Shown in pieces: positions 1 through 64,000 of a DNA stretch of 64,000 bases. The DNA is taken from contig CALDSU010000014.1 of NCBI GenBank assembly GCA_937924525.1, positions 62,001-126,000 of the forward strand. The letters run 5' to 3'. The notes below the pieces were generated by a model. The model was given only the letters and a program-made list of their open reading frames with translations. It had not been told where the DNA came from and searched no databases. The stretch comes from an uncultured Bryobacteraceae bacterium (GTDB lineage: Bacteria; Acidobacteriota; Terriglobia; Bryobacterales; Bryobacteraceae). The stretch's first letter is position 1. The number at the start of each line of letters is the position of its first letter. The translations under genes were made by a program, and so were the position numbers.

Positions 1-824
1 TCGCACAGCAGGACGGCGCGGCGCCGTTTCTGGCCTACGTGTCGTTCACCGCGCCGCACGATCCGCGCCACGCGCCACCGGACTTCGCCGCTTTGTATCC
101 GCCCGGACGGCTGTCGGCGCCGGCGAACTTCGCGCCGCAGCATCCTTTCGACAACGGGGAACTGAAGATCCGCGATGAACTCTTGGCGCCTTTTCCCCGG
201 ACCGCAGCGGTGGTCCGCGAGCACCTGGCCGCCTACTACGCCATGATCACGCACCTGGACACCCAGATCGGCCGGGTGCTGGACGCGCTGGACCGCAGCC
301 GCGCCGCCCGCGACACCCTGGTGATCTTCGCTTCCGACAACGGACTGGCGTTGGGGCAGCACGGTCTGTTCGGCAAGCAGAGCCTGTACGACCACAGCGT
401 GCGGGTGCCACTGATGTTCGCCGGTCCGGACGTGCCGCGGGGCCGCCGGACGGACTCGTTGTGCTACCTGCTGGATCTGTTCCCCACCCTTTGCGAGTTC
501 GCTGGTCTGGAGAGGACGCGCACGGTGGAAGGGGTCAGCCTGTGGCCCGCCATGCGCAACCCGGGCGCGCGCGTGCGCGACTCGCTCCTGCGGGGCTACC
601 GGAATTTCCAGCGCGCCGTCACCACCGGCGATTGGAAACTGATCCGCTACTACCCGCCCGCCGAGCCTCGCACCCAACTTTTCCATTTGCGCCGCGATCC
701 GGGAGAACGGCGAGACCTGGCCGGAGATCCCGCGCACGCGGCGCGGGTCCGCCACTTGAGCGGGCTGCTGGCAGAGTGGATGAAGCGCGCCGGCGATCCG
801 CTGGCGGCGGCTACGTCCGGATAA
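1..824 (+). CDS. Sulfatase, C-terminal part (5' end outside window)
   Basis: The frame is open from base 3 and ends at TAA 822-824, so only the last ~273 residues are present. The first visible residues read PFLAYVSFTAPHDPR, the usual sulfatase core strand. They are followed by FASDNGLALGQHGLFGK, the conserved sulfatase segment with D-N-G and the GK-lysine region, then YDHSVRVPLMFAGP. The family (type I sulfatases, alkaline-phosphatase fold) hydrolyses sulfate esters, often after export, but the catalytic Cys/Ser-x-Pro-x-Arg site lies upstream and cannot be checked. The GTG at base 39 is internal and not the real start. The 3' end overlaps convergent purN by 14 bases. Substrate is unknown. 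Confidence 0.93.
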   Translation, partial: AQQDGAAPFLAYVSFTAPHDPRHAPPDFAALYPPGRLSAPANFAPQHPFDNGELKIRDELLAPFPRTAAVVREHLAAYYAMITHLDTQIGRVLDALDRSRAARDTLVIFASDNGLALGQHGLFGKQSLYDHSVRVPLMFAGPDVPRGRRTDSLCYLLDLFPTLCEFAGLERTRTVEGVSLWPAMRNPGARVRDSLLRGYRNFQRAVTTGDWKLIRYYPPAEPRTQLFHLRRDPGERRDLAGDPAHAARVRHLSGLLAEWMKRAGDPLAAATSG

Positions 825-1410
825 CCCGGCGGCCTTCGATGCGGTAACGGCCGCTCAGCACCAGCGCGATCGCCTCGGCGTAGAGACGGTGTTCCTCCCG
901 CAGCAAGCGCGCGGAAAGCGTTTCCGGAGTATCGGTGTCCTCGACGGCGATCGCGGTCTGCGCCACGATCGGTCCGTGGTCCAGGTGCTCGTCGACAAAG
1001 TGGACCGTGCACCCGGTTACCTTGACGCCGTACTCGATCGCCTGCCGTTGCGCCTCCAGGCCGGGAAACGCCGGCAGCAGCGAGGGGTGAATGTTGAGGA
1101 TGCGCTGCGGCAGTTGCTGGATCAACCACGGACTGAGCAGCCGCATGTAGCCGGCCAGGCAGACCAAGTCCACCTGGTGGTTTTGCAGCGTCGCGAACGT
1201 CAGGCGGTCATGCGCTTCGCGGTCCATGCCCTTCGAGGGGATGCACACGGTGGGCAGGCCGCGCTGCCGGGCGATCGCCAACCCACGCGCGTCGGGCCGG
1301 TTGGAGATGACGATGGCGATCTCGGCGTCCAGCGAGCCGGCCTCAATGTGGCCGGCGATCGCTTCCAGGTTGGAGCCGCGGCCGGAAATCAGGATCCCCA
1401 AGCGTTTCAT
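811..1410 (-). CDS. purN: Phosphoribosylglycinamide formyltransferase
   Basis: 199 residues, normal PurN length. The enzyme transfers a formyl group from 10-formyl-THF to GAR, step 3 of de novo purine synthesis, in the cytoplasm. The N-terminal GRGSN phosphate-binding loop is at residues 10-14. The catalytic triad falls at the same numbers as in E. coli: Asn106 and His108 in ILNIHPS, and Asp144 in EHLDHGP. The start is the ATG at 1408-1410, which overlaps the end of purM by four bases and implies translational coupling. The frame stays open far upstream, but that part is a shadow of purM. Confidence 0.97.
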   Translation of the reverse strand: MKRLGILISGRGSNLEAIAGHIEAGSLDAEIAIVISNRPDARGLAIARQRGLPTVCIPSKGMDREAHDRLTFATLQNHQVDLVCLAGYMRLLSPWLIQQLPQRILNIHPSLLPAFPGLEAQRQAIEYGVKVTGCTVHFVDEHLDHGPIVAQTAIAVEDTDTPETLSARLLREEHRLYAEAIALVLSGRYRIEGRRVIRT

Positions 1411-2438
1411 TGGTAGAGTACGCGTCCCTTGCCGCGCGGAGTTTTCACGATGTCCCCGATGATCCAGCAACGCTCCCGCAGCCGCTTGAGCGCGCGCACC
1501 GCCGCGTCCGCGTCGCGCGCCGCCACGGCCAGAATCATCCCCACGCCCAGGTTGAACGTCCGCCGCCAGTCTTCTTCCGGCGTTTCGCCCAGCCGGCGCA
1601 GGAGTTGGAACACCGGCCCGGGCGTCCAGGAACCGGTCAGAATGCGCGCGGACCAACCGGCGGGCAGCATCCGCGGCGTGTTGTCGGTGATCCCGCCCCC
1701 GGTGATGTGCGCCGCGCCCTTGACCAGACCGGCCTCGAGCAGCGCACGGAGGGGTTTCAGGTAACTGCGGTGGACCTTCAACAACTCCTCGCCCAGCGTG
1801 CAACCCAGTTCCGCGACGTGCGTGTCCACCCGATAGCCGGCGACGTCGAAAAAAATCCGGCGCGCCAGCGAATAGCCGTTGGTGTGCAGGCCGGTCGAAG
1901 GCAGGGCCAGCAGAACGTCGCCGGCGCGGATCGAGCCTCCCGTCAGCAAGCGGTTCCGCTCGGCGGCGCCGACGATGAAACCCGCGACGTCGTACTCTCC
2001 GTCGGCGTAGAAACCGGGCATCTCCGCCGTCTCGCCGCCGATCAGGGCGCAGCCATTGCGCTTGCACCCGCGCGCCATGCCGGAAATGACCCTGGCGGCC
2101 ACGCCCGCCTCCAGACGCCCGCACGCAAAGTAGTCGAGGAAGAAAAGGGGCGCGGCGCCTTGCACCGCGATGTCGTTCACGCAATGGTTGACGAGGTCTT
2201 CGCCGACGGTATCGTGCTTGCCGGCCAGCCACGCGACCTTCAGCTTGGTGCCCACGCCGTCGGCGGAACTGATCAGCACCGGCTGTTTCCAGCCGCGCAA
2301 GGCGTACATCGCGCCGAACGAACCGATGCCAGAGAGCACGTGCGGGGTGAAGGTGGCGCGCGCCAGTCTCCGGACGGAAGCCACCGCGCGATCCGCCTCG
2401 GCGATGCTGACACCCGCATCCTGGTAACGGATCGCCAT
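1407..2438 (-). CDS. purM: Phosphoribosylformylglycinamidine cyclo-ligase
   Basis: 343 residues, as expected for AIR synthetase. It closes the imidazole ring of FGAM with ATP to form AIR (step 5 of purine synthesis). Family segments seen include the early YQDAGVSI segment, ISSADGVGTKLKVA (the Asp-Gly-Val-Gly-Thr-Lys nucleotide loop, residues ~57-70), LIGGETAEMPGFY and LPSTGLHTNGYSL. It is the first purine gene of a purM-purN pair and lies 2 bases from the GHMP kinase gene upstream on the same strand, so the three are probably co-transcribed with dtd. Confidence 0.97.
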   Translation of the reverse strand: MAIRYQDAGVSIAEADRAVASVRRLARATFTPHVLSGIGSFGAMYALRGWKQPVLISSADGVGTKLKVAWLAGKHDTVGEDLVNHCVNDIAVQGAAPLFFLDYFACGRLEAGVAARVISGMARGCKRNGCALIGGETAEMPGFYADGEYDVAGFIVGAAERNRLLTGGSIRAGDVLLALPSTGLHTNGYSLARRIFFDVAGYRVDTHVAELGCTLGEELLKVHRSYLKPLRALLEAGLVKGAAHITGGGITDNTPRMLPAGWSARILTGSWTPGPVFQLLRRLGETPEEDWRRTFNLGVGMILAVAARDADAAVRALKRLRERCWIIGDIVKTPRGKGRVLYQ

Positions 2439-2440
2439 GG

Positions 2441-3460
2441 CTACTGCGTCACCCTCGGCCGGATCACCGCCACGCCCAACGGGGCCAGCGCACCGGTAAG
2501 CCGCTCGAACATCGCGTCGTCCTCATAGGTTCCCACGATCGCGCCGCCCGAGCCGGCGAACTTCGCCGTGGCGCCGACCGCGCGCGCCGCCTGCACCATC
2601 TCCAGGTTGCCCTTGCCTACGTCATACAGCCGCGTGCGCAGGTCGAAGTTGGCGTTGATCAACTCGTTCAGGCGGCGGTAATCGCGGCGCAGCAGGCACT
2701 CGCGTCCTTCCTCGGCGTAACCGGCCCAGGTCCGCATCGCCTCGACGACCTCCGGATCGCCGCGCAGCCAACGGGACTTAAGGTCGCTGTGAAACACCTC
2801 GGTGCCTTCGCTCAATGACGTCCGGTACGCCAGATACACGTTGGGCAGCAGACCAGGGTCCAGGCGCTGGTACTCCCCGTAGCCGCGCGCGTCCAACAGG
2901 TCCTTGGCGAAATCCATATACACCAGGCCTTCGAAGGCTTGAATGACCCGGTCCTGCAAGCCGGCGGGAACGCCGAGTTCCCGCGTCTCGGTCTCCAGCA
3001 CGACGTTGGCCTGGATCTCGGGTGGAATGATGACGTCGTAGTACTGCATCAGCGCGCGCAACGCCGCGGTGATGATCGCGCTCGATCCGCCCAGCCCGAG
3101 CCGCTGCGGAATGTTCGATTCGTACTCGATGGTGAAGTTGCGATCGGGCAGCTCGATGCGATGATCGCGGCAGAAATCGAGGAAACGCACCATCAGCGCC
3201 TGGATAATGCGAATGCCACCGTAGTAGCCCCGCCAGCGGGTTACGCTGTAGAGTTCCTCCAGGTTTTCGAAGATCGGCAGGTCCGCCTTGGCCAGCTTGA
3301 TTTCCAGCCGCGCGGACGGGTACAGGATCACGCGGGCGCGGAAATTGCGCACGGAGAACGCAATCGTTTTGCCGAAGTAGCCGTCGCTCGGATTGCCCAG
3401 AAACCCGGCGCGGGCATAGGCATAGGTTTCGATCACCGGCTTAGCGCTCTCCCGAATCAC
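2441..3460 (-). CDS. GHMP-family sugar kinase, glucuronokinase-like
   Basis: 339 residues. The N-terminus contains [20 protein letters not shown] (residues ~15-33). This closely resembles the opening of plant glucuronokinase, the enzyme that phosphorylates D-glucuronate to glucuronate-1-phosphate. The ATP loop is [11 protein letters not shown] (~118-128) and the third GHMP motif is [11 protein letters not shown] near residue 300. Substrate assignment is inference; other acid-sugar or mevalonate-type substrates are possible. The gene overlaps dtd by 20 bases and is followed 2 bases later by purM. This setting does not indicate a pathway. Confidence 0.85.
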
Positions 3461-3887
3461 AGAGTATCGTCACCGGGCCATCGTTCACAAGACGGACGGA
3501 CATCAGGGCCTGAAATACTCCGGTCTCGACTCTCCCCACCCGGGCGCGCAGCGCGCCGACGAAATACTCATACAGCGCCCGGGCTTCCGCCGGTCCGGCC
3601 GCGGCGTCGAAACTGGGACGCCGTCCGCGGCGGATGTCGCCGTAGAGGGTGAATTGCGAAACCACCAGCACCGCGCCGCCCGCGTCCCGCACGCTGCGGT
3701 TCATCTTACCCTCTTCGTCCGGAAAAATACGCAGCCCGGCGACTTTTTCGGCCAGGTAATCGGCGTCCCGGGTGGTGTCTCCCTTCGCCACTCCCAATAG
3801 CACCAGCAGCCCCCGGCCGATGGCCCCGGTGACGGACCCCTCCACGGTCACGCTGGCTTCTGAAACCCGCTGGATCACCACGCGCAT
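3441..3887 (-). CDS. dtd: D-aminoacyl-tRNA deacylase
   Basis: 148 residues, the normal size. The enzyme hydrolyses D-aminoacyl-tRNA (and glycyl-tRNA-Ala), acting as a cytoplasmic quality-control step. Both hallmark motifs are present: SQFTLYGD at ~77-84 and the Gly-cisPro motif GPVT at 137-140, preceded by VNDG. The ATG start at 3885-3887 opens with [13 protein letters not shown], the conserved N-terminus. The 3' end overlaps the GHMP kinase gene by 20 bases, and the nickel ABC ATPase stops 4 bases before the dtd start. Confidence 0.97.
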
Positions 3888-3891
3888 GGCG

Positions 3892-4605
3892 TCACCGTTG
3901 TTGCGGAGCGCGCAGCCGCCACTGAAATCGCTCCACGATTTCCAGGGGGCCCCCCTGGGCGGCGATGCGGCCCTTGTCGAAAAATACCGCCCGGGTGGCC
4001 AACTCGAGGGCGAAGCCGACGTCGTGGGTCACCACGATCTTGGCCTGCGGCAGCCGCGCCAGCAGCGCGGTCAGGTCGCGCCGGCCCGGCGGGTCCAGGT
4101 AGGTGGTGGGTTCATCCAGCACCAGGATCTCCGGGCGCATGGCCAGGATGCCAGCGATGGAAACGCGTTTCTTCTCCCCCGCGCTGAGATGATATGGGGC
4201 CTTTCCCGCGGCATGCGCCATGCTCACTTCCTCCAGGGCGCGCAGGGCGCGCTGCTCGGCCTCTGCGGGCGGGAGCCCCAGATTCAGCGGCCCGAAGGCC
4301 ACGTCTTCCAGCACCGATGGCATGAACAACTGATCGTCGGCATCCTGGAATACCAGCCCGACTTTCTGGCGGATGGCGGGCAGGTTGGCCTTGGTCACCT
4401 CCAGTCCGGCGACGCGCACCAGCCCCGCACCGCGCAACAAACCGTTCAGGTGGAGCACGAAGGTGGTCTTGCCCGAACCGTTGGCGCCGAACAACGCCAC
4501 GGTTTCGCCAGGGTAGAGGTCAAAGTCGATGCCCGCCAGCGCTTCGGTGCCGTCTTCGTAGCGGTAGGCAAGGTTGCGAACTTCGATCAAAGGCGGCGCG
4601 TTCAT
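3892..4605 (-). CDS. Energy-coupling ABC ATPase, nickel/cobalt type (NikO/CbiO-like)
   Basis: 237 residues. Walker A is GANGSGKT (40-47), the Q-loop is [10 protein letters not shown] (~85-94), the signature is LSAGEKKR (140-147), Walker B is LVLDEP (161-166) and the switch His is 194. The Asp-Asp-Gln-Leu-Phe Q-loop and the signature form are typical of NikO/CbiO-type ECF transporters, which power Ni2+ or Co2+ uptake. The ATG at 4603-4605 was chosen because the family N-terminus begins there and an AGGAG lies just upstream, although only 2 bases away. It is divergent from nikR, supporting nickel as substrate. No permease or substrate-binding gene is in the window. Confidence 0.88.
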
Positions 4606-4651
4606 AGCTCCTGGCGCGTTCCGTCCGCGAGTGTCCGGCCAACGCCAAGCA

Positions 4652-4667
4652 TCCCGACTCCTCGGGA
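4652..4667. repeat. Short hairpin TCCCGA-CTCC-TCGGGA
   Basis: A perfect 6-bp stem with a CTCC loop in the 157-base nikR/ABC-ATPase intergenic region. The identical 16 bases occur again at 51578-51593. That suggests a small dispersed hairpin family rather than a NikR operator; no GTATGA-N16-TCATAC site was found here. Confidence 0.4.
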
Positions 4668-4762
4668 CGCACGCCCGGCGGGCAGCTCTGCGTGGAGAAC
4701 CCCTTACGCTAGCACGATCGCCGGCCGCGTTACCCGTTCCGCGCGGTAGAATCCATTTCAGC

Positions 4763-5182
4763 ATGAGTCATCTCGCCCGTATCGGCGTCGCGATCGACAC
4801 CGGCTTGCTGAAGAAGTTCGACAAGCTGATCAGCCAGCGCGGCTACGCCAATCGCTCGGAGGCGTTTCGGGACCTGATCCGCGATGAACTGGTGGAGCAG
4901 CGGTGGGAGGAGCCGGAGGCTGAGGTGGTGGGCACCGTCACCCTCGTCTACGACCACCATGTCCGGCTGCTGAACGAACGCCTGACCGATTTGCAGCACG
5001 ACCATCATGAATCGATCCTGTCGACCCTGCACGTGCACCTGGACCACGACAATTGCCTGGAGGTGCTGGTGGTCCGCGGCCAGGCGGCGCGCGTCAAGCG
5101 GATCGCCGACGAACTGATCAGCACCAAGGGCGTCAAGCACGGCCGCCTGACCATCACCAGTTCGCCCCGGGGGATTGAGTGA
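4763..5182 (+). CDS. nikR: Nickel-responsive transcriptional regulator
   Basis: 139 residues. It has an N-terminal ribbon-helix-helix DNA-binding domain ([18 protein letters not shown], residues 6-23) and a C-terminal ACT-like metal domain. The square-planar Ni ligands are all present at a +3 offset from E. coli NikR: His79, His90, His92 and Cys98 (in [11 protein letters not shown]). NikR represses nickel uptake genes when nickel is sufficient. The start ATG at 4763 gives the normal length; the longer upstream reading has no family support. A TAGAAT at 4747-4752 could be a -10 box. The gene ends in a GTGA overlap with acpS. Confidence 0.95.
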
Positions 5183-5556
5183 TTCTGGGGTCCGGCATCG
5201 ACCTGGCCGAAGTGCCGCGTATCCGCGAGGCGATCGAGCGGCACGGGGCGCGTTTTCTCGAGCGCATTTACACGCCCGGCGAGATCGGCTACGTGGCGCG
5301 CAAGGCGAATCGATACGAGCGGTACGCGGCGCGCTTCGCGGCCAAGGAAGCCGGCATGAAGGCGCTGGGCACCGGGTGGAAGCGCGGCGTCCGCTGGCGG
5401 GATTTCGAGGTGGTGAACCTCCCCTCAGGCCGGCCTACGCTCCGGTTGCACGGGGTGGCCGCGGAGATCGCCGCGCGCCAGGGCGTGCGGAACATCGCGC
5501 TGTCGCTGACCCATACCGCGGAGTTGGGCATGGCCTTCGTCGTCTTCGAGTCATAG
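5179..5556 (+). CDS. acpS: Holo-[acyl-carrier-protein] synthase
   Basis: 125 residues, standard length. It transfers the phosphopantetheine arm of CoA to the conserved serine of acyl carrier protein. The metal-binding residues are Asp8 (GIDLAEV) and Glu57 ([11 protein letters not shown]). The GTG start overlaps the nikR stop (GTGA), so it is read as coupled to nikR; the link is probably positional rather than functional. The family C-terminus [16 protein letters not shown] is intact. Confidence 0.96.
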
Positions 5557-5620
5557 CGGCGCGGGACGCGTGCTCCCGTGATGAAATAGCTTGGTTACCC
5601 GGCCTTGTGGGAGAGATTTC

Positions 5621-7126
5621 ATGAAACCGGCAGTCCTTTTGCTCTGCCTCGCCCTCCTCGGCGGGCGTCCTGGCGGCGCCGTCGCGGCGGCGGAACTCCG
5701 GGCGGGCGTCGCCCGCGTAGACATCACCGATTATGCCGCCGGGCCGGTCAACGATCCCGCCTACGTCAAGGCGCTGGTGCTCCGGAGTGACGCCGCCACC
5801 GCCGTGCTTGTCACGGTGGATGCCGTGGCGATTGCCGAGATCGGCCACCTTCCCAATTCGTACCTGGGCAGCGTGCGGACCCGCCTGCGGGACGAGTTGG
5901 GCCTGGCGTCCTCCAGCCTGCTGGTGAACGCCAGCCACTGTCACGCGGTGGTGCGGAAGGACGCGGACCTGCTGACCGTGCAGGCGGTCAAGGAGGCCTG
6001 GCGGCGCCTGACCCCGGTGCACGCCGGGGCCGGGCGCGGCCGGGAAGACCGGATGATGGAGAATCGCCGCATGCGCCTTCAGGACGGGCGACAGGCGGAC
6101 GTCCGCCGCGCCTACGCGCTGCCCCGCGACGAAGACGTGGTCAGCGTCGGCCCGGTGGATCCGGAAATCGGGCTGCTGCGCCTCGACCGCCCGGACGGAA
6201 CGCCGCTGGCGGTGGTTTACAACTTCGCCGCCCATCCGATTCAGGGCGTGCCGAACGGAGGCAGCACGGCGGACTATCCCGGTTTCGCCTCCCGCGTCAT
6301 CGAAGAAAACCTGCCGGGCGCGATGGCGTTCTTCGTGCAAGGCTGCGCCGGCGACATCAACCCGGCCAAGTACAAGGACGCCTCCCAGCCGCAGGATGCC
6401 GAACCGCTCGGCAACCTGCTGGGGCTGAGCGTGCTCCGCGGCGTCCGGGCCATCCGCCCGCGTCCCGGCGCGCCGCTCGCCGTCGTCCAGGAAACGCTCG
6501 TGCTGCCGCGGGCCGCCGACTATGCGCGGCGTATCGCCGCCCTGCGGGAGGAACAGCAGCGCCTGCTCGACTCGCTCTCCGGCACCTCGCTCAACTTCAA
6601 GGCGTTCCTGGCGCTCTATCTGCAACATAGCTTCAGCCCGGACGCGCCCTCTGGTTACCGCTACCGTTACCTGCACGAACAGGCGCAGGACCGCGAGCAC
6701 CTGCGGCGTCTGGACAGCGAGAACCGCGCCGAGCTCGAGCGTTACCTGCGCAACATGGACACGATGGAGCAGCTCACCCGCCTCCGGATCAACCTGGCTC
6801 TGCTGGAGAAACACCGCGCCCGGACGGAAGCCGAGCAGGACCGGCCTCTCGAAGCCGAGGTAGTGGGCCTCCGGGTGGGCGACTTCCGGCTGGTCACTTT
6901 TCCCGGCGAACTCACCGTGGAAATCGGATTGCGCCTGAAGCAGCGCGCGCCCGGTCCGTTCAGCTTCGTGGCCGGTTACACGAACGGTTACCTCTACGAC
7001 ACCCCCACCGCCGGGCAGCGGAATAACGCCGGATATGCGCAGGAAGACTGCGACACCCTGGTCGCGCCCGAGTGGCAAGACCTCTTCGAGGAGCGCGCCC
7101 TGCGCGTGCTGGGAAAGCTCGATTAG
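5621..7126 (+). CDS. Neutral/alkaline ceramidase-like hydrolase, secreted
   Basis: 501 residues with an N-terminal signal peptide (MKPAVLLLCLALLGG..., cleavage near the Ala-Ala run). It begins with LRAGVARVDITDY, the typical start of the neutral/non-lysosomal ceramidase N-terminal domain (PF04734). Also seen are NASHCHAVV, NFAAHPI and FVQGCAGDINP, which carry the family's Zn-site histidines and acidic residues, and late FVAGYTNGYLYDTP. The family hydrolyses amide bonds of ceramides, but many bacterial members have no known substrate. The start at 5621 was preferred to in-frame codons from 5591 because only this ATG gives a proper signal peptide. A helical insert lies around residues 300-400. 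Confidence 0.88.
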   Translation: MKPAVLLLCLALLGGRPGGAVAAAELRAGVARVDITDYAAGPVNDPAYVKALVLRSDAATAVLVTVDAVAIAEIGHLPNSYLGSVRTRLRDELGLASSSLLVNASHCHAVVRKDADLLTVQAVKEAWRRLTPVHAGAGRGREDRMMENRRMRLQDGRQADVRRAYALPRDEDVVSVGPVDPEIGLLRLDRPDGTPLAVVYNFAAHPIQGVPNGGSTADYPGFASRVIEENLPGAMAFFVQGCAGDINPAKYKDASQPQDAEPLGNLLGLSVLRGVRAIRPRPGAPLAVVQETLVLPRAADYARRIAALREEQQRLLDSLSGTSLNFKAFLALYLQHSFSPDAPSGYRYRYLHEQAQDREHLRRLDSENRAELERYLRNMDTMEQLTRLRINLALLEKHRARTEAEQDRPLEAEVVGLRVGDFRLVTFPGELTVEIGLRLKQRAPGPFSFVAGYTNGYLYDTPTAGQRNNAGYAQEDCDTLVAPEWQDLFEERALRVLGKLD

Positions 7127-7135
7127 GGCGCGGCG

Positions 7136-7352
7136 CTTTCAGCGCTCCCAGCGGGCCGATCATGGAGGCGCTCTGCTCCTCAACGCCGGCGGGCGGGCCA
7201 TAGCGGCGCTCGCCGCGCATGTCGGCCTTCCGGCACAGCGCGCCACACCCGCTCCGCGTGGCCGGTCCCATACCCAGGCCCCCCTGTTCGAGCAGGCGCC
7301 AATCGGGCTCCGGGCGAAAGGTATGATGGCGGCGGAACTGCTTGATCTTCAC
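7136..7352 (-). pseudogene. Remnant of a [NiFe]-hydrogenase / NADH-quinone oxidoreductase 20 kDa-type small subunit (C-terminal part)
   Basis: About 72 residues read from a GTG at 7352. The stretch LLEQGGLGMGPATRSGCGALC, with a following YGPPAGVEEQ, matches the C-terminal iron-sulfur region of MvhG/HoxY/sulfhydrogenase-delta small subunits. Those proteins usually read EQGxLCxGPxTRxGCGAxC followed by PCxGCxGP and V-x-D/E-Q. Three of the five expected cysteines are gone: LC is LG, and the PCxGC pair is replaced by RGERR. The N-terminal half is missing and the frame runs on into the ceramidase gene without a stop of its own. It lies 35 bases after the DUF362 gene on the same strand. The call is from recognition of the motif, without a profile search. 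Confidence 0.45.
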
Positions 7353-7387
7353 CTGCTGTTTCTGGCGCGGGCGGGCAGAGCCGGATT

Positions 7388-8518
7388 TCAGCCGCGCAGC
7401 GTGACTTTCCGCAGCCGGATTTTCTCGAGGGCGAACTCGCCCAAGCCCAGCGCGCCGGCGATCTCCACGTGCTCGGTTTGACGGTTGAGGTAGGTGCTGA
7501 ACTGGTCCGGTTTGGCCTCTTCCAGTTTGGCCATCCCGACGGAAACCCGCTTCTGATCAAGGACGCGCCAGCCCACGCGGTCCATCGCCACCGGGTCGGT
7601 GGCGAACCACATCGTCTTCTGTTCCCACACAAACTGCGGGCGCGCGCCGGGTCCGCCGTGATAGAGCCCCTTGATGCCATCCATGATGTGCAACACCGCT
7701 TTGTTGCGAATCACCGGCATGGATACGACGGCGGGAATAAACGCGCCGCACGTGTTCATGGTGGGCGTCGGATGGCTGCGGTTCACGTTGTTGACCAGAC
7801 CGTGGGACAGGTTCTTCAGCGCCATCGTAATGCCCGCCGACTGATGGTCCTTTAGCAGGCAGAGGTTGATGAGCTTGTCGACTTTCTTCGTGATGAACTG
7901 CGCGGCGTATGAGCGGCGCGCGGTCAGGTTGGTGACGTCGTAACCAGGCAGCGTCAGCGCCATGTCCATGTAGTGGTCCGGATCGTAACCCTCAATGCTC
8001 TGCTGCACCAACTCGAAGTCTTCGGCGGCCCACATCCAGCGGACGCCTTCCGGCAGCCACTTGTCGAAACCCACGTCGAGGAACTGCTTCCGGTAGCGGT
8101 CGTACGCGACGATGTCCTGGTTGGGAATCCCCGCTGCGTTCAGGCCATGGATGATGGCGCGGACCACTTCCGGCGCGCTGCAACACAGTTTGCCGCCCAC
8201 CGGGTTCAACTTGACGCCGACCACCTCGCCCGGCGTGACGAACTGCCGCCAGGCATCCGCCCAGTCCATCCCGGTCAGTTCCTTCATGCCCCGCTGCATC
8301 ATCTGCATGACGGGTTCGGCCTGATACTGGCCGTTGACGATCGAACCGGGATGATAGACCTCCACCACCCGGCCGCGATACAAGCCCGGCATGGCGAGCT
8401 TGCTCTCCGGCGCTTTGGAAGAGACCTGGGCGCTGAGCGCCAGGTCGCGAACGCTCAGGGCGCCCGTCACCGCTCCGGCGCCCAACAGAAAATCACGGCG
8501 GGTGAAGAAACTGGTCAT
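7388..8518 (-). CDS. DUF362 domain-containing protein, Tat-exported
   Basis: 376 residues. It starts with a twin-arginine signal (TRRDFLLGAGAVTGAL, residues ~6-21), so it is probably folded with a cofactor before export. The body matches the DUF362 family: GVKLNPVGG, KVDKLINLCLLKDH, GITMALKNLSHGLVN and a late ATDPVAMDRVGW. DUF362 proteins are often linked to iron-sulfur proteins, but their reaction is unknown. The start ATG at 8516-8518 has an AGGAGA about 9 bases upstream. On the same strand it precedes the hydrogenase-like remnant, which may once have been its partner. Confidence 0.85.
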   Translation of the reverse strand: MTSFFTRRDFLLGAGAVTGALSVRDLALSAQVSSKAPESKLAMPGLYRGRVVEVYHPGSIVNGQYQAEPVMQMMQRGMKELTGMDWADAWRQFVTPGEVVGVKLNPVGGKLCCSAPEVVRAIIHGLNAAGIPNQDIVAYDRYRKQFLDVGFDKWLPEGVRWMWAAEDFELVQQSIEGYDPDHYMDMALTLPGYDVTNLTARRSYAAQFITKKVDKLINLCLLKDHQSAGITMALKNLSHGLVNNVNRSHPTPTMNTCGAFIPAVVSMPVIRNKAVLHIMDGIKGLYHGGPGARPQFVWEQKTMWFATDPVAMDRVGWRVLDQKRVSVGMAKLEEAKPDQFSTYLNRQTEHVEIAGALGLGEFALEKIRLRKVTLRG

Positions 8519-8683
8519 GGAGCTAGTTCTCCTCGTGGTTTCACTATAAGGGACACCCGGGGGGTCCGTCCACCCGCGCCACGGCGCTCTGTTTCGTGGT
8601 GCTCTGGTACTTTCGTAAACCACCCGGTTTGAAACGGCGCCCGATGGTGTGGGGCGGTTCGCCGCCCTTATCATGGAAAGTTG

Positions 8684-10135
8684 GTGATTTCGCACTGGCG
8701 GCAGGCGGGAGGCGGCGCGGCGGCGCTGCTGGCTCTCTACGCATGCTTCTTTTACGAACTCACCGGCGCCGGCATCCTCAGCGCGGACGAACCCCGCTAT
8801 GCATCGATCGCCCGGGAAATGGCGCGTTCCGGCGACTGGATCACGCCGCGCCTGTGGGGTGCTCCCTGGTTTGAAAAACCGGCCCTCGTCTACTGGACCG
8901 GCGCGCTGGGCTTTCGCGCCGGTCTCGATGACGATTGGGCGCCCCGCCTCCCCATCGCGCTGCTGAGCGCGGGGTTCCTGGTGTTCCTGTGGGCGGAAGT
9001 CCGCCGCCAGTTCGACGCGCGGCTGGCGACCTACGCCACCGTCATCCTGGGCACCTCGGCGATGTGGATAGGCTACAGCCACGTCGCGGTGATGGATATC
9101 CCATTGACCGTTTTCTTCACGGCGGCGGTGGCGCTGGCGCTGCCTTGGCTGCGCGGCCGCGAGGACGCTCGCCGCCTGCCGTGGGCCGCGGCGTGCCTCG
9201 GGCTGGCGGTGTTTGCCAAGGGTCTGGTGCCGCTGGTGCTGATCCTTCCTTTGCTCTGGGAGGGCCGGGCGCGCTGGCGCGATCTGGCCAAGCCCCGGGT
9301 GGTGGGCGCGTTTTTTCTTACCGCGGCGCCCTGGTACGTTGCTTGCGCCTGGACGAATGGCGAGCCCTTCCTGAAAAAGCTCTTCTTCGATCACCACATC
9401 GGCCGCTTCCTGACCAACGATTTGTTGCACCGGCAGCCGGCGGGCTTTTACATCCCGGTGATGCTGGCGGCGGTATTTCCCTGGACCGCCGTCGTCATCG
9501 CCTCCTTGCGTTCCCCCTGGCGGGAACCGCTCCCCCGGTTCCTGCTGCTGTGGCTGCTCTGGGGGCTGGTCTTCTTTTCCGCCTCCACCAATAAGCTGCC
9601 AGGCTACGTCTTACCGCTGATTCCGGCCTGGGCTCTGCTGGCCGCTCTGCGCCTCGAGGCGATCCGCGACGCGCGGCCGGTTTGGCTCGCGACCGGCCTG
9701 CTCATGATGCTGGTCCCGCCGCTGGTGGATGTGTTGCCGCAGGCCCTTGCCCAGGGCCTGTCACGGGCGAAGTGGCCCGGCCCGGACTGGACGTGGCTGG
9801 TCCCGGCCGCCGCCATTGTGCCCGCGTGGCGGCTGGAGCGCGCGGGACGCCGTCTGGAAGCGTTTCTGCTCTTCGCCCTGCTCGCCGTAGGCGGAGTCGT
9901 GTTTCTGAAGCACGCCGCGCTGCCCCGGATCGACCGCAGCGTGTCGGCCCGAACCCTGTGGCGCGAGATCGCACCCCAGCGGGATCGCGTCTGCGTCGAA
10001 GAGCCGCTCGTCCGGCACTGGCGTTACGGCCTCAACTACTACAGTGTGACGCCGCTCGCGGACTGTGCGACCGCCCCCCGCCCGCTCCGCGTGATCGGCG
10101 CGCCCGGCGCGCCCCCAGTACTCCAAACCCCGTAA
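8684..10135 (+). CDS. ArnT/PMT-like membrane glycosyltransferase (GT83 type)
   Basis: About 483 residues, with 10-12 predicted membrane helices. The first extracytoplasmic loop carries ILSADEPRYASIAREM, the acidic Asp-Glu motif of the ArnT/PMT family, followed by the WITPRLWGAPWFEKPALVYW segment typical of the same enzymes. Later FAKGLVP and STNKLPGYVLPLIPA are also ArnT-like. The family moves a sugar from a polyprenyl-phosphate carrier to lipid A or another acceptor on the periplasmic side. TTG at 8681 and GTG at 8684 are the only reasonable starts; GTG is preferred, with GGAAAG close upstream. The sugar and acceptor are unknown. Confidence 0.85.
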   Translation: MISHWRQAGGGAAALLALYACFFYELTGAGILSADEPRYASIAREMARSGDWITPRLWGAPWFEKPALVYWTGALGFRAGLDDDWAPRLPIALLSAGFLVFLWAEVRRQFDARLATYATVILGTSAMWIGYSHVAVMDIPLTVFFTAAVALALPWLRGREDARRLPWAAACLGLAVFAKGLVPLVLILPLLWEGRARWRDLAKPRVVGAFFLTAAPWYVACAWTNGEPFLKKLFFDHHIGRFLTNDLLHRQPAGFYIPVMLAAVFPWTAVVIASLRSPWREPLPRFLLLWLLWGLVFFSASTNKLPGYVLPLIPAWALLAALRLEAIRDARPVWLATGLLMMLVPPLVDVLPQALAQGLSRAKWPGPDWTWLVPAAAIVPAWRLERAGRRLEAFLLFALLAVGGVVFLKHAALPRIDRSVSARTLWREIAPQRDRVCVEEPLVRHWRYGLNYYSVTPLADCATAPRPLRVIGAPGAPPVLQTP

Positions 10136-10183
10136 AACGGTTGACCGGAGGTTGTGGCGCGTTGTAATCTCGGCTTTCATCGC

Positions 10184-11233
10184 ATGATCCTCCCACAAAC
10201 CTACTACGCGACGCTGGGTTTGCTGATCTTGAGCATGCTGTGCTGGGGATCCTGGGCCAATACGCTCAAACTCGCGGGCAAGTGGAGATTTGAGCTGTAT
10301 TACTTCGACTACGCGTTTGGAACCCTGCTGGCGGCCGCCGTGGCGGCGTTTACGTTCGGCTCGCTCGGATTTGATGGGTTTTTGTTTCTGGACGACCTGC
10401 TGCTGACGGGCAAACGGAACCTGGCCCTGGGCGCGGCGGCGGGCGCGGTGTTCAACCTGGCCAACATGCTGCTGGTAGCGGCCATCACCGTCGCCGGGAT
10501 GGCGGTGGCGTTTCCCATCGGCATCGGCTTGGCGCTCGTCATCGGCGTGGTCTGGAGTTATTTGCTGAATCCGGTCGGCAGCCCCGTGCTGCTGTTCGGC
10601 GGCGCGGCGTTGGTGCTGGGGGCGGTCATCGTAAACTCCGCCGCGTACCGTTTACGTGAGCGGGCCCGCCAGTTGGAGCGCGCCAGACAGGGATTGCTGA
10701 AGACGAGCGTGCCGAGGGTGTCGCCCAAAGGAATCATTCTTTCGCTGGCCTGCGGATTGCTTATGGGATCCTTTTTTCCCCTGGTGGAAATGGCCAAGCA
10801 CTCCGGCATCGGCGCGGGTCCTTACACGATCGGTTTCATGTTCGCGCTGGGGATCTTCGCTTCCACGTTCGTCTTCAATCTCTTCTTTATGAACCTGCCG
10901 GTGGAAGGCCGCCCGGTGGAGATCCGCGATTATTTCCTGACGGGCAGTCTCTGGCAGCATGCGCTGGGCGTGCTGGGCGGCGCGATTTGGTTCACCGGAG
11001 CCATTGCCAATTTTGTCGCGGCCAGCGCGGAAGGCGACGCCCAGGCCGGTCCGGCGGTCAGTTATGGGCTGGGGCAGGGCGCTACCATGATCAGCGCGCT
11101 GTGGGGAATCTTTCTCTGGAAGGAGTTCGAGGGCGCCGACCTGCGGGTCCGCCTGCTGCTGGCGATCATGTTCGTCTTATTCCTGATCGGCTTGGGCCTG
11201 GTGTCCGTTGCCCCGCTCTACTCGGCTGCCTGA
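10184..11233 (+). CDS. DMT-superfamily transporter, GRP/sugar-uptake type
   Basis: 349 residues, about ten hydrophobic segments. The opening LLILSMLCWGSWANTLKLAGKWRFELYY has the Gly-Ser-Trp-Ala-Asn segment and following aromatic residues seen in glucose/ribose porter (GRP) relatives. The two halves have similar topology with a basic loop near residues 150-185. It probably exchanges a sugar or other metabolite across the inner membrane. The ATG at 10184 was chosen over a TTG/GTG 30 bases earlier, because the hydrophobic helix begins directly after it. It overlaps the next gene by 26 bases. Confidence 0.8.
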   Translation: MILPQTYYATLGLLILSMLCWGSWANTLKLAGKWRFELYYFDYAFGTLLAAAVAAFTFGSLGFDGFLFLDDLLLTGKRNLALGAAAGAVFNLANMLLVAAITVAGMAVAFPIGIGLALVIGVVWSYLLNPVGSPVLLFGGAALVLGAVIVNSAAYRLRERARQLERARQGLLKTSVPRVSPKGIILSLACGLLMGSFFPLVEMAKHSGIGAGPYTIGFMFALGIFASTFVFNLFFMNLPVEGRPVEIRDYFLTGSLWQHALGVLGGAIWFTGAIANFVAASAEGDAQAGPAVSYGLGQGATMISALWGIFLWKEFEGADLRVRLLLAIMFVLFLIGLGLVSVAPLYSAA

Positions 11234-11738
11234 ACTGGAGGGCCTGCCGGTTTGGGTCGAGTTCCGGCCCGGGCTGCGCGCCTGGCAGGGCCGCTTGGAA
11301 TCCGGCGGCCGGCGGGGCCGTGAGATCCTCGGCGCTGGCTTCATCCGCGAGCGGCGCATCGTGCTGGATTCCTCGCTGCGGCGGCAGCCCGCCGAAGCCC
11401 TCCGGATTCTGACGCACGAACTGTATCACTTCGTGTGGGTCCGGCTCGGCAACCCGGCGCGGCGTTCTTGGGAAGAGTTGCTGGCTGGCGAAACGGCGAC
11501 AGGCGAACTCGGCTGGTCGGCCGAACTGCGGAAAGCCGCGCTCACCCCGGCCGACCGCTCGCTTCGCACCCGCCGGTGGCGGGAGTACGTTTGCGAGAGC
11601 TTCTGCGACACCGCCGCGTGGCTGCTGGCGGCCGGCGGCGGCCGGCGGCACGACGAATGCACGCTGCCTGCCGGCGCCCGCCGCGCCCGACGGCGCTGGT
11701 TTACCGCTGCTGGGCTGACGGCCCGAATCTCGATATAA
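11208..11738 (+). CDS. Small HExxH protein, putative metallopeptidase-like
   Basis: 176 residues, family not recognised. The central HELYHF (around residues 69-74) is an HExxH zinc-protease-like motif, followed by the acidic EELLAGE. Later YVCESFCDTAAW contains an Asp and two cysteines that could supply the third ligand. There is no signal peptide. The C-terminus is Arg-rich. The start is a TTG at 11208 overlapping the transporter gene by 26 bases; a later start is possible. It lies just before the tlpA-like gene. Function not assigned: a peptidase is only a motif-based suggestion. Confidence 0.6.
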   Translation: MPRSTRLPELEGLPVWVEFRPGLRAWQGRLESGGRRGREILGAGFIRERRIVLDSSLRRQPAEALRILTHELYHFVWVRLGNPARRSWEELLAGETATGELGWSAELRKAALTPADRSLRTRRWREYVCESFCDTAAWLLAAGGGRRHDECTLPAGARRARRRWFTAAGLTARISI

Positions 11739-11739
11739 T
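11734..11739 (+). promoter_or_regulatory. Perfect -10 box (TATAAT) before the TlpA-like gene
   Basis: TATAAT lies across the stop region of the HExxH gene, 10 bases before the ATG at 11750. No good -35 hexamer is seen at 16-18 bases. If used, the mRNA leader would be only a few bases long. Confidence 0.35.
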
Positions 11740-11749
11740 TAAAGGCACG

Positions 11750-12337
11750 ATGCCTGTCGCCCCCCGTTGGGTCATCTCGATTCCCTTGTTGGCTGCCATG
11801 GCGCTGTTTTCTTGCGCTGGCCAGAGCGGTTCCAAAACGCAGGGAAAGGTCAAGGCAGTCTCCAGCCGCAAGCCCGCCCCGGAGTTTGCCTTGAAAGACC
11901 CGGACGGCAAAGTGGTCCGCCTGGCCGACTATCGCGGCAAGGTGGTCCTGCTTAATTTCTGGGCGACCTGGTGCGGGCCTTGCAAGATCGAAATGCCGTG
12001 GTTCATCGAATTTGAGCGGCGGTACAAGGACCGCGGCTTCGCGGTGATCGGCGTGTCCATGGATGAAGAAGGCTGGCCGGTGGTCAAGCCTTTCATTACG
12101 AACATGGCGGTCAACTATCGGGTGGTGCAGGGCGACGATACCACCGCCGAACTGTACGGCGGGGTGGAAGCTCTACCTACCAGCTTCCTGATCGACCGGG
12201 AAGGCCGTATCGCGCAAACTCTGGTGGGACTTCACGGACGGGACGAATTTGACCATGGCATACAGGAACTGCTGGACGCGCAGGCTGCCGGCGCTGGCGC
12301 TGCTGGCCAGCCCGTGGCTCACGCCGGCGCAGAATAA
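11750..12337 (+). CDS. TlpA/ResA-like thioredoxin-fold lipoprotein
   Basis: 195 residues. A signal peptide ends in the lipobox LFSC, making Cys22 the probable lipidated residue, so the protein is anchored on the periplasmic face. The thioredoxin domain contains WATWCGPC (redox Cys75/Cys78) and the cis-Pro segment ALPTSF. Family members reduce or shuffle disulfides, for example in cytochrome c maturation. No standard Shine-Dalgarno is visible, consistent with a very short leader. The end overlaps the DsbD-N-like gene by 83 bases in another frame, which suggests coupled synthesis of two redox partners. Confidence 0.9.
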   Translation: MPVAPRWVISIPLLAAMALFSCAGQSGSKTQGKVKAVSSRKPAPEFALKDPDGKVVRLADYRGKVVLLNFWATWCGPCKIEMPWFIEFERRYKDRGFAVIGVSMDEEGWPVVKPFITNMAVNYRVVQGDDTTAELYGGVEALPTSFLIDREGRIAQTLVGLHGRDEFDHGIQELLDAQAAGAGAAGQPVAHAGAE

Positions 12338-12737
12338 CGACGTCCTCACCGTCGTCCCGCTAGCCCGCCTCAGTGTGAAGCGGGGCGCTCCGGTCGAGGT
12401 GAAATTGCAGTGCAAGCTGCGGAATGGCTACCACACGAATTCGCACACGCCGAGCGACCCCTATCTGGTGCCGCTCAAGCTGACCTGGGACGCCTCCGTC
12501 CTGACCCCGGGCAGCGTGGTCTACCCGAAGCCTGTCCTGGAGAAGTACGACTTCAACCCGCAGCCGCTCTCGGTCTTTTCGGGCGCGTTTGAAATTGTCA
12601 CCTCCTTCACCACCGCTCCGGGATTGCAGAGCGGTCCGAACCTGCTGACCGGCAAACTGCGCTACCAGGCTTGCACCAAAGCCATGTGCCTGCCGCCGAA
12701 GACCGTGCAGGTGCAGGTCCCGCTGGTGGTGCAGTAA
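12255..12737 (+). CDS. DsbD N-terminal-domain-like periplasmic protein
   Basis: 160 residues with a signal peptide (LPALALLASPWLTPAQ). The region LLTGKLRYQACTKAMCLPP contains the Cys-x4-Cys of the DsbD alpha domain (PF11412), which accepts electrons from the DsbD membrane domain and passes them to periplasmic substrates. No membrane domain or thioredoxin gamma domain follows, so this is a stand-alone alpha-like domain. The upstream lipoprotein TlpA may act as its redox partner. The ATG at 12255 is used; a TTG lies 6 bases earlier. Confidence 0.82.
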   Translation: MAYRNCWTRRLPALALLASPWLTPAQNNDVLTVVPLARLSVKRGAPVEVKLQCKLRNGYHTNSHTPSDPYLVPLKLTWDASVLTPGSVVYPKPVLEKYDFNPQPLSVFSGAFEIVTSFTTAPGLQSGPNLLTGKLRYQACTKAMCLPPKTVQVQVPLVVQ

Positions 12738-12846
12738 GGCACGGTTCCGCGGTTTGGCCACGCCACGTCGGGGTGGCCGCCAGCCGGTCTCTACCTAGCG
12801 CTGCTCGACCGCCAAGCTCCGCGAACTGGTAGGCGGCAATCAGCAA

Positions 12847-12872
12847 GGTGGCGCGCTCATGCGCGCGCCACC
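12847..12872. terminator. GC-rich hairpin between convergent genes
   Basis: GGTGGCGCGC pairs perfectly with GCGCGCCACC across a 6-base loop. It sits between the convergent DsbD-N-like gene and a Spy-like gene. It has no T-run, so it is at best a bidirectional or factor-assisted terminator. Confidence 0.45.
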
Positions 12873-12903
12873 GACAGGACGAACGCGTGACGCTGGATGC
12901 ACT

Positions 12904-13410
12904 CTACTCTACGCCGTCCGGGGGAGGGAGGGGCGGAGCGGCGCCAGGGCGGCCGGGAGGCGGCGCCGGCGGGAGGGGCGGACTGATCAGGTTCAAGCCG
13001 ATCGCCTGCGCAATGGCTGGCTGGAGTTTGGCGGCTTCGATCAGAACGCCGAGTTTCTCTCGCTGGGTCGCGGTCAGCACTTGCCGGGCTTGCGCTTGAT
13101 ACCGCTCGTTGGTTTCCCGGATTTGTATACGCAAATCGTTCACGTCCAGAACCAAGCGGCCCACCGGGGCCGCGTCGGCGCCGCCGCTTTCGAGCAGGGT
13201 GCGCAACGCGCTTTCCTTTTCGCGGATTTGCTGAGCGATGACCTGGACGGCTTGGCCCTGTTCCCTGCGGAGCTGGGTCAATTGCGTCGCCTGCGCATCG
13301 GTCAGGGACAGGAACTGTTTGAGAGCCTGCACTGGCGGCGCCTGGGGAGGCGCGGGCTGGGCCATCAGGGCCACCGCCAGCCAAGGGACTGTGAGCATGC
13401 TGCGAATCAT
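12904..13410 (-). CDS. Spy/CpxP-like periplasmic protein 1
   Basis: 168 residues: signal peptide (MIRSMLTVPWLAVALMAQ), Pro-rich linker, a mostly helical body with FLSLTDAQATQLTQL and a second VLTATQREKLGVL, and a Pro/Gly-rich tail. The repeated L-T-x-x-Q elements are those of the Spy/CpxP family of envelope-stress chaperones. The start ATG at 13408 has an AGGAG about 10 bases upstream. It is the last gene of a minus-strand series from an ECF sigma factor, and probably a target or sensor of that system. The long C-terminal tail has no defined role. Confidence 0.75.
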   Translation of the reverse strand: MIRSMLTVPWLAVALMAQPAPPQAPPVQALKQFLSLTDAQATQLTQLRREQGQAVQVIAQQIREKESALRTLLESGGADAAPVGRLVLDVNDLRIQIRETNERYQAQARQVLTATQREKLGVLIEAAKLQPAIAQAIGLNLISPPLPPAPPPGRPGAAPPLPPPDGVE

Positions 13411-13535
13411 CGTCTTATAGCTCCTCGTGTTACCAAATAGGGGATGAGAATTCCCGATGAGCGGATCACCCCGGGGTCCGTTCACGGTGGCTTGGTCGCC
13501 GTCGCAAGCCCCTGGTGGGCGCTCGCGCAGCGGCG

Positions 13536-14009
13536 TCAGAGATCCTGGTGCTCGGGGAGCGGGGCCGGGCGCTCGGGCGGAACATATGGCCGCGGCCCCG
13601 GCGTCACGCCAGGCGGAGCGCCGGGCGGGCGGCGTCGCCGCTCCTGAAGCAGCCGCCACTGCTCCACGGTAAGAATCAGCCGCAGCTTCAAGCTCATTTG
13701 CGACACCGCTCTGGCCAATTCGCTGCGCGCGGCGATCACCCGCTCGATGGCTTCACCGGCTTTGGCGGCGTCCACCTGCTCCTCGTTGAGCAGGTCAGCC
13801 AGTTCGCCTTCGGCCGTCTCCAACTCAGCGCGCTGCTGAAGCAGGCGAGGCCGAGATTGGCGGACGGTCTCGCGCACTTGACGGTGCTGCTCCGGGGTGA
13901 GCTTCAGGTCGCGCACCAGCGGGCTGTCCCACCAGGGAAACATGCCCGGGATCTGCGCGCCCGCCACGCCCGCGGCCAGCGCGAGCCAGCAGAGCACTCG
14001 CGGAATCAT
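13536..14009 (-). CDS. Spy/CpxP-like periplasmic protein 2
   Basis: 157 residues with a signal peptide (VLCWLALAAGVAGAQ), then DLKLTPEQHRQVRETVRQ and, near the end, LILTVEQWRLLQERR, the two L-T-x-x-Q motifs of Spy/CpxP. The tail is rich in Pro, Gly and Arg, as in its neighbour. The ATG overlaps the stop of the putative anti-sigma gene (ATGA at 14006-14009), so translation is probably coupled. CpxP-like proteins bind misfolded proteins or metals, or modulate a sensor; which applies here is unknown. Confidence 0.75.
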   Translation of the reverse strand: MIPRVLCWLALAAGVAGAQIPGMFPWWDSPLVRDLKLTPEQHRQVRETVRQSRPRLLQQRAELETAEGELADLLNEEQVDAAKAGEAIERVIAARSELARAVSQMSLKLRLILTVEQWRLLQERRRRPPGAPPGVTPGPRPYVPPERPAPLPEHQDL

Positions 14010-14428
14010 GGCCGCACCTCGAACAGTTCCCGCGCCGGAGTGAACGCCAGTGGCTCGGTGCGCGCCGCCTCGAGAAATACCTGCTCGAACCACACCTGAT
14101 CGTACCCGGCAGCCCCGGCGGCTATTTCCGGGTACTGCCGCGGCTGGGGCGGTTGCAGGAAAAGCGCCGCCGCCAGCAGCACCGGCAGGACCGGCACGAG
14201 CCGCCAACGCCAAATGCCCGAACGCTGTTCCAAGCGCTCCCAAATCGCCCTTCGTTGAGCCGCCAGAAACCCGGCGGGCAGGGAGGGAGGCTCCCCCAGC
14301 CGGTTTCTGCGCCGCGTCAATTCTTCCCAGCGCGCCCGGCATTCCGGACAACCGGGTTCGTCTTCGCCGCCGGTCAGCCCGTACAGCCGGTCGAGCAACT
14401 CATCTTCGGTCCAATGTGTGTGTCCCAT
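14006..14428 (-). CDS. Putative anti-sigma factor, single-pass
   Basis: 140 residues. The N-terminal part has a Cys pair (GCPECRARW, near residues 26-34) preceded by acidic helices, like a reduced zinc-finger anti-sigma domain. One hydrophobic segment (LVPVLPVLLAAALFL, ~77-91) is followed by a short periplasmic tail. It overlaps the ECF sigma gene by 29 bases and the Spy-like gene by 4, the usual sigma/anti-sigma layout. The His of the classical HxxxCxxC motif is absent, so the assignment rests on position and topology. Confidence 0.6.
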   Translation of the reverse strand: MGHTHWTEDELLDRLYGLTGGEDEPGCPECRARWEELTRRRNRLGEPPSLPAGFLAAQRRAIWERLEQRSGIWRWRLVPVLPVLLAAALFLQPPQPRQYPEIAAGAAGYDQVWFEQVFLEAARTEPLAFTPARELFEVRP

Positions 14429-14999
14429 ACAGATCCTTCAACTCCGCCCGCAGCCGGCTGATGGCGCGGGCCAGATGGACTTTGACCGTGCCCACTTCGA
14501 GCCCCAGGAGTTGGCCGATCTCTCCCAAGGGGCGGTCTTCATAGTGCCGCAGCACGAACACCGCGCGCTGCCGGTTCGACAGGCGGCCCAACGCCGCATG
14601 GAGGCGTCGCGCAATCTGCTCCGCCCAAGCCTGGGCTTCCGGCGTCGGCCCGGCACAGGGCGTGAAGGCCAGAATGGCCACCTCGTCGTCCGGCGCCGGA
14701 CGGCGCCGCCAAAACTGCCACTGGCGGGACCGGAGCCGGTCGAGGCAGGTATTGACCGCGATCCGCGTGAGCCAGCGCCCGGGATCGGCCACCACGTCTT
14801 CTTCCTGCTTTGCCAGAGCCTGGTAGGCTTTCCAGAAAGCCTCTTGCGCCGCCGCATCCGCGTCCTGCGGGTCGCGTAGGATCCGCAAACACAGCAGCGA
14901 GAGGCGAGACTGCTCCACCGCCATCCACTCCCCGAAGTTGTGGGTGGTGATCGCTTTCGGTTCGGCGGCGCCCGCAGCCTCGGCCATCGCGGCCATCAT
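14400..14999 (-). CDS. RNA polymerase ECF sigma factor
   Basis: 199 residues. Region 2 is seen in SLLCLRILRDPQDADAAAQE and WLTRIAVNTCLDRLRSR. Region 4 is in LGRLSNRQRAVFVLRHYED and LLGLEVGTVKVHLARAISRLR, a full helix-turn-helix. It directs RNA polymerase to stress-type promoters. Two adjacent ATGs (14994-14999) and a later one at 14985-14987 are possible; a GGGAAG lies just before the first pair. It is divergent, 60 bases away, from the small secreted protein and M48 protease genes. Confidence 0.9.
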   Translation of the reverse strand: MMAAMAEAAGAAEPKAITTHNFGEWMAVEQSRLSLLCLRILRDPQDADAAAQEAFWKAYQALAKQEEDVVADPGRWLTRIAVNTCLDRLRSRQWQFWRRRPAPDDEVAILAFTPCAGPTPEAQAWAEQIARRLHAALGRLSNRQRAVFVLRHYEDRPLGEIGQLLGLEVGTVKVHLARAISRLRAELKDLYGTHTLDRR

Positions 15000-15059
15000 A
15001 CTTCCCAGGACGAGACAAACTTCGAGTCCGATGACAGCGAGTCTGGTAAATTCAGTGTT

Positions 15060-15389
15060 GTGAGACTGGCGGTTTGGATCTGTTTCGCGCTGGCTGCCCT
15101 GGCCTTGGGCCAACAGGCCAGCCCGCAGAAAAAGGAAGCGCCTCCCGCGCAGAAAGCCGAGCCGGCGCCTTTGTTTGGCGGCCAACTCGGCATTCGTTCT
15201 TCCGCAAAGACGAAAGAATCCGCCACGCTGGGCTTCAACGGCATCGACCCTTCCGGCAAGGTGGACAAGGCAATGATGGCCACCACGCCCGGCGACAAGG
15301 ACCGCGAAACGGTGGCCAGCCTCGACAAGCACCGGCCCTCGGATGCCGAGGTGGAGGAATTCATCCAGCAGGGAGGACTGAAGAAATGA
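15060..15389 (+). CDS. Small exported protein of unknown function
   Basis: 109 residues from a GTG start. A signal peptide (LAVWICFALAALALGQ) precedes a low-complexity Lys/Ala/Pro segment, then GQLGIRSSAKTKESATLGFNG and an acidic C-terminus (DAEVEEFIQQGGLKK). Not recognised. It overlaps the M48 protease gene by 4 bases (ATGA), so the two are translationally coupled; it may be a partner of that protease. Confidence 0.7.
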   Translation: MRLAVWICFALAALALGQQASPQKKEAPPAQKAEPAPLFGGQLGIRSSAKTKESATLGFNGIDPSGKVDKAMMATTPGDKDRETVASLDKHRPSDAEVEEFIQQGGLKK

Positions 15390-16255
15390 GAATCCCCGCC
15401 TTGGCGCTGCTGGCCGTTGTTTTTTCGGGCGCCGTCCCCGCTCCGGCGCAGTTCGGCGGGGTGCTCGGCCGAGCCAGGCAGAAGATAGAGGAGAGCCGGC
15501 AGAAAGCCAAGCCCGTCACCGACCGTGCGGAGAAGGCGGCCGCCATCCGCCCGTGGACCGACGAAGAGGAGCAGCAGATCGGGCGGGCGACCGCCGCCAA
15601 GATGGTGGCCATGTTCGGAGTGGTGGAAGAGCCCGCCGTGGTCCGCTACATCAATCTGGTGGGCGCGACCGTGGCGCGCCAAGCCCCGCGGAAGATGCCC
15701 TACCGGTTTGCCGTCCTGGATACGGAGATCGTCGGGGCCTTCGCGCTGCCGGGCGGCTACGTGTTTCTGACCAAAGGGGCGTTGCTGCGGATGGAGAACG
15801 AGGCGCAACTGGCCGGTGCGCTCGGCCACGAGGTAGTGCACATCGCCGAGCGGCACCTGGAGACGGAAATCCGCTCCAAGCGCGGCTCGGCTTGGGCGAT
15901 CGAGGAAGCGCAAGCCCAGCAATTGCCGCTCGACCAGAGCATCCGCCAGCGGGCGGACGCGTTCTTGCACGACCTGTTCAACATGCGGCTGAGCCAGGAT
16001 AAGGAAGACGCCGCCGACCGCGACGGCGCCCTCATGGCTTCGCGCGCCGGCTACTCTCCCCGCGGGCTGCTGACCTTCCTCGAACGCATGGCGCAAGTCA
16101 ACCAGTCCGAGGAGAACAAACGGCTGTTCGGCCAATTGCTGAGCACGCATCCTTCTTTTGAGTCCCGCATGCAGGCGCTCCAGCAGACCGTGGCGGCCGC
16201 CGGCGACCGGGGCGAGTTGCTGGAGGCGCGGTTTCGGGGCGCCGTTCCCCATTAG
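15386..16255 (+). CDS. M48-family periplasmic metalloprotease
   Basis: 289 residues with a signal peptide. The zinc site is HEVVH (148-152) with the downstream Glu207 in KEDAADRDG, the classic HExxH...ExxxD pattern of M48 proteases such as BepA/LoiP. ALPGGYVFLTKGAL, just before the site, is also a family hallmark. Such enzymes degrade or assist misassembled outer-membrane proteins. No TPR domain follows. It is coupled to the small exported protein upstream and lies 11 bases before the cyclase. Confidence 0.92.
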   Translation: MRIPALALLAVVFSGAVPAPAQFGGVLGRARQKIEESRQKAKPVTDRAEKAAAIRPWTDEEEQQIGRATAAKMVAMFGVVEEPAVVRYINLVGATVARQAPRKMPYRFAVLDTEIVGAFALPGGYVFLTKGALLRMENEAQLAGALGHEVVHIAERHLETEIRSKRGSAWAIEEAQAQQLPLDQSIRQRADAFLHDLFNMRLSQDKEDAADRDGALMASRAGYSPRGLLTFLERMAQVNQSEENKRLFGQLLSTHPSFESRMQALQQTVAAAGDRGELLEARFRGAVPH

Positions 16256-16266
16256 CGGCGCGGCTC

Positions 16267-18207
16267 ATGTACAGTCCTCTGGCCCGCCGCAAGCTTCTGC
16301 GCGGCGTGTGGTTGCTCGGCGCCGTGCTCGCCAGCGCTCTCTTGTTGCTGGAGGCCGGCGGTTGGCTCGAGTGGCTGGAAAACAAGACTGCCGACTGGCG
16401 GACCCGGGCCACGCTGGACTCTGGCCGGTCCGATCCCCGCATCGTCATCATCGATATCGACAACGCCAGTTTTCACGCCTTGACGGAAAAACTGGGCCGC
16501 TGGCCGTGGACCCGGCGTGTGTGGGCGGAACTGGTGCGTTACCTGACGCCCGGCGCGCCCCGCCTGATCCTGCTCGACATCATCTTTAGCGGCAGCGAAC
16601 CCGCCGCCGACGAGGGCTTCGCCGAGGTCCTGCGCGCCGCCGGCAACGTCATCGCGCCGTTCGCCCTGGTGTCTTCCGTCATCGATACCGCCGACGAGAT
16701 CTTCCAGCCGCCGGGGTCGGCCCGTATCCACGTCACCGGCCACCCGCCCGCGGCCAGCTATAGCCGCCAGCAATGGTCGGTCAATAACCCGCATCCCACC
16801 CTGCTGCCCGCGCTGCGCGGCGCGCCCGCCAATCTGTGGACGCCCGACGCCGACGGCATCACCCGTCGCGTTCCGCTCACGCTGCGCTACGACGGCCAGG
16901 ATTGGGCCTCCTTTTGGCTGTACGCCGCCCAACAGGTGGCAGGCGCGCCCCCGTCCGCCCGCTATCAGGCTGGCCGCTTCGCCTCCGGTTCGTTGCGCAC
17001 TCCGGTGGACCGTCAGGGCCGGATGCTGCTGCGGTGGCGCGGCGATTCGCTGACCTCATACCGGCTGGTCCCGTTGTGGGAGATGATCTGCTCGATCTAT
17101 CCCTCGCAGTGCGAGCCGGCGGTGCGCAAGCACCCGGCCGAGGAGTTCCGCGGCAAGATCGTCCTGGTCGGCGCCAGCGCGTCAGGCAGCTACGACGTGC
17201 GCCCCACGGCCGTCGCCGAAACCGCGCCGGGCTACCTGACGATCGCCACCGCCGTGGACAATCTGTTGAACGAAGGCGGACTGCGTCCGGCGCCCGTCTG
17301 GCTGAGCTACGTCCTGATCGCGGCGTTCACCGCGATTCCCGCGTGGGGCGTAATCGCGTTCCGCTCCGTGGCGATCCCGGTGGCCATTACCGGCGCCGGC
17401 TTCGTGACCTATGGCGGCGCAGCGGTTTGGGCCTTTGCGCACGCCTGGTGGCTGCCGGTCGCGGCGCCCGCTCTGGCGGCGCTGCTCTCGTTCACCGCCA
17501 ATACGGCGTTGCGCTACCTGATCGTGGATCGCGAACTGTCCCGCACGCGCGGCACGCTGGAACGATACGTCTCGCCCCAATTGGTGCGGCATGTAATGGA
17601 CCGCCTGGAAACCTTCCGCTTCGACGGGGAAAAGAAGCGGCTGACCATCTTCTTTTCCGACGTGCGCGGTTTTACCACGCTCACCGAGCGGTCCGATCCG
17701 GTGCAACTGCTCAAGCAGTTGAACGAATACCTGGAGGCGATGACGGACATCATCTTCCGTTACGACGGCATCGTCGACAAGTTCATGGGCGACGGGATCA
17801 TGGCCCACTGGGGAGCGTTCACGCCGGAGAAACCCAACGCCCTGCTGGCCGCGCGCGCCTCGCTGGAGATGCTCGGCCGTCTGGGGGAATTGAACGAGAA
17901 ATGGCGGCAGGCGGGACTGCCCACGCTCGATATCGGCATCGGCTTGAACACCGCGGACGTCATCTTCGGCAACGTCGGCACGGGCAAAAAAGTGGATTTC
18001 ACGGCGATCGGCGACGGCGTGAACCTGGCCGCCCGCCTGGAGGGCGCCAACAAAGACCACCAGACGCATATCATCGTGAGCGAGTTTACCCGCGAGGAAC
18101 TCGGCGACCTGGCCGACCTGCGCCCGCTGGGTTCCATCGTGGTCAAGGGCAAATCCGTGGGCGTGCAGATCTTCGAATTGCGGGCGCTCCGTAACAGCGC
18201 GGCGTGA
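16267..18207 (+). CDS. CHASE2-domain adenylate/guanylate cyclase
   Basis: 646 residues. One N-terminal TM helix is followed by a large extracytoplasmic CHASE2 sensor (~40-335; IVIIDIDNASF and LILLDIIFSG are typical), then three TM helices (~345-425) and a class III cyclase domain. Metal-binding aspartates are Asp465 (FFSDVRGFT) and Asp509 (KFMGDGIMAHWG). FTAIGDGVNLAARLEG carries transition-state Asn586 and Arg590. KVDFTAIGD suggests ATP rather than GTP as substrate. It makes a cyclic nucleotide in response to an unknown periplasmic signal. It is 11 bases after the M48 gene, so co-transcription is likely. Confidence 0.93.
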   Translation: MYSPLARRKLLRGVWLLGAVLASALLLLEAGGWLEWLENKTADWRTRATLDSGRSDPRIVIIDIDNASFHALTEKLGRWPWTRRVWAELVRYLTPGAPRLILLDIIFSGSEPAADEGFAEVLRAAGNVIAPFALVSSVIDTADEIFQPPGSARIHVTGHPPAASYSRQQWSVNNPHPTLLPALRGAPANLWTPDADGITRRVPLTLRYDGQDWASFWLYAAQQVAGAPPSARYQAGRFASGSLRTPVDRQGRMLLRWRGDSLTSYRLVPLWEMICSIYPSQCEPAVRKHPAEEFRGKIVLVGASASGSYDVRPTAVAETAPGYLTIATAVDNLLNEGGLRPAPVWLSYVLIAAFTAIPAWGVIAFRSVAIPVAITGAGFVTYGGAAVWAFAHAWWLPVAAPALAALLSFTANTALRYLIVDRELSRTRGTLERYVSPQLVRHVMDRLETFRFDGEKKRLTIFFSDVRGFTTLTERSDPVQLLKQLNEYLEAMTDIIFRYDGIVDKFMGDGIMAHWGAFTPEKPNALLAARASLEMLGRLGELNEKWRQAGLPTLDIGIGLNTADVIFGNVGTGKKVDFTAIGDGVNLAARLEGANKDHQTHIIVSEFTREELGDLADLRPLGSIVVKGKSVGVQIFELRALRNSAA

Positions 18208-18411
18208 ATCAGGCGGAAGAGCGCGCCCCGCGGGCGGCAACACGCACCCCTGGCTCTGCGCCCCAAAGAACACGCTCGTCTCCGGAGAGCCGCGAGGTAG
18301 AATCCGAAGGGGTAGAAACGCGTTGAACGAGCCCAGGTTTTTCCAGGTTGACGCCGCCCATCCCGGTGTGGCGCCCTCGCCGGAACCGGCGCGGGCAAGG
18401 ATCGCTCCGCG

Positions 18412-19425
18412 ATGAATGTCTTGGGGGGCGTGCTTCTGACGATGGCCGCCGGAACCATGGCCGGCAACTGTCTGCTGCCGATGAAGTACCTGCGCCGCTT
18501 TGCCTGGGAGCATGCGTGGCTGATTTTCTCGCTGGTCTCGCTCGTCCTGTTGCCGTGGCTGTTTGCCCTGCTGTGGGTGACCAGGCTGGCCGAAGTCTAT
18601 GCCGCGCTCACCTGGCGGCAGGTTCTCGCGCCGGCCGGATTCGGGTTTGGCTGGGGCTTCGCGCAGGTGCTCTTCGGGCTGTCGGTGGCGCGGCTGGGCC
18701 TGGCGCTTGGCTATGCGATCATCGTAGGCCTGGGCGCGGTGCTGGGGACGCTGGTCCCGTTTTTTTTCCAAAGCCGGGAGACCGCGGCGGGCGGACAGGC
18801 GGCGCTCCTTCTGAGCGGCGTGGCGGTGATGGTGGCCGGCATCGCCCTCTCGGCTTGGGCCGGCCAGCGGCGCGACGCGCACGCGGCGGCGCAGGCTCAG
18901 CCGGGCGTCTCCGGCAACTACGCGAGCGCGCTCGGGCTCGCCATCCTGTGCGGCCTGCTCGCACCCATGCTGAACTATTCGTTCGCCTTCGGACGTGACA
19001 TCGCCGACGCCGCGGCGCGCCTCGGCAACCCGGACGCGCGGGCGGCTTACGCGGTATGGCCCGTCGCGCTGGCGGGAGGATTCCTGCCGAATCTTGGCTA
19101 CAGCGTGTATTTGCTCAGCGCCCGGCGCACCTGGGACCGCTTCTCACCGCCCGGCCGCGATCCCGGGCTCGCCGCCTTGATGGGCGCGCTGTGGATGGTG
19201 TCCGTCGCCAGTTACGGCGTCGCCGCGAGTTGGCTGGGGTCTCTCGGCACGTCGGTCGGCTGGGCGCTGTTTCAGATCTTCATGATCATGACCGCCAATG
19301 TGTCCGGCAGGTTGACGGGAGAGTGGAGAAACGCGCCTCGGGCGACCCGCGATCTGTTCTGGCTGGGCTTCGGGTTGCTGGCGGTCGCCACGGTGCTGAT
19401 CTCCTCCGCCAACGTCATCCGGTAG
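18412..19425 (+). CDS. rhaT: RhaT-family L-rhamnose/proton symporter
   Basis: 337 residues, about ten TM helices, the normal RhaT length. The start MNVLGGVLLTMAAGTMAGNCLLPMKY is the characteristic first helix of RhaT, and WGFAQVLFGLSVARLGLALGYAIIVGLGAVLGTLVP also fits well. It imports L-rhamnose with H+. No rhamnose catabolic genes are in the window, so the true substrate could be a related deoxysugar. The 204 bases upstream contain only a TAGAAT -10-like element at 18297-18302. Confidence 0.88.
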   Translation: MNVLGGVLLTMAAGTMAGNCLLPMKYLRRFAWEHAWLIFSLVSLVLLPWLFALLWVTRLAEVYAALTWRQVLAPAGFGFGWGFAQVLFGLSVARLGLALGYAIIVGLGAVLGTLVPFFFQSRETAAGGQAALLLSGVAVMVAGIALSAWAGQRRDAHAAAQAQPGVSGNYASALGLAILCGLLAPMLNYSFAFGRDIADAAARLGNPDARAAYAVWPVALAGGFLPNLGYSVYLLSARRTWDRFSPPGRDPGLAALMGALWMVSVASYGVAASWLGSLGTSVGWALFQIFMIMTANVSGRLTGEWRNAPRATRDLFWLGFGLLAVATVLISSANVIR

Positions 19426-19466
19426 ACGCGCCTCGCGCGCAGGCTGGGAGCCCGGCGGGGGGTCTC

Positions 19467-20912
19467 TCAATGCATCCGCACGCTGTGCAGGGACTCGGCT
19501 TTGCTGAACTTCGGCCAGTTCAGACCGTAATAGGCAACGAACGCGAAGCAGAACATCGGCACGATGAAGCCCCGCGACATGTCGTACTGGTCGGCCACGT
19601 ATCCCATCAGCTTGGGCAGGATGGCTCCTCCCACGATGGCCATCACGATGTAAGAAGAGGCCCGTTTGGCCTTGGCGCCCAGCCCGAAGATACCCAACGC
19701 AAAGATGGTGGGAAACATGATCGACATGAAGAAGTAGCTCAGGAAGACACAGGCCACACTCACCCATCCGAGTTTCAGGAACACGATCAGGCACGCCGCC
19801 ACGTTCAGCACGCCGTAGAATCCCAGCACCTTGTGGGCGGAGTACTTTTTCAGCAGGAGCGCCCCGGTGAACCGGCCGATGAGGAAACAGATGAAACCGA
19901 GCGACGCCAGGTTGGAAGCGCCCTTGTCGCTGATGGCGAGCGCCCCGCTCGCGCTGGTCTCGAACCAGCCGTTGAGCCATTCGCGCAGCACGCCCGCCTT
20001 CGCCGCCGCCGATGCCATTGCCGCCTCCCATGCCCGGGGAATCGCGGGCACTTCGGCGGTCATGTAGTTGATGAAGAAACTGAATATCCCCGCCTGGGCG
20101 GCGACATAGAAAAACTGCGCCGCCACCGCCATCACAAAGTGCGGATGGGACCAGATGGAATGCGAGATGCCCGGCGTCGCATCGTCCACGTGGTAGTCAT
20201 CCTCGGCTCGGATGTCGGGCACGTTCGCGAAGTAGAAAATGACGGCGAGCACCAGCACCCCTCCCGCAATGGCGGCATAAGGGATGTAGAGCGTCTCGCT
20301 GCCCGTGCTCCTGCCCGCGGCATCCGTCGAGTAGAAATAGATGCTGCCCACAATCGGACCGAAAATCCATCCCACTCCGTTGCAGGACTGCGCCAGATTG
20401 ATGCGTGTGGCGGCGTACCGGCGGTCGCCCAGCACCGTAGTGTACGGGTTGGCAATGGTTTCGAGAAAGGTCAGGCCGGTGGCGATCAGGCAGACACCGG
20501 CCAAGAAAGCCACAAACGCGAGCCCCGGCGAAACCGCCCCGGTCTTTACCGATTCGCTGATGCGCGTGGCCGGAATGAACCACAGCCCGCCCAACGCCAC
20601 GATCAGCAATCCCACAATGATGCCGCCCTTGTAACCCAGCTTGACCGCCAGCCACCCGGCCGGAATCGCCATCAGGAAGTAGCCCAGATAATGCGCGAAT
20701 TGCACCCACGCCGACTGGGCCTTCGTCAGCCCCAGCTCGTCCTGGAAATGCTTGTCCATCACGTCGATCAGGCCGTTGCAGAAGCCCCAGAGGAGAAACA
20801 GGGAGCTCACCAGCACAAAGGTGAAGAAGACGTTCCGGCCGTCGTCCGTAATGAACATGGTTTTCCTGGCCGGCGCGGCCATGGAAGTGGAAGGGGCGTT
20901 GGTGGCGGACAT
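19467..20912 (-). CDS. FucP-like MFS sugar permease
   Basis: 481 residues with 12 or more TM helices. LWGFCNGLIDVMDKHFQ and AHYLGYFLMAIPAGWLAVKLGYKGGIIVGL are the FucP/GluP-type motifs of the MFS fucose-galactose-glucose family, sugar:H+ symporters. Extra extracytoplasmic loops (for example around residues 230-330) make it longer than E. coli FucP. The ATG at 20910-20912 follows AAGGAGA at a good distance. It converges with rhaT; together they suggest uptake of deoxyhexoses or related sugars released by secreted hydrolases. Confidence 0.87.
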   Translation of the reverse strand: MSATNAPSTSMAAPARKTMFITDDGRNVFFTFVLVSSLFLLWGFCNGLIDVMDKHFQDELGLTKAQSAWVQFAHYLGYFLMAIPAGWLAVKLGYKGGIIVGLLIVALGGLWFIPATRISESVKTGAVSPGLAFVAFLAGVCLIATGLTFLETIANPYTTVLGDRRYAATRINLAQSCNGVGWIFGPIVGSIYFYSTDAAGRSTGSETLYIPYAAIAGGVLVLAVIFYFANVPDIRAEDDYHVDDATPGISHSIWSHPHFVMAVAAQFFYVAAQAGIFSFFINYMTAEVPAIPRAWEAAMASAAAKAGVLREWLNGWFETSASGALAISDKGASNLASLGFICFLIGRFTGALLLKKYSAHKVLGFYGVLNVAACLIVFLKLGWVSVACVFLSYFFMSIMFPTIFALGIFGLGAKAKRASSYIVMAIVGGAILPKLMGYVADQYDMSRGFIVPMFCFAFVAYYGLNWPKFSKAESLHSVRMH

Positions 20913-21124
20913 GATTCTCCTTAGCATAGAAAGCGCCGGCCCCCGTGTTCAAGGAGGGAAGCACGCGGCCACCGCGCAAGGGAGCGTCTGTCCGCGCAAG
21001 CTTTCCTCGCCGGCGGCTTCCTCAGCCGCGACACCGCCGGTGCGCTACCGGCGCAATCCGAACACCAAAGGCCCGGGGTTCCGCCGGCCAGAACCTGGCG
21101 CCGGATCGCTGGGGGAATCGCCCC

Positions 21125-23950
21125 TTACCGCTGCAACCAGATCGGCGACGACCAAGCGATCTGGTCGTCCACCTGGAGCACGCGCACGTAGTAGTAGGAC
21201 TCGCCGGCCAGCGGGTCCGGATCGAGCCATTCCAGGCTGGTCTCCTGGGGGAGCGCCTGCACGCTGTGGACGAACTTGTTGCTGCGGATGATGTCGATCT
21301 GCCGCAGCGGGCGCGTACCCTGGATCCGGATGGCGAGGCGTGGCTTGCCCGCCTCGCGGGCGATGTCTCCCTGCACATACTCCCGGCCGTCGACGCGCAT
21401 CCGGTAATCCAGCACGATGTTGTCGGTGGCGCCGTAGGAGTGGCGCCGGCGCATCGCCTCCAGCAGCCCTTCGCGCGTGAAGTCCTTCACCAGGGCGCAG
21501 GCGTAGGAGATGTGCGTGGACAGGTGGTCGGAACTGGCCTGCACGCCCAGTTTGTAGCCTTTCGCCCAGGCGCGCCACACGTAACCGGCGGGGCGGAAGC
21601 CGCCAGGCGCCGAAGCCAGATCGCCCGCGTGCGCGGCCTTGGGCGCGCCTTCGTATTCCGCCGAGACGCGGTCGCCCTGGTAGATCTCCACCAGCGGCTC
21701 GACTTCGGGGTCGTTGTCGCGCCAGTCCGTTCCCATGTTGGTCGCCGAGGTATGGGAGATGGCAATGCCGCCCAGCCGCCGCAGATACTCGTAGAGCGCC
21801 TTCGCGCCCGTTTGCGCTTTCTGCTCCTCGGGCGGAATCGGCAGGGTGGGATGGCCGCGTTTGGCGAACATCACGTTGCGATGCCCGTTCGGATAACCGA
21901 GGCTGCGCTCGTAGCCGAACAGCGGAGCGAACGTGCCGGGCAGGTGAAACACGTCGGCCATTTGCTGGTTGAGCCAGTTGATGTACTCGAGGTCCGGCCC
22001 GCCGTAGGAGTTGTGGTCGCTCACGCCCAGGAAATCCAGTTCCGCCGCGTCGAGCGCGTAGCGGTAGGCTTCCTGGAGACTTCCGTCGGCGTTGCCGTCC
22101 ATGGAAAATTCGGTGTGGCGGTGCGTGTCGCCGCGCACGATGCGATAGGTGACGCCGCCCGAGGAAATGCGGTAGGCGCGGATACGCTTCAGGTCCTCCG
22201 GTTCGCCCGGGTGATTCGGGTGCACGGAGAACTTCTCTTCCGCGCGCGGCTGGAGCGGCGTCGCGCCTCGCCGCGGCGGCGGCAGAGGCGCCCGGCCCGC
22301 ATAGACATCCGCCCGCTGAAACAAGTACTGGTCATAGTCGCGATTGTCCGTCGGCCAGGCGGCGTAGAGGAGCCCCTCGGCGTTCACCGCAAAACCGCCG
22401 CGCATGTCCTGCCGCCCCGCCGAGAACGGCAAGGGCACGGGCTGGCTCCAACCCGCGGCGTCATAGGCGACGCCGTGGATCTCCCACGCCGCGCGGTGCG
22501 CGGGCGCGTCGGGCAGGATATCGGCGAACTTGATGTTGCGGTGCCGGAAGAACAGCCAGATCCGCCCGCCGGGTTCGGCCGCCAGTTGCGGCAGGTCGTT
22601 GAACTCCCGCAGTCCTTCGGGCAGCGCCGTCCGCAAGTCCGCCGGCTGAAGCCACTCCGCCCCGTCGCGCACGGCGACTCCGATCCAGCGCGATTGATAG
22701 AGCGGCGTGGCCTGCTTGCGAACCAGAAAACCCGTGTCCTTTCCCCAGTGAAAACCGCTCTCGTTCCAGGCCACCCACAGGCGGCCCTGCGCGTCGCACA
22801 CCGCCGTGGCGTGCGCCTCGAACTTCGGCGTCGCCGCCACGGGCGCGGGCGCCTGCCACGCGCCGTCCTTCCAGGTGCGCATGCGAATGTCATAGTTCCC
22901 GGCGTCGTAGGTATCCCATACCACATGGACGGAACCGTCCGGCGACGGCGCGACCGCCGGCGTCCAGTCGTTGGCGGGAGAGTCGGAGACGCGCTCGGCC
23001 GCGCTCCAGCCGGAAGCAGTGAGCCGCCGGGCAAAGACGTCGGATTTGCCGTGGCGGAATCCCTGCCAAACCAGCCACAACGTTCCGTCGCGGGCAGTGG
23101 CCAGGCGATGATAGACGTCCGGCTGCGGATCGCTGGTCAATCGCTCGGTGGCGGTCCATTGGGCGCCGTCGAAGGCGCGCCCGTACAGATCGAAGTTACC
23201 GCCAATCTGCTCCGCCCAGACCGCCCACAGGCGGTCCTTGCCGTCGCGGCCAAGCTGCACCAGGAACAGGTCGCCGGGTTTTTCCGTCACGCGGCTGGCC
23301 GCCGACCAGCCGTGTGTTTCGCGCCGGCGCAGGAAGATCTCGCTGGCCCCGCCGCGGTAGCCCACCCAGGCGGCGTACATCGTGTTGGCGGGTCCGAGGG
23401 CCACGGCGGCGAAATCGTTCTCGTAGCCATCCACCGAGAGACGCGCGGCGCCGGCCGTGCGGTCGACCCGCACCGCACCGTTCAGCACCCGCAGGGGCCG
23501 CCCCGGCTCAATCGACTTCGGCGTGAGGGTAAAGTTTCCGTGCGGCGTCGTGACGTCCACGGTGGCCACTTCACTGCTGAACTCGACGACGACGCCCGTG
23601 CTGTTGACGTAGGGCGCCACCGGCGTGGGCGGCTCCGGCTCCCAAACGCGCCGGACGAAATTGGCTCCCTGCCGCGATTCGAGCTTCCAACCCGCCTCGC
23701 CCACCTCGTCTCCGGGACGCGGACGCCACAGCCGCAGACTCAGCAGACGGCCGCCGTTCACGCGCACGCCGCCATCCCACCTGCGCGGCGCGCGGTCGTT
23801 GACTCCAAACTCGAGGAGCAGCGAAATCGTCTCCGGCTCCACAGCCACCGCCGGCGCCGGTTGCGAGCGCGCTTCCCGCCGGCCAACCCAGAGCCCGACG
23901 CTCGCGACCGTCACGGCGAACAGCAGCAAGCCTTTCCGCCAACCGTCCAT
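21125..23950 (-). CDS. Large exported beta-propeller / PHP-like protein
   Basis: 941 residues. An N-terminal anchor or signal (GLLLFAVTVASVGLWVG) is followed by repeated ~50-residue blades with D-x-Trp-x-Val-Trp type motifs (WAVWAEQIGGNFD, WLVWQGFRHGKSDV, VHVVWDTYDAGNYD) around residues 160-560. A PHP-like metal-hydrolase domain runs from ~600: GDTHRHTEFS, GVSDHN, ISHTSATN and ASSDH supply the expected His/Asp ligands. The ATG at 23948-23950 has GGAGG 7 bases upstream. PHP domains are usually phosphoesterases, but the substrate of this exported form is unknown. Confidence 0.78.
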   Translation of the reverse strand: MDGWRKGLLLFAVTVASVGLWVGRREARSQPAPAVAVEPETISLLLEFGVNDRAPRRWDGGVRVNGGRLLSLRLWRPRPGDEVGEAGWKLESRQGANFVRRVWEPEPPTPVAPYVNSTGVVVEFSSEVATVDVTTPHGNFTLTPKSIEPGRPLRVLNGAVRVDRTAGAARLSVDGYENDFAAVALGPANTMYAAWVGYRGGASEIFLRRRETHGWSAASRVTEKPGDLFLVQLGRDGKDRLWAVWAEQIGGNFDLYGRAFDGAQWTATERLTSDPQPDVYHRLATARDGTLWLVWQGFRHGKSDVFARRLTASGWSAAERVSDSPANDWTPAVAPSPDGSVHVVWDTYDAGNYDIRMRTWKDGAWQAPAPVAATPKFEAHATAVCDAQGRLWVAWNESGFHWGKDTGFLVRKQATPLYQSRWIGVAVRDGAEWLQPADLRTALPEGLREFNDLPQLAAEPGGRIWLFFRHRNIKFADILPDAPAHRAAWEIHGVAYDAAGWSQPVPLPFSAGRQDMRGGFAVNAEGLLYAAWPTDNRDYDQYLFQRADVYAGRAPLPPPRRGATPLQPRAEEKFSVHPNHPGEPEDLKRIRAYRISSGGVTYRIVRGDTHRHTEFSMDGNADGSLQEAYRYALDAAELDFLGVSDHNSYGGPDLEYINWLNQQMADVFHLPGTFAPLFGYERSLGYPNGHRNVMFAKRGHPTLPIPPEEQKAQTGAKALYEYLRRLGGIAISHTSATNMGTDWRDNDPEVEPLVEIYQGDRVSAEYEGAPKAAHAGDLASAPGGFRPAGYVWRAWAKGYKLGVQASSDHLSTHISYACALVKDFTREGLLEAMRRRHSYGATDNIVLDYRMRVDGREYVQGDIAREAGKPRLAIRIQGTRPLRQIDIIRSNKFVHSVQALPQETSLEWLDPDPLAGESYYYVRVLQVDDQIAWSSPIWLQR

Positions 23951-23972
23951 CCCGCCACCTCCGTGCGCCCAG

Positions 23973-24089
23973 AGTTTTGTGAAAAACGCGGGGACAGGCA
24001 ACTGTGCCCACGCGGATTGGTCGCAAGTTGCCGTTGTTCGCCTGGCGCGCCTTGGGGCAAAGCAGCCTGGCCCGGTTTTTCGACAAGCT
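23973..24089. repeat. MITE-like repeat, copy 1 (inverted relative to copy 2)
   Basis: 117 bases whose reverse complement aligns along its whole length with 57539-57656. The best-conserved parts are the ends: GGTTTTTCGACAAGCT at 24074-24089 and the opposite GTGAAAAACGCGGGGACAG. The two ends of the element are themselves imperfect inverted repeats. No target duplication or internal gene is seen. It lies between the propeller-PHP gene and tRNA-Lys. Confidence 0.6.
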
Positions 24090-24174
24090 CCTCACGAGTA
24101 TAGCGGCCCGGCAAGCCGTGTGCTATCCTCGATGGTTAGGCATCGCCCCGCGACCTGCTCGCGCGATGCCGTGT

Positions 24175-24250
24175 GGGCGCGTAGCTCAATTGGCAGAGCA
24201 AGTGACTCTTAATCACTAGGTTGTAGGTTCGATTCCTACCGCGCTCACCA
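24175..24250 (+). tRNA. tRNA-Lys (anticodon CTT), CCA encoded
   Basis: A 76-base cloverleaf with acceptor stem GGGCGCG/CGCGCTC (one G-U), D-arm GCTC...GAGC, and anticodon stem AGTGA/TCACT around loop CTCTTAA, giving anticodon CTT. The T-arm is GTAGG-TTCGATT-CCTAC, followed by discriminator A and genome-encoded CCA at 24248-24250. Confidence 0.95.
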
Positions 24251-24293
24251 TCACCATCCCTCACTTACCGTCCGCGCGGATCACTGAATCCGC

Positions 24294-24306
24294 TCCCCTG
24301 AGGGGA
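24294..24306 (+). terminator. Possible terminator after tRNA-Lys
   Basis: TCCCC-TGA-GGGGA hairpin, 44 bases after the tRNA, followed by ATTGTTT. The stem is short and the T content modest. Nothing else is seen between the tRNA and the sugar dehydrogenase gene end at 24434. Confidence 0.35.
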
Positions 24307-24433
24307 ATTGTTTGCGGAGCCCTCTTGCATCGGGGCGTTCGGCCGGCGGTTTCGGCCTCAGGTTCAGGGCGTCGGTCGAGTCCCGCCAAGCCGCCATCGG
24401 CCGCGGGTCGCCTCAGCAGGGAACCAATCCGGT

Positions 24434-26263
24434 TCAGGGACCGACGGGAACGTCAGCCGGCGGGCTGGTTTGGCCGTCTACCCCGACGCGCAGCGGCGCC
24501 ACGCCAGCAGTGACGGCTGCGGGAGTCACCATGTTGATCTGAAAGACGCCCACCAGGTCCGGGGCCAGACCGGCGAACTCCACCTCGCAGCGCGCCGTTC
24601 CCAGCGTGACGGTCGCGGCGGCCGTCAAGCGGGACAGCGGCTCGCGCGGAGCGCCTTGCCCCGTCGCGGGGGCGGAGTCTACGGCGCCCAAGCCCGTGGC
24701 GTAGAAATATGCCCGTTCGCCGGGACGCAGCGGCCGTTCCGCGGTCACCAGCGTGTTGTCGGCGGCGCGCACCACAATCGCCCGGACCCCATCCAGCGTG
24801 AAGATCCCCGGTTGCGCGGACAGCACCGGGACCTCCACCGGCTGGCTGGTCACGCCGTCGCGGCTGACGATGACGGTCGCCGGCGTCCCCGCGGCCGTTT
24901 CCCACGGCGTCTGGAAATTCACCTGCTGCTGCCCGTTCACGCTGGCGACCGCGTGGATGGGCGCGGTTCGCCCCTGCACCGAGACGGTGACGCCGGCCAG
25001 CGTGCCCGGCAGCGGCAATCCGTCGGCGGATTGGATCCCCGAGAGGCCCGTGAGATTCGTGCCGTACAAGGTGGCCAGCGCCCCCGGCGTCAGGCCGGGC
25101 TGATGGCTGGCGGCATTGACGGTGGAGGCCGCCGAGAAACGGGGCGGGGGCAGCGTCTCGGTTCCGGCGACTTGCAGGATCCGGCCTCCGTGGTCGGCCA
25201 GATACAGTTCGCCCTCCTCATCCTCGCCAAATGAGCTGATGGCGATGCCGCTCGCCAGCAGCAGGCGGTTGGTGAATCGCGTTCCCTCGCGGGTAAGGGC
25301 CCAGATCCGGCCGCTGCCGTAGTCGCCGTAGAGGTAGTGGCCCGCCAGCGCGGGGTAACGCCTGCCGCGGTACACGTATCCGCCCGTGACCGACACCCCT
25401 TCCGCGCGCGGGTAAACGTGCACGGGAGGGGTTAGCCCGGTCTGGTCGCAGCCGGCGCGCACGCACACCAGGCCTTCGGCGATCACCCACCCATAGTTTT
25501 CGCCTCCCCGGCTCGAAGCGGGCTGGAAGTTGATTTCCTCGAAGCGGTTCTGGCCGACGTCCGCAATCCACAGGTCGCCGGTGGCGCGGTCGAAGCTGTA
25601 GCGCCAGGGATTGCGCAGCCCCAGCGCCCAGATGCGCGGATCGTAGGCCGGATCCCGGACGAAGGGATTGTCGGGCGGCGTCCGCACTTCGTTCAGATCG
25701 GACTCGACATCAAGGCGCAGCATCTTGCCCAGCAGTTGCCGGCGGTTCTGCGCCAAGTTCTGCGGGTCATTCGCGCTGCCGCCGTCGCCGAGCCCGATGT
25801 ATAGATATCCGTCCGGCCCGAACTGGAGTTGCCCGCCGTTGTGGTTGGAGAAGGGCTGGGGCACGGTCAGGAGCATGCGTTCGCTGGCCGGGTCGGCGAC
25901 GGCCGGGTCGGCGGTGACACGGAAGCGCGAGACGACGGTGTTGCCCTGCCGGTCCGTGTAGTTGACATAAAAATGCCGCTTGCTCGCGTACCCCGGCGGA
26001 AAAGCCAGGCCCAGCAGCCCGCGCTCGCCGCCCGACGTCAGCCGTCCCGAGATATCGAGGAAGGGCGTCGCCACGAGCGCGCCGTCTCGCACGATGCGGA
26101 TCCGGCCGGCCTGCTCCAGCACGAACAACCAGCCGCTGCCATCGCGCGGGCTCTGGATGTCCACCGGGTTGCGCAGTCCGGAAACCAGGGGGATCAACCG
26201 GATCGCTTCCTGACCCGGCGCGAGCGGGGCGGCCAACAGGCAGACCAGCAACACACGCCGCAT
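24434..26263 (-). CDS. PQQ-type sugar/sorbosone dehydrogenase with acidobacterial C-terminal domain
   Basis: 609 residues with a signal peptide. Residues ~20-365 form the soluble aldose dehydrogenase propeller: GLRNPVDIQSPRDGSGWLFV, GLLGLAFPPGY, FSNHNGGQLQFGPDGYLYIGLGDGG and IWALGLRNPWRYSFD. Family members oxidise sugars with PQQ in the periplasm. Residues ~380-609 start with VNAASHQPGLTPGALATLYG, the TIGR03437-like domain largely confined to Solibacter-type acidobacteria, probably for binding or surface display. The domain pair is a good taxonomic marker. The sugar is unknown. Confidence 0.9.
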   Translation of the reverse strand: MRRVLLVCLLAAPLAPGQEAIRLIPLVSGLRNPVDIQSPRDGSGWLFVLEQAGRIRIVRDGALVATPFLDISGRLTSGGERGLLGLAFPPGYASKRHFYVNYTDRQGNTVVSRFRVTADPAVADPASERMLLTVPQPFSNHNGGQLQFGPDGYLYIGLGDGGSANDPQNLAQNRRQLLGKMLRLDVESDLNEVRTPPDNPFVRDPAYDPRIWALGLRNPWRYSFDRATGDLWIADVGQNRFEEINFQPASSRGGENYGWVIAEGLVCVRAGCDQTGLTPPVHVYPRAEGVSVTGGYVYRGRRYPALAGHYLYGDYGSGRIWALTREGTRFTNRLLLASGIAISSFGEDEEGELYLADHGGRILQVAGTETLPPPRFSAASTVNAASHQPGLTPGALATLYGTNLTGLSGIQSADGLPLPGTLAGVTVSVQGRTAPIHAVASVNGQQQVNFQTPWETAAGTPATVIVSRDGVTSQPVEVPVLSAQPGIFTLDGVRAIVVRAADNTLVTAERPLRPGERAYFYATGLGAVDSAPATGQGAPREPLSRLTAAATVTLGTARCEVEFAGLAPDLVGVFQINMVTPAAVTAGVAPLRVGVDGQTSPPADVPVGP

Positions 26264-26386
26264 GTACCGATGCTAACCCGGATCGCCACCGGACCGCCGC
26301 GGGGAGAGGACACCGCGCGATCGCCGAGGTTGGCGCTGCTCGGAGCTGCCCCAGGCTGGCTGCTCGCGCGGATCGGACTCGGGCGG

Positions 26387-27082
26387 CTACGCCAGCGCGC
26401 GGAGCTCTTGCAGGTCCAGCCGCCCGGTATAGATCGCCATTCCCAGCGCCGCGTGAATGTTCAGCCGTCTGAGTTCCCGGACTTCTTCCAGCGTGGTGAT
26501 GCCGCCGGCGGCGGTGATCTCCAGCGCGGTAGCGGCGCGCAGGCGGCGGAACCAGTCCAAATCCGTGCCTTGCAGCATGCCTTCCTTGTCGACATAGGTA
26601 CAGAGAAAGCCGCCGCAGAACGGTTCCAGTTGGGAGAGCACCTCCTCCGCGGTTTGGCGGAGGGATTCGCGCCAGCCCTTGACGACGATCCGGCCTTGCC
26701 TGGAATCGAGCGCGATGATCAGGCGTTCTCGGCCGATGGCGGCCGCCAGCGCCTCCAGGAACGCCTGGTGAACGCCCTCGGCGGTGAACGCGGCGGTGCC
26801 GACGATCACCCGGTGCGCCCCCTGTCCGACGAGCGCCCGGGCGCGCTCCACCGAGCGCACGCCCCCTCCCACCCGGCAGACCGCGTGCGCGCATAGCAGG
26901 CGGACCAACTCGTCGTTGGCGCCGCTGCCGATGGCGGCGTCCAAGTCGATCACCTGGATCTCGGGGAAGCCGGCGAAGCGCGCCAGCATTTCCAGGGGAG
27001 GCGCGCCTTCCAGCGCCTTTTCGCGCCCCTGTACAAGCTGGACGACTTTGCCGTCCATCAGGTCGATGCAGGGAATAACCAC
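26387..27082 (-). CDS. hisA: ProFAR isomerase (HisA)
   Basis: 231 residues, a (beta/alpha)8 barrel of normal size. It isomerises ProFAR to PRFAR in histidine synthesis. The catalytic aspartates are Asp7 (PCIDLMDGK) and Asp126 (IIALDSRQG). The C-terminal phosphate loops RVGGGVRS and TAAGGITTLEEV are present. It lies 46 bases downstream of hisF on the same strand, its usual partner. The start opens directly with MVIPCIDL. Confidence 0.94.
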   Translation of the reverse strand: MVIPCIDLMDGKVVQLVQGREKALEGAPPLEMLARFAGFPEIQVIDLDAAIGSGANDELVRLLCAHAVCRVGGGVRSVERARALVGQGAHRVIVGTAAFTAEGVHQAFLEALAAAIGRERLIIALDSRQGRIVVKGWRESLRQTAEEVLSQLEPFCGGFLCTYVDKEGMLQGTDLDWFRRLRAATALEITAAGGITTLEEVRELRRLNIHAALGMAIYTGRLDLQELRALA

Positions 27083-27128
27083 CGGGTCTCCTAAGGCCCG
27101 CTTGCGGGCCTGACTTGCGTTGTTCCGC

Positions 27129-27893
27129 TCAGCCGCCCGGCCGTACCGGGATGCCGCGCCGCGCGAGTTCCTCTTTCAACTGGCCGACCGTGTAGGTCCC
27201 GTAATGGAAGATGGAGGCGGCCAGCGCGGCGTCCGCCTCCCCGTCGGTCAGCACGCGGACGAAATCCTCGGGATGGCCCGCCCCGCCGGAAGCGATCACC
27301 GGAATGCGCGTGGCGCGCGACACGGCTCGCGTCAGCTCGCAATCGAAGCCCTGCTGGACCCCGTCGGTGTCCATGGACGTCAGCAGGATTTCGCCCGCGC
27401 CGAGCGCTTCGCCCCGCGCCGCCCACGCGACGGCGTCGATCCCTTCATCCACGCGTCCGCCGCGCGTGAACACGTTCCAGGCGCCGGGCGCCCGGCGCCG
27501 GGCGTCGATGGCCAGCACCACCGCCTGAGCCCCGAATTCCTGGCTCAATTCGGTAATCAACTCCGGCCGGCGCACGGCCGCGGTGTTCACGGAGACCTTG
27601 TCGGCGCCCGAGAGCAGAATGCGGCGCGCGTCCGCCACCGAACGAATCCCCCCGCCCACCGCGAGGGGAATGAAGACGCGGCGCGCCGTCCGCGCCACCA
27701 CGTCCGCCATGATGTCTCGCTCGTCGCTCGAGGCGGTGATGTCGAGGAACACCAGTTCGTCCGCGCCCTGCTGGTTGTACCGTTCGGCGAGTTCCACCGG
27801 GTCCCCCGCGTCGCGCAGGTTCACAAAGTTGACGCCCTTCACCACCCGGCCGCCCGTGACGTCCAGGCAAGGAATGATGCGTTTGGCCAGCAT
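27129..27893 (-). CDS. hisF: Imidazole glycerol phosphate synthase cyclase subunit
   Basis: 254 residues. With HisH it converts PRFAR and ammonia to imidazole glycerol phosphate and AICAR. The catalytic Asp11 ([15 protein letters not shown]) and Asp130 (VVLAIDARR) are both at the standard positions, and the phosphate loops AVGGGIRS and VIASGGAG are intact. No hisH is in the window. It precedes hisA in a probable operon whose upstream members may be the small membrane protein and Skp genes. Confidence 0.97.
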
Positions 27894-27909
27894 GGAAGTG
27901 GGGGAGCCG

Positions 27910-28347
27910 CTATGGAGGACAGACGGGCCACGGTGCGAAACCGATGGTCAACTGGTCGCCTTCCACCCACAAAATCTCTTCGCCCTGGTTCCCGAACTTG
28001 GCGTACACCATCACCCCCGAACCGCACGCCTTGGCGCGGGTGATTTCAAACCCGCTGAGATCCTTGTATGGGCTTTCGGGTCCCCAGTCGGCGAGGAACT
28101 TCTCCATGGTGTAGGTCGGGCACGGAGTGGCTTCGGTGCAGCCCCAGAGCGCATACGCGGCCGGATACTCCTTTCTTTGCAGGAGGCTCACAAACTCGCG
28201 GACGCGTTCCTTTTGGCGGCGATTCCGCAAGAACAGGAAGAGGCTGACGGAGACCACCACGACAATGAGCGCGGCGGCGATCAGCCGTTTCCATAACCTC
28301 GCCCGCTCGGCGTCGCCTTCCCCATAATGTTCCAAAAAACCAGCCAC
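27910..28347 (-). CDS. Single-pass membrane protein of unknown function
   Basis: 145 residues. A charged start ([18 protein letters not shown]) leads to one TM helix ([19 protein letters not shown]), then a ~100-residue domain with [25 protein letters not shown] and [26 protein letters not shown]. The soluble part looks like a small DUF4864/NTF2-like fold, but the family is not recognised. GTG at 28347 was preferred over a GTG 6 bases earlier because GGAG lies 5 bases before it. It lies between skp and hisF. Confidence 0.68.
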
Positions 28348-28371
28348 GACCACTCCAGAAGGGGCCTGCCG

Positions 28372-28890
28372 CTACTTGGCCGGGTGCGAGCGGTCGTAGG
28401 CCGCGATCGCCTCGGCCGTGATCTCTAGGGTGGGCTTGAAGTAGACCGTATTGCTGATGTCGACCACCACGTCCCAACCCTTTTCGTCCGCAAGCTTCTT
28501 GACGATTTCCTGCATTTGCTGGCTGGCTTTGGAGAGGATGTCGTTCCGTTCCCGGTCTACGTCGCCCTGGAGGTCCTCCACCAGGCGCTGGGCTTCCCGT
28601 TGCTTGCGCTGCCCCTGGGTGGCGAGCTCCTGCTGCGCCTGCGGGGTCAGCTTGTCGCCCATGGTCTGCAACTGCCGCTGGATGTCTTGCAGCTCCTTGT
28701 TCAGCGCTTCCACGCGTTGCTGGCGAGGGAGGTATTTCGCTTCCAGTTCAGCGGACGCCTTTTTAATCTCTGCCGTCTCCAGCACCGCGCGCTGAAGGTT
28801 GATCACGGCCACTTTACTTTGGGCGAATCCAGGCGCCACGCACACCGCCACTGCGGCGAGCCCCACCCGGAACGCGAGTGAACCCGTCAT
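28372..28890 (-). CDS. skp: OmpH/Skp-family periplasmic chaperone
   Basis: 172 residues with a signal peptide ending in APGFAQ. KVAVINLQRAVLETAEIKKA is the OmpH start strand and helix. A long charged coiled coil (~50-135) and a C-terminal VVVDISNTVYFKPTLEITAEAI strand follow, the typical jellyfish trimer layout. It carries unfolded outer-membrane proteins across the periplasm. The ATG at 28888-28890 has AGGAG ~12 bases upstream. It is divergent from the operon encoding a BamA-like barrel, so an outer-membrane assembly role suits both sides. Confidence 0.88.
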   Translation of the reverse strand: MTGSLAFRVGLAAVAVCVAPGFAQSKVAVINLQRAVLETAEIKKASAELEAKYLPRQQRVEALNKELQDIQRQLQTMGDKLTPQAQQELATQGQRKQREAQRLVEDLQGDVDRERNDILSKASQQMQEIVKKLADEKGWDVVVDISNTVYFKPTLEITAEAIAAYDRSHPAK

Positions 28891-28993
28891 GTTTTGCAGC
28901 CAACTCCTTTGACTTCGTTGTTCTTTCTTAAAGTAACACAGCATCCGCGCCGGTATGATGGAAGAAAAAGCCGGGCCTGGTACTTCACCCGCC

Positions 28994-29566
28994 ATGGAAC
29001 GAGACACGTTAATGGAACAACTGCGCCGCCATCTGCCGGCCGATTCGCACGAACGCGAGATGACCGCCCGGCTGCTGGCCTTTGTGGAGGAGAATCCGGA
29101 CTGCTTCCGCCGCTCGCTCCGCGCCGGGCACGTCACCGGCTCCGCCTGGGTGGTGGATCCCGGACGCCGCTCTGCCGTCCTGGTCTATCATCGCCGGCTG
29201 GAGCGCTGGCTCCAGCCGGGCGGACATTGCGAGGCGGACAGTTCCGTCCAGGCCGCCGCGCTGCGGGAGGCAAGGGAGGAAACCGGCCTGCGCACGGTGC
29301 GGCTGGCGTCGGAGGAGATCTTCGACATCGACATCCATCCCATCCCCGCGCGCGGCGAGGAGCCGGAGCACCTCCACTACGACATCCGCTATCTGCTGGA
29401 AGCCGACCCGGCGGAGCCGCCCCGCGCCAGTTCCGAGTCCCGCGCGGTACAGTGGTTTGGACTGGAACGCATCCCCGAGTTCACTTCCGCCGAGTCGGTC
29501 CTGCGCATGGTGCGGAAAACCGTCCAGCGGCGCGCGGCTCACCCGCACGGCGCGGGATCGGCCTAA
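28994..29566 (+). CDS. Nudix hydrolase
   Basis: About 190 residues. The Nudix box matches GX5EX7REUXEEXGU: it begins GGHCEADSSVQAAALRE and ends REETGL. The family cleaves X-linked nucleoside diphosphates in the cytoplasm; the substrate is open. Possible starts are ATGs at 28955, 28958, 28994 and 29012, with no clear ribosome site; 28994 gives an N-terminus like related proteins. It is first in a tight run: the barrel gene starts 3 bases after its stop. Confidence 0.88.
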   Translation: MERDTLMEQLRRHLPADSHEREMTARLLAFVEENPDCFRRSLRAGHVTGSAWVVDPGRRSAVLVYHRRLERWLQPGGHCEADSSVQAAALREAREETGLRTVRLASEEIFDIDIHPIPARGEEPEHLHYDIRYLLEADPAEPPRASSESRAVQWFGLERIPEFTSAESVLRMVRKTVQRRAAHPHGAGSA

Positions 29567-29569
29567 CCC

Positions 29570-30775
29570 ATGGCGCTGCTCTTCATATTTGCCCTGATGG
29601 CTTGCGCGGCGGCGAGCGGGCAGCAGCCTTCGCGCACGGCGGAAATCGAGGCAGAGCGCGAGCGCAAGGCTGCGGCGCTGGAGCCCGAACAGAATCGCGG
29701 CATCGAGCGCGGACTTCTGATCCTCAACGAGAAGAAGATCGTCGAGCGCATCCTGGGGGGACTGAACGGCCTCCGCATCCGGCTTGGCGGGTTGCCCGTT
29801 GCGCAGGGCTTTGCCTTGGGTCCGGAGTACGTCCGCGAAGACCTGGTCAAAGGCAACGCCCACTTTCGCGCCGCTGCCGTGGGTTCCATCGCGCGGGCGG
29901 TCAAATACGACCTGCAATTCACCCTGCCAAAGCTCGCCAACGAGCGCGCGTTTGTGGATTTGTATTCCGCCTATAGCAACATGCCGCGAATCCAGTACTA
30001 TGGTCCCGGGCCGGATTCGGCCAAGACCGGCCGCACCTCGTTCCGGCGGGAGACGACGGAATTCGATTTCACCGGGGGTGTGCGGCCCTGGCGGCAATTC
30101 ACGATGGCGGCCAAAGGCGGCTACCTGATGGTCAACACGGGCCCCGGCAATCACCACCGGCTGGCCTCCCTCGAGCAGAACTTCAACCGCTTCACCACGC
30201 CGGGGCTGGACCGGCAGGCGGACTTCCTGCGCGGCGGCGGATACCTGCAATACGACTGGCGCGACAACCCCGGCGGGCCACGCACGGGCGGCAACTACAA
30301 GGCGGAGTTCGCCTATTATTCCGACCGCAAGTTCAGCGCCTACTCGTTCCGCGTCTTCGACGTCGAATTGCAGCAGTACATTCCGTTTTTCAACGAGCGG
30401 CGCGTGTTCGCGCTCCGCGGCAAGACCACCTTGACGGATGCCAATTTCGAGCAGCAAGTCCCGTTTTACCTCCAGCCCGTCCTGGGCGGGTCGGAGAGCG
30501 TGCGGGGCTTTCGCCCCTACCGCTTCTATGGCGACAACCTGCTGCTGTTGAACGGCGAATACCGCTGGGAGACGTTCTCCGGCCTGGACATGGCGCTGTT
30601 TGTGGACGGCGGCAAGGTGTTCGCGCGCCACGAGGAATTGAATTTTCGCGACCTGGAGGGCTCCGCCGGTTTCGGCTTCCGCTTCAACGTCCGCAACAAC
30701 GTCTTTCTGCGCGTGGATGTGGGTTTCAGCCACGAGGGTTACCAGATCTGGTTCAAGTTCAACAACGTGTTCTGA
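29570..30775 (+). CDS. BamA/TamA-like outer-membrane beta-barrel without POTRA domains
   Basis: 401 residues with a signal peptide (LLFIFALMACAAASGQ). There is a short helical linker (~20-60), then a 16-strand-type barrel rich in alternating aromatic strands. The lid-loop motif SVRGF (GGSESVRGFRPY) is the Omp85 signature, and the protein ends in Phe, as OMP beta-signals do. No POTRA repeats are present, unlike BamA. It probably secretes or inserts a partner, possibly the next gene products, which follow with a 2-base gap. That partner role is inference. Confidence 0.82.
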   Translation: MALLFIFALMACAAASGQQPSRTAEIEAERERKAAALEPEQNRGIERGLLILNEKKIVERILGGLNGLRIRLGGLPVAQGFALGPEYVREDLVKGNAHFRAAAVGSIARAVKYDLQFTLPKLANERAFVDLYSAYSNMPRIQYYGPGPDSAKTGRTSFRRETTEFDFTGGVRPWRQFTMAAKGGYLMVNTGPGNHHRLASLEQNFNRFTTPGLDRQADFLRGGGYLQYDWRDNPGGPRTGGNYKAEFAYYSDRKFSAYSFRVFDVELQQYIPFFNERRVFALRGKTTLTDANFEQQVPFYLQPVLGGSESVRGFRPYRFYGDNLLLLNGEYRWETFSGLDMALFVDGGKVFARHEELNFRDLEGSAGFGFRFNVRNNVFLRVDVGFSHEGYQIWFKFNNVF

Positions 30776-30777
30776 CC

Positions 30778-32382
30778 ATGCGCACCCGGAGCAAAGTGAT
30801 CGTGTGGATGGCCGCCGCCGGTTTGGCGGCGCCGGCGGGCGCAGTCCGCTTTTACGACGACGACCCGCTCGAGCGGGAACCCCGCCCGCGGCACGTCGAG
30901 TCGGCCCGCAGGCGCAAGATCGACGATCTCTATGACCTGATGCGCCACACGCTCGCGCTGCCGGGCGAGCGCCACACGAAGGAGCGCAGGATTCCGGCGC
31001 GAGCGGTCAACACGCTCGGCGAACCCATGGACGGCGCCTGGTATCAAGCGCGCCACTGGCGGCGGCCGCTGTCGATTGCGGAACTCGTGCGTGGTCCCGG
31101 CGCCGGCAATCCGCCGGATCCCCGCGGCCCCTGGTCCGTGATCGCCGGCAAGAACCAGGGCGTTACGCCCGGCTTTCGCATCCGCGACGCGCGCGGCGTG
31201 CGTTACGTCTTGAAGTTCGATCCCGTCACCAATCCCGAGATGGCCACCGCCGCGGACGTGATTACCTCGCGCTTCTTCCACGCGCTCGGCTATCACGTGC
31301 CGGAGTACTACCTGGTGTCTTTTCGCCGGGACCAACTGGTCATCGATCCGAAGGCGAAGATTCCGGATGAGCGCGGCCACGACCGGCCGATGAAAAGCCG
31401 GGACATCGACGAGATTCTCATGAAGGCGCCGTTGCAGGCGGACGGGACCTACCGCGCGGTGGCCAGCCTGTTCCTGTCCGGGCAGGACCTGGGGCCGTTC
31501 CGCTACTACGGCACGCGCGCCGACGACCCGAATGACATCGTGCCGCACGAACACCGCCGCGATCTGCGCGGCCTCTTCGTGTTCTGCGCCTGGCTGGGGC
31601 ATGACGATTCCCGCGCCATCAACACGCTGGACATGCTGGTGGAGGAAAACGGCCTCCGCTTCATCAAACATTACCTGATCGATTTCGGATCGACGCTGGG
31701 CAGCGCCAGCACCAAGTCCAACAGCGCACGCTCAGGCAATACCTACCTGTTCTCCCTGAAACCCGCCATCAAGGAGTTCTTCTCCTTGGGGCTGTACGTG
31801 CCGAAGTGGGCGCGCTATCGCTATCCGAACATCCCCGCGGTGGGCAAGTTTCAGGCGGACATCTTCGACCCCCAGGAGTTCTCGCCCGAGTACCCGAACC
31901 CGGCGTTCGCCAACCGGCTGCCGGACGACAACTTCTGGGCGGCGCGGCAGGTGATGGAGTTTACCGACGAACAGATCGCGGCGATCGTGAAGAGCGGCCA
32001 GTACAGCGATCCGCGGGCCACGGACCTGATCACCCGCGTCCTGATCGAGCGGCGCAACCGCGTCGGACGCCGGTACTTTTCCATGGTGCTGCCGCTGGAC
32101 CGTTTCGCCGTGCGGGAAGGCGAACTGCGGTTCGAGGACCTGGCGGTCCAGCACCGTCTGGCCGCGGCCCGCGAGTACCAGTGGGAGTGGTCCGAGTTCG
32201 ACAACGAAGCAGAACGGCACACGCCGCTGCCCGGCCACGCCTCCGCCCGAGTCCCGCGATCCCGGGCGAAATACCTGTCGGCGAAGATCGCCGCGGGAGA
32301 TCCGCACCAGACGGTGCGCGTTTATCTGCGCGCCCAGGGCGCCGGCGCATGGCAAGTGGCTGGTATCGAGCGCACCTGGTAG
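30778..32382 (+). CDS. Exported protein with kinase-like catalytic signature
   Basis: 534 residues with a signal peptide (VIVWMAAAGLAAPAGA). No named family is recognised with certainty, but an order of kinase-like elements is visible: VRYVLKFDP with Lys146 as the possible beta3 lysine; an acidic/hydrophobic helix (NPEMATAADVITSRFFHALG, Glu154); then LGHDDSRAIN, matching H-x-D-x4-N (His275, Asp277, Asn282); and LIDFGS with Asp302-Phe-Gly 20 residues later. Spacing fits a kinase fold of the HipA, CotH or Fam20 sort, acting outside the cytoplasm. The last ~200 residues are not assigned. It sits in an operon with a barrel and a phosphatase, overlapping the latter by 34 bases. Confidence 0.75.
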   Translation: MRTRSKVIVWMAAAGLAAPAGAVRFYDDDPLEREPRPRHVESARRRKIDDLYDLMRHTLALPGERHTKERRIPARAVNTLGEPMDGAWYQARHWRRPLSIAELVRGPGAGNPPDPRGPWSVIAGKNQGVTPGFRIRDARGVRYVLKFDPVTNPEMATAADVITSRFFHALGYHVPEYYLVSFRRDQLVIDPKAKIPDERGHDRPMKSRDIDEILMKAPLQADGTYRAVASLFLSGQDLGPFRYYGTRADDPNDIVPHEHRRDLRGLFVFCAWLGHDDSRAINTLDMLVEENGLRFIKHYLIDFGSTLGSASTKSNSARSGNTYLFSLKPAIKEFFSLGLYVPKWARYRYPNIPAVGKFQADIFDPQEFSPEYPNPAFANRLPDDNFWAARQVMEFTDEQIAAIVKSGQYSDPRATDLITRVLIERRNRVGRRYFSMVLPLDRFAVREGELRFEDLAVQHRLAAAREYQWEWSEFDNEAERHTPLPGHASARVPRSRAKYLSAKIAAGDPHQTVRVYLRAQGAGAWQVAGIERTW

Positions 32383-33578
32383 CGCTGCTGGCGTGGCCGC
32401 TGGCCGCGGCGCAGCATGTGTACGTCGGCGTTGTCGAACCCACCGCCGCGGTGATCGCGTGGGGCTCCACCGGCGGCGCGGGCAACACGATCGGCTTCGC
32501 CTCCGCGCCGCTGGGCGACGCCGAGCTCCGCATCGCCCAGCAGGTGCTGCGCACCAGCGAACGCAACTGGCTCCGGGTGGAAAACCTGACCCCGGACACG
32601 GATTACCCCTACGAGGTGCTGGTTGACGGGTCCCGCCTGGGGGGCGGCGTCCTGCGCACCTGGCCGCAAGCAGCGGATCGCCTGGTCTTTTTCGTGCTAG
32701 GCGATTGGGGAACCGGCAAACAGCCGCAGCACCGGCTTGCCCGCGCCATGGCCAGCGAGTACGCCGCCCGCCGTCAGCAGGGCGACTTCGTCCGCTTCGT
32801 TCTGACCACCGGAGACAACATCTACGCGGACACCTTCTTCGGCCTTCCCTGGCGCAACTCCGGCAACCAGGACGCTCACTGGGAAAAGAAGTTCTTTGCG
32901 CCTTATCGTGAGCTGCTCTCCGCGGTGCCGTTCTACGCCACGCTGGGCAACCACGACGGCAACGAGAGCGAATCGCGCGGCGACCTGCCGGTCTGTCTGG
33001 ACAACTTCTTTTCTCCCGGCGGCAAGCCGGCGCGATATTACCGTTTCGCGTTCGGCGACCTCGCCGAGTTTTTCGCGCTCGATTCCACGCGGAACCAGGA
33101 GACCGGTCCCCCGCGTCCGGAGTACCTGGAGGACGGCGCGCAATCCCGCTGGCTGCGGGAAAGCCTGGCTGCCTCGCGAGCCGCCTGGAAGATTCCCTAC
33201 TTCCACCATCCGCCCTATACCGCCGGCCCGCGCCACAGCCCGGCCCGGGAAGCGCTCGCCCACTGGATCCGCTCGTTTGAAGAACACAACGTGCGTGTGG
33301 CGTTCCACGGCCATGAGCACAACTTCCAGTTCACGGACCCCGGCCAGACCGGCGGCGTTACTTACGTGGTGACAGGCTCGGGCGGCCAACTGCGCAAAGG
33401 GAACATCCAGCGCCGCCTGGAGACGGCAAAGATCGCGGGCTGGGCCGGCCAGCATCAGTTCCTGGTCGTGGAGGTGGACCGGCGCGAGGTTCGCATCACG
33501 CCGCGTTCGTGGGAACCGGTCAGCGGCCGCGGCCCCGCCGGCCAGCCGGCGCCCCTGCCGCTGGTGATCGGGCGGTAG
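32349..33578 (+). CDS. Exported purple-acid-phosphatase-like metallophosphatase
   Basis: 409 residues with a signal peptide (HLVALLAWPLAAAQ). An N-terminal fibronectin-like domain (~22-108) is followed by a calcineurin-type metallophosphoesterase core: LGDWG (Asp119), TGDNIY (Asp156), GNHD (Asn201/His202), YFHHPPY (His286/287) and HGHEHNF (His322, His324). All metal ligands are present. It hydrolyses phosphate esters in the periplasm or outside the cell. The ATG at 32349 overlaps the kinase-like gene by 34 bases, implying coupled production. Confidence 0.9.
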   Translation: MASGWYRAHLVALLAWPLAAAQHVYVGVVEPTAAVIAWGSTGGAGNTIGFASAPLGDAELRIAQQVLRTSERNWLRVENLTPDTDYPYEVLVDGSRLGGGVLRTWPQAADRLVFFVLGDWGTGKQPQHRLARAMASEYAARRQQGDFVRFVLTTGDNIYADTFFGLPWRNSGNQDAHWEKKFFAPYRELLSAVPFYATLGNHDGNESESRGDLPVCLDNFFSPGGKPARYYRFAFGDLAEFFALDSTRNQETGPPRPEYLEDGAQSRWLRESLAASRAAWKIPYFHHPPYTAGPRHSPAREALAHWIRSFEEHNVRVAFHGHEHNFQFTDPGQTGGVTYVVTGSGGQLRKGNIQRRLETAKIAGWAGQHQFLVVEVDRREVRITPRSWEPVSGRGPAGQPAPLPLVIGR

Positions 33579-33917
33579 GTGGTGTCTGCCTTGCGACTGA
33601 CGGGGAGACGGCAACCACCCTGTGCTTGTCATCAAACAGTACTTTGATCCATCCGCAAGGGAAGCCTGGGCGCCAGTACCGAAAGTACGTTGGTACCGCG
33701 GTCGGTAGGTCCTGGCGCGGGGATTTTCAGGTTCTTCGCCCGATTCCCAAAGATATTCCTCCATTGTTATAAGGAGACTAACCCGCTAACCCGTGCTGCT
33801 GATGTCGGCACGAAAACAAGCCTGAGCTTTTCGATAAGTGCGGCGCGCGCCCGACACCGGGCGTCCCGCCGCTGGAGAACGGAACGTGGTGTCCGCCGGC
33901 GATCGAAAGGTAAGAGC
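33579..33917 (+). promoter_or_regulatory. 339-base leader before the LuxR-type regulator; no gene seen
   Basis: No credible gene of normal length. It contains short repeats around 33672-33704 (AGTACCGAAAGTACG, TTGGTACCGCGG) and an orphan AAGGAG at 33770-33775. Some 20 bases after that comes a possible 10-codon frame starting at the GTG of CCGTGCTGCTGATG. A structured mRNA leader or leader peptide is possible, but no known riboswitch consensus could be fitted. Confidence 0.3.
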
Positions 33918-34595
33918 TTGAGAATCGTAATCATCGAAAAACACCAATTAAGGCGCGATGCGCTGCGCGCCCTCCTGGAACAGGCGCACCACCGGGTGGT
34001 CGGCGAGGCAGCCTCGGTGGCCGACCTGGAGGACTCCTGCCGGGGCCTTTCCCCGGATATTGTCCTGATTGGTGTGCCACGAGTCGACGAAGCATGGGTT
34101 CGCAGCGTCCGCCGGTTAAACGTGCAGGCCCCCCAAGCGCGGATCCTGGTGCTCTCCCAGACCGGCGACCGCGGCGACTGGATGGCGAGTCTGCAGGCCG
34201 GCGCATCCGGCTTCCTGCAGGACAGCGCATCGGCCGGAAACCTGCTCGCCGCTATCTCGGTGGTGGCGTTGGGCGGCCACTGGACCGACCCGGCCGCCAT
34301 GGCGGAACGCCGCCGGCAAGCTGCGGTGCGTTCATCCTTCCACGAAGGGTCCTCGGGCGTGCTGACCCGCCAGGAAGAAGATGTGCTGCGCCTGCTGTGG
34401 GAAGGGGCGCGTAATCGGGATGTCGCGCAACGGTTGGGGCTGCCTCTGCCGGTGGTCCTGCGGAGTCGGCGCAAAATGATGCAGCGACTCCAGTGCCGCT
34501 CCGTTGGCGATCTGCTGCGCCTGGGCCTGCAAAGAGGGTTGCTGCCGGAGCCGCTGACTGGCGGCTTGGCCATAAAAAGGGAGGCCGTCCGATGA
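33918..34595 (+). CDS. Receiver-like LuxR-type regulator lacking the phospho-acceptor Asp
   Basis: 225 residues from a TTG start with AAAGG ~8 bases upstream. Residues 1-120 are receiver-like (LRIVIIEKHQLRRDALRALL ... SPDIVLIGVPRVDEAW ... ARILVLSQTGD ... GASGFLQDSASAGNLLAAI). The position where Asp is expected, in PDIVLLD, is Gly52 (VLIGVPR), and the acidic pair at the N-terminus is reduced to Glu7. A LuxR-type helix-turn-helix follows (VLTRQEEDVLRLLWEG ... NRDVAQRLGL). It is therefore probably not controlled by Asp phosphorylation. It overlaps the next small gene by 4 bases. Confidence 0.82.
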   Translation: MRIVIIEKHQLRRDALRALLEQAHHRVVGEAASVADLEDSCRGLSPDIVLIGVPRVDEAWVRSVRRLNVQAPQARILVLSQTGDRGDWMASLQAGASGFLQDSASAGNLLAAISVVALGGHWTDPAAMAERRRQAAVRSSFHEGSSGVLTRQEEDVLRLLWEGARNRDVAQRLGLPLPVVLRSRRKMMQRLQCRSVGDLLRLGLQRGLLPEPLTGGLAIKREAVR

Positions 34596-34933
34596 TTGGT
34601 GCGGGGAAACGGGATCGGCTGCCGCAGGCCGTTCTGCGGGAGATCTGGCTGCGGTCCGGCGGCTTCGGCCAGTGCGGATCGGCCTGTGCGGGCCAGGCCG
34701 GCGGCGAGCGCGGGAAACCGTTGGCCGAAGACGCCTGGTTCGCCCAGCCGATGCTACCCGTCGCGCTGGGCGGGGTAGCCGTCAGGGGGACCTATCGCGC
34801 CGTCTGTGCCGCCGGTGATCAGGTTGGCGCGGCGCAGGTGGAGTCCCTTCTCCGGCTGGTTCATCATGTCGGACTGGCGGCGGGCTTCCCGTCCGCCAGC
34901 GCGGGTGCGCGCCACCTGCAAGGGAGAAGCTGA
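34592..34933 (+). CDS. Small protein of unknown function
   Basis: 113 residues. A good GGGAGG lies 8 bases before the ATG, which overlaps the regulator stop, so the frame is probably real. The sequence is rich in Gly and Ala with four Cys. It contains LPQAVLREIWLRSGGFGQCGSACAG and LPVALGGVAVRGTYRAVC, and no known motif. It is followed 3 bases later by the PAS membrane protein. Coding by context; function unknown. Confidence 0.5.
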   Translation: MIGAGKRDRLPQAVLREIWLRSGGFGQCGSACAGQAGGERGKPLAEDAWFAQPMLPVALGGVAVRGTYRAVCAAGDQVGAAQVESLLRLVHHVGLAAGFPSASAGARHLQGRS

Positions 34934-34936
34934 GCC

Positions 34937-36241
34937 ATGGCAGCCCGCAACCGAGCAAACAGCCAGAAGCCCGGGCGCCCGCACTGGCCTTCCTGGGCGC
35001 TCACCTGGAAGCTTTCGCCGCTTACCTGGAAGCACGTGCCGCGTCTCACCAGTCTCATCGTCCTCCTCACTTCGGCGCTGATCCTCTTAGGTCACACCGC
35101 CGCGCCCGGATTGATGCTGAACCAACTGCCCTTCCTGGCGCCCGTATCCCGCGAGGCGGCCCTCATCTTGGTGCTCCTGGGATTCAGCCTGCGGCTGTCC
35201 CGTTGGGAATCCATCAGCCGGAGCGCTGGGGGTTATGCCCGGCTCTTTCGGGTGGCCGCCGCCGTGATCACGCTGGCGGCGCTTTGGCGGCAGGTGCTGC
35301 TCGGCGTGGACGCCGCCCCGGGGCTTGGTCTCTTTGGCCTGACCGGCGCGAGTTTCCTGTGCGTGGAGTTGATGCTGGCCAGCGCCAAACGCTGGTTTCG
35401 GGCCCGGCAGGCGCTGACGGCGGCGGCGCTGCTGACCGCGGTAGCAGCTTTGATTCCTTCCGTTTATGCGTTTGAGGCGGGCCGCGAAATCGCCCCCGCT
35501 TTGATCGCCTCCCCGGTGGCCGCCGTGCTCTTACTCCTGGCGTCCGGTGGGCGCCTCTTTGCTCTCGGCGGCGCCGGCTGGATGACCGTCGTCGCCTGCG
35601 AAGATGTCGGTTCGTCCACGCGCTGGATGCTGATCGCGTCGTTCGTGATTCCCATCGGTCTCGGCTGGCTGCGCCTGCTGGGGGAGCGCGCCGGCTGGCT
35701 CACGCCGCCTCAGGGCCTGTGGCTCCACGTCTTGGCGACCATTGGCGTTCTGGTCGGCCTGGTCTGGTGGAACACGCTGCGGCAGGTCCGGGTGCTCAGC
35801 GAAAAGCAACGCCTGGAAGAGGCCAGACGGGAATGCGAATCATCCTACCGGCGCTTTTTAAGTGACCTGAATCACGCCGTTCTGGAAATTGATTTCTACG
35901 GACGGGTACTTTACGCTAACCCGAGCGGGGCGGGTCTCCTCCGCCGTTTTGGCGGGCCGGCGCACCTGGTGAGCGCGATTCTCCGGCCCCCCGATCAGGA
36001 TACGGTCTCGTGGACCCAGCTCAGCGCCGCGTTCCTGGGGCCCGCTCCGGTCACGCGCCGGCTGACGCTGTCCAATCTGGTTGATCAGCCGGTCGAAATC
36101 GACGTCCGGCTGTTCCCCCGCATCGAGAACGGTGCGCCCGCGAGCTTGCTGGTTTCTCTGGAGAGCCGGCGGCCGGACTCCGGCGCGGCGCCGCCAGCTT
36201 CGCCCGCGGGACCCTCTCTGGATGCGGCCCTAGCGCACTGA
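34937..36241 (+). CDS. Multi-pass membrane protein with C-terminal PAS-like domain
   Basis: 434 residues with about eight TM helices (residues ~38-275). A short coiled segment (LSEKQRLEEARRECESSYRR) then leads to a PAS-like domain (FLSDLNHAVLEIDFYGRVLYANPSGAGLL, ~305-400). There is no histidine kinase, GGDEF, EAL or phosphatase domain. It resembles the sensor half of an integral-membrane sensory protein that must signal through a partner. AGGGAGAAGC precedes the ATG. Gene order makes the pseudo-receiver regulator and the FliA-like sigma factor the obvious partners. Confidence 0.75.
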   Translation: MAARNRANSQKPGRPHWPSWALTWKLSPLTWKHVPRLTSLIVLLTSALILLGHTAAPGLMLNQLPFLAPVSREAALILVLLGFSLRLSRWESISRSAGGYARLFRVAAAVITLAALWRQVLLGVDAAPGLGLFGLTGASFLCVELMLASAKRWFRARQALTAAALLTAVAALIPSVYAFEAGREIAPALIASPVAAVLLLLASGGRLFALGGAGWMTVVACEDVGSSTRWMLIASFVIPIGLGWLRLLGERAGWLTPPQGLWLHVLATIGVLVGLVWWNTLRQVRVLSEKQRLEEARRECESSYRRFLSDLNHAVLEIDFYGRVLYANPSGAGLLRRFGGPAHLVSAILRPPDQDTVSWTQLSAAFLGPAPVTRRLTLSNLVDQPVEIDVRLFPRIENGAPASLLVSLESRRPDSGAAPPASPAGPSLDAALAH

Positions 36242-36371
36242 CGCAACGCGCAACACGGCCACCACGCGCCCTTTGGCGGTTGGATTGCCGGTTTTCCGCC
36301 GGCGCTGGGAAGTCTGTCACATTCCGGTCCGCTCCACCATGGTGACAAGGAGCGGCCAGTGAGATCGCTGT

Positions 36372-37109
36372 ATGCAAAACGCTGTTGAGAAGAATTTGGA
36401 CTCGGCAAACACCGATCAGATCATTCTTGAAAGGATGCCCTTGGTTCGGTTGATCGCGCGGGTTCTGGCCCGCAAGGTGCCTCCGAACATCCTTTACGAC
36501 GACCTGGTTTCCGCGGGCACCGTGGGCTTGATCGAAGCCATCCGGAGCTACGATCCGGCAAAGGGCGCCAGCCTCGATACGTTTCTGCACTACCGGATCC
36601 GCGGCGCCATTCTGGACTTCCTGCGGGACGAGGACCATCTTTCGCGGGTGCACCGCCGGCGCGCCAGGCTTATGGAGGACGCGCGCCAGCGAATGCGCAA
36701 AGCGGGAATCGAGACCAGCGACGAGGAGGTAGCCAAAAGAATCGGCGTCTCCGTGGAGACCTATCATCAGTGGCAATGTCAAGCGGCCGCGCTGAGCAGC
36801 CTCGATAGCGCCGCCTTACCGCAGGACCACCTGCGCTTCCTGAAGGATCCCCGCTCCGCCCGGCCCGACGAACAGATGGAGGAACGCGAACGCGCCCGCC
36901 TGCTGCAACGCGCGCTGCGCAGGGTTCCGCCCGCCGAAAGGAAAGTGATTCTCGCGCTCTGCGAGGGCGCCGGCACTCAAGCCATTGCCCGGTCGCTGGG
37001 AGTGAGTGCGTCTCGTATCTCTCAGGTCAAACGTTCCGGACTCGAGCGGTTGCGGGGCATTCTCATGAGTGCGCAAAACCCCTCCGGCTGCCTGCGTCCC
37101 GCGGCTTGA
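36372..37109 (+). CDS. FliA/WhiG-like sigma factor
   Basis: 245 residues. Region 2 is seen in MPLVRLIARVLARKVPPNILYDDLVSAGTVGLIEAIRSYDP and GASLDTFLHYRIRGAILDFLR; region 3 in EEVAKRIGVSVETY; region 4 in VPPAERKVILALCEGAGTQAIARSLGVSASRISQVKRSGLERLR. This is the sigma-28 architecture. No flagellar gene is in the window, so it may control another regulon, perhaps the glycan block. The 130 bases upstream include GTCAC...GTGAC elements and AAGGAGC 18 bases before the ATG, which is distant for a ribosome site. Confidence 0.88.
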   Translation: MQNAVEKNLDSANTDQIILERMPLVRLIARVLARKVPPNILYDDLVSAGTVGLIEAIRSYDPAKGASLDTFLHYRIRGAILDFLRDEDHLSRVHRRRARLMEDARQRMRKAGIETSDEEVAKRIGVSVETYHQWQCQAAALSSLDSAALPQDHLRFLKDPRSARPDEQMEERERARLLQRALRRVPPAERKVILALCEGAGTQAIARSLGVSASRISQVKRSGLERLRGILMSAQNPSGCLRPAA

Positions 37110-37321
37110 CTCGGAGACGTAGGCATGGCAGGCGAACCGACAGCCCACGCTGAGTCCGGCAAGGCCGATCGCTCCACCTATTTGAGGGTATCTCGGCTTG
37201 GTACTTACCACGCACTGTTTCTGGTTCGGCGTGTTTGTCGGAGGCGAAGGTTTGCCGCGCGTGTCGCAACTTGCGACTGCGGAGACGCACTTCAGCGTTG
37301 GACCGGTCTGCGATTGGCCCT

Positions 37322-38722
37322 TCAGGCGCCCGCCGCCCGCCCGCCGCCTTTCTCGTCTGCGTTGGAGGCTCGCCTCCAACGCTCGAAGATCCGATAGAGC
37401 GTCGCCCGGCTGATGCCGAGGATGCGCGCCGCCTGTTCCTTATTGCCTCGCGTCGCCTCCAGGACGCGCTCGATGTAGTCGCGTTCCAGTTCCTCGAGGG
37501 AAGGAAAGGCCTGCGTCCTGCCCGGAGCACTGTCTTCGCGGATGCGGAGAGGAAGATCGGACGCGCCGATGCTGGGACCGGCGGCGAACGTATACGCATG
37601 GCCGATGACGCTCTCCAGTTCCCGGACGTTGCCCGGCCATGAATGGCGAGCCAGCAGCGCCTGCGCTTCCGGTGTGAGTTCCATGACCGGTTTGCCAAGA
37701 GTCGCGGCGTATTTCCGCGAGAAATGGGCCACGAGCACCGGCAAATCCTCCGGGCGTTGCGACAGCGGAGGCACGGCAATCTCAACCATGGAGATGCGAT
37801 AGTACAAGTCCTCCCGGAAACCTCCCGCCGCGACCATCGCCCGCAGATCGCGATGGGTCGCGGCGATGACCCGAACGTTGACCTTGCGAACCGCCGGCGT
37901 ACCAACCGGCTGCACCTCCCGTTCCTGGATGACGCGCAAGAGCCGCGCTTGCGCGGGCAGCGGCATGTCGCCAATCTCGTCCAGAAATACCGTGCCTCCG
38001 TCGGCGAACTCGAACAGCCCCACTTTGTCCCGGGCCGCTCCGGTGAAGGCGCCACGCACATGCCCGAAAAGTTCGCTCTCCAGGAGGCTTTCCACGACCG
38101 CGCCGGAGTTGAAGGCTACAAATCGCTTCTCCGCGGCAGGGCTGCGCCGGTGGAGAGCGCGCGCCACCAATTCCTTGCCACTCCCCGTTGGTCCGGTGAT
38201 CAGCGCAGTCTGAAAGTGCGGAGCGAGGCGGCTGATCCTGAAGAACAGCTCCCGCATCGCAGGACTACGCCCAACCATTCCTTCAAACTCGGCAACTTGC
38301 TCCAGTCCCGGCTCCGGGGAGGCAGGGCGCCACCGGTTCCGCGACTCGGTGATTAACTGTGCCACGCGCTGGCGAAAGCGGGGAAGGTCGATGGGTTTGG
38401 TCAGGTAGTCCGCAGCGCCTCGTCGAATCGCCGCCACGGCATCTTCAATCGTGTAGTTGCCGCTGAGGAGCACCACCTCCGTCTGGGGGGCCACGCCGCG
38501 GATCCGGTCCAAAACCTCCAGACCATTCATTTCCGGCATCACCTGATCGAGCACCACCAAAGCCGGCGTCCGCTCCGCAACCAGCCTGATGGCCGTGTGC
38601 GGGTCCGAACAGGCGAGCACGGAATAGCCGGCTTGCTGCAGGACATTCCGCAAAAAGGCCAGCACCCCTCGGTCATCATCAACGACCACGATGTCAACCA
38701 ATTCGTTACGGCTCTCGGTCAT
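37322..38722 (-). CDS. NtrC-family sigma-54-dependent response regulator
   Basis: 466 residues. The receiver (1-125) has the acidic pocket VVDDD (15-17), phospho-acceptor Asp59 (VVLDQ) and Lys in LTKPID. The AAA+ domain has Walker A GPTGSGKE, the sigma-54 contact loop GAFTGA, and Walker B VFLDEIGDM. The Fis-type helix-turn-helix is at the C-terminus (NKEQAARILGISRATLYRIF). It is a complete activator. No cognate histidine kinase is adjacent. The start ATG at 38720-38722 begins MTESRNELVDIVVVDDD. Two palindromes and a -24/-12-like element lie upstream, pointing away from it. Confidence 0.95.
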   Translation of the reverse strand: MTESRNELVDIVVVDDDRGVLAFLRNVLQQAGYSVLACSDPHTAIRLVAERTPALVVLDQVMPEMNGLEVLDRIRGVAPQTEVVLLSGNYTIEDAVAAIRRGAADYLTKPIDLPRFRQRVAQLITESRNRWRPASPEPGLEQVAEFEGMVGRSPAMRELFFRISRLAPHFQTALITGPTGSGKELVARALHRRSPAAEKRFVAFNSGAVVESLLESELFGHVRGAFTGAARDKVGLFEFADGGTVFLDEIGDMPLPAQARLLRVIQEREVQPVGTPAVRKVNVRVIAATHRDLRAMVAAGGFREDLYYRISMVEIAVPPLSQRPEDLPVLVAHFSRKYAATLGKPVMELTPEAQALLARHSWPGNVRELESVIGHAYTFAAGPSIGASDLPLRIREDSAPGRTQAFPSLEELERDYIERVLEATRGNKEQAARILGISRATLYRIFERWRRASNADEKGGGRAAGA

Positions 38723-38763
38723 GCCGCCTTTTGCTTCCGAAGGACTTTGCGGCTCGGCCCGCG

Positions 38764-38776
38764 TCTCAAAATGAGA
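38764..38776. promoter_or_regulatory. Palindromic site 1, TCTCA-AAA-TGAGA
   Basis: Perfect 5-bp arms with a 3-base spacer, 41 bases upstream of the NtrC-type gene start. This is the usual shape of an enhancer site for a Fis-type activator domain. It is probably a binding site of the adjacent regulator, but unproven. Confidence 0.5.
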
Positions 38777-38781
38777 ACCGC

Positions 38782-38798
38782 TGTCTCGTTTCAAGACA
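38782..38798. promoter_or_regulatory. Palindromic site 2, TGTCT-N7-AGACA
   Basis: Perfect 5-bp arms, and the left half repeats the GTCTC of site 1. The centres of sites 1 and 2 are 20 bases apart, about two helical turns, as expected for cooperative activator binding on one DNA face. Confidence 0.5.
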
Positions 38799-38848
38799 AA
38801 TGTAATAGTAACAATATAGCAGCCCCTGAAAGCGATGGCGAATCCCGC

Positions 38849-38865
38849 AGGCGAATTCCCTGCAA
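38849..38865 (+). promoter_or_regulatory. Possible sigma-54 promoter (-24 GG / -12 GC)
   Basis: AGGCGAATTCCCTGCA has the essential GG (38850-38851) and GC (38862-38863) exactly 10 bases apart, and CTGCA at the -12 end. Predicted start near 38875 puts the palindromic sites at about -85 and -105. The promoter points right, away from the NtrC-type gene. Match to TGGCAC-N5-TTGC is partial. Confidence 0.35.
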
Positions 38866-39128
38866 ATCGGAACCAGCCGAACCACGCTAATGAAGCAAGC
38901 AAGCCATTTACTTTCAATTCCTTATAACATCAACGGATTTGGCGCAAAAGAATCGACGGGGGGATGGCGGCCCTGGAAACCAAATTGCACCGTAGGTTCT
39001 ATAACGCTCAGGCGTACGGGTACCTCGCAGCGGGTTTCGGTCCTTCGCTGGATCGACGTCGAGGTACCCGGCTTGACCGCAAACGGGAGAACGATCACGG
39101 CCGTGCGTCGCGTGCGCGCACGATCTCG

Positions 39129-39540
39129 TCAACGGATTGCGACCGCCTTCCCACTCCAGCCCGCAACGGATCGTGGGTGGTGACGCCTTTGCGACCGCAG
39201 GCGGATCAGGTCCTGCACGGAAAGGGCGTCGTATCCGGAGCGCTTCATTGGCCGGAGCCAGTCGGCGGAAACACGGTGAGGCGCAGGGCCCCGCGTCGCG
39301 GCGCATTTCGAAGGACCACGCGCTCCCGGCGGCCGGCACGCCGGCGGCCTTCGGATCCAGGACCAGCATCCGGGGCGTCTCGTTCCAGGCCGCGCGCCGG
39401 AGAGTGAGGGAGACGCAAACCGTTCCTTCGCCGGCGGTTTCCAGCGACCAGACGCCGGTGAGCGTCCCGGCGGCAATCAAGCCGGTCCCGGCGAGCAGCC
39501 GCGCGATGCGCCCGGCGAGCGCCGGGGCCTCCCGCGATCA
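39129..39540 (-). pseudogene. Degenerate coding stretch in the 849-base gap (38723-39571)
   Basis: Read on the minus strand from ~39540. One frame (TLTGVWSLETAGEGTVCVSL ... AAGSAWSFEMRRDA) has strong G/C third-position bias, as in local genes. Near 39300 the bias jumps to another frame (ALRLTVFPPTGSGQ, stop at 39245-39247). A second frame starts in an ATGA overlap at 39248 (MKRSGYDALSVQDLIRLRSQ) and decays. This looks like one or two broken genes; the family is not recognised. The rest of the gap holds the palindromes, the possible sigma-54 promoter, and an unconvincing 97-codon frame from 38890. Confidence 0.35.
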
Positions 39541-39571
39541 GCTTCTCGCCTGAACTGGACCGGCCCGAGCC

Positions 39572-40612
39572 TCACTGCTCGAGCGTGTTCATTTGAATCT
39601 GCACCAATGAGGATCCTGGGGGAGGCAGCGGGGCGGAGCGGTTTTGCGGGGCCCGCCAATGGTCCACGTAGGAGGTATAGTGCACGCACGCTACCGTGCA
39701 GCGAGGCGCGCACGACTTCTCGGTCAGGAATTCCCGGCGGATGTCGGCGACGGTGTATTCCTCCAGGGGCTTGCCCGGATACCCGCGCTGCTGCGAGCAG
39801 TAGTGCACGAGGCCATCCTCGCACACGTAGAGGTAACGCGCGCCGGCGCGGCATTTCCACTGGTGTTCGCGGCCATGGGCCACGTCTTCCTGAAAGCCGT
39901 TAAAGCGCCCGTAGCTGCGCCGGCCGAGCTCCTCGGTGCGGAGGTAGACTTCCCGCTCCACCTCGGTCAGCGGCCGGAGTTGTCCTTCGCCGTCGTGAAT
40001 GATGCCCACGGTGGAGCTCAACCCCAATTGGAGGGCCCGCCGCGCCACCACCAATGCGTCTTCCGGGTTCTTAATCCCGCCGCCCACCACCGAGTTGATA
40101 TTGACGTGAAACTCAGCGTGCTCAGCCAACATTTGCAGCTTGCGGTCGAGCACTTTCAGGCTTTTCTTGGACACCGCGTCGGGCATCACGTTATCAATCG
40201 AGATTTGCAAATGCTCGAGGCCGGCCTGGTTCAGACGCTGGATGCGGTCGGGAGTGAGCAGGTATCCATTCGTAATCATGCCCGCCATCGCGCCCGTGGA
40301 CCGGATATGCCGGATGATCTCGTCCAAATCGGGGTGCAGGAGAGGCTCGCCGCCGCTCAGGGAAATCACGCTGGTTCCCAGGCGCGCCAGCAGATCGATC
40401 CGGCGCTTCATCGTGTCCAGCGGAACCGGCGGGGAGAAGCTGTCGAACTCGTTGCAGTAGGTGCAGGAGAGGTTGCAGCGCCGGATCGGGATGATGTGCG
40501 CCATCAAGGGATGGTCGGTTGAAATCAATCCTTTGGCGACCACCGCCGTCTCCCGCAGCCGCCGGTGGACATACTTCAGAGCTCTCCGGACACGATTCGC
40601 CTTGACGGGCAT
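39572..40612 (-). CDS. Radical SAM enzyme with C-terminal Cys-rich region
   Basis: 346 residues. The radical SAM cluster motif is CNLSCTYC (CxxxCxxC) after IIPIRR. The SAM-binding [11 protein letters not shown] and ITNGYLLT segments are typical. The C-terminal region has a further set of cysteines ([37 protein letters not shown]) like a SPASM or twitch domain that binds an extra Fe-S cluster. It resembles HpnH/MoaA-like enzymes. Start: ATG at 40610-40612 with AAGGA ~10 bases upstream; an ATG 39 bases earlier is possible but lacks a ribosome site. It is divergent from two glycosyltransferase genes; substrate unknown. Confidence 0.88.
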
Positions 40613-40713
40613 ACAGGTGGAGTCCTTATAGTAGAACACAGAATCCTCCATAGGAGAACGAACTGAGGTTCATCGGCGAGTTTTTGGGGCTAAATGGGGA
40701 TTAGATCCGTGTG

Positions 40714-41856
40714 ATGAGCGAACTTCGGGTCTGGATTGACGCGACCCCCTTGCTGTTGCGCAGTGCGGGCGTGAAGACCTACGTCTACTACTGGGTGCAA
40801 GCGCTTCGCCGCGCGGCGGGGGAGCAGGCGGTTCGTCTGTTCCCCCTGCTGGGTCCGCCGGGACCCTGCGTGCATGACCGTTCCGTAACCGGGCCGCTCA
40901 CCACCTTGGCGGGATTGGGATGGCTGCATCTGGCGAATGCGCTCCCCCTGCGCCTGCTGAACCTGCTGAGCGGCGGGGCGCAGGTCTTCCACGCCTCCCA
41001 CCAGCTCTTGCAACCGCCCACCAACTGCCGGGTGACCGCCACGATTTACGACATGACCTGCTGGCTGGTGCCGGAGATGCACGCCGCCGCCAACGTACGG
41101 ATGGCCCGGAAATTCGCGCGCCGGGTCATGCAGCGGGCCGATGGACTGATCGCGATTTCCGAGCACAGCAAACAGGACGCGGTGCGCATTCTTGGTCTGG
41201 ATCCTGACCGGATCGCCGTCATCTACCCCGGCGTGGCGGACGCTTTCTTTTCGACCCCGCCCCCGTCTTCCGGCAAGCCATACATCCTATTTGTCGGCAC
41301 CGTGGAGCCGCGGAAGAACCTGGGCGTTTTGCTGGATGCCTACGAGCGGCTGCCCGGCGGCATCCGGAGCGAGTTCGACCTGGTGGTGGCCGGTTCGCCG
41401 GGGTGGGGAGATCCGGCGGTGTTGCGCCGCCTCGAGGCGGGGATGCCCGGGTTGCGCTACCTCGGTTACGTTCCCGAAGCGGAGCTTCCCGTCTTGAACG
41501 CCGGCGCTTCCCTGTTCGTGTACCCGTCTCTGTACGAAGGCTTCGGCCTGCCGGTGGCGCAGGCGATGGCGGCGGGCGTGCCGGTGCTCACCTCCCGGGT
41601 GTCTTCCTTGCCGGAAGTCGCCGGAGAGGGCGGCGTGCTCGTCGATCCGCATTCGGCGGACGAACTGGCGGAGGCGATTGCGCGAGTGCTGAATTCGCCC
41701 GACCAAGCCCGCCGGATGGGCGCCGCCGGGCGCGCCCGCGCCGAGCGCTACCGCTGGAGCCACTGCGCGGCGCAAAGCCTCGATTTTTTCTCTTGCGTGG
41801 CGTCCGGCCGGCCCGCATTTCGCCCCCGCGTGGTCGCCAGCGTAAAATCCGTGTAA
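40714..41856 (+). CDS. GT4-family glycosyltransferase
   Basis: 380 residues, GT-B fold. The C-terminal donor-binding part has YILFVGTVEPRKNLGVLLDAY, then LFVYPSLYEGFGLPVAQAMAAGVPVLTSRVSSLPEVAGEGGVLVDP, the EX7E-type motif of GT4. The N-terminal acceptor domain includes GVKTYVYYWVQAL and ATIYDMTCWLVPEM. It is cytoplasmic or at the inner membrane face, adding a hexose to a glycan intermediate. A GTG lies 3 bases before the ATG used. It is 69 bases upstream of the large fusion protein and probably works with it. Confidence 0.93.
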   Translation: MSELRVWIDATPLLLRSAGVKTYVYYWVQALRRAAGEQAVRLFPLLGPPGPCVHDRSVTGPLTTLAGLGWLHLANALPLRLLNLLSGGAQVFHASHQLLQPPTNCRVTATIYDMTCWLVPEMHAAANVRMARKFARRVMQRADGLIAISEHSKQDAVRILGLDPDRIAVIYPGVADAFFSTPPPSSGKPYILFVGTVEPRKNLGVLLDAYERLPGGIRSEFDLVVAGSPGWGDPAVLRRLEAGMPGLRYLGYVPEAELPVLNAGASLFVYPSLYEGFGLPVAQAMAAGVPVLTSRVSSLPEVAGEGGVLVDPHSADELAEAIARVLNSPDQARRMGAAGRARAERYRWSHCAAQSLDFFSCVASGRPAFRPRVVASVKSV

Positions 41857-41925
41857 TCTAAGAGAAATCGGCGCCAGGCCGCGGCATTGTTTCCTGATTT
41901 TTGCGGCGTGCGCGGGAGCCAGTGA

Positions 41926-44900
41926 TTGCGCGAGAAAGCCATCAATCCGGTGACGCCCTTCCCCGGCCCCCGTGATTCGGGAGAGTTATTCGGAGAAGAA
42001 TACTTCCGGAATTATGGCGCTGCCAGCATGCCGGGCGGCGCGACGCCCTATGGCCGGCACGAACCCTGGCTCGGCCTGTTCGCCACGATCGCCGACCGCA
42101 TCGTGCAGACGCTGCGGCCGCGCCGCGTCCTGGACGCGGGCTGCGCCAGCGGCCTGCTGGTCGAGGCCCTCTGGGACCGCGGCGTCGAAGCCTATGGCAT
42201 CGATATCTCCGCGTACGCCATCGCGCAGGCGAGGCGCGACATCCGGCCCTATTGCACCGTGGCGTCACTCACGGCGCCCGTGGGCGGCCGCTTCGATCTG
42301 GCGGTCTGCATCGAGGTCCTGGAACATCTGGAACCGGCCGATGCCGATGCCGCGGTGGCGAATTTGTGCGCCGCCGCCGATGCGATTCTGTTCTCCTCCA
42401 CGCCGGTGGACCTGAGCGAGCCCACCCATTGCAACGTGCGCCCGGTCCTGGACTGGCTGCTGCGCTTTGCGGCGCACGGCTTTGCGCCGGTCGCCGACTA
42501 CGACGCCAGCTTTATCGCGCAGCATGCTTTCCTGCTGCGCCGCGGCCCAACGCCGCCTGAGGATTTTCTGCGGCTGTATGCGCGCTATGTGCGCCAGCGG
42601 ATGGAACTGGCCGGGCGCTACGGCGAAGTCGCGCGGCTGGAAAAAGAACTCTCCGCCCTTTCCGGCGAGCAGCAACGGCTGCGGGAAGCGGCCGCCCGCG
42701 CCGAGCAGCAGGCACGGGAGTCGTCGGCGCTCGCGGCGGAATTGCAGGTGCAGGCTCAGCGCCTGACCGCCGCTTGGGAACAGGAGCGGGAACGCGTCCG
42801 CGCCGCGGCGGGAGAAGCCGCGGACTTGGCCCGCCAGCGCGAATTCCTCGCCGCCTCCCTGGCGGGCGCGCGCCGCGAGGCGGAAGCGCGGATCAGGGAA
42901 GCGCGGGAGGAAAGCGCGGCCGAGCGCCAGCGCTCCGCCCGCGCTCTCGAACAGGTGTTGAGCCAGCAGGCCGAAATCCAGCGGCTTTCGCTCGAGCGAA
43001 GCCAACTGCACGTCCGGAATGCGCGGCTGGAAGAGCGCCTCTTTCAGATCGAGGGAAGCTCCGGCTGGCGCGCCGTGGTCCGGTACCGGGAATGGCGGCG
43101 CGACTTCTTCCGCCGGGGCTCGGCGGCGGAGCGTTTTTTCGAAAGGCTGGTGCGCGGCTTTCTCCCCCGCTCCGAACCGCCTGCGGCGGCCGGCGTTTCC
43201 GCCGCGCCGGTTTCCCCCTGGGTCCCCGCGGACCCGCCCCTTTCGCCTTCGGCTCCGGCGCCGCGGTCCGCGCCCGTGGCCAAGTTCGCGCTGATCGTCA
43301 GCGGCTGTCCCGGAGATTCCTTCCGCTACCGGGCGGAACATCACGCCGAACAGTTTGGCCTCTGCGGACTCTCCGCGGACGTGGCGCTGTTCGACGAGGT
43401 GGAATACGACCGGGTGCTGAGCCGCTACGAACTGTTCCTCCTCCATCGTGTGCCGGTCACGCCCGCGATCGAGGCGTTTGTCTCCACCGCGCGCGGCATC
43501 GGCAAGCTGGTCCTGTTCGACACCGACGACCTGGTGTTCGACGAAGCGCACCTCGATGAAATCAAGGCGCTCGAGCTGATGACGCCGGAAGAGCGCGCGC
43601 TCTACGCCGACGGCGTCCGCCGTTACGGCAAGACCTTGTCGCTGACGATGGGGGCGCTGGCGACCACCGATTCGCTGGCGGCCGCCATTCGCACCGCCTT
43701 CCCTGGCCTGCCGGTGGAAGTACACCGCAACGCGGTCAGCGCCGAAATGGAAGCGCAGGCTGCCGCCGCGCTCGCCCGCGTGCCCCGGCCGGACGATGGC
43801 TGGGTGCGCATCGCCTACTTCAGCGGGACGCGCACGCACCATCACGATTTCGCCGTGTGCCTGCCGGCGCTCCTCCGGCTGCTGGAAACGCGCCCGCGGG
43901 TGCGCCTGATGCTGGTCGGCCACCTGGACCTGCCTGAAGCGTTGCGGCCGTTCCGTTCCCGCCTGGAGATCACCCCGCTGGTTCCCTGGCAGGAACTACC
44001 ACCGCTGCTCCGCCGCGCGGATATTAACCTGGCGCCGCTGGAGGCAGACAACCGGTTTACGGAGGCCAAGAGCGAGTTGAAGTATTACGAAGCCGCCCTG
44101 CTGGGCGTCCCCACCGTGGCTTCCGACCTGCCGTCTTTCCGCTACGCCATCACGCACGGGGAAAACGGCTACCTCTGCCGGGCGCCGGAGGAGTGGAGCG
44201 CGGCGCTGGAAGCGCTGGTGGACGACCCCACGCTCCGCCGCCGGATCGGTGAAGCGGCCCGGACGGACGTGCTGCAGCGCTACACTCCCCGCGCCCGCGC
44301 GCCCCAACTGGCGCAGGCGGTGCGCAGGCTTGCCGGAAACCTGCTGCCCGAGCGGCGGCGTCCGCTTTCGGTGGCGATGGTGGCGCGGGCGCCCATCGCC
44401 AATACCGGCGGGGGCTACCGGACCTTATTCGAACTCGGTCACGGATTGGCCCGCCGCGGGCACGAAGTCCGTTTCTACGTCGAGGCCGTCGCCCACCTGG
44501 AAGGCCTGAGCGAGGAAGAAATCCGCGATTTCTGCCGCCGCCATTTCGGCGAAAGCGCGGCGTCGGTGCACGTCGGCCATGACCTCATTCACACCTGCGA
44601 TGTCGCGGTCGCCACCAACTGGCCCACCGCGTACACGGTTGCCGGGCTGACCAACGCGCTGGCCCGTGTTTACCTGGTCCAGGACCAAGAGCAGTATTTC
44701 TACGAGCCGGAAGATCCCCTGTTTGCGCAGGCGGAGCGCACCTACGACCTGCCCTTGCGCAAGATTACCGTCGGGCGGTACCTGGCGGACGTCTTCTCCC
44801 GCCGGGACGGCATCCCGGCAGCACACCTCGATTTCTGTCCGGATCGCACATTGTTCCACGACCGCGGACTGCGCCCGGAAACGGGTCCGCTGCGCGTTTT

Positions 44901-45420
44901 GTTCTTCGCGCGGCCTGGCTTAAAGCGGCGGGCTTTTCCGGTAGGCGTCGCAGCCTTGGCTGCATTCGCGAGCCGGCATCCCGAGGCGGAGATCGCTCTG
45001 TATGGCGCCAGCGACCTGCCGCCGCTGGGCTTACCCTGCCGGAATCTGGGGGAGTTGACGCGCGAGGAGGTCGCCCGGGAGATGGCCCGCAGCCACATCC
45101 ATCTTTCTTTCTCGCTCAGTAACATCTCCTGGGTTCCCTTTGAGGCGATGGCCTGCGGTTGCGCCGTGGTGGAGGCGGCGGTCCCCGCGGTGGCCGGCAT
45201 GTTGCCCGCCGACGCCGCGCTGCTGGTGGAACCGGCAGCCGAACCGGTGGCGGAAGCGCTCTGCCGCCTGGCGGAGGATTCCGGTTTGCGCGCCCGGCTG
45301 GCCGCCCAGGGGCGCGCTTTCCTCGACGCCCTACCTGCCGATTGGGGCCAGGTGGTCCGGAAGTGGGAGGAACTGCTTTACGAAACGCTCCCGCTCCCGT
45401 GGCGTCCGCCGCAAGATTGA
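41926..45420 (+). CDS. Methyltransferase / coiled-coil / double glycosyltransferase fusion
   Basis: 1164 residues. (1) A class I SAM methyltransferase spans ~60-205: VLDAGCASGLLVEAL, GIDIS, CIEVLEHL. (2) A Glu/Arg/Ala-rich coiled coil spans ~230-375 and closes with EGSSGWRAVVRYREW. (3) A Pro-rich linker spans ~415-450. (4) GT-B glycosyltransferase 1 spans ~453-795: LVLFDTDDLVFDEAHLDE, IAYFSGTRTHHHDF, LAPLEADNRFTEAKSELKYYEA. (5) GT-B glycosyltransferase 2 spans ~808-1164: GGGYRTLFELGHGLARRGH, YLVQDQEQYFY, SLSNISWVPFEAMACGCAVVEA. The TTG start has GGGAG 7 bases upstream. The layout recalls polysaccharide chain-length systems in which a methyltransferase caps and a coiled coil measures. Confidence 0.92.
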   Translation: MREKAINPVTPFPGPRDSGELFGEEYFRNYGAASMPGGATPYGRHEPWLGLFATIADRIVQTLRPRRVLDAGCASGLLVEALWDRGVEAYGIDISAYAIAQARRDIRPYCTVASLTAPVGGRFDLAVCIEVLEHLEPADADAAVANLCAAADAILFSSTPVDLSEPTHCNVRPVLDWLLRFAAHGFAPVADYDASFIAQHAFLLRRGPTPPEDFLRLYARYVRQRMELAGRYGEVARLEKELSALSGEQQRLREAAARAEQQARESSALAAELQVQAQRLTAAWEQERERVRAAAGEAADLARQREFLAASLAGARREAEARIREAREESAAERQRSARALEQVLSQQAEIQRLSLERSQLHVRNARLEERLFQIEGSSGWRAVVRYREWRRDFFRRGSAAERFFERLVRGFLPRSEPPAAAGVSAAPVSPWVPADPPLSPSAPAPRSAPVAKFALIVSGCPGDSFRYRAEHHAEQFGLCGLSADVALFDEVEYDRVLSRYELFLLHRVPVTPAIEAFVSTARGIGKLVLFDTDDLVFDEAHLDEIKALELMTPEERALYADGVRRYGKTLSLTMGALATTDSLAAAIRTAFPGLPVEVHRNAVSAEMEAQAAAALARVPRPDDGWVRIAYFSGTRTHHHDFAVCLPALLRLLETRPRVRLMLVGHLDLPEALRPFRSRLEITPLVPWQELPPLLRRADINLAPLEADNRFTEAKSELKYYEAALLGVPTVASDLPSFRYAITHGENGYLCRAPEEWSAALEALVDDPTLRRRIGEAARTDVLQRYTPRARAPQLAQAVRRLAGNLLPERRRPLSVAMVARAPIANTGGGYRTLFELGHGLARRGHEVRFYVEAVAHLEGLSEEEIRDFCRRHFGESAASVHVGHDLIHTCDVAVATNWPTAYTVAGLTNALARVYLVQDQEQYFYEPEDPLFAQAERTYDLPLRKITVGRYLADVFSRRDGIPAAHLDFCPDRTLFHDRGLRPETGPLRVLFFARPGLKRRAFPVGVAALAAFASRHPEAEIALYGASDLPPLGLPCRNLGELTREEVAREMARSHIHLSFSLSNISWVPFEAMACGCAVVEAAVPAVAGMLPADAALLVEPAAEPVAEALCRLAEDSGLRARLAAQGRAFLDALPADWGQVVRKWEELLYETLPLPWRPPQD

Positions 45421-45459
45421 GCGGCGACCTGCCCGAGTCTAACCCGGTACGCCCCCCTT

Positions 45460-45564
45460 GGGGAATTCGCCAGCGCGGACCTGAGCTGTCTGAAGGGCCG
45501 CGCCGTCTATCTCCGGTTCCAGATGAAGCAGGCCGCCTTGTACGGTTTTCGCGTGGTCACGTGA
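45460..45564 (+). pseudogene. C-terminal remnant of a glycoside-hydrolase-type protein
   Basis: Ends at TGA 45562-45564. The last 30 codons read SADLSCLKGRAVYLRFQMKQ then AALYGFRVV. This resembles the C-terminal strands of GH32-like and related secreted proteins (D-L-S-x-L-x-G-K-x-V-x-L-R-F...LYSF). Nothing coherent precedes it and no start exists. It lies in the 254-base gap after the fusion gene. Confidence 0.35.
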
Positions 45565-45674
45565 GCGGAACTGGCGTCGTCGCGTCAGGATCCGCCTTTG
45601 GGCCAGCGCGGAACTTCCCGCTCCGGACCACCGTAGGAAGCCGGCTGGACACGTGGCTATACTGAGGCGTACCT

Positions 45675-47618
45675 ATGCGCCTTCAACTGTTTGGGTTCCC
45701 CCTCCTGGCCGCGGCTGCCTGGAGCGCGCAAAACGCGACGCAGGCCGGCAAATTTCACGTGGAACATCCCACGCTGCTCAATTTGGGATTCGAATGGCCC
45801 ATCGCCGGCGACGCCAACCGCAACGCCTCCGTGGCCGTGCGTTACCGCAAGGCAGGCGACGCGGCCTGGCGGGCGGCGTTGCCGCTGGTGCGCATCGGCG
45901 GCGAGAAGGTCTACCGGCGCCGCGAGCATCTGGACTACACCGTGCCGGACGGCTTCGCGGGCAGCATTCTGAACCTGGAACCTGGCACCGAATACGAATG
46001 CGACTTCACGCTCACCGATCCGGACGGCGTGGCGGGCCAGTCCCGCCACACCGTGAAGGTCCGCACCCGCACCGAACCGCAACCTTACGCGGGCGGGCGC
46101 ACGCTGCACGTCTACCCGCCCGGCTGGGAGGGCCCGCGCCAGGAGCCGAGTTTTACCGGCATCCTCCAGGCGTACTACGGCGCCGGGCTCGGCGATTGGA
46201 GCGTGGTGTGGGAGCGGCGGGCCCAACCCGGCGACACGCTGCTGGTCCACGCCGGTCTGTATCGCCCGGAGCGCCTCAGCTACATCGACCCGATGATGGC
46301 GCCCTTCGACGGCTCGATGTCCCTGACGCTCCAGGGCACGCCGGACAGACCTATCACCATCAAGGCGGCGGGCGACGGCGAGGTGATCTTCGACGGCGCC
46401 GGCAACCACCGCCTGTTCGACGTGATGGCCTCCCGCTATCACATCTTCGACGGGTTGACGTTCCGCAACACCGACGTCGCCATTTTCGCCGGCCAGAAGG
46501 AGGTCACCGGCGCGGTTGGCCTCACCGTCAAGAATTGCCGCTTCGAACACGTGGGCTTCGGCGTCTGGACCGAGTACGCCGGCTCCAGCGATTTCTACAT
46601 CGCCGACAATCTCTTCATCGGACGCGAGGACCGTTTCCGCCTGATCGGCTGGACCTATCCGGGCATCATGAGCGCGGGCATCTACGGCTCGCACCTGCTG
46701 CAAAGCTATTACGCCGTAAAGGTCTACGGCCCGGGCCATGTGATCGCGCACAACGCGATCGCGTATTTCCACGACGCCATCGCCATTTCCACCTACGGCA
46801 CGCCGGAAGCGGATCCCGAGCGGAGAGCTTCGTCCATCGACATTTACAACAACGACATGCACGTCTTTAACGATGACTTTGTCGAAACCGACGGCGGCGT
46901 GCACAACATCCGGGTGTTTCAGAACCGCGGCGTCAACGCCGCGCATGGCGGCTATAGTTCGCAGCCCGTTTTCGGCGGTCCGGTGTACTTCTACCGCAAC
47001 CTGCTCTACCACGTGCCGAGCGGCGTGGCGTTCAAGTTTTCGGCGAAGCCCGCCGGGCTGTTCGTTTACCACAACACCATCATCGGTGAGCACATCATTC
47101 GCGATCCCTATACGAATGTCCACTATCGCAACAATCTCTTCCTCGGCCGCGATACTCCCGGCCGGGGAATTATCGCGTGGGCCAACGCCACCGGGGCGTA
47201 CAGCACCGACTACAACGGCTTCCGGCCGAACCGGGGCGTCAAGGAGCAATACGCATGGCTGGCGCCAAAGCCCGGCGAGACCATCTACGAACCCGCCAAG
47301 GACGACTGGAAGACGTTCGCCACGCTGGCCGAGTTCCGCGCGGCTACCGGCCAGGAGATGCACGGCATCGAAGTGGATTTCGACATCTTCGAAAACCTGG
47401 TCCCGCCCGATCCGGCTCGGCGCCACGCCGTGTATCACGCCATGGACCTTAACTTTCGTTTGAAACCCGGCGGCAAAGCGGTGGACGCCGGCGAGCGCAT
47501 CCCCACCATCAATGAAGATTTCGCCGGCAAAGCCCCCGACCTGGGCGCTTGGGAGACAGGCAAACCCGAGCCGCACTACGGCCCACGCTGGCTGACGTGG
47601 CGGCCGTTTTACCGTTGA
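45675..47618 (+). CDS. Exported right-handed beta-helix protein
   Basis: 647 residues with a signal peptide (LFGFPLLAAAAWSAQ). A beta-sandwich-like N-terminal domain (~25-140) leads to a long parallel beta-helix (~170-520) with repeats such as HIFDGLTFRNTDVAIF, VGLTVKNCRFEHVGFGVWTEY, SSDFYIADNLFIG and VHYRNNLFLG. The C-terminal domain ends LNFRLKPGGKAVDAGERIP ... DLGAWE, common to secreted pectate-lyase-like proteins. Probably a polysaccharide lyase or hydrolase acting outside the cell; catalytic residues cannot be assigned safely. Confidence 0.82.
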   Translation: MRLQLFGFPLLAAAAWSAQNATQAGKFHVEHPTLLNLGFEWPIAGDANRNASVAVRYRKAGDAAWRAALPLVRIGGEKVYRRREHLDYTVPDGFAGSILNLEPGTEYECDFTLTDPDGVAGQSRHTVKVRTRTEPQPYAGGRTLHVYPPGWEGPRQEPSFTGILQAYYGAGLGDWSVVWERRAQPGDTLLVHAGLYRPERLSYIDPMMAPFDGSMSLTLQGTPDRPITIKAAGDGEVIFDGAGNHRLFDVMASRYHIFDGLTFRNTDVAIFAGQKEVTGAVGLTVKNCRFEHVGFGVWTEYAGSSDFYIADNLFIGREDRFRLIGWTYPGIMSAGIYGSHLLQSYYAVKVYGPGHVIAHNAIAYFHDAIAISTYGTPEADPERRASSIDIYNNDMHVFNDDFVETDGGVHNIRVFQNRGVNAAHGGYSSQPVFGGPVYFYRNLLYHVPSGVAFKFSAKPAGLFVYHNTIIGEHIIRDPYTNVHYRNNLFLGRDTPGRGIIAWANATGAYSTDYNGFRPNRGVKEQYAWLAPKPGETIYEPAKDDWKTFATLAEFRAATGQEMHGIEVDFDIFENLVPPDPARRHAVYHAMDLNFRLKPGGKAVDAGERIPTINEDFAGKAPDLGAWETGKPEPHYGPRWLTWRPFYR

Positions 47619-47672
47619 GCGGCGCGCTTTGGGCGGCTTCGCCCGCGGGAGACGTGGATCTAGAATGACTCT

Positions 47673-48545
47673 ATGCAGTTCTCTCTCGACGAGGACGAAT
47701 TCGGGCGTCTCGTCTGCCTGATTTCCGACGGCCCGACCCGCGCGACCGTGACGGCTGCGAATGCGATTGAGGCCGCACGGGAACTGTCGGCCGCCATCCA
47801 AAGCGCCTTGTCCGCCGGCACGGGCGAAGGTTTCTGGGAGGAATCCGGCGGCCAGTACCGGTGGCTGTTCCGCCGGGAGAATGACCGATTGCGCATCGTC
47901 ATCCTCTGGAGCATCGGCACGCTGACGGGATGGGAGAACAAGTTCTGGGTGGAGTGCGAGGCGGCGCCGTTCGCCCGGCTGGTGGGCGAGGAACTGCGGC
48001 GCCGCGGCTTCGACGCATCCGGGTTGCCGGGCGAGGCGCCCCCGGTCGCGGTGAGCGCGGCGGCGCTGCGTCTGCACCTCGCCTACTCCGCCTGGGCCAG
48101 CCGGCGCTTGCTGGAAGCGGCCTCACGGCTCACGGAAGCCGAACGCACCCGTGATTTCGCGACCGCGGACAAGAGCGTTCTCGGTACGCTGTTGCACCTC
48201 TTCGCCGCCGACCGGATCTGGCTGCGCCGCCTGCGTGGGGAATCCGCGTCCTCGTTCCTGAATGAGGACGAGAGGCGCTGGGACCTGCTGGAAGCCGAAT
48301 GGCCGCCGCTTTGGCAGGCGTGGCAAGACTGGGCCTTTTCCGTTCAGGACGACGGCGCCCGGCGCCCGGTGCGCTACTTTGACCTCCAGGGGAACCCGTC
48401 GGAGCAGCCCGTCTGGCAGATTGTTTTGCACGTGGTTAACCATGCCACGCATCATCGCGGCCAGGTGGCCGGCTTTCTGCGCGCCATGGGCCACCGGCCG
48501 CCCCCCCTGGATTTGATCCGGTACTACCGCGAACTGGGGAGTTGA
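47673..48545 (+). CDS. DinB-like protein with extra N-terminal domain
   Basis: 290 residues. Residues ~130-290 form a DinB/YfiT four-helix domain with the metal-site His in HLFAADRIWLRR and HVVNHATHHRGQV. Residues 1-115 (GRLVCLISDGPTRATVTAAN, FWVECEAAPFARLVGEEL) are a separate alpha/beta domain not recognised. Bacterial DinB enzymes often are thiol-dependent transferases. TAGAAT at 47661-47666 with TTCGCC 17 bases before could be its promoter. The gene stands alone. Confidence 0.8.
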   Translation: MQFSLDEDEFGRLVCLISDGPTRATVTAANAIEAARELSAAIQSALSAGTGEGFWEESGGQYRWLFRRENDRLRIVILWSIGTLTGWENKFWVECEAAPFARLVGEELRRRGFDASGLPGEAPPVAVSAAALRLHLAYSAWASRRLLEAASRLTEAERTRDFATADKSVLGTLLHLFAADRIWLRRLRGESASSFLNEDERRWDLLEAEWPPLWQAWQDWAFSVQDDGARRPVRYFDLQGNPSEQPVWQIVLHVVNHATHHRGQVAGFLRAMGHRPPPLDLIRYYRELGS

Positions 48546-48584
48546 CCGGGCAAGCCGGAGGCTCGCCCCCTGCGGCGTCCGGCG

Positions 48585-49796
48585 TTACCGGGCCGCGGCC
48601 TCTTTCAGCCGCCGCGCCACCGCGGGGTGCTGGTTCGCCTCCGCGCTCTGCGCCGGGGTGACTCCTTCTTTGTTGGCGGCGTCCGGGCGTGCGCCGCGCG
48701 CCAGCAGCGCTTGCACCGCGCCCAGTTTTCCCCACGTGGCGGCCTGGAACAGCGGCGTCGCGCCCGTCTCCTCATCGCGCGCTTCCAGCGCGGCGCCTTG
48801 GTCGAGCAGCAAGTTCACCAGTTCTTCGCTGCCGTGCACGGCCGCGTCGTGGAGCGGCGTGCCGCCGTAGCTGTTGCGGGCGTTCACCGGCGCGCCCCGC
48901 TCGAGCAACCGGCGGGCCGCTTCCACCTGGCCCTTGAGACAGGCTTCATGCAAGGGCGTGTTGCCTTGGCCGTCCCGCCCGTCCACCGCCGCGCCCCCGG
49001 CCAGCAGCAAGTCCAGCATGTCCAGATGCCCCTTGGTCGCCGCCGCGAACAAGAGCTTGTTGAGTTCCGCGGGACTCCTGCCGCTGAGCAGCAGCGCCGC
49101 CGCCGCGGTCTGCCGGGCGCGCGCCGCGTGGTCCAGCGGCGTCAGCCCGGACAGGTCCCTGGCCTTCGCGTCGGCGCCGCTAGCCAGCAACAGGCGGATC
49201 ACTTCCACATGCCCGTTCGCCGCGGCGGCATGAAGCGGGGTCTCCTTGTTTTCGTTGCTGCGCGTGTCCCAGCGCGCGCCCTTGGCGAGCAGCAGTTCCA
49301 CCAGCGGGGCGTGGCCTTTCAGCGCCGCGCCGGCCAGGGGCGTCAACCCCGCGTGATCGGGGCGATTCACATCCGCGCCCAGGCCGATCAACCACTCGGC
49401 TATCTCCCGATATCCGCGATCGGCGGCCAGGTGCAACGCGGTCTCGCCGCTGCGCAGCGGCTTCTTCCAATCGGCGCCGCGCGCCACCAGCATCCTGGCG
49501 ATGGCCGGATGATTGGTGATGATGGCGTAGTGGAGCGGGGTCGACCCGGCTTCGGCGTGGGCCGCGTCCGGCTGCGCGCCCGCCGTCAGCAGACGCTCCA
49601 CCAGGGCGGCATTTCCACTCCAGGCCGCCTCATGGAGCGGCGTCGCGCCCAACTGGTTACGGGCATTCGGATCCGCTCCTTGCGCCAGGAGGGCTTCCAC
49701 CTGCCGCACGTCTCCGGCCTTTACCGCCTCGTGCAGATCCGTGGCGCCGGCCAGCGCCGCCCAAAGCGCATAACCGCACACCGCTCGCCAGGCCAC
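48585..49796 (-). CDS. Exported ankyrin-repeat protein
   Basis: 403 residues: a signal peptide (VCGYALWAALAGATD) and then about eleven ~33-residue ankyrin repeats with the usual G-x-TPLHxAA cores (GATPLHEAAWSGN, GSTPLHYAIITNH, GETALHLAADRGY, LTPLAGAALKGH, ETPLHAAAANGH, NTPLHEACLKGQ, GTPLHDAAVHG). It probably acts as a protein-binding scaffold in the periplasm. It lies 7 bases after the DUF4920 gene on the same strand, so the two may be co-expressed. The binding partner is unknown. Confidence 0.9.
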   Translation of the reverse strand: MAWRAVCGYALWAALAGATDLHEAVKAGDVRQVEALLAQGADPNARNQLGATPLHEAAWSGNAALVERLLTAGAQPDAAHAEAGSTPLHYAIITNHPAIARMLVARGADWKKPLRSGETALHLAADRGYREIAEWLIGLGADVNRPDHAGLTPLAGAALKGHAPLVELLLAKGARWDTRSNENKETPLHAAAANGHVEVIRLLLASGADAKARDLSGLTPLDHAARARQTAAAALLLSGRSPAELNKLLFAAATKGHLDMLDLLLAGGAAVDGRDGQGNTPLHEACLKGQVEAARRLLERGAPVNARNSYGGTPLHDAAVHGSEELVNLLLDQGAALEARDEETGATPLFQAATWGKLGAVQALLARGARPDAANKEGVTPAQSAEANQHPAVARRLKEAAAR

Positions 49797-49803
49797 GATC
49801 CCG

Positions 49804-50265
49804 CTACTCCTGAATCACGGCCCCGGTCCCCTGGATCTGATAAAGGGTCGTACCGCTCTTCACCGAATCGGGCGAAAAGGGCCGGCCCTGCTCTGCCGCT
49901 TCGTGGCGCGCCCGCGCGATCGCCTGCTCCCGGGTCAGCCTCAGTTCCACCAGTTTGCCTTCCGCCACCGCGATCTTGCCGATAGCGGACTTCGGGAATA
50001 CGATTTCGCCATCGTTCACCTTGACGCGGAGGCTGCTCTTCCCGGTAGGATCCACCAGGTTCATCCAGCAGCCCATTCTTTCGCAGACTTCGGTGATCTT
50101 GCCACGCACCTGCAACGTTTTGCCGGCGTAGCGCGCCGGATCCGTGGCGACCTCGGCGACCGGCACGGCGTGGCTCAGCGTGAGCGGCTTGCCCAAATGC
50201 ATCTCCGCCGCGGCGGCGGCTCCCGCCGCGCCGACGCACCCCAGCACCAGCAACGCAACCATCAT
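49804..50265 (-). CDS. DUF4920-like periplasmic protein
   Basis: 153 residues. A signal peptide ends AAAAAE, then DPARYAGKTLQVRGKITEVCERMGCWMNLVD, an OB-fold-like stretch with a Cys-x4-Cys that could bind metal or form a disulfide. This is the DUF4920 pattern. Function is not known for the family. The ATG at 50263-50265 has GAGGG ~9 bases upstream; a second ATG follows directly. A C-terminal segment (PFSPDSVKSGTTLYQIQGTG) is extra. It precedes the ankyrin gene. Confidence 0.78.
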   Translation of the reverse strand: MMVALLVLGCVGAAGAAAAAEMHLGKPLTLSHAVPVAEVATDPARYAGKTLQVRGKITEVCERMGCWMNLVDPTGKSSLRVKVNDGEIVFPKSAIGKIAVAEGKLVELRLTREQAIARARHEAAEQGRPFSPDSVKSGTTLYQIQGTGAVIQE

Positions 50266-50393
50266 TGGCGGGAACCCTCTTTCCCTTTCCCATCGCGAAA
50301 GGCCAGAAACACAAGCACCATGCCGTTATTGTAGAACCGCGCGACCTTGGGCAGACTCCGCCCGCACGGCAGGGGCGAGCACGAGCGCGACGG

Positions 50394-51395
50394 CTACGGG
50401 CTGATCATCACCTTCAGCGGTTTGATCTCCCCGTCCAGCGCCCGCGCGAAGAATGGCGGAGCTTCTTCCAGGCGCAGCCGGTGCGTGATCAACTCCTTCA
50501 GCCGGAGCTTGCCCTCATCCACCAGCCGGATGGCGGGTTCGAAATCGGCATCGTACAGGCGGCTGGTGATCAGGCGAACATCCTTGGAAAAGGCTCCCTT
50601 CAACGGGAACGTAATGTCGCCGGCGGGGACTCCGTACACGACGATGCGGCCGCCGCGGGCGCACGCGGTCAGCGCGTCGCGCACCGTGCCTTCCGTGGCG
50701 ACGCCGTCGATCACGGCGTCGAACTGCTTCTCCAGACGCGCGGCGGGGAATCCCGCGCGGACGTCGATGGGCTTGTCCACGCCCAGCGCGGCGGCCAGTT
50801 CGAGGCGCTCCGGCAGCACGTCGGTGACGGCCACCCGGGCGGCGCCAAACACGCGCGCCACCTGCACGGCCAGCAGTCCGATGTTGCCCGCGCCGAGCAC
50901 CAGCGCCCGGCTGCCCGGGCCCACCGCCCCTTCCCGCACGGCCCGCACCGCGACCGCCACAGGTTCCACCATCGCCGCCGCTTCGAAATCCATGGCGGCC
51001 GTCATGGGGCGGAGCATGTAATCCTCCACCACCACTTCCTCGGCGTAGGCCCCGTTGCGGGAAACCACGCCCAACACTTCGGTGGAATCGGAGTGGTGGA
51101 CTTCCCCGCGCGCGAACTCCGCCTCATCGCGGCGGCACAGGATGGGATGCAGCAACACCCGCGCGCCAGGACTCCAGCGCGTTTCCGCGCCGGCTTCGAT
51201 CACCTCGCCAGCCGCTTCGTGGCCGGGCACGATGGGAAAGCGGGTGAACGGCAATTTGCCGGCGATGCTGGAATAGTCCGACCCACAGACGCCCACCTGG
51301 CGGATGCGCACGCGCACCTGGCGCGGACCCATCTCCGCGGGCGGCATCTCGGTCAGTTCCAATTGGCGGGGACCCTTCAGCAGGAGAGCTTTCAT
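50394..51395 (-). CDS. Zinc-type alcohol/polyol dehydrogenase (MDR family)
   Basis: 333 residues. Catalytic zinc ligands are seen in GVCGSD (Cys38 region), PGHEAAGEV and a Glu in the active site. The NAD(P) fold has ALVLGAGNIGLLAVQVAR. The structural-zinc lobe with its four cysteines is reduced: LHPILCRRDEAEFARGEVHH has one Cys only. The enzyme probably oxidises a sugar alcohol or related polyol. The ATG at 51393-51395 gives the family start MKALLLKGPRQLEL. Stand-alone gene. Confidence 0.9.
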   Translation of the reverse strand: MKALLLKGPRQLELTEMPPAEMGPRQVRVRIRQVGVCGSDYSSIAGKLPFTRFPIVPGHEAAGEVIEAGAETRWSPGARVLLHPILCRRDEAEFARGEVHHSDSTEVLGVVSRNGAYAEEVVVEDYMLRPMTAAMDFEAAAMVEPVAVAVRAVREGAVGPGSRALVLGAGNIGLLAVQVARVFGAARVAVTDVLPERLELAAALGVDKPIDVRAGFPAARLEKQFDAVIDGVATEGTVRDALTACARGGRIVVYGVPAGDITFPLKGAFSKDVRLITSRLYDADFEPAIRLVDEGKLRLKELITHRLRLEEAPPFFARALDGEIKPLKVMISP

Positions 51396-51555
51396 AACAG
51401 AGGCGGCCTCCAGGCCGATCAATAGCCAAGGAGATGGTAACAGTTGGCGGCGCCGGGTGCGCGGGATGCGCAACCGGTGGTTGCGGTTTGGCGGGGGGCT
51501 AGGCGGGCGGCTTTGGCCCGCCCATCAGGAACAATACAAAATTGGCCGCCGTGGC

Positions 51556-51632
51556 GCAGGCACTTGCGCCTGCCGCTTCCCGACTCCTCGGGAGGCGTGG
51601 AGATCCATTAGACTTCGGACCCTCCGGGAGGG
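51556..51632. repeat. Cluster of three hairpins
   Basis: In the 262-base gap before the small basic protein gene: GCAGGC-ACTTGC-GCCTGC (51556-51573), TCCCGA-CTCC-TCGGGA (51578-51593, identical to 4652-4667) and CCCTCC-G-GGAGGG (51620-51632). It looks like a REP-type repeat or transcript-end structure. No protein is coded here. Confidence 0.45.
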
Positions 51633-51657
51633 GAGCCTGCCTAAATGGCGCCCCGGC

Positions 51658-51882
51658 TCAGGAGACCGCTTCGCGGCTGGCATCCACATCCGAGACGCTG
51701 GTCTCGACCAAGTCCGCGTCCAAGCCGTCGTCAAAGGGTTCGATCGGCGGGCCGGGTTCCTCGCCCGGTCCGCGAACTTCGAACTTCTTGCCGAAACGCC
51801 GGGCGCGCTTTTCTTCCTGGCGCTCCTTTCGCTGCTGTTCCTTTTGGCGCTTCTTGAAAGTTTGTCCTCCGCGTCCGGCCAT
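51658..51882 (-). CDS. Small highly charged protein
   Basis: 74 residues. The first half is strongly basic (FKKRQKEQQRKERQEEKRARR, one long helix); the second half is acidic (EEPGPPIEPFDDGLDADLVE). AGGAGGAATC stands directly before the ATG at 51880-51882, an excellent ribosome site, so the frame is real. Similar short basic proteins are common in acidobacteria and might bind RNA or ribosomes. It is just downstream of the RRM gene on the same strand, supporting an RNA link. Confidence 0.72.
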   Translation of the reverse strand: MAGRGGQTFKKRQKEQQRKERQEEKRARRFGKKFEVRGPGEEPGPPIEPFDDGLDADLVETSVSDVDASREAVS

Positions 51883-51973
51883 GATTCCTCCTGCGAGATT
51901 CATAGGCCGCGTTCCAGGAGGCGCGCGGCCCTGCATAACTAGGCCGGACCCGGGTCCGGCCGGGATCACGAAA

Positions 51974-52303
51974 CTACCAACGCGAGCGGCGTCCGGCGGA
52001 AGAACCCCGCCCGTAGCCGGAACCACCGCGGCCCCCGCCAAACGCGGAGCCCCCCTGCGGTTTCGGACGCGCTTCGTTCACATTCATGGTACGCCCATTC
52101 AGCTCCGCGCCGTTAAGGCCGGCGATGGCCGTCGCGGCGTCGTTCCGCTCGGTCATTTCCACGAACGCGAATCCGCGGGGCTGGCCCGTGTCGCGATCGG
52201 TCACGATACTGACGCGCTCCACGGCGCCGTAGGCCGCAAAAGCCGCATGCAACTCGTCCTGCGTCGTCTGGTAACTAAGGTTTCCTACAAAAATGTTGGT
52301 CAA
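51974..52303 (-). CDS. RRM-family RNA-binding protein
   Basis: 109 residues. One RNA-recognition motif has RNP2 IFVGNL (residues 4-9) and RNP1 RGFAFVEM (~43-50), followed by a Gly/Arg/Ser-rich tail (~80-109). This is the cyanobacterial/plant-type glycine-rich RNA-binding layout, also common in acidobacteria, often cold-regulated. It binds single-stranded RNA. The 180 bases between this gene and the TPR-like gene start hold no further gene. Confidence 0.95.
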   Translation of the reverse strand: MTNIFVGNLSYQTTQDELHAAFAAYGAVERVSIVTDRDTGQPRGFAFVEMTERNDAATAIAGLNGAELNGRTMNVNEARPKPQGGSAFGGGRGGSGYGRGSSAGRRSRW

Positions 52304-52483
52304 GCAAATTCCTTTCAGGTGTTTCGTCCTTGTCAGACTGCGCTACAGATCGAATCGGAAAGCGGCGGCCGGAAGGCACTCGTCGAATATTGAGAGGCGG
52401 GCAAAGACACTTTTAGGATAGCATCGTTCCCGCGAAAGTCAAATTGGGGTCCGCAGGGCGCAAGCAACGGGCCGCGGAAAAAT

Positions 52484-53356
52484 CTACTGCCCCGGCGCCG
52501 TCATCTGCGTTTTCATGTTTTGCAGTTGCTGCACCAGTTGCGCCCAGGTGGGGTTGTTCGGTTCCAGCGACTGCGCGCGGCGGAACAGACGCTCGGCGTC
52601 GGCGATGAATTCGACTCGCGCCTGAGGGGTCGGGGCCAGGATGCTGCCGTAGCGGTACAGCGTGTTGCCCGCCACCGCGAGGACCATCGGACTGCGCAAA
52701 GTCTCCAGTTGTCGCTTGGCGTGCGCCGCGAAGGGGCCGTTCTTGGCCAGCGGATCGATCGAGGTCGGCTGCCCGTTGAACGCCAGCCCGTCCACGCCCA
52801 GAATGCCCAGCCCGTAGAGAAACCCGAGCCGCCACTCCCATTCGCCGTTCTGCGGTTCGAGCTCCATTGCTTTCAGCAACAGTTTCTCGGCCAGTTCCCG
52901 GTCGTTCAACTGATAGAATCTGGCCATGTTGGCCAGGACGCGGGGATTGTTCGATTTGGCGTGGGCCGCCCACAACTGTTGAGCCTTCTCATAGGCGGCC
53001 GGGTCGGCCAGCTGGTGTCCGCGAGGATCGATGGCGGCTTCGTAGATGGCCGTCACGGGGGCTTCGGGGTGATGTTCGATCAGCCAGAGAATATGGCGGG
53101 CGCGGGCGGCCTTGGCCGCCTCTTCTCCGACCGCCATCCACTGGTAGAAGTAATACCCCAGCAGCTTGGCGCGGGCCGCCAGGTCATGAGGATTGCGCGT
53201 CAATTGCCGTTCCAGTTCTTCGGCGGCGTCGCGGTCGAGGGCGGCGCCCTGCTGGGCGGAGTCCTCGGCCGTGCCTGGCGTGGTGCGTCCTCCCCGCTGG
53301 GCCGGGGCGCCCACGGCGAGCGCCAGCGCCAGCGCTGCGGTCCAAATGGCTCTCAT
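52484..53356 (-). CDS. Exported TPR-like protein
   Basis: 290 residues with a signal peptide (IWTAALALALAVGAPAQ). Helical repeats follow: LERQLTRNPHDLAARAKLLGYYF, NNPRVLANMARFYQLNDRELAEKLLLKAMELEPQN and DAERLFRRAQSLEPNNPTWAQLVQ. These are tetratricopeptide-like. The middle (YGLGILGVDGLAFNGQP) is a loop not typical of TPRs. It probably mediates protein contacts in the periplasm. GGAAG lies 5 bases before the ATG. Divergent from the yvcK-like gene, 70 bases apart. Confidence 0.78.
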   Translation of the reverse strand: MRAIWTAALALALAVGAPAQRGGRTTPGTAEDSAQQGAALDRDAAEELERQLTRNPHDLAARAKLLGYYFYQWMAVGEEAAKAARARHILWLIEHHPEAPVTAIYEAAIDPRGHQLADPAAYEKAQQLWAAHAKSNNPRVLANMARFYQLNDRELAEKLLLKAMELEPQNGEWEWRLGFLYGLGILGVDGLAFNGQPTSIDPLAKNGPFAAHAKRQLETLRSPMVLAVAGNTLYRYGSILAPTPQARVEFIADAERLFRRAQSLEPNNPTWAQLVQQLQNMKTQMTAPGQ

Positions 53357-53426
53357 GCCACTTCCCATTGTATCGGCTTGGCGGCGCCGCGCCCGGAAGC
53401 CGTATGATGGAACGAAACGGTTGCTC

Positions 53427-54485
53427 ATGACTGCCGACCGACCTTTCCGCATCGTCGCGATCGGAGGCGGCACGGGTTTATCCGCGCTGCTGAACGGCTT
53501 GAAACATTACGCCCGCCCGCCCGCCACGCCTGCCGAGGAGGAATCGGCGGTAGTGGACATTCGGGCCGTGGTGACCGTCACGGACGACGGCGGTAGTTCG
53601 GGCCGCCTCCGGCGGGACTTCGAAATGCTTCCGCCGGGCGACATCCGCAACTGCATGGTGGCGCTGTCGGAGGACGAAGCGCTGCTCTCACGCCTGTTCC
53701 AGTACCGTTTCCAAAACGGCCGCGGCTTGAAGGGACACAGCTTCGGCAATCTGTTTCTCACCGCTCTCACGCACATCACCGGCGATTTCCAGGACGCCAT
53801 CCGGCTCTCGTCGGAGGTCCTCAAGATTTCCGGGACCATCTATCCGTCTACCTCGGCCGACGTTGCCCTGGAGGCCCTGCTCGACGACGGCACGCGCGTG
53901 CAGGGCGAGAGCAACATCAGCCGCAGCAGACGCCGCATTGAGCGGATTCGGCTGCGCCCCCGGCGCTGCAAGCCCCTGCCCGAAACCATTGAGGCGATCA
54001 GCCAGGCCGACCTGATCACCCTCGGTCCCGGCTCGCTGTTCACCAGCCTGATTCCGAACCTGCTGGTCGACGGAATCCCGCAGGCCATCCGGCGCGCCGC
54101 CGGATTGAAAGCCTATTTCGTGAACCTGATGTGGCAGCCGGGAGAAACCATGCACTTCCGCGCCTCCGACCATGTGAAGGCGATTTACCGCCACGCGGGC
54201 GATCCCTTCCTCGATTACGCGATCGTCAACAGCCGGGAGATCCCCCGGCCGCTGCGGCGCAAGTACGCGCGGGCCGAGGCGCGGCCGGTGGAAGTGGACG
54301 TTGACGAGTTGAACCGGCTCGGCCTGGAGGTGGTGGCCGGCGACCTGCTCGACAGCGGCGGCATGGTTCGCCATAGCCCGGCGGCCATGGCGGCCGTCGC
54401 CGTGCAACTGGCGCGCGAGGGACGCCTGCGGCGCGAACTGGCCGAGACGGAGGCGCAACGAGTCCGATGGCGCGCTTCGCGTTAG
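53427..54485 (+). CDS. yvcK: YvcK/CofD-like gluconeogenesis factor
   Basis: 352 residues. IVAIGGGTGLSALLNGLKHY is the nucleotide-binding start, then VVTVTDDGGSSGRLRRDFEMLPPGDIRNCMVAL and GHSFGNLFLTALTHITGDF, all YvcK hallmarks. YvcK binds UDP-GlcNAc-type sugars and controls carbon flow to the cell wall. In Bacillus and mycobacteria it is regulated by PASTA Ser/Thr kinases; here a Ser/Thr kinase is two genes downstream. It overlaps the TPR gene by 19 bases. The ribosome site is weak. Confidence 0.93.
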   Translation: MTADRPFRIVAIGGGTGLSALLNGLKHYARPPATPAEEESAVVDIRAVVTVTDDGGSSGRLRRDFEMLPPGDIRNCMVALSEDEALLSRLFQYRFQNGRGLKGHSFGNLFLTALTHITGDFQDAIRLSSEVLKISGTIYPSTSADVALEALLDDGTRVQGESNISRSRRRIERIRLRPRRCKPLPETIEAISQADLITLGPGSLFTSLIPNLLVDGIPQAIRRAAGLKAYFVNLMWQPGETMHFRASDHVKAIYRHAGDPFLDYAIVNSREIPRPLRRKYARAEARPVEVDVDELNRLGLEVVAGDLLDSGGMVRHSPAAMAAVAVQLAREGRLRRELAETEAQRVRWRASR

Positions 54486-57400
54486 CCCTGGCGCTGGCCG
54501 CCGCGACGCTGCCCGCGCAGGAATCCCTCTGGAAGTCGTACCTGGATTCCGGCTTGCAGCGCGCCCGCCAGCAGGACTTCCGGCAGGCGCAGCAATTCCT
54601 TTTTCAAGCCGTGCAGCAGGCGGAGAAATTCGGCCCGCGCGACCCGCGCCTGGCGGCGACGCTGTTCGAACTGGCCGCCGTCTACCGCGCGCTCGGCAGG
54701 TATGCCCAGGCGGAAGCGCTGCTCGAGCGGGTCTGGGAATTGCGCGAGGCACAGCCGCGCAAGTCGCCGCGCGACCTGGCCGAGACGCAAAAAGCGCTCG
54801 CCGGACTGGCCACCCTTCAGGGCCAGTTTCGCAAGGCGGAGCAACTCTACCTGAACGCCTTTGACCTGGAAATCGAAGCCGCCGGCGCGGGCAGCCTCGC
54901 GTACGCCGCCACGCTGCGCCAACTGGCCGATGCGTACCGCCTGGAGGGCAAGTACCGCGAGGCGGAGGTGCTGCTGGAAAAGTCGCTGGGCATTTGCGAA
55001 AAGGCCGCGGGGGCCGATTCGGCGGAGGTGGCGGCGGCTTTGCAGTCGTTGGGTGAGTTGCGCCTGGCGGGAGGCCGCCCGCTCGAGGCGGCGTCGCTGC
55101 TGGAACGCTCGCTGGCGCTGCGCCGGGCCAGACTCGGCGCCGAGCACCTGGCAACCGCCGCCGCCCTGCTCCCGTTGGCCCAAGCCCACTTTGCGGCCGG
55201 CGACTTTGCAAAGGCCTCCCAGTTGCTTCACAATGGCCGGCGGTTGCGCGAGCGCCTGCTCGGCGCCGCGCATCCGGAGGTCGCGCAGGCGATCGAGCAG
55301 CAGGCGGAATGGCAGGTGGCCCAGCGCGAGTTTGCCGGCGCGGAAAAGCTGTATCGCGAGGCGCTGCGCGTGCGGGAGGAGTTGTTCGGCCGCGAGCATC
55401 CCGACGTGGCGCGCACGTTGTTGGGCCTGGGGCGCGCGCAAGCCTTCCAGGGCCGGTTCGGGGAAGCCGCCGGGCTGCTCGACGAGGCGCTGACGCTCAG
55501 CCGCCGGACCTTGGGGGAAGAACACCCTCAGGCCGCCGAGGCCCAGGAGGCGGCGGCGCTGCTGGCGCGCGCGCAGGGGCGCTACACGGAGGCGGAAAAG
55601 CTGGCCCGGGTGGCCCTTGCTCTGCGCCAGAAAGTGCTTGGTCCGTCTCACCCAGCGGTCGCCGAAACGCTCAACGCTCTCGGCAGCCTGGCCCTTGATC
55701 AGCGCCGCTTCGACCAGGCGCTGGCCGCCTACCGCGAGGCGCTCGCAGTCTGGGAACAGGCGCTGGGGCTCGACAGTCTGCCGGCCGCCGGAGTGCTGGG
55801 CAACCTGGGCGCGGCGCTGCATCAGCGGGGGGAATTCGAGGCGGCCGAGGCGCCGCTGCGCCAGGCGGCCGCGATCCTGGCCAAGGCGCTCCGGCCCGCC
55901 CATCCCGATGTGCTTGCGGCCAACCGGCGCCTGGCGGTCTGCCTGATCGATCTGGGTAATTTCCGCGAAGCCGAAGCGCTGCTGGCGGCAATCCTGCCGG
56001 CGTTCGAGCAGACCCGCGGCGCCCAGGACCCCGAGACGCTGCGCGTGCTGGAACAGCTTGCCGCGGTGTCCCGCGCCCAATTGAAGTGGATCGAGGCCGA
56101 GCAGTATGCCCAGCGCCGGCTGGCGGCGCTCGCCAAACTCGGAGAACCGGCCCAGTTGGAAACGGCGCGAGCCCTGGCGGATCTGGCCGATGCCCGGCAG
56201 GCGCTGGGCCGCGCGGCCGAAGGAGAAAAGGACTTGGCCCGCGGCCTCGAGATCGTGCGGGCGCGCCTGGGAGATCGGCATCCGGAAACCGCCCAGCTCC
56301 AGGTCCGCGCGGGCGTCCATGCCTTCCGGCAGCGCGATTACCCGCGCGCCGCGGCGCTGCTGGGCGAGGCCGCCGCGACTTTGGAGGCGATCCCCGGCCA
56401 GGAACCGGAGCGCGCCCGCGCGCTCTACCAGCACGGTGAAGCCCTCACCGCGCTGCAACGGCCCAAGGAGGCAGTGGGCCTGTACGAGAAGGCGCTCGGT
56501 CTGCAACAGGCCGCGCTGGGCCAGGAGCATCCGGACTGCGCTTCCACCATGCTCGGCCTGGGCCGGGCGCGCCTCGCCCTTGGGCACCTGGACGACGCCG
56601 AGCGGTGGATGCGCGCGGCGCTGGCCGCCTGGGAGAAGACGCTGGGACCGGAAAACGGCTCGCTGGCGCCCGTACTTGCCGACTTGGCCAACCTCCGGCG
56701 GCTGCGCCAGCAATACGCCGCGGCCGAGGATTTCTATCGCCGCGCGATCGCGCTGATCGAGGGGACCCAGGGGCCGCATTCGTCCAGCCTGGCCGCGCCG
56801 CTCGAGGGACTGGCGGCGTTGTTCGAGCAACGCGCCCGCTATGTGGAGGCCGAGGCCGCGCTGACGCGCGCGCTGCGCATCGCGGAAGCCGCCCTGGGAG
56901 CGGATCACGTCGACCTGGCCAAAACCCATCATGCGCTGGCCTCCTGTCTGCGCGCCCAGGCCCGTTACGCGGATGCCGAACGCAGCACGCGCGCCGCGCT
57001 GAGTCTGCTGGAGGCCCACTTCGGCGCGTCGCATCCGGAAGTGGCCACCGCGCTGGCCAACCTGGCCGATCTCTACCGGTTGATGCGCAAATACGCCGAG
57101 GCCGCTCCGCTGCTCGACCGCGCAATTCGCATCCTGGAGACCGTTCCCTCGGCGAAACCGCAACTGGCTGCGGTGCATGATCAACTCGGCGGTTTGCGCA
57201 CCGCGCGACAGGACTATGCGGGCGCCGAAGCTGCCTTCCAGCAGGCCCTGAAATTATTCTCCGACTCCTCCGGCGCCTCCAGCCTGGAATACGCCCGCGT
57301 GCTCGGCAACCTAGCTTACTGTTACGCGCAGCAGAAGCGATTCGCCGACGCAGAGAAATATTTCCAGCGGACGCTTTCGCTCAGCGAGGAGATGCTGGGC

Positions 57401-57532
57401 CGCGACCACCCCGCGCTGGCGCCCGTGCTGGAGAATTATGCGGCCGTCCTGCGGCTCCGCAAGCGGGATGCGGAAGCCGGCGACCTGCTCGACCGCGCAC
57501 AAGGCATCCGGCGCAAGGCCCAGGCTCCGTAG
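54467..57532 (+). CDS. Large exported TPR protein (kinesin-light-chain type)
   Basis: 1021 residues: a signal peptide (FALALALAAATLPAQ) then about twenty 42-residue TPR units with the A-E-x-L-x-x-x-A-L-x-I/L-x-E-x-x-x-G-x-x-H-P pattern (HPEVAQAIEQQAEWQVAQ, HPDVARTLLGLGRAQAFQ, HPAVAETLNALGSLALDQ, HPDVLAANRRLAVCLIDL and others). Predicted to be a periplasmic solenoid scaffold. It overlaps yvcK, and the kinase gene begins 161 bases later beyond a MITE-like repeat. GC content and codon use match neighbours. Confidence 0.92.
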   Translation: MARFALALALAAATLPAQESLWKSYLDSGLQRARQQDFRQAQQFLFQAVQQAEKFGPRDPRLAATLFELAAVYRALGRYAQAEALLERVWELREAQPRKSPRDLAETQKALAGLATLQGQFRKAEQLYLNAFDLEIEAAGAGSLAYAATLRQLADAYRLEGKYREAEVLLEKSLGICEKAAGADSAEVAAALQSLGELRLAGGRPLEAASLLERSLALRRARLGAEHLATAAALLPLAQAHFAAGDFAKASQLLHNGRRLRERLLGAAHPEVAQAIEQQAEWQVAQREFAGAEKLYREALRVREELFGREHPDVARTLLGLGRAQAFQGRFGEAAGLLDEALTLSRRTLGEEHPQAAEAQEAAALLARAQGRYTEAEKLARVALALRQKVLGPSHPAVAETLNALGSLALDQRRFDQALAAYREALAVWEQALGLDSLPAAGVLGNLGAALHQRGEFEAAEAPLRQAAAILAKALRPAHPDVLAANRRLAVCLIDLGNFREAEALLAAILPAFEQTRGAQDPETLRVLEQLAAVSRAQLKWIEAEQYAQRRLAALAKLGEPAQLETARALADLADARQALGRAAEGEKDLARGLEIVRARLGDRHPETAQLQVRAGVHAFRQRDYPRAAALLGEAAATLEAIPGQEPERARALYQHGEALTALQRPKEAVGLYEKALGLQQAALGQEHPDCASTMLGLGRARLALGHLDDAERWMRAALAAWEKTLGPENGSLAPVLADLANLRRLRQQYAAAEDFYRRAIALIEGTQGPHSSSLAAPLEGLAALFEQRARYVEAEAALTRALRIAEAALGADHVDLAKTHHALASCLRAQARYADAERSTRAALSLLEAHFGASHPEVATALANLADLYRLMRKYAEAAPLLDRAIRILETVPSAKPQLAAVHDQLGGLRTARQDYAGAEAAFQQALKLFSDSSGASSLEYARVLGNLAYCYAQQKRFADAEKYFQRTLSLSEEMLGRDHPALAPVLENYAAVLRLRKRDAEAGDLLDRAQGIRRKAQAP

Positions 57533-57538
57533 CCCCGG

Positions 57539-57656
57539 AGCTTGTTGAAAAACCGGGACAGGCTGCTCTGCCCCGAGGCGCACCCAGCCAAAATCAGGGA
57601 GTTGCGATCAAACCGACGTGGGCAGATGTGTCTGTCCCAGGGTTTTTCGACAAGCT
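57539..57656. repeat. MITE-like repeat, copy 2
   Basis: 118 bases, the inverted homologue of 23973-24089. Ends: AGCTTGTTGAAAAACCGGG on the left and CCAGGGTTTTTCGACAAGCT on the right, an imperfect terminal inverted repeat of ~20 bases. It lies 6 bases after the TPR gene and 37 bases before the kinase start, so it may carry the kinase promoter or end the TPR transcript. Confidence 0.6.
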
Positions 57657-57693
57657 CATCGCGTCGACTACACTGACAAGGGAACCGCCCGGT

Positions 57694-59067
57694 ATGGAAC
57701 TCACGCAAGCGGGTCGCTACGAGTTACGCTCGCTCCTTGGCAAGGGCGGGGGCGGCGCGGTCTATGCCGGATGGGATCCGCTGATTGGCCGGGAGGTGGC
57801 GGTCAAGCTGGTGCCGCTGGGCGAAATCGCGGGTCAGGACGCCATGGCGTGGGCGCTGCGGGAAGCGCGGGCGGCCGGGGTGCTCTCGCACCCCCACATT
57901 GTCACGGTGCATGACATCGGCGCCCTCGAAGGATACGCGTACATCGTGATGGAACTGGTGCGGGGAACCAATCTGGCCGCGCTGCTGAAGCAGGACCCGC
58001 CGGCGGCGCGCCACGTGCTTGGGGTGCTGCGGCAGGCGGCCGAGGCGCTCGATTTCGCGCACTCCCGCGGCATCGTCCATCGCGACGTGAAGCCGGCCAA
58101 TATCCTGATCCGCGAGGACGGCTGCGCGAAAATCGGCGATTTCGGCATCGCGCGCATCCAGAGCGCGGCCAAGCTGACCCGGACCGGCCAGTTCTTCGGC
58201 ACCCCGCAGTACATGTCCCCGGAGCAAATCCAGGGCCAGGCGGTGGACGGGAGGTCCGACCAATTCAGCCTGGCCGTGGTGGCTTACGAGGCTCTGGCGG
58301 GCCGGTCTCCCTACACCGAGGAAGGGCTGGTGTTTCAGATCCTCACCGCGCCTCCTCCGCCGGTGGACGCGCGCTGGGACCCGGTCTTCCGCAAAGGACT
58401 GGCCAAGAAGCCGGAGGAGCGCTACTCGTCGTGCACCGCACTGGTGGAGGCGCTGGAACAGGCCTTCGCCCCCGCGCCCGCGCCGGTCCGCGCCTCGCCG
58501 GCGAGCGAGCCGCGCAAGGCGCTGGCGGCGGCCGGCATCGCGGCGCTGCTGGCGCTCGCGGTGGGCGGGGCCTGGTGGCTGGCGCGTCCCCGCCCGCACC
58601 CGGACGCCGGCGCGGCGCCCTCCGCCGTGCGCGCCGGGGAACCGCCGGCTGCCGAGCCGGCGCCCGCCGCCTCCGCCGTCGCGCCGGCATCCACCCCGAA
58701 ACCCAACCGTGAAACTCCGCCGCGCCCTTCGGCGACGCCGCCGGAACTCAAACCTTCAGCCGGCGCAGAGCCCAAAAACGCGTCTCCGCCGCCTCCGTCC
58801 CCCGAGGCCGACGTTCCCGCGCGGACTGCGATCTGGTCGGGGTCCCTCGCCCCCGGCGCGGAACTGACTTTCGGCGCGGCCGGCCCGTCCGCCGGGGCGC
58901 TGACGGTCGAACTTCCCTCTGCGTTCCTCGTCGACAGGGTCACCCCCAAGGTTGCCGAGGTGGTCGAGTCCCCCTCCGCCGCCAATGGCTGGTCGCAACT
59001 CCGCATTCGCAACAGCGGTTCCCAGACCCTGGATCTGGTTACAATCCGCTTCCGGCCGCGCCCTTAA
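57694..59067 (+). CDS. Membrane-anchored Ser/Thr protein kinase
   Basis: 457 residues. Hanks-type kinase domain at ~8-258: Gly loop LGKGGGGAVY, Lys38 (VAVK), Glu57, HRDVKPANIL (129-138), DFG (149-151) and SPE (175-177). It has one TM helix (~276-297), an Ala/Pro-rich extracytoplasmic linker to ~390, and a small beta domain at the end. There are no PASTA repeats. It phosphorylates cytoplasmic proteins in response to an envelope signal. YvcK, two genes upstream, is a plausible target by analogy with known YvcK phosphorylation. The ATG at 57694 is the natural start; upstream in-frame codons lie in the repeat. Confidence 0.94.
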   Translation: MELTQAGRYELRSLLGKGGGGAVYAGWDPLIGREVAVKLVPLGEIAGQDAMAWALREARAAGVLSHPHIVTVHDIGALEGYAYIVMELVRGTNLAALLKQDPPAARHVLGVLRQAAEALDFAHSRGIVHRDVKPANILIREDGCAKIGDFGIARIQSAAKLTRTGQFFGTPQYMSPEQIQGQAVDGRSDQFSLAVVAYEALAGRSPYTEEGLVFQILTAPPPPVDARWDPVFRKGLAKKPEERYSSCTALVEALEQAFAPAPAPVRASPASEPRKALAAAGIAALLALAVGGAWWLARPRPHPDAGAAPSAVRAGEPPAAEPAPAASAVAPASTPKPNRETPPRPSATPPELKPSAGAEPKNASPPPPSPEADVPARTAIWSGSLAPGAELTFGAAGPSAGALTVELPSAFLVDRVTPKVAEVVESPSAANGWSQLRIRNSGSQTLDLVTIRFRPRP

Positions 59068-59134
59068 ACACGGCGTCCGGCCAGGCGGGGCCGGCTCAAC
59101 CTCGGCGTTCGGCCCCAATGATATTCTGAAGGCG

Positions 59135-60712
59135 ATGAGTTTGTTGTCCCCCAGGCTCCATCTGAAGCTGGCGCAAAAGCAGATCCTCACGCCCAGCCTG
59201 CTCCAGATGGTCACGGTCCTCCAGTTGAACCGGCTCGAGCTGAAAGAGCTGATCAACCAGGAGATCGTCGAAAACCCGGTGCTGGAGGAGTCAAGCGAAG
59301 GCGAGGAGATCTCGCCGGAAGAGCTGTTGCCTCTGCTGGAGGCCGAGCGCCTGCCGGAAGAGCAGATCCGGCTGGACGAATCGCTGCTGGTGGATTCGGC
59401 CCGGCAGGAAGAGCCCGCTGATGACGCCTCCGCCGGGGAGCGGGATGCCGCGACCGTGGCGAGCGAGGCCGCGGATCTGGCGCGCGAGCTCAACCCGGAA
59501 GCCCCGCCGGCGGAAGTCAACGATCCGTTTGACGAAATCGACTTCGGATCCTACTTCGACGAATATCTGGATCCGGGTCCCCGCAGCCCCGCCGCCGAAT
59601 CGGTGGAAAAGCCCTCGTTTGAGACGTTTCTGTCCGCTCCGGTGACGTTGTACGATCATCTGCGTTCGCAGTTGAGCATCACCGAACTCGATCCGGAGGG
59701 CCGCGAGGCCGCCGAGGCGATCATCGGCAACCTGAATGAAGACGGATATCTGGCGGCTTCTTTAGAAGAAATCGCCAAGGGCGAAGAACTCCCGCTGGAA
59801 GCTCTCCAGCGCGGGCTGGAGGCCGTGCAGTCGTTCGATCCCGCCGGCGTGGGAGCGCGCGACCTGCGCGAGTGCCTGCTGCTGCAACTGGAAAGCCGCA
59901 ACGGCCGCGGCGGCGTCGCGTGGCAGATTGTGCACGACCACCTGAAGCTGGTCGAGATGCAGAATTTCCGCGAGCTGGCCAAGGTTCTCGGCCGTCCCCA
60001 GGAGCACATTGACATCGCGCTCAACGTGATTCGCCACTTGAATCCGCAGCCTGGCCTCAAGTACGCCGCCTCCGGCGCGCGGACCATTGAGCCGGATGTC
60101 TACATCAGCAAGGACGCCGACGACTATATCATTCAATTGAACGACGAGGACATCCCTCAACTGCGGCTGAATTCGCAGTACCGGCGGATGCTCGAGCGCG
60201 AAAACGGCGCCACCAAGGAAGTGCGCAACTACGTCAAGGAGCGCTACACCTCGGCGATTCAGTTGATGAAGAACATCGAGCAGCGCAAGCAGACCATTCT
60301 CAAGGTCTGCCAGGCGATTGTGCGCCGGCAGACCGAGTTTCTCTCCGAGGGGCTGGATGCGCTGAAGCCGATGATGATCAAGGAGGTCGCCGAGGAGATC
60401 GGCGTGCATCCTTCCACGGTCAGCCGCGCGGTCGCCGGCAAGTATGCGCACACGCCGCAGGGCGTCTTCGAACTGCGCTACTTTTTCTCGGAAGCCACGC
60501 AGGGACCGTCCGGCGCGGAGACGCCGCTGTTATTGCTCAAACGGAAGGTCAAGAAGCTGATCGACGAAGAGGACAAACGCCGCCCCTTGACCGACGAGCA
60601 AATTACGGCCATTCTGAACGCGCAAGGGATTCAAGTGACGCGGCGAACCGTGGCCAAATACCGGGAGGACTTGAAAATTCCCTCGACGCATGTAAGGAGA
60701 CTGAAAAACTGA
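59135..60712 (+). CDS. rpoN: RNA polymerase sigma-54 factor
   Basis: 525 residues. Region I is Gln/Leu-rich (LAQKQILTPSLLQMVTVLQLNRLELKELINQEIVENPVLE) and contacts the activators; an acidic region II follows. The core-binding domain and helix-turn-helix (EEIGVHPSTVSRAVAGKYAHTPQG) come next, and the RpoN box TRRTVAKYRE is near residue 508. It is needed for -24/-12 promoters, such as the one suggested at 38849. GAAGG lies before the ATG. It lies upstream of hpf and rapZ, the classic rpoN cluster. Confidence 0.97.
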   Translation: MSLLSPRLHLKLAQKQILTPSLLQMVTVLQLNRLELKELINQEIVENPVLEESSEGEEISPEELLPLLEAERLPEEQIRLDESLLVDSARQEEPADDASAGERDAATVASEAADLARELNPEAPPAEVNDPFDEIDFGSYFDEYLDPGPRSPAAESVEKPSFETFLSAPVTLYDHLRSQLSITELDPEGREAAEAIIGNLNEDGYLAASLEEIAKGEELPLEALQRGLEAVQSFDPAGVGARDLRECLLLQLESRNGRGGVAWQIVHDHLKLVEMQNFRELAKVLGRPQEHIDIALNVIRHLNPQPGLKYAASGARTIEPDVYISKDADDYIIQLNDEDIPQLRLNSQYRRMLERENGATKEVRNYVKERYTSAIQLMKNIEQRKQTILKVCQAIVRRQTEFLSEGLDALKPMMIKEVAEEIGVHPSTVSRAVAGKYAHTPQGVFELRYFFSEATQGPSGAETPLLLLKRKVKKLIDEEDKRRPLTDEQITAILNAQGIQVTRRTVAKYREDLKIPSTHVRRLKN

Positions 60713-60730
60713 GGGTCCCTGTCCCGCCCC

Positions 60731-60753
60731 GCGCGGATCCGTGCCGTCCGCGC
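60731..60753 (+). promoter_or_regulatory. Hairpin in the rpoN-hpf spacer
   Basis: GCGCGGA pairs with TCCGCGC across a 9-base loop, and the flanking GTCCC/GGGAC can extend it. It is in the 73-base leader of hpf, just upstream of its ribosome site. It could act as an attenuator or RNA stabiliser. Confidence 0.3.
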
Positions 60754-60785
60754 GCCGGGGGACCGCCTTCGGTGAAGGAGAACCC

Positions 60786-61358
60786 ATGAAAGTCAACTAC
60801 ACGGGCAAAGTGGAGTTGTCATCGGCCCAACAGCGCAAGATCGAGGCGAAGATCGCCAAGCTGGGCAAACTGCTGGACCGCAAACACGAGCGCGACGCAC
60901 ACGTGGTGGTGGCGCAGCAGCGGCACCTGCACAAGGCGGAGGTCACGGTGAATTTCCATGATCATCCGCTGGCGGGCGCGGGCTCCAGCGCCGACCCGTT
61001 CACCGCGATCCAGGAAGCGATCGAGAAACTGGAAAAGCAGGCCCTTAAAGTGCTTGCCAAGTGGCGCGACACCAAGCGCATGCCGCGCAAGGCGATGGTG
61101 GGCGCCCAGTTGGCGGAACGGGCCCTGGAAAAGGCCGCCAGCGCCGGTGCGCGCAAGGCGGTTCCAGCCGAAACCAAGCCGGCCCCGAAGGTGCGGCGCG
61201 TGAACCGCAAAGCCGACGGCAAGCCCATGACCCTCGAAGAGGCCATGCTGGAAATGGAAGGCGACCGCAATTACCTCGTCTTCCGCGATGCGGAGACCGA
61301 CCAGCTTTCGGTGATGATCCGGCGTCCCGACGGCAACTTCGACCTGATTGAAGCCTGA
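60786..61358 (+). CDS. hpf: Long-form ribosome hibernation promoting factor
   Basis: 190 residues. N-terminal HPF/RaiA domain (~1-100): YTGKVELSSAQQRKIEAKIAKL and HLHKAEVTVNFHDHPLAGAGSS. A flexible Lys-rich linker (~105-145) leads to the C-terminal dimerising domain (KPMTLEEAMLEMEGDRNYLVFRD ... RRPDGNFDLIE). The long form makes 100S ribosome dimers in stationary phase. AAGGAG lies 6 bases before the ATG. The stop overlaps rapZ (TGATG). Confidence 0.95.
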   Translation: MKVNYTGKVELSSAQQRKIEAKIAKLGKLLDRKHERDAHVVVAQQRHLHKAEVTVNFHDHPLAGAGSSADPFTAIQEAIEKLEKQALKVLAKWRDTKRMPRKAMVGAQLAERALEKAASAGARKAVPAETKPAPKVRRVNRKADGKPMTLEEAMLEMEGDRNYLVFRDAETDQLSVMIRRPDGNFDLIEA

Positions 61359-62239
61359 TGGCTACCCGCCCTTCCCGGACGCCCACCGAACTCGTCGTGA
61401 TCACCGGCCTGAGCGGATCCGGGAAGGGTTCGGTTCTGAAGGCGCTGGAGGACGCCGGCTATTACGCGGTGGATAACCTCCCCATCGACCTCATCGTGAA
61501 GCTGGCGGAGCTGACCCGGGATTCGCCCCGCATCCAGAGCGCAGCCATCGTGGTCGACATCCGCGAAGGCGAACGGTTGAAGGACTTTCCGGCCATCTAC
61601 GCGCAGGTGCGGGCGACCATTCCCAGCAAACTGGTGTTCCTCGAGGCCAGCGACGCCGTCATCGCCCGCCGGTTCAGCGAAACGCGCCGCCCGCATCCAC
61701 TCGGTCCCGGCCGCGCCCTCGCCGGCAGCGTGCGCGCCGAGCGGCGTCTGCTCGAACCGATCCGGGCGCTGGCCGACCTGATCCTCGACACGTCAAAGTT
61801 CACCGTCCACGAACTGCGCGACGTGATTGTCGAACGCATCCGCGGCAAGCAGGGCGCCGGCCAGTTGCTGGTGCACGTGATAAGTTTCGGCTACCGGCAC
61901 GGGCTTCCTCCCGAAAGCGACCTGGTATTCGATGTCCGCTTTCTCCCCAACCCGAATTACGTGCCGAAGTTCAAGAAACTGACGGGCAAGGACCCGCGCG
62001 TGGCGAAATATATCGCGTCCTTCCCGCAGACCAACGAGTTCCTGACGCGCATCGGCGGCTTGCTGGAGTACTTGCTCCCCCACTACGTGGAGGAGGGCAA
62101 GAGTTATCTCACCATCGCCTTCGGCTGCACGGGCGGCCATCATCGGTCCGTCATGATCGCCGAGGAGATTCACAAAGCCCTGGCCGCGGCCGGCTACCGC
62201 GTCAAGATCAGCCATCGCGACACGGCCAAACCGGTTTAA
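61358..62239 (+). CDS. rapZ: RNase adapter / nucleotide-binding protein RapZ
   Basis: 293 residues. Walker A is GLSGSGKG (17-24). GYYAVDNLPIDLI, DIREGE and SKLVFLEASDAVIARRFSETRRPHPL are the usual N-domain motifs, and the C-domain has FSYR-like SFGYRHGLPPESDLVFDVRFLPNPNY and GCTGGHHRSVMIAE. RapZ-type proteins control amino-sugar synthesis through RNA decay or bind precursor sugars. The start overlaps hpf. No PTS genes (ptsN/ptsH) follow in the window, unlike in many Proteobacteria. Confidence 0.97.
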   Translation: MATRPSRTPTELVVITGLSGSGKGSVLKALEDAGYYAVDNLPIDLIVKLAELTRDSPRIQSAAIVVDIREGERLKDFPAIYAQVRATIPSKLVFLEASDAVIARRFSETRRPHPLGPGRALAGSVRAERRLLEPIRALADLILDTSKFTVHELRDVIVERIRGKQGAGQLLVHVISFGYRHGLPPESDLVFDVRFLPNPNYVPKFKKLTGKDPRVAKYIASFPQTNEFLTRIGGLLEYLLPHYVEEGKSYLTIAFGCTGGHHRSVMIAEEIHKALAAAGYRVKISHRDTAKPV

Positions 62240-62253
62240 CCGGCCCAGGCGGT

Positions 62254-62529
62254 TCAGGCGCGGGCCGTAGGGGAGGTGGGCGTACGCAACGTGCGCAGCA
62301 CGATCCGTACCTGGATCCGCCACCGGCCCTTCGCGGGCGCTTGCTTGCGCGTCGGGGGCTCGTCGCACGGCCGGGCGGCTCTGCCCCAGCGCATCCGGTG
62401 GAACTTCTGCCGGCACGCCCGGCAGCGCCAAGCGTCCGCCAGCGGACTCAGCAAAGCGTCGAGAAAACCGGGATGGAGCACGCGCCGCACTTTCGCTTCC
62501 CCGCAGTGGGGACAGGTGAGCGGGTTCAT
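62254..62529 (-). CDS. Small zinc-ribbon protein
   Basis: 91 residues. CPHCG near the start and RCRACRQKFHR ~30 residues later form a four-Cys zinc ribbon. The C-terminal half is basic and low-complexity (PTRKQAPAKGRWRIQVRIVLRTL). The function is not recognised; it may bind nucleic acid. The ATG at 62527-62529 has a GAGG about 6 bases away. It lies 8 bases downstream of the PEP-CTERM-like gene on the same strand. Confidence 0.6.
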   Translation of the reverse strand: MNPLTCPHCGEAKVRRVLHPGFLDALLSPLADAWRCRACRQKFHRMRWGRAARPCDEPPTRKQAPAKGRWRIQVRIVLRTLRTPTSPTARA

Positions 62530-62537
62530 GCCCGGCC

Positions 62538-63296
62538 TCACACGACAGCGGCCGCGGGAGGTACTCGCGCACGCTTTTTCCACCACCGCCGCGCGGCGAT
62601 CAGCAGAATGCCGCCTCCGCACAGCAGATGAGTCGCCGCGTCCGGCACCGGTTCCTGATTGGCAGGAGCGGCGGCGTTTTGCGCCAGGTACAGATTGTCG
62701 AACAGAATGCGGCGGGCCGGGTCCAGCGAATACATCCGCCACTCGACGATGGGCTGATCAAAGCGGAAGCCGATAAACGCGGCGTTCGCATAACCGTTAG
62801 TCTGCCCCGTGGTGGAGTGTGTCGTGAGCTCGTGCTGATACCAGTTGTCGAGGTTATCGCGCGCTCGCACCCGTACGGTCCCAACCGCGGCGTCCTGGAG
62901 CATCAGGTTGGCGCCCACGAACAGGATGTTGCCCGTGCCGGGAAGGTAGACCCGAAGGTGAGAGTTGTTCACATTGGTGCCAGGCCCTTCTACGTGGCGC
63001 CCCGTCCACGAGGGGCTGGGAGTCGCGGGCACGAAGAAGTTCGAGGGAGCCCACTCGGTCCAATACGCCTGGACGTTAACAGGCCCGAAAGCCGTGCTCA
63101 CGTTCAACCAACCCTGCGTGCTGTTGTACCACCGCTCCTCCACCTCCTCAAACGTAATCCGTTCCGGCGACTGGCTGGCGTTCTCCAGCGCCTGCGCGGA
63201 GGGGTAGGTCTCAATAATGGCACTATGCGCTGGCGCGGCGGCCAGGATCATCATCAGGAAATAGTCCAGCGACCGGATCGTCTTGTTTCGCGACAC
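62538..63296 (-). CDS. Exported protein with PEP-CTERM-like sorting tail
   Basis: 252 residues. A signal peptide (YFLMMILAAAPAHSA) precedes a beta-rich body (~30-205, ITFEEVEERWYNSTQGW, ILFVGANLMLQDAAVGTV, AFIGFRFDQPIVEWRMY). The C-terminus is PVPDAATHLLCGGGILLIAARRWWKKR: a proline motif, a short TM helix and an Arg/Lys cluster, like PEP-CTERM signals processed by exosortase. The motif reads V-P-D rather than V-P-E-P. The GTG start has GGGAGG 5 bases upstream. Likely exported with, or to, surface polysaccharide. Confidence 0.72.
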   Translation of the reverse strand: MSRNKTIRSLDYFLMMILAAAPAHSAIIETYPSAQALENASQSPERITFEEVEERWYNSTQGWLNVSTAFGPVNVQAYWTEWAPSNFFVPATPSPSWTGRHVEGPGTNVNNSHLRVYLPGTGNILFVGANLMLQDAAVGTVRVRARDNLDNWYQHELTTHSTTGQTNGYANAAFIGFRFDQPIVEWRMYSLDPARRILFDNLYLAQNAAAPANQEPVPDAATHLLCGGGILLIAARRWWKKRARVPPAAAVV

Positions 63297-63441
63297 GGAA
63301 TCCTCCCACATCGCCGGAACACCGCCCTACTCAGTCACAGCCATGAGGCGCCGGCGCCGGCAAGCCCGGATCAGATAGATCGGACATAAAGGAAGTACCC
63401 GAGGGAGACTCCTTCTCTCGTACCGAATTGGCACGCCGCGC

Positions 63442-64000
63442 TTATTCCACGGGTAAGATGCTGACAAGGGCCTTATCCGGCCGGGCGACCTCGATCTTGG
63501 CCTTGTCACTAAGGCGCAGGTTCCCCTGGAGCGTCACCGTGTACTGGCCGCGGACGGTCGCGAAGATCCGCTGGGCGATGTCGCCCGGCTTCTGCTTGCG
63601 CATCTCGGTCAGTTGGAACATCGCCCCGCCCGTGCCGCGCGCCAGCCTTTCAAACATGGACCGCTCCGAACCCACGACAAAGATGGGATAGATGGAAACG
63701 CTCTGTCGGCGCGCTACGCGGATCACCTGCTGCTCGGTGACGCGGCTTCTCCCTTCGAAGCCCGTCGTCAGGAGCAGGACCACGCGGCGAAAGGTGGCGG
63801 CCTGAAAGCCGCCGTCCACCGCTGCGTACAGCGCGTCCAGCACGTTCGGCGCGTTGCCGTAGCGGAGGTTCTCGAGGGAACGCAACAGGAGTTGCTTGCT
63901 GGAGGTAAAGTCCTGGATCAGGTCCGCGGCGCTGTGGAAGGAGACCACCGCCATCTGCTCCCTTTCGGCCAGTTGGGCGATCAGGTCGGCCGCCAGGGGC
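63442..64000 (-). CDS. VWFA-domain protein, acidobacterial type (5' end outside window)
   Basis: At least 185 residues; the frame remains open to the window edge. MAVVSFHSAADLIQDFTSS and FRRVVLLLTTGFEGRSRV are the VWFA beta-strands. QSVSIYPIFVVGSERSMFERLARGTGGAMFQL and the terminal YTVTLQGNLRLSDKAKIEVARP match the TIGR03436-type secreted VWFA proteins frequent in acidobacteria. The MIDAS start (DxSxS) lies outside the window. The 145 bases to the PEP-CTERM-like gene contain only GC-rich inverted repeats. Confidence 0.8.
   Translation of the reverse strand, partial: PLAADLIAQLAEREQMAVVSFHSAADLIQDFTSSKQLLLRSLENLRYGNAPNVLDALYAAVDGGFQAATFRRVVLLLTTGFEGRSRVTEQQVIRVARRQSVSIYPIFVVGSERSMFERLARGTGGAMFQLTEMRKQKPGDIAQRIFATVRGQYTVTLQGNLRLSDKAKIEVARPDKALVSILPVE

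What the first reader, a model, noticed from the sequence alone, without database searches (positions are those of the whole stretch)
30778..32382. Exported protein with a complete kinase-like signature and no recognisable family
The protein has a signal peptide, yet carries Lys146 in VRYVLKF, His275-x-Asp277-x4-Asn282 (GHDDSRAIN) and Asp302-Phe-Gly. The order and the 20-residue gap between Asn and DFG are those of protein-kinase-like folds (HRDxxxxN ... DFG). An extracytoplasmic kinase of the HipA/CotH/Fam20 sort would be unusual in acidobacteria. That it is a kinase is inference; the motif is seen directly.
Basis: partly seen in the sequence, partly recalled or inferred. Interest (0 to 1): 0.72.

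Follow-up and report, generated by a model that had tools for sequence, protein, structure and literature searches.

The report
Exported kinase paired with outer-membrane barrel
A soil bacterium exports a protein built like a kinase, nearly always encoded right behind its own outer-membrane barrel protein and, in about half of the related gene regions examined, near a gene of the ATP/ADP-exchanger family, which suggests (but does not prove) that these bacteria carry out ATP-driven phosphorylation outside the cytoplasm.

Summary
Observation confirmed: 30778-32382 encodes a 534-aa protein with a signal peptide, K146, H275xD277x4N282 and D302FG. AlphaFold (pLDDT 77.8) gives a kinase fold of the HipA/PI4K-II/Fam20/CotH class (CtkA Z 13.3); profile comparison links the family to Pfam HipA_2 (E 1.8e-9), though no Pfam or NCBIfam model matches the protein itself. 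D277-N282-D302 are kept in 96 of 104 full-length homologues, with K146 in 82; about a fifth are degenerate. The family is not rare: 61 of 396 genomes of the phylum (64 with three divergent-only hits). Within about 7 kb of 48 of 103 loci, in at least 15 families, lies an NTT/TLC-type (ATP/ADP exchanger family) gene; 19 directly follow the kinase, one is fused to the Omp85. PAP2-type (18) and PF00149-type (9, window included) phosphatases recur. Best reading: an envelope phosphotransferase module working with a dedicated Omp85, perhaps fed with ATP by an exchanger, perhaps acting on lipids. Activity, substrate and ATP export are not shown.

The parts
28955..29566 (+). NUDIX hydrolase gene, 203 aa, 3 nt before the Omp85 gene; first gene of the apparent operon
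   Evidence: Pfam NUDIX 3.2e-14; spacing read; in the 68 loci held BLAST found it only in the window's own genome
29570..30775 (+). POTRA-less Omp85 barrel, 401 aa: apparent signal peptide, short helical N-terminus, 16 strands; partner gene
   Evidence: Pfam Omp85 1.2e-12; model pLDDT 89.3 with 16 strands and no POTRA; BamA Z 27.7, TamA Z 26.6; an Omp85 gene directly upstream of 101 of 104 kinase homologues
30778..32382 (+). Exported kinase-fold protein, 534 aa (the finding); starts 2 nt after the Omp85 stop
   Evidence: fold; HipA_2 profile match
30778..30843 (+). signal peptide, residues about 1-22
   Evidence: hydropathy and layout shared by query and 19 homologues; cleavage site inferred
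30844..31077 (+). conserved N-terminal segment, residues 23-100, low model confidence but many near-invariant residues (F25, D29, P30, N78, R92): candidate partner-binding region
   Evidence: pLDDT; conservation; binding role is inference
31075..32097 (+). kinase-fold domain, residues about 100-440
   Evidence: PDB matches span 89-437
31213..31215 (+). K146 (strand beta-3 lysine)
   Evidence: 84 of 104
31600..31623 (+). catalytic-loop motif H275-x-D277-x4-N282
   Evidence: H275 93, D277 97, N282 100 of 104
31681..31689 (+). metal-binding motif D302-F-G
   Evidence: D302 102 of 104
32095..32379 (+). C-terminal beta-rich domain, residues about 440-534
   Evidence: confident strands in the model; fold not searched on its own
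32349..33578 (+). exported-looking calcineurin-like phosphoesterase (PF00149), 409 aa; ATG at 32349 overlaps the end of the kinase gene by 34 nt
   Evidence: Pfam Metallophos 1.8e-14; start read

Best explanation
The gene encodes a Sec-exported phosphotransferase of the HipA / PI4K-II / Fam20 class that works in the envelope together with its own POTRA-less Omp85 barrel, encoded by the gene directly upstream. Shown by computation: kinase fold, catalytic residues retained in most homologues, predicted export, near-obligatory Omp85 linkage, and strong enrichment of NTT (ATP/ADP-exchanger family) genes, with phosphatase genes recurring nearby. Inferred: that the Omp85 holds the kinase at, or passes it through, the outer membrane; that ATP reaches it through an NTT exchanger in the inner membrane, linked in about half of the loci and perhaps encoded elsewhere otherwise (the window's own genome has one, unlinked); that it phosphorylates an envelope molecule, a lipid or lipid-linked head group being my first guess, with PAP2 or PF00149 phosphatases removing the phosphate. 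My step probabilities: kinase fold 0.93; functional unit with the Omp85 0.9; active phosphotransferase in this genome 0.7; NTT as ATP source 0.4; lipid substrate 0.3. The figure below is for 'active envelope phosphotransferase working with its Omp85'.
For: Fold: CtkA Z 13.3 (rmsd 4.8, 241 aligned), PI4K-II-alpha 11.0, 7vkb (HipA-type by PMC9758233, passages read) 10.7, Fam20 10.7, CotH 10.3, HipA 10.2; Foldseek best Fam20C E 8.4e-5. HipA_2 profile E 1.8e-9, 96%, over the kinase domain. D-N-D kept in 96 of 104. Omp85 directly upstream on the same strand in 101 of 104; exceptions are L127 and L140 (contig ends 117 and 116 nt upstream) and the second copy of a tandem pair in L005; the first aligned kinase residue lies -13 to 174 nt (median 49) after the Omp85 stop. 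Kinase and Omp85 distances correlate, Mantel r 0.82, 0 of 999 permutations as high, 95 pairs. NTT-like gene near 48 of 103 loci, in at least 15 GTDB families (my tally of the 36 of these loci that carry genome handles), 19 directly downstream; 23 of 25 short ones match Pfam TLC and their profile matches solved ADP,ATP carriers at 4.3e-35 and 2.5e-27; one ORF reads NTT then Omp85 without a stop. Genomes with a kinase match have a TLC match in 58 of 64, the others in 67 of 332; without the three divergent-only genomes 56 of 61 against 69 of 335. PAP2-type genes near 18 and PF00149-type near 9 of 103. Two of four close kinase-less Omp85 relatives follow MlaE/MlaD or MlaD genes.
Against: No activity, localisation or interaction was tested. 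22 of 104 homologues lack at least one of K146, D277, N282, D302, and a few look like pseudokinases (L156, L160, L161), so catalysis cannot be the job of every member; ten of the 20 K146-less members still have an NTT neighbour. 55 of 103 loci, the window's included, show no NTT nearby. The linked NTTs are divergent: 13 of 25 also match MFS_1, their profile also touches the sugar-phosphate exchanger SLC37A4 (1.2e-4), and one of the essential glutamates I recall for plant NTT seems absent, so their substrate is unproven. NTT genes occur widely without this kinase: 67 of 332 genomes without a kinase match have one, and of 36 loci fetched around TLC hits only L181 holds it (most of those 36 were chosen away from known kinase loci, so this is no fair rate). 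Four of 23 strong partner-type barrels in 61 relatives stand without the kinase. The co-occurrence test was not corrected for phylogeny.
Confidence: 0.6

Rival explanations
1. Secretion pair: the Omp85 is a dedicated translocator (two-partner-secretion or PlpD-like logic) that puts the kinase on the cell surface or releases it, where it acts on other cells or on extracellular material.
For: Strict gene pair with barrel first; conserved, poorly modelled segment right after the signal peptide that could be a targeting signal; Omp85 barrels linked to enzymes are known (PlpD; PF00149 'Metallo' Omp85s, PMC4104836).
Against: The partner has no POTRA domain, the part that binds incoming substrate in FhaC-type translocators (PMC9355242, abstract start in the listing); ATP outside the cell is scarce (recalled); an inner-membrane ATP exchanger would be of little use to a surface kinase.
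Confidence: 0.25
2. Kinase fold without phosphotransfer: a pseudokinase or a fold re-used for another reaction (AMP or glutamate transfer) or as a scaffold that regulates the Omp85.
For: 22 of 104 homologues are degenerate at one or more catalytic positions although other residues such as H257, R261, R264 and G308 are kept in 104 of 104; no established ATP pool in the periplasm (recalled).
Against: 96 of 104 keep D-N-D and 82 keep all four; the window protein is intact; NTT enrichment suggests nucleotide use.
Confidence: 0.2
3. The NTT enrichment has another cause: the exchangers import or salvage nucleotides released in the envelope, or serve the HEAT or Ser/Thr-kinase genes beside them, and share only a neighbourhood with the kinase.
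For: Many NTT genes occur without the kinase; an HRD-type kinase ORF lies within 200 nt of an NTT ORF on the same strand in 12 loci; free-living NTTs have unknown roles (PMC5381601, passages).
Against: 19 loci have an NTT directly behind the kinase on the same strand, the arrangement differs between families, and one NTT is fused to the Omp85.
Confidence: 0.35

Closest known systems
HipA_2 family (Pfam PF20613) and HipA kinases
   Same: Kinase fold; profile alignment over the kinase domain places K146, D277 and D302 with the HipA_2 lysine, NxD and DxG (E 1.8e-9)
   Different: This family is exported, about 530 aa with its own N- and C-terminal regions, and sits behind an Omp85 gene; the window protein does not match the Pfam model and the best of 20 close sequences reaches only E 0.018
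Fam20C, CotH and type II PI 4-kinases (secreted or atypical kinases)
   Same: Predicted fold: Fam20 Z 10.7, CotH 10.3, PI4K-II-alpha 11.0; Fam20 and CotH are also secretory-pathway or spore-coat kinases (recalled)
   Different: No Pfam match; hhalign to CotH E 0.025, probability 1.9%; no Omp85 partner known to me (recalled)
CtkA of Helicobacter pylori (PDB 3akj, 3akk)
   Same: Highest structural score, Z 13.3
   Different: 13% identity over the aligned part; no Omp85 association known to me (recalled)
'noNterm' and 'Metallo' (PF00149) Omp85 subfamilies of Heinz and Lithgow 2014 (PMC4104836)
   Same: The partner has an Omp85 barrel with no POTRA; a PF00149-type enzyme lies near it in this window and 8 other loci; the paper notes sequence similarity between the barrels of the two subfamilies
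   Different: The word 'kinase' does not occur in the paper's text; here the enzyme is a separate exported kinase
PlpD-type patatin-Omp85 proteins
   Same: An enzyme tied to an Omp85 barrel
   Different: Fused, POTRA-containing, lipase rather than kinase (PMC4104836 section; PMC11116518, abstract start in listing only)
NTT nucleotide transporters (TLC, PF03219), including NTT-HEAT fusions of free-living bacteria (PMC5381601)
   Same: Neighbouring genes belong to this family
   Different: No kinase link described there ('kinase' and 'periplasm' absent from the text)

Membership tests
Protein-kinase-like superfamily (HipA/PI4K/Fam20 class) | two-lobed kinase fold | tested here: met
   AF2 model pLDDT 77.8; Z 10-13 to CtkA, PI4K-II, Fam20, CotH, HipA
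Protein-kinase-like superfamily (HipA/PI4K/Fam20 class) | beta-3 Lys, catalytic Asp and Asn, metal-binding Asp | tested here: met
   present in the window protein; all four in 82 of 104 homologues
Protein-kinase-like superfamily (HipA/PI4K/Fam20 class) | transfer of phosphate from ATP | not testable with these tools
   needs protein
HipA_2 (PF20613) | Pfam model above its cut-off (27 bits) | tested here: not met
   no match for P0001 at E 5; 5 of 20 close sequences weakly, best 0.018
HipA_2 (PF20613) | homology by profile-profile comparison | tested here: met
   hhalign E 1.8e-9, 96%; 1.4e-4, 53% with the close set
HipA toxin-antitoxin module | HipB-type antitoxin gene beside the kinase | not tested
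   no HipB search was made; the four genes around the finding are NUDIX, Omp85, kinase, PF00149
CotH (PF08757) | CotH profile similarity | tested here: not met
   no Pfam match; hhalign probability 1.9%
Fam20C | Fam20 sequence family | tested here: not met
   no Pfam match, no PDB sequence match; fold similarity only
Omp85, noNterm type (partner gene) | 16-strand Omp85 barrel | tested here: met
   Pfam 1.2e-12; 16 strands, BamA Z 27.7
Omp85, noNterm type (partner gene) | no POTRA domain | tested here: met
   only signal peptide and short helices before the barrel; no POTRA match in Pfam
Two-partner secretion (TpsB/TpsA) | POTRA domains in the translocator | tested here: not met
Two-partner secretion (TpsB/TpsA) | secretion of the adjacent gene product | not testable with these tools
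   needs cell fractionation
NTT/TLC transporters (neighbour genes in other loci) | PF03219 match | tested here: met
   23 of 25 short neighbours at E 0.001 or better; of 5 long ones scanned 4 above cut-off, L099 below; the other 31 of 36 long ones were not scanned and rest on a profile built here
NTT/TLC transporters (neighbour genes in other loci) | ATP/ADP exchange | not testable with these tools
   needs transport assay

The most novel reading that the evidence does not exclude
Free-living Gram-negative soil bacteria run an ATP-fuelled phosphorylation system outside the inner membrane: an NTT exchanger trades cytoplasmic ATP for spent ADP, an exported HipA-class kinase docked on a POTRA-less Omp85 barrel phosphorylates an outer-membrane lipid or protein, and PAP2 or PF00149 phosphatases reset it. 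It would be a bacterial counterpart of the secretory-pathway kinases, with its own ATP supply line.
Probability: 0.33. Interest if true: 0.92.

Novelty: new variant of a known kind. Interest (0 to 1): 0.75.

Why it matters
The periplasm is usually taken to hold no ATP (recalled), so kinases there are not expected. A conserved gene set that joins an exported kinase, an outer-membrane barrel and, in about half of the loci, a member of the ATP/ADP-exchanger family would make that assumption directly testable. It would also give a first functional setting to two groups whose roles are unproven in the papers I looked at: POTRA-less Omp85s (PMC4104836 only suggests membrane-protein biogenesis) and the NTTs of free-living bacteria (PMC5381601).

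Tried and rejected
Rejected: chance motif (shuffles); cytoplasmic HipA toxin (signal peptides and Omp85 pairing; HipB was not searched for); known defence gene (PADLOC no match); CotH or Fam20 membership. The absence of a family from the VIA list was not used as evidence.

Led nowhere: sequence search of the PDB with one protein and two profiles (none, two chance-level hits, none); plasmids and viral contigs gave no kinase relative. Genomes of other phyla could not be searched, so 'this phylum only' rests on one pattern scan of genome contigs, which returned 18 loci with Acidobacteria-type titles and reaches close relatives only. Some big neighbour clusters without Pfam match (L098, L146, L147 representatives) overlap NTT genes and were taken as their antisense shadows. 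The promoter scan found no site. The divergent exported family A6 (4 sequences) gave no significant match to HipA_2.

Limits: the phylum searches scored at most 3 candidates per genome, so misses are possible. A7 holds 39 of the 41 selected kinase representatives (L160 and L161, among the most degenerate, were left out) plus two divergent ones. A2 holds 35 of 61 Omp85s with a predicted start; A5 holds 11 of 19 CotH sequences; A3 and A4 hold all 25 each. The estimate 'gap 50 nt or less in 100 of 101, median 8' took the start codon nearest the Omp85 stop and so leans to small values. NTT, PAP2 and PF00149 neighbour counts come from profiles built here on neighbour clusters; Pfam was run on 25 + 5 NTTs, 1 PAP2 and 2 PF00149 proteins. 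Expected NTT adjacency by chance (0.7-1.8 of 103) assumes 2-5 NTT genes per 5 Mb and independence. Flanks end at contig ends, so neighbour counts are minima. Key NTT residues are recalled, not from a call.

Full report
What is there. It is the third of four tightly packed genes: NUDIX hydrolase 28955-29566, Omp85 barrel 29570-30775 (3 nt gap), the kinase-like gene (2 nt gap), and a PF00149 phosphoesterase whose ATG at 32349 overlaps the kinase by 34 nt. No Pfam, NCBIfam or PADLOC model matches the kinase-like protein and no PDB chain does by sequence (the 20-sequence profile gave two chance-level hits).

Is the motif meaningful? Shuffled proteins almost never show it; in real background ORFs it marks HRD kinases and one more member of this family. 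In the query and 19 homologues from 18 named contigs all motif residues are invariant. A profile search matched 64 of 396 genomes of the phylum; three of these (G152, G344, G400) have only a short, weak hit to the divergent family described below, which leaves 61. Among 61 relatives 16 match. Taking every full-length homologue from the named loci and the larger fetched regions (104 in 103 loci, none 97% or more identical to another), D277-N282-D302 stand in 96 and K146 as well in 82. About a fifth of the family therefore departs from a textbook active site; several keep D-N-D but have E, R, Q or another residue for K146, and a few (L156, L160, L161) look inactive.

Fold. AlphaFold2 with 20 sequences gives pLDDT 77.8 and pTM 0.83. 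Foldseek ranks Fam20C first (E 8.4e-5); VIA-align ranks CtkA (Z 13.3, rmsd 4.8, 241 aligned), PI4K-II-alpha (11.0), the kinase of 7vkb (10.7; HipA-type according to PMC9758233, passages), Fam20 (10.7), CotH (10.3) and HipA (10.2). By profile comparison the family is related to HipA_2 proteins of the same group of bacteria: E 1.4e-4 with 20 close sequences and 1.8e-9, 96%, over the kinase domain with 41 diverse ones. CotH gave 0.025 and 1.9%. So it is an exported branch of the HipA/PI4K-like kinases that the Pfam and NCBIfam models do not name.

The Omp85 partner. This is the main discovery of this second look. An Omp85 gene lies directly upstream on the same strand in 101 of 104; the three others are two contig ends 117 and 116 nt upstream and the second copy of a tandem pair. 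The loci were collected by the kinase, not by the barrel. The first aligned kinase residue lies -13 to 174 nt, median 49, behind the Omp85 stop, so the genes touch or nearly touch once a signal peptide is allowed for. The partner is about 430 aa (median 429 of 61 with a predicted start); the window's member is modelled with pLDDT 89.3, 16 strands and only short helices before the barrel, so no POTRA; BamA and TamA are the nearest structures (Z 27.7, 26.6). Pairwise distances in the two proteins correlate (r 0.82), as expected for a co-inherited pair. In the reverse direction, of 23 barrel places at E 1e-58 or better in 61 relatives, 19 are the kinase-linked ones and four (G017, G049:C102, G016:C61, G027) stand without the kinase. 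In G017 the barrel follows MlaE, an ABC ATPase and MlaD; in G016 it follows an MlaD gene; in G027, and beside a weaker relative in G035, a PF04185 phosphoesterase is the neighbour. This barrel subfamily thus keeps company with lipid-transport and phospho-ester enzymes.

The ATP question. A kinase outside the cytoplasm needs ATP. The commonest other neighbour is an NTT/TLC gene, the family of plastid and parasite ATP/ADP exchangers: 48 of 103 loci, 19 of them directly downstream on the same strand, in at least 15 families by GTDB label (my tally, over the 36 of these loci that carry genome handles) and in different arrangements. 23 of 25 short NTTs match PF03219, and 13 of 25 also MFS_1; their profile matches solved ADP,ATP carriers (4.3e-35 and 2.5e-27) and, far more weakly, SLC37A4 (1.2e-4). 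In L157 one uninterrupted ORF reads NTT and then Omp85 with its signal peptide in between; an in-frame GTG there could also start the barrel separately. Genomes with a kinase match have a TLC match in 58 of 64 cases, the others in 67 of 332 (Fisher 1.8e-27); without the three divergent-only genomes 56 of 61 against 69 of 335 (4.3e-27); neither is corrected for phylogeny. PF03219 is rare elsewhere: none of 14 control genomes over the cut-off. The window's own genome has one NTT gene, on another contig. Against a simple story: 55 of 103 loci have no NTT nearby, and NTTs are common without the kinase; of 36 loci fetched around TLC hits one (L181) holds it, though most were picked away from known kinase loci. 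Major et al. 2017 (PMC5381601, outline and passages seen) report NTTs in free-living bacteria with unknown roles; the text contains neither 'kinase' nor 'periplasm'.

Phosphatases. PAP2-type genes lie near 18 and PF00149-type genes near 9 of 103 loci, the window included (profiles built here, Pfam run on representatives only). Heinz and Lithgow 2014 (PMC4104836, one section read in full plus passages) describe POTRA-less 'noNterm' Omp85s and a 'Metallo' subfamily fused to PF00149, which they call a metalloprotease domain; the Pfam name is calcineurin-like phosphoesterase. The word kinase does not occur in that paper.

How it probably works. Exported by Sec, the kinase stays with its barrel at the outer membrane; the conserved but poorly modelled stretch 23-100 is my candidate for the contact. 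ATP may come through an NTT exchanger. The acceptor is unknown; PAP2 neighbours, Mla-linked barrel relatives and the PI4K-like fold point to a lipid, but a protein is possible. Fold, conservation, pairing and neighbour enrichment are computed here; everything about catalysis, ATP supply, location and substrate is inference.

Novelty. Searches of the paper library for Omp85 with kinase, HipA, secreted or periplasmic kinase, ATP in the periplasm and NTT terms showed no description of such a pair in the rows listed; the listings are capped, and most subscription papers and all bioRxiv preprints are missing from the library. Each part belongs to a known superfamily; the combination is, as far as I could see, new, hence 'new variant of a known kind'.

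Noticed in passing
L162:3514-4554 (+), L091:3047-4102 (+), L092:3543-4478 (+), L093:2801-3736 (-): A second, shorter family (about 320 aa) of exported-looking kinase-like proteins with NxxDx4N and D[VL]G, related to the main family (best profile hit 7.9e-18); one of four (L162) also has an Omp85 gene directly upstream.
   Followed up: partly
L078:4966-6072 (+): A third exported-looking kinase-like ORF (PI3_PI4_kinase 6.7e-5, HipA_2 4.1e-4, both below cut-off) directly before the Omp85-kinase pair in genome G021.
   Followed up: partly
L157:4799-7339 (+): One uninterrupted ORF reads an NTT transporter and then the Omp85 barrel; fusion or lost stop codon, single case.
   Followed up: partly
L251 (G017:C279) and L253 (G016:C61): Kinase-less relatives of the partner Omp85 directly follow MlaE/ABC/MlaD genes (L251) or an MlaD gene (L253): a possible lipid-transport barrel.
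   Followed up: partly
L254:5725-8489 (-), L255:4917-7821 (-): Other relatives of the partner Omp85 lie next to PF04185 phosphoesterase genes.
   Followed up: no
L011, L015, L016, L018, L081, L095, L096, L098, L099, L138, L142, L147: In these 12 loci an HRD-type Ser/Thr protein kinase ORF lies within 200 nt of an NTT ORF on the same strand.
   Followed up: no
L005:4185-7563, L110:173-6707: Tandem duplications: Omp85-kinase-kinase and Omp85-kinase-Omp85-kinase (the last copy incomplete at the contig end).
   Followed up: no
G030:C8:77568-78541, G101:C5:26651-27487: Kinase homologues broken into several pieces, looking like decaying or mis-assembled copies.
   Followed up: no
L249 (Hymenobacter canadensis plasmid): A distantly similar stand-alone BamA/TamA-family barrel between two alkaline-phosphatase-type genes.
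   Followed up: no
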